A DNA stretch of 22,600 nt from positions 1 through 22,600 of the IMG/VR virus record IMGVR_UViG_3300020406_000246, one strand, 5' to 3'. How positions within the stretch are numbered: the stretch's first letter is position 1; each line of letters starts with the position of its first letter. This stretch comes from a virus. Position numbers and translations under genes: made by a program. Of this stretch, positions 1 through 22,600 are shown piece after piece. The notes below the pieces were generated by a model. The model was not told the origin of the DNA. It searched no databases and saw only the letters and a program-made list of their open reading frames with translations.

Positions 1-1
1 G

Positions 2-769
2 ATAGATCCAACCAATCCTGATACATATGATCTGCCTTTTTTGGATTATGATGTATCAAAGATTAAAAGAGTAGAAGACTTGCCTGTGTGGGAAAAAGGT
101 TGTGATTCCAGTTACACTTGGGCAAAGAAATACAAACACTTGATGGGGCAGGAAACTCCTGAAGTACTTGCAAACAAGATTGTTGATGTGTTGAAAAACG
201 AAGACAATCCGGAAGGTAAGTTTTTACATCCTGTTAGTAAACAACATCAACACTTATGTATTACAGGTGGCGAGCCTTTGATGCCAACAGGACAAGAAGC
301 AACCATAGGCATTTATAGGGAATTACAAAAACAAGACAACTTGCCCAGCAGTATGACATTTGAAACTAATGGTACACAGATGTTGAGGCCTAACTTTATT
401 GATTGGGTAAAAGAGATTGATACAGAAATATTTTTTAGTTGTAGTCCTAAACTGTTTACAGTATCTGGAGAAGAAAGCAAAAAAGCAATCAAGCCTGAAG
501 TTGTTGCAGAATATAGAAAACTTTCAAGCAAAGGACAACTTAAATTTGTGGTTGGTGACAAAGACAGAGAATGGAATGAAATGGAAGAAGCATTAGAAAA
601 ATTTAGATCTGCTGGCGTTGATTGGCCAGTATGGATAATGCCAGTAGGTGCCAGGGAAGAAGAGCAAAGTGCAACCGCAGGAGAAGTTGCACAAAAGGCA
701 TTTAGAAGAGGATATAACGTGGCCGCAAGGGTTCATGTGTATCTGTTCGGAAACGCAATAGGCACTTAG
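2..769 (+). CDS. queE: 7-carboxy-7-deazaguanine synthase-like radical SAM protein, 5'-truncated by window edge
   Basis: QueE converts 6-carboxy-tetrahydropterin to 7-carboxy-7-deazaguanine, the precursor of preQ0/queuosine; in phages this route is known to feed 7-deazaguanine DNA modification. The reading frame is open from base 2, so an internal TTG at 41 is probably not the start and the N-terminus lies outside the window. Seen: one Cys in GCDSSYTW, matching the end of the QueE cluster loop (family form CDTxYTW); ITGGEP, the SAM amino-group motif; FETNGT; and a C-terminal half with KFVVGD and WIMPVG. The residue three before the visible Cys is Glu, not Cys, so the other cluster cysteines must lie at least 33 residues upstream. 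The stop is followed at once by the ribosome binding site of the next gene. No folE, queD or queC is visible. Family call is firm; in vivo role is inferred. Confidence 0.85.
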   Translation: MDPTNPDTYDLPFLDYDVSKIKRVEDLPVWEKGCDSSYTWAKKYKHLMGQETPEVLANKIVDVLKNEDNPEGKFLHPVSKQHQHLCITGGEPLMPTGQEATIGIYRELQKQDNLPSSMTFETNGTQMLRPNFIDWVKEIDTEIFFSCSPKLFTVSGEESKKAIKPEVVAEYRKLSSKGQLKFVVGDKDREWNEMEEALEKFRSAGVDWPVWIMPVGAREEEQSATAGEVAQKAFRRGYNVAARVHVYLFGNAIGT

Positions 770-781
770 GAGGTGATGAAT

Positions 782-1138
782 ATGAAACCGTTAAGAACGT
801 TATTAGCAATATATGTACTGTTTCTTGGTATAGTAATATTAACGTACAAAGATGCAGGTGCAGGTGAATGGCAGGATAAGCCCATTGTTTGTACTCAATT
901 AGAGGAGATAAAGCAAGGACTAGCGGCCAGAGGAGAGATAAAGATTTTTGAAGCCATTCAAATCACAACGGTACGTGATATGGACACTTTATCTGATACT
1001 CCGGTGTACTTGCCGCTGTCAATATGGGTCAATCCAAAAGATAAAACGTATACAATAATAGAGTTTCATCCTGGCTATAATAGTTACTGTGTAATTAGTT
1101 ATGGAGCAGAATGGACAATGATTGGAGAAACACTATGA
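782..1138 (+). CDS. Small secreted or membrane-anchored protein of unknown function
   Basis: A protein of 118 residues. The first ~20 residues are hydrophobic (LLAIYVLFLGIVILTY) after a short basic start (MKPLR), which fits a signal peptide or single N-terminal membrane anchor; AGAGEW follows and could be a cleavage region. The rest is soluble and mixed, with two Cys (after IV and in NSYCVISYG) that could form a disulphide. The ATG at 782 was chosen because AGGAGG at 768-773 sits 8 bases upstream; the in-frame GTG and ATG just before it lie inside or too close to that site. The stop overlaps the next start as ATGA. I do not recognise the family. Confidence 0.75.
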   Translation: MKPLRTLLAIYVLFLGIVILTYKDAGAGEWQDKPIVCTQLEEIKQGLAARGEIKIFEAIQITTVRDMDTLSDTPVYLPLSIWVNPKDKTYTIIEFHPGYNSYCVISYGAEWTMIGETL

Positions 1139-1515
1139 AAGACTTTATAAACAAAGTCAAGGACAAGTTCAAGAAAGTTCCAAAAGAAGAAACGTCTGAA
1201 CAAAAAAGACTGCGACTTTTGGAAGAAGAAAAGAAAGCGGCCACAAAAGCTAAGAAGCCTTGGGTAGCTGTCTTAAACACTCATGTCAACCATCATGATA
1301 TAAAGAATGGATTCTTTGAGCTTGATTGGAACAATGAGTTTATTGAACAACTTCTTGATGCAGGCTACAAAGGCGAAACTAACGAACAAATTGTTGATGC
1401 ATGGTTTAAAACTATTGCAAGAAACATTTTGGAAGAACAGGGACTTGACCCAAACAGGGATTCAGGTTATATTAAAATAAACAAAAGAGATGACGGAAAA
1501 TCGGAGGTAAGTTAA
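1135..1515 (+). CDS. Conserved T4-like marine phage protein of unknown function
   Basis: A protein of 126 residues. The first ~45 residues are Lys/Glu-rich and probably helical or coiled (FINKVKDKFKK, LRLLEEEKKAATKAKK). The remainder is an ordered domain with WVAVLNTHVN, NGFFELDWNNEFI and DAWFKTIARNILEEQG. From memory, similar proteins occur in many T4-like cyanophages and pelagiphages as uncharacterised ORFs; I know of no assigned role. Start ATG at 1135 overlaps the preceding stop (ATGA) and has GGAG about 8 bases upstream; an in-frame start at 1111 would run far into the previous gene. Its end carries GGAGG (1503-1507), which serves the microprotein gene behind it. Confidence 0.8.
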   Translation: MKDFINKVKDKFKKVPKEETSEQKRLRLLEEEKKAATKAKKPWVAVLNTHVNHHDIKNGFFELDWNNEFIEQLLDAGYKGETNEQIVDAWFKTIARNILEEQGLDPNRDSGYIKINKRDDGKSEVS

Positions 1516-1516
1516 A

Positions 1517-1603
1517 ATGAGTCCAAATCCAAATTATATAAACATGATAATTAACTTTTCAATACTTGGTTTATTATTTTACGTTGCAGTACAGGTGAGC
1601 TAA
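1517..1603 (+). CDS. 28-residue single-membrane-span microprotein
   Basis: A 28-codon reading frame starting ATG at 1517: N-terminus MSPNPNYIN, then a hydrophobic stretch (MIINFSILGLLFYVAV) long enough for one membrane helix, ending QVS. Support for its being a gene: GGAGG at 1503-1507 stands 9 bases before the ATG, the start is one base after the previous stop, and its stop overlaps the ATG of the exonuclease gene as TAATG, giving a chain of coupled starts. The exonuclease has no better ribosome binding site of its own. The PNP start followed by a hydrophobic helix recurs in a second microprotein at 6864-6941. Function unknown. Confidence 0.6.
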   Translation: MSPNPNYINMIINFSILGLLFYVAVQVS

Positions 1604-2586
1604 TGAAATACGTTTTGGTTGATACCGCAAATACTTTTTTTAGAGCAAGGCACGTTGTTCGTGGCGAGCTTGATGTAAAAGTAGGCATGGCATTTCACAT
1701 AACATTTAACAGTTTGAAAAAGGCATGGAATGACTTTGATGCTGATCATATTGTTTTTTGCTTAGAAGGAAGAAGCTGGCGTAAGGATTTCTATCAACCT
1801 TATAAACGTAATAGACAAGAATTTAGAGATGCTTTGACAGAAGCACAACAAGAAGAAGAAAAAGTATTCTGGGAAACATTTGATAGTTTCCGTGATTTCA
1901 TTACACAAAAAACAAATTGCACAGTTCTACAACACAACGAACTAGAAGCAGATGATTTAATTGCTGGTTGGGTACAAGCACATCCTAATGATGAACACGT
2001 TATTATCAGCACAGATGGTGACTTTGCACAACTAATAAGTCCTAAGGTTGCACAATACAACGGTGTCAGCAACACAACTATCACACACGAAGGTTACTTT
2101 GATGACAAAGGTAAACGTGTAATTGATAAAAAGACAGGCAAAGAAAAAGCCGCTCCTAATCCTGAGTGGTTGTTGTTTGAAAAATGTATGAGAGGCGATA
2201 CAAGTGATAATGTGTTTAGTGCTTATCCTGGTGTCAGAGTAAAAGGCACTAAGAACAAAGTAGGACTTGAAGAAGCATTTGCAGACAAAAGCAACAAAGG
2301 ATATGCTTGGAATAACCTTATGCTACAGAGATGGGTAGATCATGAAGGCCAAGAACACAGAGTACTAGACGACTACAATAGAAATGTAACATTATGTGAT
2401 TTATCAGCACAACCTGAAAATGTAAAAGATAAAATTAGAAACACTATATCAGAAAATGCACAACCTAAAAACATAAAACAGGTTGGTTTAAGATTGATGA
2501 AATTTTGTGCATTGTATGATATGCAACGAATAACTGATAATGCTCAGGCTTATGCTGAACCATTACAAGCAAGGTATCCTGTATGA
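1603..2586 (+). CDS. rnh: 5'-3' exonuclease / flap endonuclease (T4 RNase H-like)
   Basis: A 327-residue FEN/PIN-family nuclease that would remove RNA primers and 5' flaps during phage DNA replication. The metal-binding acidic residues are visible in family order: D7 in VLVDTAN; E115, D117, D118 in NELEADDLIAG; D138 and D140 in ISTDGDFAQL; and D199/D202 in MRGDTSDN. A basic arch region with RKDFYQPYKRNRQ (about 60-71) matches the family's DNA-contacting segment. Length is close to the 305 residues of T4 RNase H. Start ATG at 1603 overlaps the microprotein stop (TAATG); its stop overlaps the next gene (ATGA). The symbol follows T4; other FEN-type phage nucleases are an alternative. Confidence 0.85.
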   Translation: MKYVLVDTANTFFRARHVVRGELDVKVGMAFHITFNSLKKAWNDFDADHIVFCLEGRSWRKDFYQPYKRNRQEFRDALTEAQQEEEKVFWETFDSFRDFITQKTNCTVLQHNELEADDLIAGWVQAHPNDEHVIISTDGDFAQLISPKVAQYNGVSNTTITHEGYFDDKGKRVIDKKTGKEKAAPNPEWLLFEKCMRGDTSDNVFSAYPGVRVKGTKNKVGLEEAFADKSNKGYAWNNLMLQRWVDHEGQEHRVLDDYNRNVTLCDLSAQPENVKDKIRNTISENAQPKNIKQVGLRLMKFCALYDMQRITDNAQAYAEPLQARYPV

Positions 2587-2774
2587 AACTAGATAAAAAG
2601 ATTTTATTGTTATTAGGTGTAATAACAGTAGGATTGCTTTTTAGTTTAGGTGCGAACGCATATTTGTTAAAGGAAGTAACAGATATAAGGATAATATTAG
2701 ATTCACAATTTGAAGTAATATCAAACATAATGATGATGTTAGGCTTTGAATTAAAAACATTACCGTTAATATAG
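2583..2774 (+). CDS. Small single-span membrane protein of unknown function
   Basis: A 63-residue protein with a short basic start (MKLDKK), one hydrophobic helix (ILLLLGVITVGLLFSLGANAY) and a C-terminal tail with further hydrophobic residues (IMMMLGFELKTLPLI). The ATG at 2583 overlaps the exonuclease stop as ATGA, so translation is probably coupled. The GANAY end of the helix could pass for a signal-peptidase site, so a cleaved leader is also possible. No family recognised. Confidence 0.6.
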   Translation: MKLDKKILLLLGVITVGLLFSLGANAYLLKEVTDIRIILDSQFEVISNIMMMLGFELKTLPLI

Positions 2775-2784
2775 GAAGGTACAC

Positions 2785-3267
2785 ATGACATCTTTAAAAG
2801 CAAACGAAATATTAAAAAACAAGTTTTGGATCATTGAAGATAAAGATACAAAAGAAAAGGTAGGAACATTATCAAAAGATACGGATAATAGATATATGTA
2901 TTCCTGTAAAGACGGATCATGGTTCTATGATAGTAAAAATACAGTAGAAAGAGATCTTGGTTCGATACTATGGTCCAAAGGTAGTATATCAGATAAGTCA
3001 AGCCCAAGCAAAGAAATATATGAACTGCCTACATCAACTAATCCTTACAATGCTATGTTTGATTTAAAAAGAAAATTTGCATTGTTTACAAAAAGTAAAA
3101 AATCTAAGAGCTTGTATTGTGCAGGTTATTTTTGTATTCACTTTGAAAAAGGTTGGGTAAAGAGTTTTTGTCCTAAATTAGTAACACTTGAAAAGTATGA
3201 ACACAAAGGACCATTTAAAACAGAACTAGAAATGAGAGCGGAGTTAAGTAATGTCAACAGACGTTAA
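2785..3267 (+). CDS. Conserved phage protein of unknown function
   Basis: A 160-residue soluble protein without transmembrane segments. The N-terminal half looks beta-rich (NKFWIIEDKDTKEKVGTL, RYMYSCKDGSWFYDS), and the C-terminal part carries SLYCAGYFCIHFEKGWVKSFCP and a KGPFKTELEMRAEL end. Four Cys cluster in the second half, but their spacing matches no zinc motif I know. It resembles uncharacterised ORFs of T4-like cyanophages from memory. The start has a good ribosome binding site (AGGAAGG, ending 5 bases before the ATG). The last 17 bases overlap the next gene. Confidence 0.75.
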   Translation: MTSLKANEILKNKFWIIEDKDTKEKVGTLSKDTDNRYMYSCKDGSWFYDSKNTVERDLGSILWSKGSISDKSSPSKEIYELPTSTNPYNAMFDLKRKFALFTKSKKSKSLYCAGYFCIHFEKGWVKSFCPKLVTLEKYEHKGPFKTELEMRAELSNVNRR

Positions 3268-3493
3268 ACCTATTAACACCATACCGTTGCAACAATTCAT
3301 TGATAGAGTTAAAGTTGCAGACAATAGTAACCAAGCAGAAGTACGTATGACGCTTGTAGAAGCTAAAAACCTAGCATTTACCATAGGTAGTGTAATGTCA
3401 AGATTGCATGGCGATCTTGAAAAATTAGTGGACAAGCAAAATAATACTGAAGAGGTTGTTAGTGTTACCGTAGATGGTGGTAAGAACTGGTAG
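3251..3493 (+). CDS. Small conserved phage protein of unknown function
   Basis: An 80-residue protein. The core QAEVRMTLVEAKNLAFTIG followed by VMSRLHGDLEKLV looks mainly helical. Similar short ORFs with this LxxAKNLAFTxGxVMSRL pattern occur, as I recall, in T4-like cyanophages. ATG at 3251 lies within the end of the previous gene, with GGAG about 7 bases upstream at 3240-3243. No enzymatic motif. The 65 bases after it hold the putative promoter element at 3527-3539. Confidence 0.7.
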   Translation: MSTDVKPINTIPLQQFIDRVKVADNSNQAEVRMTLVEAKNLAFTIGSVMSRLHGDLEKLVDKQNNTEEVVSVTVDGGKNW

Positions 3494-3526
3494 CATAATC
3501 CAATAAACTACGTATATTACTCCTGT

Positions 3527-3539
3527 ACTGAGATAAATA
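3527..3539 (+). promoter_or_regulatory. Possible late-promoter-like element upstream of the 3559 gene
   Basis: The 65-base gap 3494-3558 contains ACTGAGATAAATA. Its GATAAATA part differs by one base from the T4 late promoter box TATAAATA, which occurs perfectly at 8486. The 11-mer ACTGAGATAAA recurs once, at 4331-4341, at nearly the same distance from the next start codon (21 and 20 bases). Whether it is a promoter, a 5' leader element or chance is not decided by sequence. Confidence 0.3.
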
Positions 3540-3558
3540 TTAGTATAAGGAAGTTAAT

Positions 3559-3849
3559 ATGAGTAGACCTAAACCAACAGTTGTTTTAGAACACATTAAT
3601 AGAAAAACTTACAAGTCCGAACAGGTGCTTGATGCTGAAGCCATTTGGGCAGTATTTTACAAGGACAAGCCTTTTAACTTAAAAAGTTCTAACACACTTA
3701 CAAACTATCCAGGACCTAAATACAAGAAGGTATCCTTTTCCAATCCAGGTCATGCTTTTAATCTAGCAAACAAATTAAATGAATTGTTTGATGTCAAGGA
3801 TTTTACAGTAGTTAAACTCACAGCCGGCGAAACAGTTAAGGAAGAATAA
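3559..3849 (+). CDS. Conserved T4-like marine phage protein of unknown function
   Basis: A 96-residue protein with MSRPKPTVVLEHINRKTYK at the start, the segment AIWAVFYKDKPFNLKS, then NYPGPKYKKVSFSNPGHAF and a helical end around LANKLNELFD. This pattern is familiar from uncharacterised proteins of T4-like cyanophages (memory only). Preceded by an AGGAAG ribosome binding site about 7 bases before the ATG and by a possible promoter element. Its TAA overlaps the next ATG (TAATG), so the two genes are probably translated together. Confidence 0.8.
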   Translation: MSRPKPTVVLEHINRKTYKSEQVLDAEAIWAVFYKDKPFNLKSSNTLTNYPGPKYKKVSFSNPGHAFNLANKLNELFDVKDFTVVKLTAGETVKEE

Positions 3850-4244
3850 TGAACTGGAAAGAAACCTATACTAAGGTATTCTTGAAACAGGCCGGTATTG
3901 CAATCAGCGAAAGTACTCTAGCAGAATATATGCCTGTATGGTGGCAAAACACCAGAGAAAAAGATAGTGGCGGATTGCGTCTTACAGAAGCAGGTATGTT
4001 ATTCCTTATGGAAAAACTAGAACTTGCCACATATGATATTCCTTTTCCACCAGACTTTAAAATTACAACACAGGTTGTAATATTTTTGGACAAGTTTATA
4101 GACTGTCCGTATTTCCTTACAAACAAAGGATTGACTGTTACGAACGAAAAGAAGGCACTCGAACTACATCTTTTCAGTGGTGATGTCCGTAAGTATGGAT
4201 TGGCTAAAGCTCTAAAACGGACAGATGAATCAGTAAACCCTTGA
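3849..4244 (+). CDS. Conserved T4-like marine phage protein of unknown function
   Basis: A 131-residue soluble protein. Recognisable blocks are MPVWWQNTREKDSGGLRLTEAG, probably helical, then FLDKFIDCPYFLTNKGLTV and KKALELHLFSGDVRKYG. From memory, cyanophage ORFs carry the same GGLRLT...FLDKFIDCP...ELHLFS order and lie in similar gene strings; no function is known to me. The start overlaps the preceding stop (TAATG). It is the last gene before a 117-base gap containing a sigma70-type promoter. Confidence 0.8.
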   Translation: MNWKETYTKVFLKQAGIAISESTLAEYMPVWWQNTREKDSGGLRLTEAGMLFLMEKLELATYDIPFPPDFKITTQVVIFLDKFIDCPYFLTNKGLTVTNEKKALELHLFSGDVRKYGLAKALKRTDESVNP

Positions 4245-4285
4245 TTTTATTGGATTCTTTTTTGGTAAAAAAATACATTTTCCGG

Positions 4286-4314
4286 TTGACCTTTTGAGTA
4301 AACGGTGCTATTAT
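4286..4314 (+). promoter_or_regulatory. Sigma70-type promoter of the MoxR ATPase gene
   Basis: A -35 hexamer TTGACC (4286-4291) and a -10 hexamer TATTAT (4309-4314) are separated by 17 bases. Transcription would begin near 4321, giving a leader of about 40 bases with AGGAG (4351-4355) before the ATG at 4362. The -35 context GGTTGAC is shared with the promoter at 5503. In a T4-like phage this predicts reading by unmodified host RNA polymerase, that is, early expression. Confidence 0.65.
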
Positions 4315-4361
4315 ATAAACATAATAAGGCACTGAGATAAACTTAAAAAAAGGAGTACAAC

Positions 4362-5447
4362 ATGGAAAACATCGCAGTTAGACAAGTTAGCCCAAACAAT
4401 GCAAAGAAAAGCATCCTAAGGGCATTCAATAAACAAAGACCACTTTTTATATGGGGACCTCCAGGTATTGGTAAGTCCGACATTGTTTCACAGATTAGTG
4501 AAGACATTGACGCATATATGATTGATGTTCGTTTGTCATTATGGGAACCTACAGATATTAAAGGTGTTCCGTATTATGCGGCAAATGATAACACAATGAA
4601 ATGGGCACCTCCGGCAGAATTGCCAGATGCTAAAATGGCTAAGAAATATAAGAAGATTATATTATTCTTAGACGAAATGAATTCAGCCGCTCCGGCAGTA
4701 CAGGCCGCGGCATATCAACTTATTCTTAATAGAAAGGTTGGTACTTATAAATTACCTGATAATGTTTTGATTGTTGCCGCTGGTAACAGAGAAGCAGATA
4801 AAGGTGTAACCTACAGAATGCCTGCTCCATTGGCAAACAGATTTGTACACTTAGAGTTGAAAGTGGACTTTGATGATTGGTTTAGCTGGGCAGTTAAGAA
4901 TAACATACATGAAGATGTAGTAGGTTACTTGACATTTGCAAAGAAAGACTTGTATGACTTTGATCCTAAGAGTCCAAGTAGATCTTTTGCAACACCTCGT
5001 TCATGGTCATTTGTTTCCGAGCTTTTGGAAGATGATGACGATGAAGCAACCACAACAGATCTTGTTAGTGGTTCAGTCGGCGAAGGACTTGCCGTTAAAT
5101 TTATGGCACACAGAAAAGTGTCAGCTCAATTACCTAATCCTAGCGATGTACTTGCTGGTAAGGTTAAAAACTTAGATACTAAAGAAATCAGTGCCATGTA
5201 TTCCTTGACTGTATCTTTGTGTTATGAGCTGAAGGAAGCCAGTGATAAGAGCGATAAGAAGTTTGATGACAAAGTCAATAACTTTTTACGTTTTGCGATG
5301 GACAACTTTGATACTGAACTAGTTGTTATGGGTATCAAGTTAGCTCTTACACAATATCAACTTCCAATCGACCCAGATGAGGTTGAGTGCTTTGATGAGT
5401 TCCATGAAAAGTATGGCAAGTATATTAAAGCCGCACAGGAGAAGTAG
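4362..5447 (+). CDS. MoxR-type AAA+ ATPase
   Basis: A 361-residue AAA+ ATPase of the MoxR branch, a family that usually works as a chaperone-like remodeller with a VWA-domain partner; that partner is the next gene. Seen: Walker A GPPGIGKS (32-39), Walker B ILFLDEMN with D104/E105, sensor 1 in VAAGNRE (N142), an arginine-finger-like ANRF (R160), and a conserved TPRSW near residue 220. The C-terminal ~130 residues form a helical lid region with an acidic stretch (LLEDDDDEATT). It has its own promoter and AGGAG ribosome binding site, and is closed by an intrinsic terminator. Substrate unknown; MoxR-VWA pairs serve cofactor insertion, protein maturation and, in some bacterial systems, conflict between phage and host. 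Confidence 0.88.
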   Translation: MENIAVRQVSPNNAKKSILRAFNKQRPLFIWGPPGIGKSDIVSQISEDIDAYMIDVRLSLWEPTDIKGVPYYAANDNTMKWAPPAELPDAKMAKKYKKIILFLDEMNSAAPAVQAAAYQLILNRKVGTYKLPDNVLIVAAGNREADKGVTYRMPAPLANRFVHLELKVDFDDWFSWAVKNNIHEDVVGYLTFAKKDLYDFDPKSPSRSFATPRSWSFVSELLEDDDDEATTTDLVSGSVGEGLAVKFMAHRKVSAQLPNPSDVLAGKVKNLDTKEISAMYSLTVSLCYELKEASDKSDKKFDDKVNNFLRFAMDNFDTELVVMGIKLALTQYQLPIDPDEVECFDEFHEKYGKYIKAAQEK

Positions 5448-5467
5448 TCCAATATTTTGGAATACTA

Positions 5468-5500
5468 GGGGGAAAATTTCGGTTTTCCCCCACTCTTTTT
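5468..5500 (+). terminator. Rho-independent terminator after the ATPase gene
   Basis: GGGGGAAAA (5468-5476) pairs perfectly with TTTTCCCCC (5483-5491) around a six-base loop TTTCGG, and is followed by a T-rich run ending in TTTTT (5496-5500). The stem is the most GC-rich stretch nearby. It would stop transcription from the ATPase promoter just before the next promoter at 5503. Confidence 0.85.
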
Positions 5501-5502
5501 GG

Positions 5503-5531
5503 TTGACAAACTCAATTAAATATCATATAAT
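5503..5531 (+). promoter_or_regulatory. Consensus sigma70-type promoter of the VWA/metallopeptidase gene
   Basis: Exact TTGACA (5503-5508) and exact TATAAT (5526-5531) with a 17-base spacer, three bases after the terminator's T run. The predicted start is near 5538, leaving a leader of under 20 bases with AGGAAAAG before the ATG at 5555. A full-consensus promoter suggests strong early expression by host polymerase. Confidence 0.85.
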
Positions 5532-5554
5532 AGTATTATAACAATTAGGAAAAG

Positions 5555-6862
5555 ATGGCACAAATGACAACTAACATATCAACAAAAGAACAAGAAGTAT
5601 TAGACAGATGGGAAGAAATTAAAAATGCCCCAGAAGTTGAAATAACAGACGAACTTAGAGCAGAAGTTTTAGATAAAATTATTGTAGCAAGGGTAGGACT
5701 ATTACTTAGACATCCTTTCTTTGGTAATATGGCTACTAGGCTTGTTATTAAAGAAGCATCAGACTGGTGTCCTACTGCCGCAACAGATGGTAGACACTTA
5801 TTTTATAGTGTTCCTTTCTTTGCTAAAATGTCTAACAAAGAAGTTGAATTTGTAATTGCACATGAAATACTTCATTGTGTATATGATCATATGACAAGAC
5901 GTGAAGATAGAGATGCTATGCTTCATAACATTGCCGCAGACTATATTGTAAACAATACACTAGTCAGAGATAACATTGGTGAAAAGCCTGCGGATATTCC
6001 AATCTATCAAGACTTTAAATATGAAGGTTGGACATCTGAAGCAGTATATGATGAGCTTTACAAGAAAGCAGACAAAGAAGAATTAAAACAATTAGGTCAA
6101 TTACTTGATGAACACATTGACTGGGAAAAAGGTGAAGGTCAAAGCAAGACTGGTACAAAAGGCAACAAGGGCAATAAGCCTTCTTATAGCAAAGAAGAAC
6201 TTTCCAAGATCAGAGACGAAATAAAAGAGAACATGATGTCTGCGGCACAGGCCGCTGGTGCAGGTAAGACGCCTAAAGAAATTGAAAGAATGATTAAGGC
6301 ACTTACTGAGCCTAAGATGAACTGGAGAGAAATACTTAGACAACAGATCCAAAGCACTATTAGAAATGATTATAGTTTTGCTCGTCCTAGCAGAAGAGGT
6401 TGGCACACTGGTGCAATACTTCCTGGTATGAAGTTTGATGAAACTATTGATATTTGTATTGCAATTGATATGTCAGGATCAATTGGTAATGAACAGGCAG
6501 AAGACTTCTTAGGTGAAGTACAAGGTATCATGCAGGAGTACAAAGACTACAACATCAAGTTATGGTGTTTTGATACAGCCGTTTACAATGAAGAAGATTT
6601 TACTGCTGACAATGGTATGGAATTAAGCGAGTACAAGGTTACTGGCGGCGGCGGTACAGACTTTATGGCCAATTGGGAGTACATGAAAGAGAATGATATA
6701 CTTCCTAAAAGATTCATAATGTTTACTGATGGTTATCCTTGGGACAACTGGGGTGATGAAAATTATTGTGATACAGTATTTGTAATTCATTCACATCATG
6801 ACAAAAACTTACAGGCACCATTTGGTATTACTTGTCATTACGACGAGAAGAAGAGGGCTTAA
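5555..6862 (+). CDS. Zinc-metallopeptidase-like / VWA-domain protein (DUF2201 type)
   Basis: A 435-residue two-domain protein. The N-terminal domain has HEILHCVYDH (H103, E104, H107, H112), the HExxH-plus-His pattern of a zinc peptidase. A low-complexity Lys/Gly linker (about 190-212) and a helical segment lead to a C-terminal VWA domain with a complete MIDAS: DMSGS (305-309), GGGTD (T368) and FTDG (T391, D392). This architecture matches the DUF2201 putative metallopeptidase plus VWA family. Its neighbour is the MoxR ATPase, its expected partner; the ATPase probably remodels a target presented by the VWA domain, perhaps together with proteolysis. It has its own consensus promoter. Whether peptidase activity is real, and on what target, is unknown. 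Confidence 0.88.
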   Translation: MAQMTTNISTKEQEVLDRWEEIKNAPEVEITDELRAEVLDKIIVARVGLLLRHPFFGNMATRLVIKEASDWCPTAATDGRHLFYSVPFFAKMSNKEVEFVIAHEILHCVYDHMTRREDRDAMLHNIAADYIVNNTLVRDNIGEKPADIPIYQDFKYEGWTSEAVYDELYKKADKEELKQLGQLLDEHIDWEKGEGQSKTGTKGNKGNKPSYSKEELSKIRDEIKENMMSAAQAAGAGKTPKEIERMIKALTEPKMNWREILRQQIQSTIRNDYSFARPSRRGWHTGAILPGMKFDETIDICIAIDMSGSIGNEQAEDFLGEVQGIMQEYKDYNIKLWCFDTAVYNEEDFTADNGMELSEYKVTGGGGTDFMANWEYMKENDILPKRFIMFTDGYPWDNWGDENYCDTVFVIHSHHDKNLQAPFGITCHYDEKKRA

Positions 6863-6863
6863 A

Positions 6864-6941
6864 TTGATTCCAAATCCTCCCCCGTTAGATTATATTGTGA
6901 TACTAATTTGTATATCATTAATAATAAGTGTGATGATATGA
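6864..6941 (+). CDS. 25-residue membrane microprotein with TTG start
   Basis: A frame starting TTG at 6864, one base after the previous stop: N-terminus IPNPPPLDY, then one hydrophobic helix (IVILICISLIISVMI) and stop. AGAGGG at 6852-6857 is a usable ribosome binding site, and the stop overlaps the next ATG as ATGA, so this frame would explain how the next gene, which lacks a clear site of its own, is translated. It resembles the microprotein at 1517-1603 in layout: a PNP start, a single helix, coupled at both ends. The TTG start and small size keep confidence modest. Confidence 0.45.
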   Translation: MIPNPPPLDYIVILICISLIISVMI

Positions 6942-7204
6942 AACCAAATCCACTAAACTTTTTTGGAATTCGCGAGGTTAAGTATCAAGCACCTCATTTC
7001 GAATATGTTGATTTAGAACAATCATACAATCTAGAAGATGTTATGAGAAAATGGATTGAACACAATCTTAAAGGCAGATACCACATAGGCAAAACAATGA
7101 TATTGGATTCTAAAAACCAATATAAGAACCAAATGAGAATTGGTTTTGAGAATGAAAGAGAGCTTTCATATTTCATGTTAGCCTGTCCACATTTGAAGTA
7201 TTAA
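6938..7204 (+). CDS. Small conserved phage protein of unknown function
   Basis: An 88-residue soluble protein beginning MKPNPLNFFGIREVKYQ and containing DVMRKWIEHNLKGRYHIG and ENERELSYFMLACPHLKY. No enzyme motif seen. ATG at 6938 was preferred over upstream in-frame starts because it overlaps the stop of the microprotein (ATGA), and because upstream translation in this frame crosses an AT-rich stretch with no ribosome binding site. MKPNPLNFFG again carries a PNP-type start, as do the two microproteins. Confidence 0.65.
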   Translation: MKPNPLNFFGIREVKYQAPHFEYVDLEQSYNLEDVMRKWIEHNLKGRYHIGKTMILDSKNQYKNQMRIGFENERELSYFMLACPHLKY

Positions 7205-7221
7205 TAAGTATTAAGTAGGTA

Positions 7222-7241
7222 TATAATTATACTATTATAAT
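7222..7241 (+). promoter_or_regulatory. AT-rich leader with two TATAAT boxes
   Basis: The 48-base gap before the 7253 gene contains exact TATAAT at 7222-7227 and 7236-7241 but no recognisable -35 hexamer at the right distance and no TGn extension. It may be a phage-specific promoter or simply AT-rich spacing. AGGAG lies about 7 bases before the ATG. Confidence 0.25.
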
Positions 7242-7252
7242 AGGAGACATAA

Positions 7253-7576
7253 ATGTCAGATGAAAATAAAACTGCACAGGCTCCAGTAACTGAGCCGGCA
7301 CAACCGACTATGGCCGCACCGACGGGTGATGCACAGACGGGACAAGCACCGCAGGCAACTGAACTTACAGTTCAAGACCTTGGTGTTATCAAAACAATTA
7401 TTGAAGTTGCACAAAGTCGTGGGGCATTTAAAGCCAACGAACTTGAAGCAGTAGGTAAAACTTTTAACAAGTTAGATACCTTTTTAACTTCAATTCAAAA
7501 TCAACAAGTAGCAAAGCAACCTGACGCACCTGCGCCAGCAACTGCTCCTACTGAAGGAGACAAAGCAAATGGCTAA
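7253..7576 (+). CDS. Conserved T4-like phage protein with disordered termini
   Basis: A 107-residue protein. The N-terminal ~35 residues are rich in Ala, Pro, Thr and Gln and probably disordered; the C-terminal ~20 are Pro/Ala-rich too. Between them is a helical core, LTVQDLGVIKTIIEVAQSRGAF followed by ANELEAVGKTFNKLDTFL. From memory, the core resembles small proteins of T4-like cyanophages lying in the same gene order as the next gene. Good AGGAG ribosome binding site. The last 8 bases overlap the next gene. Role unknown. Confidence 0.75.
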   Translation: MSDENKTAQAPVTEPAQPTMAAPTGDAQTGQAPQATELTVQDLGVIKTIIEVAQSRGAFKANELEAVGKTFNKLDTFLTSIQNQQVAKQPDAPAPATAPTEGDKANG

Positions 7577-8171
7577 TATGAAGCACATAGGAAGAATAAA
7601 AAAGACAGGAAGAAAAGTTGCTGTCGTTTTTAGAACAATACCAGGTGATCCAGATAGTGCATTGGTTGTTCAAACAGAAAATATCAAAGATGCTGATCAT
7701 GACAAGTTAATGACATTGATCGAAAGCAACACTGGACAGACAGCTGATGAACTTGCTGATGCTATGACAAGAACACCACTAGGTGATGGTAGTATGATGT
7801 TAAACTCATTCCATCTAACTGGTAAACTAACAAAAGTATCTACTAGTGATATTGAAATGACACCAGACACCGCATCCACAATAAGTTTAGACGAGCTTAA
7901 TAAAATGATCGCTGAACAAAAAGGTGTGAGTGTTGCTGATTTGGCAGTTGGAGGAAGTTCAGTTGAAACAATCGCTACTGCTGAAACTGTTCCATCAGGT
8001 GAAGCAAGTGCAACCGTAGAAGCGGCTAAAGAACAACCGCTATCGGACGAGCAACTTGCAAACAATATGAGAGCAGATGCAGATAGACTGTTTAAAGAAG
8101 CAACTGAATTGCGAAAACAGGCCGAGGATTTAGACCCAAGTAAAAGTGGGAAATCCAGTGGCAAGGCGTAA
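7569..8171 (+). CDS. Conserved T4-like phage protein of unknown function, possibly structural
   Basis: A 200-residue protein. Residues 1-125 look like one folded domain (MANMKHIGRIKKTGRKVAVV, RTIPGDPDSALVV, MTPDTASTISLDELNKMIAEQKG); the remainder is low-complexity (Val/Glu/Ala/Thr) and then a charged helix (NNMRADADRLFKEATELRKQAEDL) with a Lys/Ser tail. I recall a similar MANMKHIGR protein in T4-like cyanophages among virion genes, but cannot name its function. It overlaps both neighbours, so the three genes 7253-8472 are probably translated as a unit. Confidence 0.75.
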   Translation: MANMKHIGRIKKTGRKVAVVFRTIPGDPDSALVVQTENIKDADHDKLMTLIESNTGQTADELADAMTRTPLGDGSMMLNSFHLTGKLTKVSTSDIEMTPDTASTISLDELNKMIAEQKGVSVADLAVGGSSVETIATAETVPSGEASATVEAAKEQPLSDEQLANNMRADADRLFKEATELRKQAEDLDPSKSGKSSGKA

Positions 8172-8472
8172 AACAAAAGGCCTTCCACCAGAAGTTGTTA
8201 ACAAATGGCCCGATGTATTCGGGGACGTTGATGTTCGAGCAATACCGCTAGAGTACTTACACTCTTTAAGGGTGCGTTTTAATAACGGTAAACAATGGGA
8301 CATAGCAGTAGACGTGAATAAGAACCCTGCTAAACAACTAGAAAAAACACTACGAGAACTGTTTCACACATATGATAGCAGTATCAAACACGTGGACTTT
8401 AAACTAGACACTGATAGAGTCAAAAAAGACGTTCAGAAGTCCACGAATCGCTTTCTAAAACGCCGTAAGTAA
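8158..8472 (+). CDS. Conserved T4-like phage protein of unknown function
   Basis: A 104-residue basic protein starting at GTG 8158 (MARRKTKGLPPEVV). This start was chosen over the earlier GTG at 8146 because similar cyanophage proteins, from memory, begin with MARRK followed by GLPPEVV; the GTGGGA just upstream could serve as a weak ribosome binding site. Later segments are IPLEYLHSLRVRFNNGKQWDI and a Lys-rich helical end. It overlaps the previous gene by 14 bases. The Arg/Lys content fits nucleic acid or virion contacts, but nothing specific is shown. Confidence 0.7.
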   Translation: MARRKTKGLPPEVVNKWPDVFGDVDVRAIPLEYLHSLRVRFNNGKQWDIAVDVNKNPAKQLEKTLRELFHTYDSSIKHVDFKLDTDRVKKDVQKSTNRFLKRRK

Positions 8473-8485
8473 AATGCTTATTTGG

Positions 8486-8493
8486 TATAAATA
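8486..8493 (+). promoter_or_regulatory. T4-type late promoter of the fibre gene
   Basis: Perfect TATAAATA, the T4 late promoter box read by the gp55/gp33/gp45 system, lies 28 bases upstream of the fibre ATG. With the usual distance, transcription would start around 8503-8505, just before the AGGAG (8508-8512) ribosome binding site. Its position in front of a virion gene is what late control predicts. No other perfect copy was noticed in the window on either strand. Confidence 0.75.
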
Positions 8494-8521
8494 CATATAA
8501 CAGATCCAGGAGATGTAATAA

Positions 8522-9886
8522 ATGGCGTTAAAACTAAGAAGAGGAACAGACTCACAAAGAGCATTAATTACACCAGCAGATGGTGAATTGATCTATACTA
8601 CAGACACCAAAAAGCTATTTGTTGGGGACGGTTCGACACAGGGCGGTAATCCTGTTGACACGGCCGGCTCTGCATTAGGGTCAAATCTTTCACTTAACAA
8701 CTTTGATTTAGTTGGCACAGGTAACATCAATACAACTGGAAATATCACAGTAACAGGCAACATTACTGCTGATGGAAACTTAACTTTAGGCGGTAATTTA
8801 ACTGTAGGTGACGCCAGCTCTGATACATTAAATTTAACTGCAAAAATCGAATCACATATTTTGCCAGACGTTGATAGTGCAAGAAACGTTGGTTCAGCAA
8901 CACTAAGATGGAACCAAGGTTACTTTGGATCTTTACACATTACAGATACACTTGATGCTGGAAGTGTAAATGCAAATATAATTGGTGATGATTCAACTGT
9001 AATAGTAAACAAGGCAACTGGAGCCATTAATGCTTCAGGTACATTCAAAGGTGATGTTAAGGCAACTGACAATACAAGTTTCTTTAATGCAACATCAAAA
9101 GAAATAAATGCAGGTGCGGCAACATTTACAGGAGCAGTTGCGGCTCCAAGTATAACATCTGCAAGTATTACAGGAAACTTCAAAGGTACAATAGCAGGTG
9201 ACGATTCAACTATATTAGTTGATGCTGTCAACAGTACTGTAAGACTAGACAACGGATTAATTAGTATCAACTCAGATACACTTTCAGCACTACAGGCTGA
9301 CTTCTTTATATCAAGCAAGACAGCTGGTACTCCAACTACAATGACAATTAATGATAACTCAGCAGGTGGTAGTGCTCTTAAAATATTTGGTAAGACAAAC
9401 AGTTCATTTGATCCATTAACATCATTTGTATTTAGAGGGTTCAAAGATAATTTAGTTACTCCGAACGTGATGACAGCAGGTCAATACATTGGTAAGATTA
9501 GTTTCCAAGGTTATGACACTACTACAACCAACATTGTTGAGTCAGGTGGTATTGCTTGGAGAGTAGATCCAAACAACTCACCAATTGGCACAGATACGAT
9601 GAAAGGTAAGATGGAAGTTGTTTCCAACGCAGGATCAAACTCATCACCAGATCTAAAATACTTAACATTTGATTCTCAAGGTAGAATGGGTGTTAACAAA
9701 CAAACTGCAACTGCCGTACTAGATGTAGATGGTGACGCAGTATTTTCAAGCACGGTTAAGTTTGCAAACTTAACAACTACTCAAAGAGACGCATTAACTG
9801 GAGCGAGTGCTGGTATGGTAATTTACAATACAACATTAAATAAATTACAAGTACGTACTGGTGTTGCTTGGGTAGACTTACACTAA
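8522..9886 (+). CDS. Tail fibre / virion appendage protein
   Basis: A 454-residue low-cysteine, Ser/Thr/Asn/Gly-rich protein typical of phage fibres. The N-terminus (LKLRRGTDSQRALITPADGE, then IYTTDTKKLFVGDGST) is the module many phage appendage proteins use for virion attachment, also seen at the start of Mtd-like proteins. Short beta repeats follow (GNINTTGNITVTGNITADGN), then two copies of a GDDST-[VI]-[IL]-V unit near residues 154 and 226. The C-terminus, TTTQRDALTGASAGMVIYNT then LNKLQVRTGVAWVDLH, is a common fibre end and may trimerise or bind receptor. Late promoter just upstream. Its stop overlaps by two bases the stop of the converging gene. Confidence 0.85.
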   Translation: MALKLRRGTDSQRALITPADGELIYTTDTKKLFVGDGSTQGGNPVDTAGSALGSNLSLNNFDLVGTGNINTTGNITVTGNITADGNLTLGGNLTVGDASSDTLNLTAKIESHILPDVDSARNVGSATLRWNQGYFGSLHITDTLDAGSVNANIIGDDSTVIVNKATGAINASGTFKGDVKATDNTSFFNATSKEINAGAATFTGAVAAPSITSASITGNFKGTIAGDDSTILVDAVNSTVRLDNGLISINSDTLSALQADFFISSKTAGTPTTMTINDNSAGGSALKIFGKTNSSFDPLTSFVFRGFKDNLVTPNVMTAGQYIGKISFQGYDTTTTNIVESGGIAWRVDPNNSPIGTDTMKGKMEVVSNAGSNSSPDLKYLTFDSQGRMGVNKQTATAVLDVDGDAVFSSTVKFANLTTTQRDALTGASAGMVIYNTTLNKLQVRTGVAWVDLH

Positions 9887-11346
9887 TTAAATTCAGGATA
9901 ATCAATATTTAAATTATCACGTATGCTTTGACGCATATCTTTTGCACAATAATCATCACCATACAAAACAAGATCATCAGGAACTAAACTTTTGAATTTG
10001 TTCCATTTAACTTTAAGCTGATCCGGACCTTCATTCCAATGCAACATTTCACTGGACCATACATTGGTAGTCCAAAGAACTTTGTTGCCTTCCTGTGCTT
10101 TAATTATGTTAAATAAGTTTTCAGGTTCGTTTACAATATCTATCTTGTAGAAGTTGTGTTCAAGGTTAACATACCTATCCCATAGTTGTTTAAATGCTTC
10201 TGCACCACCAAAGTCTTGTAATTCTTGTTGCCAAAATGACTCGTAATTGCCTCTATATGTTGAGGCGAAGTTATACTTTAGGTCATGTTCCAACAGCCAC
10301 AGGTGTAAATCGACCCCATTCCACGTTTCTATAAGGTCTCTTTTGTATAGTAAACTTGCATCGCACCAATCAAAGTAATGTATCTTTGTGTTATCATTGA
10401 AGCCGTTGGTGGTTAATATAGACAAAGGTTTGAATCCAGCGGCCACACTAAACAAATGATCAATGTTTTCTGTTCGCTTACCTTCACCAGACAATGTTTC
10501 TGTATTGAAAGCATACACACGATCCTTTTCTATCTTTTCCTGTTGATCTAATTTACGTAACCAAGCCTTTTGATTATAATTTAATTCTTCAACTTGCCAA
10601 TAATCTTTTTGTATCCAACTCTTTGAAAGTATGTCTGACTTGTTATATGGATACAGAAATACTTTACAAGCTCTCATGTCATTTGTTAGATTGTCTATTT
10701 TTGTATTGGTTCTTAAAGCAATATCAATCCAGTTACTACCGTCTGATGTTTTTGCCCAATGTTTTTCTCCTTCAGCAGTATCAATCCAAGCAGGTGTGTA
10801 TTCAGCATGAATCTTTTCTTCACTTAATTTAAAATTTTGTAACTTAGGCATTCTGTCCCTAAATATTCCTAGTTCATCAAAAGGAGGTTTGCCAAGTTGC
10901 TCCCAAACTTTTAGATTAACAAAAAGATACTGCCTATGCAAACCAGGATATGCTCCTTTGGTTGCATAATGATTTTGTCCTTTCTTATCCATGATATGTC
11001 CACAAACAAAAAAGTTAGGATTTTCTTTTGCATATTTTAAACTTTGTTCTACTAGATTAGGACCTCTGTAAAGCAATAATCCTTGTGCGGCTACTATACA
11101 ATATTCATGTCCTTTTGCAAAACTATTTTCGAGTATGTTTTCAACCTTATGCGAACTGCCAACGTAATCAGCAACTTTCATTTTACTCATTCTGTTGATG
11201 TAAAAGTAAGTCATTTCTAAACAACGTTTACTTATGAATTCATTTTTTATATCTCTTGAAATATTAAGTATACCTATACCTACTTGATTGTTTGATTCAT
11301 GATCCTCATAGTATCTATCATGTGTTAAACTGTTCCAGTCTTTCAT
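9883..11346 (-). CDS. Large protein of unknown function, possibly two-domain
   Basis: A 487-residue soluble protein, last in a minus-strand arm. The N-terminal half has CIVAAQGLLLYRGPNLVEQS, NPNFFVCGHIMDKKGQNHY and LHRQYLFVNLKVWEQLGKPPF; this order recalls glycosyltransferase-like proteins, but no DxD metal motif is clear. The C-terminal half has NIDHLFSVAAGFKPLSILTT then TKIHYFDWCDASLLYKRDLI, which could be a Rossmann-like fold, and ends GDDYCAKDMRQSIRDN. Start ATG at 11346 was chosen because GGAGG sits about 8 bases upstream and the ATG overlaps the 41-residue gene's stop (TAATG). Either half could be an enzyme; I do not recognise the family with confidence. Confidence 0.7.
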   Translation of the reverse strand: MKDWNSLTHDRYYEDHESNNQVGIGILNISRDIKNEFISKRCLEMTYFYINRMSKMKVADYVGSSHKVENILENSFAKGHEYCIVAAQGLLLYRGPNLVEQSLKYAKENPNFFVCGHIMDKKGQNHYATKGAYPGLHRQYLFVNLKVWEQLGKPPFDELGIFRDRMPKLQNFKLSEEKIHAEYTPAWIDTAEGEKHWAKTSDGSNWIDIALRTNTKIDNLTNDMRACKVFLYPYNKSDILSKSWIQKDYWQVEELNYNQKAWLRKLDQQEKIEKDRVYAFNTETLSGEGKRTENIDHLFSVAAGFKPLSILTTNGFNDNTKIHYFDWCDASLLYKRDLIETWNGVDLHLWLLEHDLKYNFASTYRGNYESFWQQELQDFGGAEAFKQLWDRYVNLEHNFYKIDIVNEPENLFNIIKAQEGNKVLWTTNVWSSEMLHWNEGPDQLKVKWNKFKSLVPDDLVLYGDDYCAKDMRQSIRDNLNIDYPEFN

Positions 11347-11471
11347 TAGCCGCCTCCGAATCCTGTCCAGTTCCAAGGATCCTTAAACTTGTCGTCAACA
11401 GATTTGTGTGGCTTACACGTACATCTAATGAACAAGCCAGCTAATATTCCTATTAAAAACCAAGTCAACAT
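11346..11471 (-). CDS. 41-residue membrane peptide with Trp/Gly-rich tail
   Basis: A short frame between the flavodoxin-like gene and the 487-residue gene, with start and stop both overlapping neighbours as TAATG. The peptide has one N-terminal hydrophobic helix (MLTWFLIGILAGLFI), a short RCTCK segment with two Cys, a charged stretch (VDDKFKD) and an unusual end PWNWTGFGGG. The coupled junctions are good evidence for translation. Function unknown. A Gly-rich aromatic tail next to radical SAM and AspH-like enzymes raises the idea of a modified peptide, but a plain small membrane protein is equally possible. Confidence 0.6.
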   Translation of the reverse strand: MLTWFLIGILAGLFIRCTCKPHKSVDDKFKDPWNWTGFGGG

Positions 11472-12112
11472 TATGCCCACCAACTTATTTTTTTCTTTAA
11501 ATCAGGATCTAAACCACGGGCAAGTTTTCTAACTCTTTCCATGTGTTTATTAAATTCTTTATTATCCATACCTGGCAATACACTATAAAATCTTATATAT
11601 TTTGTAACCATACCACCTAGGTTGAATACTGCTTTTTTAATTCTTCTATATGGAATGTTATCAAACAAACTAAAATTAAAATAAGTAACCATCGGACCAC
11701 CATATGTTATAGATATCAAACCTAGTTTTTTATTCATTGCTCCTGGAACAGGATAACCGTAGTTCTTAAAATACTTACTGCCAGGCACCAATGCCCTGTA
11801 ACTGAAAAACCATTTAGGGTGTAAGACCCAATCAACCCAGTTTTCTAAAATTGCTGGCATTCTCAAGTTATGACACGAGCCTATAAGAAACATAACATCA
11901 CTGTTTTCTAATCTTTTTCTATAATCCAAAACAATTTGCGGTGGTGGATTTATATCTGCATTGTAGAATGGCAGTTGTTCTTCTTCTTCAAATAAATTAA
12001 TTAGATCTATTTCATGTCCGCATTTTTCTGCTTCTTCTATAAATGTATCTCGGATAGCCGCATTGAAACTAGACTTTGTATTGTGATGTCCATATATAAT
12101 ACAAATCTTCAT
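11471..12112 (-). CDS. Flavodoxin-fold NAD(P)H oxidoreductase-like protein
   Basis: A 213-residue protein of the flavodoxin-2 / NAD(P)H-quinone-oxidoreductase type. Seen: a beta-strand plus loop start MKICIIYGHHNTKSSFNAAI (phosphate-binding region for FMN/FAD), a middle strand DVMFLIGSC, and RMPAILENWVDWVLHPKWFF followed by SY, the typical PAxLKxWxDxVxxxGxxF block of this family. It would transfer hydride from NAD(P)H to flavin and on to an acceptor. Start ATG at 12112 has GGGGATAAG before it and lies one base after the dioxygenase stop. In this context it might supply electrons to the radical SAM enzymes, as flavodoxins do, but it looks like a reductase rather than a true flavodoxin. Confidence 0.75.
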   Translation of the reverse strand: MKICIIYGHHNTKSSFNAAIRDTFIEEAEKCGHEIDLINLFEEEEQLPFYNADINPPPQIVLDYRKRLENSDVMFLIGSCHNLRMPAILENWVDWVLHPKWFFSYRALVPGSKYFKNYGYPVPGAMNKKLGLISITYGGPMVTYFNFSLFDNIPYRRIKKAVFNLGGMVTKYIRFYSVLPGMDNKEFNKHMERVRKLARGLDPDLKKKISWWA

Positions 12113-12113
12113 C

Positions 12114-12824
12114 TTATCCCCTATTGGTATAGTAACTTTTACGTAAGACATAAAACATATCACGTAATCTTCTACCAACTTCTCCATGTATTATCATGTG
12201 TATTCTAGGCTTATCACTTTTATTCCAAACTGCATGAACGTTACTAATATCCATTAAAAATGCACCACCATTGTCTTCAAATGGTACTACTCCATGGTCT
12301 TTAAAAATAAATTCACAATCTTGTGGATTGTTTAATGCTATGTTACACACACTTAATCTTTTTTCTTTTGCATCTCTATCTTGATGTGGTAATATGTAAC
12401 CACCTGGTTCAAGTAACATAAACCTTACACGATTAAGATACTCCATTGGCCATACATCAGTCAAAAACTTTTTTGTTTCAGGACACTTGTCTGCAACCCA
12501 TGTCCAATCTAATTGCTTAATTACTTTGTTTCTATCGCCATAACTGTCTAATGTTTGGGTGTCATCATCTAATCCATGTATTGTTAAACTCTTCCAACCA
12601 TAGCCATAATCATCTCTATGATCATGAAAGCTATCAATTAGTGCTTCAGCTTCATGGTACATTCCTTTCCAGGGTTGATTATCTAATGCTGACAATTTAA
12701 AGAAAGGCCAATGTGATTCTTCAACCAACCACATAGGGTCAAACACGTCTTGATATAAAAAATTTACGTCTTTCTTGTGTTCTTGCCAGTATGTGTCCAG
12801 GGTTTTTTGATGTTCTATATCCAT
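12114..12824 (-). CDS. AspH-like Fe(II)/2-oxoglutarate dioxygenase
   Basis: A 236-residue protein of the aspartyl/asparaginyl beta-hydroxylase-like family. The iron triad and 2-oxoglutarate Arg are visible: H147 and D149 in LPHQDRD, H197 in NVHAVWN and R207 in DKPRIHMIIHG, with the family's RFMLLEPGGYILPH lead-in. Such enzymes hydroxylate residues in peptides and proteins, or small amino-acid-like molecules. It is first in the arm 12824-9883. Its ATG is preceded by AAGGTAG, and only 35 bases separate it from the divergent radical SAM gene. Phages carry many 2OG dioxygenases, so the substrate cannot be assumed. Confidence 0.85.
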   Translation of the reverse strand: MDIEHQKTLDTYWQEHKKDVNFLYQDVFDPMWLVEESHWPFFKLSALDNQPWKGMYHEAEALIDSFHDHRDDYGYGWKSLTIHGLDDDTQTLDSYGDRNKVIKQLDWTWVADKCPETKKFLTDVWPMEYLNRVRFMLLEPGGYILPHQDRDAKEKRLSVCNIALNNPQDCEFIFKDHGVVPFEDNGGAFLMDISNVHAVWNKSDKPRIHMIIHGEVGRRLRDMFYVLRKSYYTNRG

Positions 12825-12859
12825 TAAACTACCTTATAATTCAGTTAAATATACTTATC
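12825..12859. promoter_or_regulatory. Short divergent intergenic region between two arms of the island
   Basis: Only 35 bases separate the start codons of the dioxygenase (minus) and the radical SAM gene (plus), so promoters for both directions must overlap here or reach into the coding ends. An exact TATAAT on the plus strand (12835-12840) lies 20 bases before the plus-strand ATG but has no convincing -35. The minus strand offers TATATT (12848-12853 on the complement), also without a -35. No TATAAATA late box is present. Confidence 0.35.
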
Positions 12860-13888
12860 ATGTATTTGAATATAGAAGATATAGATACGATTACAGTAGA
12901 TTTTACTGCTCATTGTAATGCTATGTGTGGTAATTGTTCCAGAAATTTAGGTGGAGTAGAAGTAAATCCACGTATGCCTCTTGAACATATGAGTCCTGCA
13001 ACGTTCAAGAATTTATTCAGCAAAAACGTTTTAGAAAATATCAATCAAATTGTATTCAACGGATCATATGGTGATCCGTTGGTAAGTCCGCATCTGTTTG
13101 AATGTTTAGACTATCTTGCAGATTACAATAAGCCTATTATCCACATACATACCAATGGTGGTATGCGACAGCCTAAATACTTTGAGGAACTTGCAAATAA
13201 ATTAAAAGACTTTCCTTTTCCAACCCATGTGGTGTTTAGCATAGACGGTTTAGAAGATACAAATCATTTATACAGAAGAAATGTAAAATGGAATAAGGTA
13301 ATGGAAAATGCCCAATCATTTTTAGACGCAGGTGGTTTAGGCAGATGGCGTATGTTGGTGTTTGAACACAATGCTCATCAGCTTGAACAAGCAGAAGAAT
13401 TAAGTAATAAAATGGGGTTTGCAAAATTTGATATCAATGGTGGGCATACTTTTACTGCTATGAATAGCATGGTTAACAAAGCAATAGAAAAATTTAAAGC
13501 TAACAAAAAAGAACAAGCACGTACGATAAAATATGATACAAGTAAATTAGATAATTTGAAAAGGTTGAAAGATTTAAAACAAAAACATGGAAGTTTAGAT
13601 GACGGATTTAAAAAGTCATGTATTACTTGCAAATGGCAAAAGAAAAGAAAAATACAAGTCAGTCATGTTGGTGAAGTATTTCCTTGTTGTTATATGTTGT
13701 CTGATAGATATCCAAGAGAAGTTGATAGCCCCTATGCACAAGAAGTATCAAAAGTAGATTGGCTCAACGTAAATGATATGCCTTTAGAAGTAATACTAGA
13801 CAGTCCTTTCTTTGCACATGAACTGCCTGACAGTTGGAGTAGTGAAGATAGATTTAAAATTTGTGAGGTAACCTGCGGTGAAGTGTAA
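12860..13888 (+). CDS. Radical SAM protein with SPASM-like C-terminal cysteines
   Basis: A 342-residue radical SAM enzyme. The [4Fe-4S]-SAM motif is C19-x3-C23-x2-C26 in TAHCNAMCGNCSRN. The usual GGEP strand reads GSYGDP (68-73). A C-terminal set of Cys (254, 257, 276, 277, 335, 339) resembles a SPASM/twitch auxiliary cluster: CITCKWQ, then GEVFPCCYML. It is a clear paralogue of the protein at 20672-21664: same MY-x-IEDI start, NPxMxL block, HTNGxGR/HTNGGMR and AGGxxRWxMLVFxHNxHQ. Start ATG at 12860 opposes the dioxygenase gene; no strong ribosome binding site is visible. Overlaps the next gene by 11 bases. Substrate unknown. Confidence 0.88.
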   Translation: MYLNIEDIDTITVDFTAHCNAMCGNCSRNLGGVEVNPRMPLEHMSPATFKNLFSKNVLENINQIVFNGSYGDPLVSPHLFECLDYLADYNKPIIHIHTNGGMRQPKYFEELANKLKDFPFPTHVVFSIDGLEDTNHLYRRNVKWNKVMENAQSFLDAGGLGRWRMLVFEHNAHQLEQAEELSNKMGFAKFDINGGHTFTAMNSMVNKAIEKFKANKKEQARTIKYDTSKLDNLKRLKDLKQKHGSLDDGFKKSCITCKWQKKRKIQVSHVGEVFPCCYMLSDRYPREVDSPYAQEVSKVDWLNVNDMPLEVILDSPFFAHELPDSWSSEDRFKICEVTCGEV

Positions 13889-14912
13889 GTACTTAGATCA
13901 TCAAGTTATGGTACGCCCTGATGGCGAATTCCGTTTGTGTTGCATAAGCAATGAAAAAACAAACAAGGAAAACATTAAACAAATGACTCCAGAGCAATGG
14001 TTAGCAAGTGCAACTCCCACAAAGGCACGTGAACAGTTAGCTAACAATGAATGGCCAGATGCTTGTAAAAAATGTAAACTTATGGAAGAGGCTGGTAGAC
14101 CAAGTATGCGTCAAAGACCAAGAGAGTATGGTCCTGGCATAAGTCATTTAGATATAAGGTTTGGCAATCAATGTAATTTACGTTGTACTATGTGTTACCC
14201 AGGTAGCTCTAGTAGTTTGTATGAAGAACACAAAGAATTAAAAGCAAAAGGTGAAAGCCCATGGGGTTGGTTTGACTATGGATTATACAACTGGTATACA
14301 GATGAGCAGGGAGAAACACTTGCACGTAATCCTAATTTGAGAGAAGTATATCTTACAGGTGGTGAACCTATGATGGTCAAAGGGCTTAACAAGTTCCTAG
14401 CAAAATTAGATCCATCAGTTGAAGTAAGATTTAACACCAACGGTACTTTATTTAATCCAAAAGTTTTTAATGAACTTAAAAGATTTGAACGTGTAAACAT
14501 GAACTTCAGCATAGATGGTATTGGCAGAACAAATGATTATATACGTTGGGGAAGTAATTGGGATACCATAGAATACAATTTAAATAAGTTTAGAGAAGTA
14601 GCTGATGTAAGTTTAGGTCCTACTGTACAAGTAATGAATGTCTTAGAATACGATGATTACGTTGAGTATGCACAGGCAAATCAATTAGAAATATTTGACA
14701 ACCTATTAATGACTCCAGATTGTTTGCATATTAAAAATGCACCACAGGCAATGAAAGACAGTATTCAACATTTTGATTATTGGATGAATCACCCAACAAG
14801 TGTAGAAAAGCAAGAAGAATTTAAAAAGTGGATAGGAGTGTTAGATAAAAACAGAGGTTGTAGCATTAAAGAATACTTACCAGCAGTGGCAGGATATTAT
14901 GGAATTAGTTAA
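13878..14912 (+). CDS. N-terminal-twitch radical SAM protein
   Basis: A 344-residue enzyme in which the auxiliary-cluster (twitch) module comes before the radical SAM core, an architecture known as N-twitch radical SAM. Twitch Cys: C3, the pair C21-C22 (VRPDGEFRLCC), and C63-x2-C66 (ACKKCKLMEEAG). Radical SAM motif: C99-x3-C103-x2-C106 in FGNQCNLRCTMCYPGSSSS. SAM-binding GGEP at 161-164, NTNGT near 187, and FSIDG later. GTG start at 13878 lies inside the end of the previous gene; the first codons (MKCKYLDHQVMV) match the N-terminus of this type, so little is missing. It overlaps the kinase-like gene by 14 bases. Substrate unknown. Confidence 0.88.
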   Translation: MKCKYLDHQVMVRPDGEFRLCCISNEKTNKENIKQMTPEQWLASATPTKAREQLANNEWPDACKKCKLMEEAGRPSMRQRPREYGPGISHLDIRFGNQCNLRCTMCYPGSSSSLYEEHKELKAKGESPWGWFDYGLYNWYTDEQGETLARNPNLREVYLTGGEPMMVKGLNKFLAKLDPSVEVRFNTNGTLFNPKVFNELKRFERVNMNFSIDGIGRTNDYIRWGSNWDTIEYNLNKFREVADVSLGPTVQVMNVLEYDDYVEYAQANQLEIFDNLLMTPDCLHIKNAPQAMKDSIQHFDYWMNHPTSVEKQEEFKKWIGVLDKNRGCSIKEYLPAVAGYYGIS

Positions 14913-15363
14913 AAAGAACACAGATAAAAAAAGAGAAGTTTATAAACTAGATGATAGATATCGCAAGGTTTGGTATGTTGATGATGAGTTTGCTTTAGAA
15001 GAACACGTTTCAATATTAGACAAAGTTATTCCAGGATATGTGATAGATTATGGCGTCACACAAAACAGTATGTTTATTGATTATCACATAGTGCCTGGTA
15101 CGCCTGCAAATAAGGTTCCACACACACCAGAATTTTTTAAAAGGATATACAACTTCTGTCATGAAACACTTGATCAAACTTTACCATATGCACACTATGA
15201 TTGGGTATTGAGTAACATAATGCTAGACGGAAATAACACTTATCTTGTGGATTGGGATAACGTAGGAATATATTCACCTGAAGAAATACAAACAAAAATG
15301 GAAAGCGATCTAAGGTCAGCTTTTGGAGAAAGATACGATGAAATGCTTCGCACCTTGGCATAG
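14899..15363 (+). CDS. Tiny APH/LPS-kinase-like phosphotransferase
   Basis: A 154-residue protein with a kinase-like catalytic region: H99-x-D101...N106 in AHYDWVLSNIML (catalytic loop) and D118/D120 in YLVDWDNVG (metal-binding DxD in place of DFG). A minimal N-lobe may be present, with K23 in RKVWYV and E34/E35 as candidates for the ATP-binding Lys-Glu pair. Typical aminoglycoside, choline or LPS kinases have 250-300 residues, so this is a very short version. ATG at 14899 overlaps the preceding gene, and the end overlaps the next gene by 26 bases. Likely substrate is a sugar or small alcohol by family analogy, not by sequence. Confidence 0.75.
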   Translation: MELVKKNTDKKREVYKLDDRYRKVWYVDDEFALEEHVSILDKVIPGYVIDYGVTQNSMFIDYHIVPGTPANKVPHTPEFFKRIYNFCHETLDQTLPYAHYDWVLSNIMLDGNNTYLVDWDNVGIYSPEEIQTKMESDLRSAFGERYDEMLRTLA

Positions 15364-16462
15364 TATTTTGGTACGTTTTAACGGTGATATAGTACCTGAT
15401 GGTGTGTACTTAAAACGTTACGGAAACGTGCTACAATCGTCTTTAAATGACCTTTTAAACAGCTATACAGCGTCATACACACGTGATTCAATAAGAGCGG
15501 GCCACTTACCGCCCGAGTGTCAACAATGTGCTTTAAAAGAAGCCTCTGTGGGTCACAGCAGGAGATTATTCTTCAAAGATATTTTGAATCCTATGTTAGA
15601 AAATACCAATTATGATTACTCCAAAAACTTTACAGATATCTACTTTTTGGAATTCAATATGAGCAATATTTGTAATCTTAAATGTAGAATGTGCGATGGA
15701 ATAAATTCAAGTGCTTGGGTGAAAGATGATATCAAATTATCACAAAATGGAAACCCTTACGGACGTAGAATAAATGATCCAGAATTTGGATACACTAATA
15801 AAAGCGATCAAATTGTTGCTAGATTGTTTGAAGATCCAACACCATTTATGAACTTAAGATATTTAAGTATCAAAGGTGGCGAACCTTACATGGAACCTGC
15901 AAACAAATTAATACTTAAAAAATTTATTGATTTAGGCATAGCAAAGAACATCACCATTGATTGGACTACCAACGGTACAATAGTAGATGAAGAAGTAGCA
16001 CACTTGGCCAAGCAATACAAAGAAACAAAATGGACTGTAAGTTTGGAAGGCACAGATGGCTTGTATGAATACATCAGAGGCGGAAAGAACTTTACGTTTG
16101 AACAACTAAACAATAACTTAAAACAATACAACTTTGATAGAATCATTATTGCTGTAACTGTGATGGCTTACAACATAGCACACCTTGATAAAATACATTG
16201 GTGGTTTGAAGAAAACAAACAAGACAACTGGGAAATATATTTTAACAATGTAGTCACAGCACCCCCTTATTTAAATCCAAGAGTTTTGCCTAACGAAATA
16301 TTAGATAAGATTGATTTTAGATTGCCTAAGATTAATTACACACAATCTGAACTAGCACCTAAGTATATTGATGCTTTTGTTAACTATACAAATGATTTAG
16401 ATAAAATTAGGAATACAAGTGTGCTAGACTACTGTCCAGAACTTACTCCCCTGTTTGGATAG
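15338..16462 (+). CDS. N-terminal-twitch radical SAM protein with a reduced twitch cysteine set
   Basis: A 374-residue paralogue of the N-twitch proteins at 13878 and 18477. Radical SAM motif C112-x3-C116-x2-C119 (NICNLKCRMCDG), KGGEP with GGEP at 180-183, and TTNGT. The twitch module retains C3 (MKCFAPWHS) and C61-x2-C64 (ECQQCALKEAS), but the Cys pair present in both paralogues after the NGD/DGE turn is replaced by Asp-Gly (RFNGDIVPDGVYL). Start ATG at 15338 has GGAG about 9 bases upstream and lies within the kinase gene; an in-frame TTG at 15323 is less likely. The 3' end overlaps by 20 bases the end of a converging SDR gene. Confidence 0.87.
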   Translation: MKCFAPWHSILVRFNGDIVPDGVYLKRYGNVLQSSLNDLLNSYTASYTRDSIRAGHLPPECQQCALKEASVGHSRRLFFKDILNPMLENTNYDYSKNFTDIYFLEFNMSNICNLKCRMCDGINSSAWVKDDIKLSQNGNPYGRRINDPEFGYTNKSDQIVARLFEDPTPFMNLRYLSIKGGEPYMEPANKLILKKFIDLGIAKNITIDWTTNGTIVDEEVAHLAKQYKETKWTVSLEGTDGLYEYIRGGKNFTFEQLNNNLKQYNFDRIIIAVTVMAYNIAHLDKIHWWFEENKQDNWEIYFNNVVTAPPYLNPRVLPNEILDKIDFRLPKINYTQSELAPKYIDAFVNYTNDLDKIRNTSVLDYCPELTPLFG

Positions 16463-16991
16463 GATCCAAAGCAATATAATGTAGATTAATATGATGTGGA
16501 GTATCTATTACCCACTTCACATACTTGCCAGCCTCTAACAAACTAATTTTACGTCTGGTATCTTTTGTTTTTTGACTTTGGCTGTTAAGTTGACCAAAAG
16601 CAATATTGCTTATACGTATATTGCTGTTACCCCAACAAATATTTTTGCATAACATTTTGCTCCTACCATCTAGTAATGTTTTATTTTCAATATAATTTCT
16701 AGGACTATAACCATCTCCCCAGTATGAACTTGTACTGCTTATGTTTATAATATGTCCTCTTTCAAACTTTTCATACACAGCATCTAATATTTTTACCTGT
16801 TCTCCATTAGGACCATACTGACTGTTAACAAATACATCAAAGTCTTTGGCATGGTTAGCCACCTTGTCATAATCTGTAAGATCCCAATCATTCCATCTAC
16901 CAATGAACTCTACAAAATTATGATTGTATGCTTCAAATATGCCTTTGCATAATCCTTCGTAATTGGGATTGCCTGTAACTAAAATTCTCAT
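16443..16991 (-). CDS. Short-chain dehydrogenase/reductase-like protein, atypical
   Basis: A 182-residue NAD(P)-binding protein of the SDR type, shorter than the usual ~250. Seen: MRILVTGNPNYEGLCKGI, a glycine-rich loop that departs from TGxxxGxG; DVFVNSQYG in place of the NNAG strand; INISSTSSYWG with the catalytic Ser region (85-88); Y100-x3-K104 (YIENK), the catalytic Tyr/Lys pair; and ISNIAFGQLNS for the segment after strand 6. All catalytic positions are present, so an active oxidoreductase or epimerase-like enzyme is plausible. Last gene of the long minus-strand arm; its start overlaps the radical SAM stop (ATGA). Its end overlaps the converging twitch gene. Confidence 0.75.
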   Translation of the reverse strand: MRILVTGNPNYEGLCKGIFEAYNHNFVEFIGRWNDWDLTDYDKVANHAKDFDVFVNSQYGPNGEQVKILDAVYEKFERGHIINISSTSSYWGDGYSPRNYIENKTLLDGRSKMLCKNICWGNSNIRISNIAFGQLNSQSQKTKDTRRKISLLEAGKYVKWVIDTPHHINLHYIALDPIQTGE

Positions 16992-17893
16992 TGTAGTTCC
17001 TTCCTAATGAATATATCACTTAAACAACTGCATCTTTCTTTGCCACAAAGTATTTTATCTTTGGGCAGTTTATATCTTTCCAAGTTTCCTATTGCTCCGC
17101 CAAACTGGCAGTCAGCTCTATACATATTTCCCCACATATCTATATTGACACCATGTAGCCCTGCCCAACAGTTCCAACCGCTAAACTTGTTTTTGTCTTG
17201 TAATATTAAGTCATTGGCATTAACAATCTCATCATTCAACATCATGGCCCCTCTATGTAAGTCCTCATCTTTAACCTTACGTGAAAAAGGCCAATCCTTA
17301 ATTAATTGTTTTTGTGCTTCTGTATATGTCATGACTTCATTTGTGATGTTTTCAGAACTTGTTTTGTCCACAATAACTTTAGGAACTATACTTGCTCTTG
17401 CGGTACTGCTATAAATTTTTTCTGCAAGTGTAAAGATCTCTTCAAAGTCGTTAGGCAACAACATCATGTTAATTACAGTTTCTATTTTACTTTCATTTAT
17501 AATTTTAATAAAGTGTTCTGGATTTGCGTATGCTTTATGATAACTTAACATCATTCCGTCAGTGTAAGGAGCAATTTTTTTAAAGTATTCCGGACTTTGA
17601 CTACCATTACTTACAAAGGTAAATTTGTGACCTTCTTCTTTTACAAGTTCAGCAAGTTCAACAAAATGTTTCCAATAAGTAGGTTCTCCGCCACTTAATC
17701 TATAACAAATTTTTTTATCTTTTATATTAAAGTTTTGCACAAATCTTTTGACAGTTGACCATTGAGGTTGTCCTGTGCTTCCGTTGTGTAATATGTCTGG
17801 GCAATATTCACATCTATAATTGCACTTATTTGACAAGGTCCAACTTACGAGAAACCAATCATTCTTTGCAGGATCTTTGTAAGTTAATTTCAT
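16988..17893 (-). CDS. Radical SAM protein with SPASM-like C-terminus
   Basis: A 301-residue radical SAM enzyme: C24-x3-C28-x2-C31 in SNKCNYRCEYCPD, SGGEP with GGEP at 68-71, and FVSNGS. The C-terminal part holds C242 (GWNCWAGLHG), C262 (MYRADCQFGG), and C283/C288/C290 (ILCGKERCSC), a probable auxiliary iron-sulphur cluster. It is paralogous to the truncated gene at the right edge, which has a YTE-x-QK stretch, WNCWAG and a Cys-rich end at matching places. Joined to SDR genes on both sides by ATGA overlaps, so the three products are likely made in similar amounts and may act in one path. Confidence 0.88.
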   Translation of the reverse strand: MKLTYKDPAKNDWFLVSWTLSNKCNYRCEYCPDILHNGSTGQPQWSTVKRFVQNFNIKDKKICYRLSGGEPTYWKHFVELAELVKEEGHKFTFVSNGSQSPEYFKKIAPYTDGMMLSYHKAYANPEHFIKIINESKIETVINMMLLPNDFEEIFTLAEKIYSSTARASIVPKVIVDKTSSENITNEVMTYTEAQKQLIKDWPFSRKVKDEDLHRGAMMLNDEIVNANDLILQDKNKFSGWNCWAGLHGVNIDMWGNMYRADCQFGGAIGNLERYKLPKDKILCGKERCSCLSDIFIRKELQ

Positions 17894-18480
17894 GTGTTTC
17901 TAACCTCTACTCTTGATATGTGTGTTCCTTCTATCCAATTTTCAATTACATATTTTACACAGTTTGAAATTGACTCTTCACGTATCAATGTGCCATTTTT
18001 TTCGTGGGTGCTATATAAATTTTCTACCCATTTTTTAAAAGACCCCGTTGCTAGGTTTAGCTCAGATAAATTTGATTTAGTGATATTAGGACTTATCACA
18101 CTAACTTTACACTTCCAGTGATTCTTGTTTATCTCTACACTCTGTTTGTCCATATACTTTTTATCTATGTAATACTGTTCTGTTGCAAATTCGAAAGGGT
18201 CTTCAGCACTAGCAATTTGACTGCTGATATTTACACACAGTTTGTTCTTGTCCTTGTTAGTCTTACACCAAGACATAAACAATGCGTTTTGATCCACAGG
18301 CATATATGCGTTGTTGATCAATATATCTGCTTCTGCAATAAGCTCAAGGTTATCTTGTACATCTTGACCATTTTTCTTGTCAAGTCCTATTATCTTGTAA
18401 TCGTCAACAAACCACCACAGACCCTCCATTATAGACTTTCCTATTACACCTTCACTGCCTGTTACAACTATTTTTCTCAT
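17890..18480 (-). CDS. Short-chain dehydrogenase/reductase
   Basis: A 196-residue SDR: TGSEGVIGKSI (7-17) is the nucleotide-binding glycine loop; D34 at the end of strand 2 (IIGLDKKNG) suggests NAD rather than NADP; NNAY (57-60) matches the NNAG position; NISSQ gives the catalytic Ser (86/87); Y103-x3-K107 or Y104-x3-K108 is the catalytic pair; and VISPNITKS follows strand 6. It is more regular than the SDR at 16443 but still short. Both ends overlap neighbours by ATGA. It probably oxidises or reduces an intermediate made by the radical SAM enzymes; that is inference from position. Confidence 0.82.
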   Translation of the reverse strand: MRKIVVTGSEGVIGKSIMEGLWWFVDDYKIIGLDKKNGQDVQDNLELIAEADILINNAYMPVDQNALFMSWCKTNKDKNKLCVNISSQIASAEDPFEFATEQYYIDKKYMDKQSVEINKNHWKCKVSVISPNITKSNLSELNLATGSFKKWVENLYSTHEKNGTLIREESISNCVKYVIENWIEGTHISRVEVRNT

Positions 18481-19781
18481 ATATACTGTCCTAGTTCAGG
18501 AAACGTTTTTCTAAAATCTGTTCCACGTCTTTCATCTGTAACTTGCAAATATTCTTGTAAAGCTGGTAATTTGTGACTCCAATCTTCCTGCATCATGTAT
18601 TTTATCAATCCATGCCAACGTTGTGCTCCATACGGATGTTGATTAAATTCTAAATTAAATTTTTGTCTATCTATAAAAGTTTCTACTTTGTTTTTAATCC
18701 AATCCTTTGCTTGTTTAGGCAGTACCTGAACATTAAGATATGAGGGCAAGTAAACTAAATGTGTGCCTATAATGCCTCCGCCAAACATTGATGGATTTAT
18801 TTTACTGAATCCTTGATCCATTTTCCATTCTGCTAGTTCATCTATGTACCCTGCATTTAATAATTGTACTGCACAGGCAATATTGATTACTGTATTGTCC
18901 TTTGTATTTTGATCAAGTCTTTTTAAATTAGCTTCAACGTCCGACCACTTGCTTGGGTAACGTATATAATCATTACGTTGTCCGTAAGCATCTATGCTAA
19001 AATTAAATCTAACCTCTTTGAAATGATCCCATAACTTAAACAACTTGTCTGGCAACTCAAGTCCATTTGAATTGTATCTTAAATTACAGTCTTTTGCATA
19101 ACCTTCTGCAACCATAAATTCTAATATTGCATAGTGTTCGGGTATAAGCAGAGGTTCCCCTCCTGCAAAATAAAGTTCTTGTATATTAAATGCCTGGTGC
19201 TTCATTGAATCTATGAATGATCCTTTCTTATACCAAGTATAATCATATTGGTCATCCCAACCTTGATCAGCAAGTAAGTCTTTGTTTTTGTATTGTGGAT
19301 ATTGCAGTTTCCATTCCTTGATCCAACTTGAACTATCATGCGGACTACACATCACACATTTTAGTTGACATAAATTACCTAAACGCAAATCAAAATAAGG
19401 AATACTAACAGGAGCAGTACCATCTTCTTTTGTACTTGCAATCAGTTTGTCAAAGTCTAAACGTTGTTTCCATTCTTCAGTTTCCCATTGACGTTTGCTT
19501 GTAATACCTTTTGCTTCTTCGTTAAAACATTTAACACAACTGCTTGGAACTTCACCATTAAGCATTTGCAGTCTTGTTCTTCTCATATGTTCACTGTTCC
19601 ATACTTCTTCTATTGTATGGTCACGCAAGTTCATTGCTATTCCATCTTTCTTTACAAGCCCTGCTGTCTTTTCATCTTGTTTACCGGCACCACTGGCATT
19701 GGCAGTACAACAAACCCTAACATCTCCATTAGGTCTTGTAGCTAAATGTATCCAGGGTAATGGGCAAAATGTTTTACTCAC
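18477..19781 (-). CDS. N-terminal-twitch radical SAM protein
   Basis: A 434-residue enzyme, the longest of the three N-twitch proteins here. Twitch module: C6 (FCPLPWIHL), C24-C25 (RPNGDVRVCCTAN), C82-x2-C85 (SCVKCFNEEA). Radical SAM motif: C138-x3-C142-x2-C145 (GNLCQLKCVMCSPHDSS). FAGGEP with GGEP at 207-210, YNSNG, and NFSIDAYGQRNDYIR, nearly the same phrase as in the 13878 protein. The start is GTG at 19781, overlapping the methyltransferase stop (GTGA) with AGGAAGG a few bases upstream. The end overlaps the SDR start. Substrate unknown; twitch enzymes act on sugars, nucleosides and peptides. Confidence 0.88.
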   Translation of the reverse strand: MSKTFCPLPWIHLATRPNGDVRVCCTANASGAGKQDEKTAGLVKKDGIAMNLRDHTIEEVWNSEHMRRTRLQMLNGEVPSSCVKCFNEEAKGITSKRQWETEEWKQRLDFDKLIASTKEDGTAPVSIPYFDLRLGNLCQLKCVMCSPHDSSSWIKEWKLQYPQYKNKDLLADQGWDDQYDYTWYKKGSFIDSMKHQAFNIQELYFAGGEPLLIPEHYAILEFMVAEGYAKDCNLRYNSNGLELPDKLFKLWDHFKEVRFNFSIDAYGQRNDYIRYPSKWSDVEANLKRLDQNTKDNTVINIACAVQLLNAGYIDELAEWKMDQGFSKINPSMFGGGIIGTHLVYLPSYLNVQVLPKQAKDWIKNKVETFIDRQKFNLEFNQHPYGAQRWHGLIKYMMQEDWSHKLPALQEYLQVTDERRGTDFRKTFPELGQYI

Positions 19782-20383
19782 GATTTCCTTCCTATCAACA
19801 TATACCTAGTATACTTAGGCAGTTCTAATTCCATTTTTTCTGTAACCTTTAATTTACTTTTTCTTTCAAAGTCTGCAAGACTTTTCATACAGTTTACGTG
19901 TTCTTCTAGTTCAAAATAATTATTGCTTTGTAAAACAATTTGTGCATCACCTGGAACTTTATCTAACCATTTATCATATTGTTCCTGTGTTATATGTTCA
20001 CAACTGGTATTGATTACAAAGTAAGGATTTGTTTTGTATTCATATTCACACATATCAGCTGTTACAGATTCAAACTTGCCTTCCATCTCATAACGTTTAT
20101 TCATTGTTGATGCTGTTTCTTTACATTTAGGATCTATGTCTATGCTTGTGATGTGCTTGATTCCAAGTTCACTATTAAATATCATACAAGCTAATAAGCC
20201 ATTCCACCCTCCATGTATGATACATTCTGCATTTCTAATTGATTTGTGTTTCTCAAGTTGTTCTATTAACCACAACTTGCTTTTAATTTGTCCTCCCCAG
20301 AAAGTTTCAAGTGTGCGATCTCTATCATCGCTGTTGCGAATCGCATCCATCCAAAATTTTATGTCATTAATGTCTATTTTCAT
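19778..20383 (-). CDS. Class I SAM-dependent methyltransferase-like protein
   Basis: A 201-residue Rossmann-fold protein. IIHGGWNGLLACMIF (55-69) matches motif I (usually ExGxGxG, here HGGWNG); ITSIDIDPKCKETA gives the acidic residue D82 or D84 that binds SAM ribose; TADMCEY (D110) is the adenine-side acidic position; and FVINTSCEHI lies at motif IV. The Glu of motif I is replaced by His. A small C-terminal domain ends YTRYMLIGRKS. Joined to the membrane protein before it and the twitch gene after it by ATGA/GTGA overlaps. The methylated molecule is not known. Confidence 0.7.
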   Translation of the reverse strand: MKIDINDIKFWMDAIRNSDDRDRTLETFWGGQIKSKLWLIEQLEKHKSIRNAECIIHGGWNGLLACMIFNSELGIKHITSIDIDPKCKETASTMNKRYEMEGKFESVTADMCEYEYKTNPYFVINTSCEHITQEQYDKWLDKVPGDAQIVLQSNNYFELEEHVNCMKSLADFERKSKLKVTEKMELELPKYTRYMLIGRKS

Positions 20384-20670
20384 TTTTTAAGTTTCTTTAT
20401 TAACAGTGGTAAGTAAACACCTACGGCAACTATACCCCAAAAGATTCCTAATGCTGTTGCATATAATTTCCAATTAGAAAAATCTAACAGTATTCCTAAA
20501 CTGACACCACCTATCCATACGTAATCAAGTGTTGCGTGAAACTTCTTCCACTTTGCACCATACGTTGCAATTAGATGATCTCTCTTGTTAGCAAACCAAG
20601 GGTGTACATGACGCATTATTACAAATCCTTCATTCAACACCATCACTGTAAATCCTATCCAAAATATCAT
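20380..20670 (-). CDS. Small three-helix membrane protein of unknown function
   Basis: A 96-residue protein with hydrophobic segments near residues 1-19 (MIFWIGFTVMVLNEGFVIM), 48-63 (YVWIGGVSLGILLDF) and 69-91 (LYATALGIFWGIVAVGVYLPLL), ending in a basic tail (KKLKK). Between the first and second helices is a charged loop with several His (MRHVHPWFANKRDH). It lies one base after the radical SAM stop and overlaps the methyltransferase start, so it belongs to the island's operon. It could anchor the pathway or handle its product at the inner membrane; nothing in its sequence says which. Confidence 0.65.
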   Translation of the reverse strand: MIFWIGFTVMVLNEGFVIMRHVHPWFANKRDHLIATYGAKWKKFHATLDYVWIGGVSLGILLDFSNWKLYATALGIFWGIVAVGVYLPLLIKKLKK

Positions 20671-20671
20671 T

Positions 20672-21664
20672 TTACGTCCTTTCTACGAATTGTTCATTTA
20701 ATTTGTCAAAACTTCCACATTGTTTTGAACATTCTTTCAAGCCTGTTGTATTCCAACAACCAGCTATAAGGTCAAAATAGCCACTTGCAAATATATCTTT
20801 CATAGTAGTATTATTTAAGTTCGGCCAGACCTTGATTTTGTTCATATAATCTATTCTATTCTCGTGTGTATGGGGGTAAAACTGCTGATCTAACCAACAG
20901 CAAGGAGTTACACTACCTAAAGCACTTACATATAGCATACTATCCTTAACTGCTTTGCATTTTATTGTTGGCAGTTGTTCAGCTGATGCTTTTTTTACTT
21001 TGCCCATCATCTTTTTACTTAATTCTGTTGGATACAATGTATCTATTGTTTGTCCTTGTTCATTTAGAACATCAAACTTACCATCTTTAAAACGTGTGGT
21101 GTGTTTTATAGTGAAACTTTGCATACCCAACCTTTGCGATAAAGTTCTACACTCCTCCACTTGATGTTCATTGTGTTGAAACACTAACATATCCCATCTT
21201 GCATTGCCACCAGCATCAACAAAGGTCATTACATTGTCAATTATTTTTTTCCAATCAGTGTTTATTCTATACTTGGCATGGGTGTCTGCTAATCCATCTA
21301 TTGCAAAAACAGTTTGTACTCCTAGTTTTGCAATCTTTTGCCACCATTGTTTGGTTCTACCACTTCCGTTGGTATGCATCTGTAAGGTCATTGTAGGATT
21401 AGCTTCACGTAGATACTCATATATAGGCAAAGTATCTTTTGCCACAATAGGATCTCCCAAGTTACCACATATTGCAAGATGATTAAGTTGTTTTATAAAG
21501 TCTATTGGAAACCATTCCATAAATTTGTCTATGCTTATTTCATCTAACCCCATAAAAGGATTCAAAGGACCTCCATTGATACGTCTTGCACACATAGGAC
21601 ACTTTGCTTGACACCTACTTGTGACTTCTAAATGTATTGCTTTGATATCTTCTATTTTATACAT
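20672..21664 (-). CDS. Radical SAM protein with SPASM-like C-terminal cysteines
   Basis: A 330-residue paralogue of the protein at 12860-13888. Radical SAM motif C18-x3-C22-x2-C25 (TSRCQAKCPMCARR). The GGEP position reads GNLGDP, with GDP at 70-72. C-terminal Cys: 236, the pair 255-256 (SVTPCCWLDQ), 303, 312 and 316 (KECSKQCGS), a likely SPASM-type auxiliary cluster. The NPFMGL, HTNGSGR and AGGNARWDMLVFQHNEHQ phrases are shared with the paralogue. ATG at 21664 overlaps the end of the acetyltransferase-like gene by 13 bases. The two paralogues sit in opposite arms of the island. Confidence 0.88.
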   Translation of the reverse strand: MYKIEDIKAIHLEVTSRCQAKCPMCARRINGGPLNPFMGLDEISIDKFMEWFPIDFIKQLNHLAICGNLGDPIVAKDTLPIYEYLREANPTMTLQMHTNGSGRTKQWWQKIAKLGVQTVFAIDGLADTHAKYRINTDWKKIIDNVMTFVDAGGNARWDMLVFQHNEHQVEECRTLSQRLGMQSFTIKHTTRFKDGKFDVLNEQGQTIDTLYPTELSKKMMGKVKKASAEQLPTIKCKAVKDSMLYVSALGSVTPCCWLDQQFYPHTHENRIDYMNKIKVWPNLNNTTMKDIFASGYFDLIAGCWNTTGLKECSKQCGSFDKLNEQFVERT

Positions 21665-22203
21665 GGGTACTTTTTTAAATTTTCTAAAAACTTGTGTGCG
21701 TTAAGTTTCCAAACAATCTGTTCTGTGTTTCTATAATTTATTTCCTTTACTTTACTAAATTCACCTTGCTTTTCTAACAAAGGAAAATATATTTTATTTA
21801 CTAACTTCTGTGAACCTGCTTCTTCATTGTTACTGGTTACATACATATCTGAATCTACACCGCACCACTCTATACAAGTAGGAACAAAATATTGACTTGT
21901 TAAGTTTTGGTGCTCTACGATGTATCTTCTACCAGTGCCTAATCCTTTGCTGTCACGCACACCGTCTAACACACAGGTTCTTGCAAGTATTCTATATCCA
22001 TTCATTTCAGGAAACGTGTGAGCTACTACACTACCAATAGCTTTATCATCTTTATACAATATCCAAGCATTCCATTTGTCTTCATTTTTAAAACAATCAA
22101 TCATTGATTTTTGATTTGCATTGTTCCTATGACCCCTTCTTTCTGCTTCCTGGTAAAATTCTTCTAAATCCAAAGTTTCATTCCATTCAACCATTTTATA
22201 CAT
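21652..22203 (-). CDS. Possible GNAT-like acetyltransferase
   Basis: A 183-residue protein with WNAWILYKDDKAIGSVVAHTF, which looks like the central strands of a GNAT fold, and KGLGTGRRYIVEHQN, which could be the Q/RxxGxG/A acetyl-CoA loop and following helix. The C-terminal half (CIEWCG, KIYFPLLEKQGEF, IVWKLN) is less telling. ATG at 22203 was chosen since AGGAGAG lies about 6 bases upstream; it overlaps the end of the preceding radical SAM gene by 8 bases. Other folds are possible, so the function is tentative. An N-acyl transfer step would fit an aminosugar or amino-acid-derived product. Confidence 0.5.
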   Translation of the reverse strand: MYKMVEWNETLDLEEFYQEAERRGHRNNANQKSMIDCFKNEDKWNAWILYKDDKAIGSVVAHTFPEMNGYRILARTCVLDGVRDSKGLGTGRRYIVEHQNLTSQYFVPTCIEWCGVDSDMYVTSNNEEAGSQKLVNKIYFPLLEKQGEFSKVKEINYRNTEQIVWKLNAHKFLENLKKYPCIK

Positions 22204-22600
22204 TGACTCTCTCCTTTGGTATTTTGCTATCTGCACTACTTACACAGGTTGGAGTAACGCACGGCATTGGTGCTTTAAACAGCTCAAATCCGTCGTCTAA
22301 CGTGCCTAAAGGCTCATCATGGCAACTATATGCACGTTTCACTTCACCACCTGGTTCGCGTATGATACAGCTTTGATAACCTGCCCAACAGTTCCAATCT
22401 TTGAACTTGTTAAATCCATAAGCATTTAATCTTTCTGCTTGATCTATCCAGTACTCTATTCCTTGATCATCCTGTAATATGATTTGAGGTGTGGTTTGTT
22501 GATTGTCCTGTTGCAATATGTTTTTTTGTTCTTCCGTATAACCACCCACGACAAAACTAGCAGTAGGATCAGACTGAGGCTTGAGTGTAACATGAAGGCC
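22196..22600 (-). CDS. Radical SAM protein, C-terminal part only (cut by window edge)
   Basis: The frame is open to the right edge (bases 22600 downwards), so the GTG at 22549 is not the true start and the radical SAM core lies outside the window. The visible 134 residues match the C-terminal region of the protein at 16988-17893: a GGYTEEQKNIL segment, KDWNCWAGYQSC, then Cys-rich AYSCHDEP and PMPCVTPTCVSS. These Cys probably bind an auxiliary iron-sulphur cluster. The CxxxCxxC motif itself is not seen, so assignment to radical SAM rests on the paralogue. AGGAGAG near its end serves the next gene. Confidence 0.7.
   Translation of the reverse strand, partial: GLHVTLKPQSDPTASFVVGGYTEEQKNILQQDNQQTTPQIILQDDQGIEYWIDQAERLNAYGFNKFKDWNCWAGYQSCIIREPGGEVKRAYSCHDEPLGTLDDGFELFKAPMPCVTPTCVSSADSKIPKERVNV

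Follow-up and report, generated by a model that had tools for sequence, protein, structure and literature searches.

A conserved island of radical SAM genes in T4-like jumbo phages and its counterparts on Bdellovibrionota chromosomes

Radical SAM clusters in T4-like phages

Clusters rich in radical SAM (rSAM) genes are already known in T4-like phages, and the island reported here is a further variant. An rSAM cluster was described by Timms et al. (2010) in the Campylobacter phages CP220 and CPt10 (Firehammervirus), T4-like myophages in which five of the 11-12 encoded rSAM proteins belong to a swappable cluster (PMC2853527). In CP220 this cluster lies upstream of the tail fibre and contains two nucleotide-diphospho-sugar transferase-fold proteins. 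A 183-kb T4-like marine genome, TARA_ERS488813_N000010, carries 12 rSAM genes and an A-type Fe-S carrier (Nishimura et al. 2017; PMC5332604). It possibly belongs to the same lineage as our phage or to a sister lineage, and in the accessible portion of that paper its rSAM genes are only counted as Fe-S proteins, and neither an island or its synteny nor a bacterial counterpart or a link to glycans is described. The sequence-only reading that preceded our analysis had called such a density of rSAM genes unusual for a phage; unusual it is, but clusters of similar density were thus published in 2010 and 2017.

The stretch of DNA analysed here (the window) is a 22.6-kb fragment of a phage genome. 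By sequence comparison the phage is one of the T4-like jumbo phages that group with Pseudomonas phage PA5oct: the MoxR of the window is 50% identical to that of PA5oct, and the left-flank order QueE, RNaseH, MoxR-ATPase is common to both. The window has no capsid gene, and the Gp23-type capsid of a relative (G010) is nearest to those of PA5oct, Phosso and 2.275.O, with 67% identity to PA5oct and its relatives (Arenbergviridae) and 71% to Sinorhizobium phage Phosso. PA5oct itself is without an rSAM island at the equivalent place. When the island proteins were searched against phage isolates, genes A, G and P found no relative; only gene N has a detectable relative in CP220 (23.5% identity, E 3e-6), none being detected there for A, G, K and P. 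An amidinotransferase encoded by CP220 has no counterpart in the island.

Gene content of the island

In these marine T4-like jumbo phages the island forms a block between tail genes. Its left boundary in the window is a tail-fibre-like protein with an Mtd N-terminal domain (8522..9886, plus strand; PF18454, E 1e-10), convergent with gene A and overlapping it by 4 bp. Coding density of the island is 99.3% and, as the sequence-only reading had noted, at nearly every junction the genes overlap or lie 1 bp apart, the sole exception being a 94-bp gap from 11376 to 11471. That reading had further proposed one co-expressed pathway, which as written is unsupported: the genes lie in a minus block (9883-12824), a plus block (12791-16462) and a second minus block (16443-22600), that is, three transcription units on both strands, so that a single operon is ruled out.

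The six complete rSAM genes that had been counted are all present, spanning 12791-21664; each contains CX3CX2C and scores above the PF04055 cut-off. Three of them, E (13878..14912, plus), G (15323..16462, plus, alternative start 15338) and K (18477..19781, minus), have an N-terminal SPASM/twitch domain and pass the 170-bit cut-off of NF033640 with 246, 222 and 424 bits, whereas D, I and N fall below it. This family has no assigned function, and within it the proteins from phages make up a separate clade. The auxiliary-cluster cysteines are intact in the NF033640-type domain of E and K; in G, PD stands in place of the paired cysteines, with C8, C66, C69 and C371 invariant. Among the viruses, no island protein is better conserved than that of gene G, whose CX3CX2C is kept in 17 of 17 distinct orthologues.

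Genes D (12791..13888, plus, alternative start 12860; PF04055 41 bits) and N (20672..21664, minus; PF04055 33 bits) are paralogues (31% identity, E 7e-52) with C-terminal SPASM-type cysteines. Five of these are invariant although neither protein passes PF13186, D falling just under the 21.5-bit cut-off with 20.7 bits and N scoring 18.3. In D, C42/C46/C49 occur in 13 of 13 aligned rows and C280, C299, C300, C358 and C362 are invariant; N is found in 59 viral contigs. Gene I (16988..17893, minus; PF04055, E 9e-13) has a five-Cys C-terminal domain, with C24/C28/C31 and C242/C262/C283/C288/C290 invariant in 16 rows.

A truncated seventh rSAM paralogue had been proposed at the right edge, and near-identical contigs bear this out. 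Gene P (22196..22600, minus), a paralogue of I, matches the C-terminus of 320-aa rSAM proteins (L001:8507-9469 and L002:2021-2983) at 99-100% identity; its rSAM core lies outside the window and is visible in these relatives only, where the full-length version contains CNYDCSYC (L002:2021-2983). Since the near-identical contigs hold two further rSAM genes past the right edge, the genome carries at least nine, plus QueE.

The accompanying genes had been listed as two SDRs, kinase-, methyltransferase- and acetyltransferase-like proteins, a membrane protein, an AspH-like dioxygenase and a flavodoxin-fold reductase. The dioxygenase, flavodoxin-fold, methyltransferase-like and APH-like frames are there, while Pfam lends the SDR and GNAT assignments little support. 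Gene C (12114..12824, minus; PF05118, E 1e-12) is an AspH-like (aspartyl/asparaginyl beta-hydroxylase-family) Fe/2OG dioxygenase, with H147 and D149 among its invariant positions. Gene F (14899..15363, plus) is a small APH-fold phosphotransferase-like protein (PF01636, E 0.004, below cut-off) in which H99, D101, N106, D118 and D120 are invariant in 13 rows. Genes H (16443..16991, minus; VTGxxxxxG) and J (17890..18480, minus; TGSEGVIG) are SDR-like, H being a short Rossmann protein matching adh_short_C2 at E 0.065 only, and J being recognised from SDR-type proteins at the equivalent place in relatives, to which it is only 28-31% identical and one of which (G003) matches adh_short_C2 at E 8e-5. 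Gene L (19778..20383, minus) is methyltransferase-like (PF13649, E 0.005, below cut-off). Pfam finds no match for gene M (20380..20670, minus), a small putative membrane protein that is hydrophobic by inspection and present in the closest relatives only, or for gene O (21652..22236, minus), a possible GNAT acyltransferase whose homologue in G013 weakly matches FeeM (E 0.03).

Gene B (11471..12187, minus; PF02525, E 1e-20), a flavodoxin-fold NAD(P)H/FMN reductase, has no orthologue in any viral contig compared and is for that reason classed here as accessory. Electron supply by gene B as a core feature was accordingly rejected.

For gene A (9883..11376, minus) the likely start is ATG 11346, the one used by most relatives. 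The protein had no match in a Pfam scan, and its profile found nothing among PDB sequences. An AlphaFold2 model from a 35-row alignment (pLDDT 87, pTM 0.84; an earlier model from 11 rows was poor, pLDDT 68) predicts an N-terminal GT-A glycosyltransferase and a C-terminal class I methyltransferase domain. Foldseek matched it over about 150-170 query columns to mimivirus R699 (the top PDB fold), the PBCV-1 capsid glycosyltransferase and majastridin, and also to the AviRa methyltransferase (E 0.012, probability 0.99). Whole-protein TM-scores against solved structures do not exceed 0.24, because only single domains match.

Conservation and bacterial counterparts

Gene order of the island is identical in dozens of IMG/VR contigs, at protein identities down to about 45-60%, and dN/dS is 0.02-0.15 for most of its genes. 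Every distinct orthologue of D, E, G, I, K and P retains the radical cluster motif, as do 34 of the 35 of N. Taken together, these sequence features indicate that the island is real and old. They uphold the proposal that the phage carries a conserved system for biosynthesis or modification; neither scattered, independently gained or lost genes nor catalytic residues decaying in most members were found in the relatives.

Among or beside the rSAM genes of related islands stand genes for a sugar-1-phosphate nucleotidyltransferase resembling RmlA/GlmU, a HAD protein resembling beta-phosphoglucomutase and a nucleotide-sugar dehydrogenase of the UDP-glucose-dehydrogenase family, as well as a GT2-like gene; in G013 the first two are fused. 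The window is without this HAD/nucleotidyltransferase cassette, which relatives 95-99% identical to it keep, and by that comparison the cassette has been lost. In the window itself, only gene A represents such sugar functions, by its predicted fold.

Cellular counterparts are found on Bdellovibrionota chromosomes (L084-L104, L260-L267), where a P-N-K rSAM triad, an A-C pair and a G-I pair, or a joint A-C(-G-I) set, occur at 22-53% identity amid GT2 and NDP-sugar genes, including a UDP-sugar pyrophosphorylase. Bacterial relatives of gene K were found by a profile search, a single-sequence search of genome contigs having come back empty; identities to Bdellovibrionota proteins are 44-51% for K and 46-53% for P. 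Within 6 kb of K, a homologue of P occurs in 17 of 21 loci and one of N in 16, a homologue of L lies near K in 8, and homologues of the islands' GT-like genes (x_GT2/x_44497) are present in 9. Large GT2 proteins adjoin rSAM homologues in two loci (L094 and L267), homologues of H stand beside the triad in two others (L087 and L100), and gene C directly adjoins gene A in bacteria as in phages. Gene I is a single protein in the phage, while in L103 and L104 its domains are separate overlapping ORFs. Gene A occurs at 71 viral loci and has homologues in 9 of the 291 Bdellovibrionota genomes sampled, a sample that gives rough frequencies. These bacteria have up to 33 NF033640 matches per genome, and one chromosomal cluster (G023) combines more than 12 NF033640 proteins with a UDPGP gene. 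In a Marinimicrobia cluster the nucleotide-sugar dehydrogenase is 69-70% and the GT2 58-59% identical. Viral K and viral P each form one clade next to Bdellovibrionota, in trees with an uncertain root and several long branches.

Candidate products of the island

The product had been called unknown. It can be narrowed to a glycan type because both the related islands and the bacterial counterparts contain sugar-nucleotide and glycosyltransferase genes. Since the nearest counterparts of the rSAM block adjoin sugar genes on Bdellovibrio-like chromosomes, our comparisons suggest that what these phages carry is not random metabolic cargo but a means of building an unusual sugar coat or of altering one chemically. 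Most likely the island makes or tailors a glycan on the host surface or the virion, with substrate and site both inferred, a reading to which we give somewhat better than even chances. It is supported by the gene A model, the sugar genes of related islands, the bacterial glycosyltransferase neighbours, and the conserved viral order with purifying selection and kept cysteines. The transferase-fold proteins of the CP220 cluster and its place upstream of a tail fibre point the same way.

Activated sugars would come from the host or be made with the sugar-nucleotide genes of the fuller islands. The rSAM enzymes might then oxidise, epimerise, deoxygenate or methylate sugar positions out of reach of ordinary enzymes; radical chemistry of such a kind on sugars is that of BtrN, NeoN and AprD4. 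Once SDR, dioxygenase, methyl- and acyltransferase steps had completed the residue, it could be attached by gene A or the GT2 to the host envelope, blocking superinfection or remodelling the receptor, or to the phage's own tail fibre. A bolder version, in which a largely self-sufficient pathway shared with predatory-bacteria-like Bdellovibrionota redecorates the virion or infected cell with a sugar or glycan made by seven to nine chained rSAM reactions of undescribed chemistry, is offered only tentatively, as rather unlikely.

Several observations weigh against a glycan: the cassette missing from the window, the low whole-protein TM-scores of gene A, and the PDB matches of the island rSAMs, which are weak and mostly to peptide maturases, a lipid synthase or viperin-type proteins, not sugar enzymes. 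We found no characterised close relative of these rSAMs. Peptides are the commoner substrate of SPASM proteins, and proteins or lipids are possible substrates of PF05118 enzymes.

Part of this evidence could be read as modification of a protein or peptide, in which the SPASM/twitch rSAMs modify side chains in a protein of the phage or the host, such as the tail fibre, the dioxygenase hydroxylates, and gene A glycosylates the hydroxyl, as in collagen-type hydroxylysine. PDB and NCBIfam neighbours of the SPASM family are largely peptide maturases, the R699 match of gene A comes with many GT25-type viral neighbours, gene C adjoins A, a bacterial A homologue (L265:10175-12211) has a 2OG-oxygenase-like N-terminal region, and the island adjoins the Mtd_N tail fibre. 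Yet no Pfam scan of the window or related islands found a PqqD/RRE-type recognition domain, the densely coding island leaves no free precursor-peptide gene (one could lie outside the window), so that a RiPP maturation cluster is not recognisable there, and the relatives' sugar-nucleotide genes would be superfluous for peptide-only chemistry. We regard this explanation as unlikely, and RiPP, tetrapyrrole and viperin readings are all ranked below the glycan.

An intracellular cofactor or small-molecule pathway (tetrapyrrole-like, modified nucleotide or natural product) seems improbable. It could draw on weak matches to the NirJ, AhbD and MoaA families and on G003, where a true hydroxymethylbilane synthase (HemC, 270 bits) lies between rSAM genes along with a class III aminotransferase, but HemC is in that one compared island only, all cofactor equivalogue models score far under cut-off, and the glycosyltransferases would be left unexplained. 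We give marginally less credit still to general auxiliary-metabolism cargo, that is, independent rSAM genes kept for unrelated uses in Fe-S-rich hosts: cassettes around the core are gained and lost between lineages, and G011 and G013 encode an A-type Fe-S carrier, yet the core order is constant in dozens of contigs and triads recur on bacterial chromosomes. Viperin-type anti-viral or anti-competitor chemistry (chain-terminating nucleotides) in I and P is very improbable, for although viperin is the best NCBIfam match of I (47.6 bits with NF038283) and viperin-like chains are among its PDB matches, the score is far under the cut-off of 180, an additional five-Cys domain is present in both proteins, and the genes conserved alongside them encode further rSAM enzymes and GTs.

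Although rSAM-rich clusters have been on record in T4-like phages since 2010, no function had been read from them; the bacterial counterparts, together with the sugar genes of fuller islands, now provide a testable reading. If the island does act on a glycan, its core genes would stand for a radical-based sugar chemistry of marine phages that is still unexplored, would link the sugar chemistry of phages to the rSAM expansion in Bdellovibrionota, and would offer a defined set for reconstitution: P, N and K; A and C; G and I.

Gene content and radical SAM protein types

The left part of the window, a 22.6-kb IMG/VR fragment, is phage sequence on the plus strand, with the end of a QueE-like 7-carboxy-7-deazaguanine synthase gene (2-769), an RNaseH-like gene, a MoxR ATPase, a DUF2201/VWA protein and a Mtd_N tail-fibre-like protein. 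The QueE-like gene, which Pseudomonas phage PA5oct also has, is the eighth with a radical SAM (rSAM) fold in the window and lies outside the island. Between 9883 and the window's right end there are 16 genes (lettered A to P from left to right), of which 15 are complete and the last is cut. Their coding share is 99.3%, and all junctions overlap or are 1 bp, with the sole exception of one 94-bp gap. The sequence-only reading had counted six complete rSAM frames and a truncated paralogue, and both observations hold: all six have the CX3CX2C motif and PF04055 cores above cut-off, and the edge gene P (22196-22600, minus strand) encodes the C-terminal end of a further, seventh rSAM protein, found whole in near-identical contigs. 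Its view of the island as one co-expressed pathway is not supported in that form; the genes lie on three strand blocks, so the island is not a single operon.

The rSAM proteins are of three types. E (13878-14912, plus), G (15323-16462, plus) and K (18477-19781, minus) belong to NF033640 and have their SPASM/twitch domain at the N-terminus. D (12791-13888, plus) and N (20672-21664, minus), paralogues at 31% identity, carry SPASM-type cysteines in their C-terminal part and score slightly under the Pfam SPASM cut-off. A second paralogous pair, I (16988-17893, minus) and P (24%), has a different kind of C-terminal domain, which contains five Cys. In two Bdellovibrionota loci the gene I homologue is an rSAM core frame plus a separate five-Cys protein of 114-118 aa, overlapping by 4 bp (L103:7559-8664; L104:12423-13468), which supports the five-Cys tail of I as a real module. 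The cysteines are retained throughout the set with one notable exception in G, where the paired Cys of the N-terminal domain is replaced by PD; C371 is invariant.

Conservation among phages

The viral contigs that carry N number 59, and those that carry A number 71. The gene order P-(O)-N/L-K-I-H-G-F-E-D-C-A is kept in contigs of up to 268 kb, whose identities fall from 99% to about 45-60%; a more divergent island (G013/L058) retains P, N, L and K in rearranged surroundings. Most island genes have dN/dS values of 0.02-0.08 (Nei-Gojobori, against the closest relative); J has 0.15 and M 0.22. The island is old and under selection, and it is real, conserved and functional.

Gp23 genes are present in the large relatives G010 (186 kb), G011 (268 kb) and G014. 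The closest matches of the G010 capsid protein come from Sinorhizobium phage Phosso (71%), from Vibrio phage 2.275.O (69%) and from PA5oct with its related phages (67%). The window and PA5oct have the QueE-RNaseH-MoxR order in common, but PA5oct lacks an rSAM island at that place. A single open frame of 4907 aa lies in the structural block directly before the island of one relative (G002:19878-34601, L063/L064) and is 47-75% conserved in others; a PDB sequence search with it gave no match.

Peripheral cassettes differ among islands. Among the viral contigs compared, B (11471-12187, minus) is present in the window only, and a cassette of a 245-aa protein, a HAD protein and a nucleotidyltransferase, located between L and M in G001 and G002, is missing from the window. 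G003 carries a class III aminotransferase, a gene type also seen in G012, and within its island a hydroxymethylbilane synthase, HemC (270 bits, cut-off 164; L069:8117-8956, G003:48117-48956). The divergent G013 island also has genes for a carbamoyltransferase (L079:18803-19999) and for an rSAM protein of the B12-binding type (L079:3895-5439).

Bacterial counterparts and the glycan reading

A profile search with K recovered Bdellovibrionota proteins of 44-51% identity. K orthologues define 21 bacterial loci, of which a few overlap or are near-identical. Within 6 kb of K, P occurs in 17 of them and N in 16; eight of the loci have L-type methyltransferases and nine have homologues of the islands' glycosyltransferase-like genes. 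A second bacterial set has A adjoining C together with G- and I-type genes (L103/L104, L264/L265), and three further loci (L112, L262, L263) have A adjoining C without that pair. In the K and P trees the viral proteins form single clades beside Bdellovibrionota. The Bdellovibrionota MAGs searched have 10-33 NF033640 matches per genome, and one Marinimicrobia MAG has 6. On a 916-kb contig, more than 12 lie in about 30 kb; this cluster, in a Bdellovibrionia MAG (G023:C1:745513-774880; L264, L265), is denser in NF033640 rSAM genes than the phage island. Inside or alongside the bacterial clusters are genes for GT2 proteins, UDPGP and asparagine synthase, as well as ATP-grasp and QueC-like genes.

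Gene A (9883-11376, minus) is, on its AlphaFold2 model (pLDDT 87, pTM 0.84), the sole direct pointer to glycans inside the window. Its N-terminal half is predicted to be GT-A-like, the nearest solved folds being mimivirus R699, the PBCV-1 capsid glycosyltransferase and majastridin, and its C-terminal half resembles the methyltransferase AviRa; the matches have modest E-values and each covers one domain. A bacterial homologue (L265:10175-12211) is extended at its N-terminus by a region that weakly matches a 2OG-Fe(II) oxygenase. Genomic context is the stronger argument for glycans, as fuller phage islands add a sugar-1-phosphate nucleotidyltransferase, a beta-phosphoglucomutase-like HAD protein, an NDP-sugar dehydrogenase and a GT2, and glycosyltransferases lie near the bacterial counterparts. 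Because the twitch/SPASM enzymes BtrN, AprD4 and NeoN act on sugars, radical chemistry on sugars by the island enzymes is plausible by functional analogy rather than by any shown closeness in sequence. Glycan biosynthesis or tailoring is the best-supported reading, and one we consider slightly favoured overall; its substrate, step order and final target are what we infer.

Relation to known rSAM-rich phages

The high rSAM density, which had been thought unusual for a phage, is confirmed but is not new. Campylobacter phages CP220 and CPt10 have 11-12 rSAM proteins, and a cluster that can be exchanged holds five of these (Timms et al. 2010, PMC2853527). For a marine T4-like genome of 183 kb, Nishimura et al. 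2017 (PMC5332604) give 12 rSAM genes together with an A-type carrier, and carriers of this type are also encoded in the relatives G011 and G013. The CP220 record has nucleotide-diphospho-sugar transferase-fold proteins inside its rSAM cluster. In the searchable literature outside subscription journals, no earlier report was found of the island's conserved structure, of its counterparts in Bdellovibrionota or of the sugar reading. A possible laboratory model is Vibrio phage K566, a jumbo phage whose sources are seawater and oysters: three of its rSAM genes form a smaller cluster close to a PagP-like gene (L248, 150844-179542), and a fourth lies about 12 kb away.
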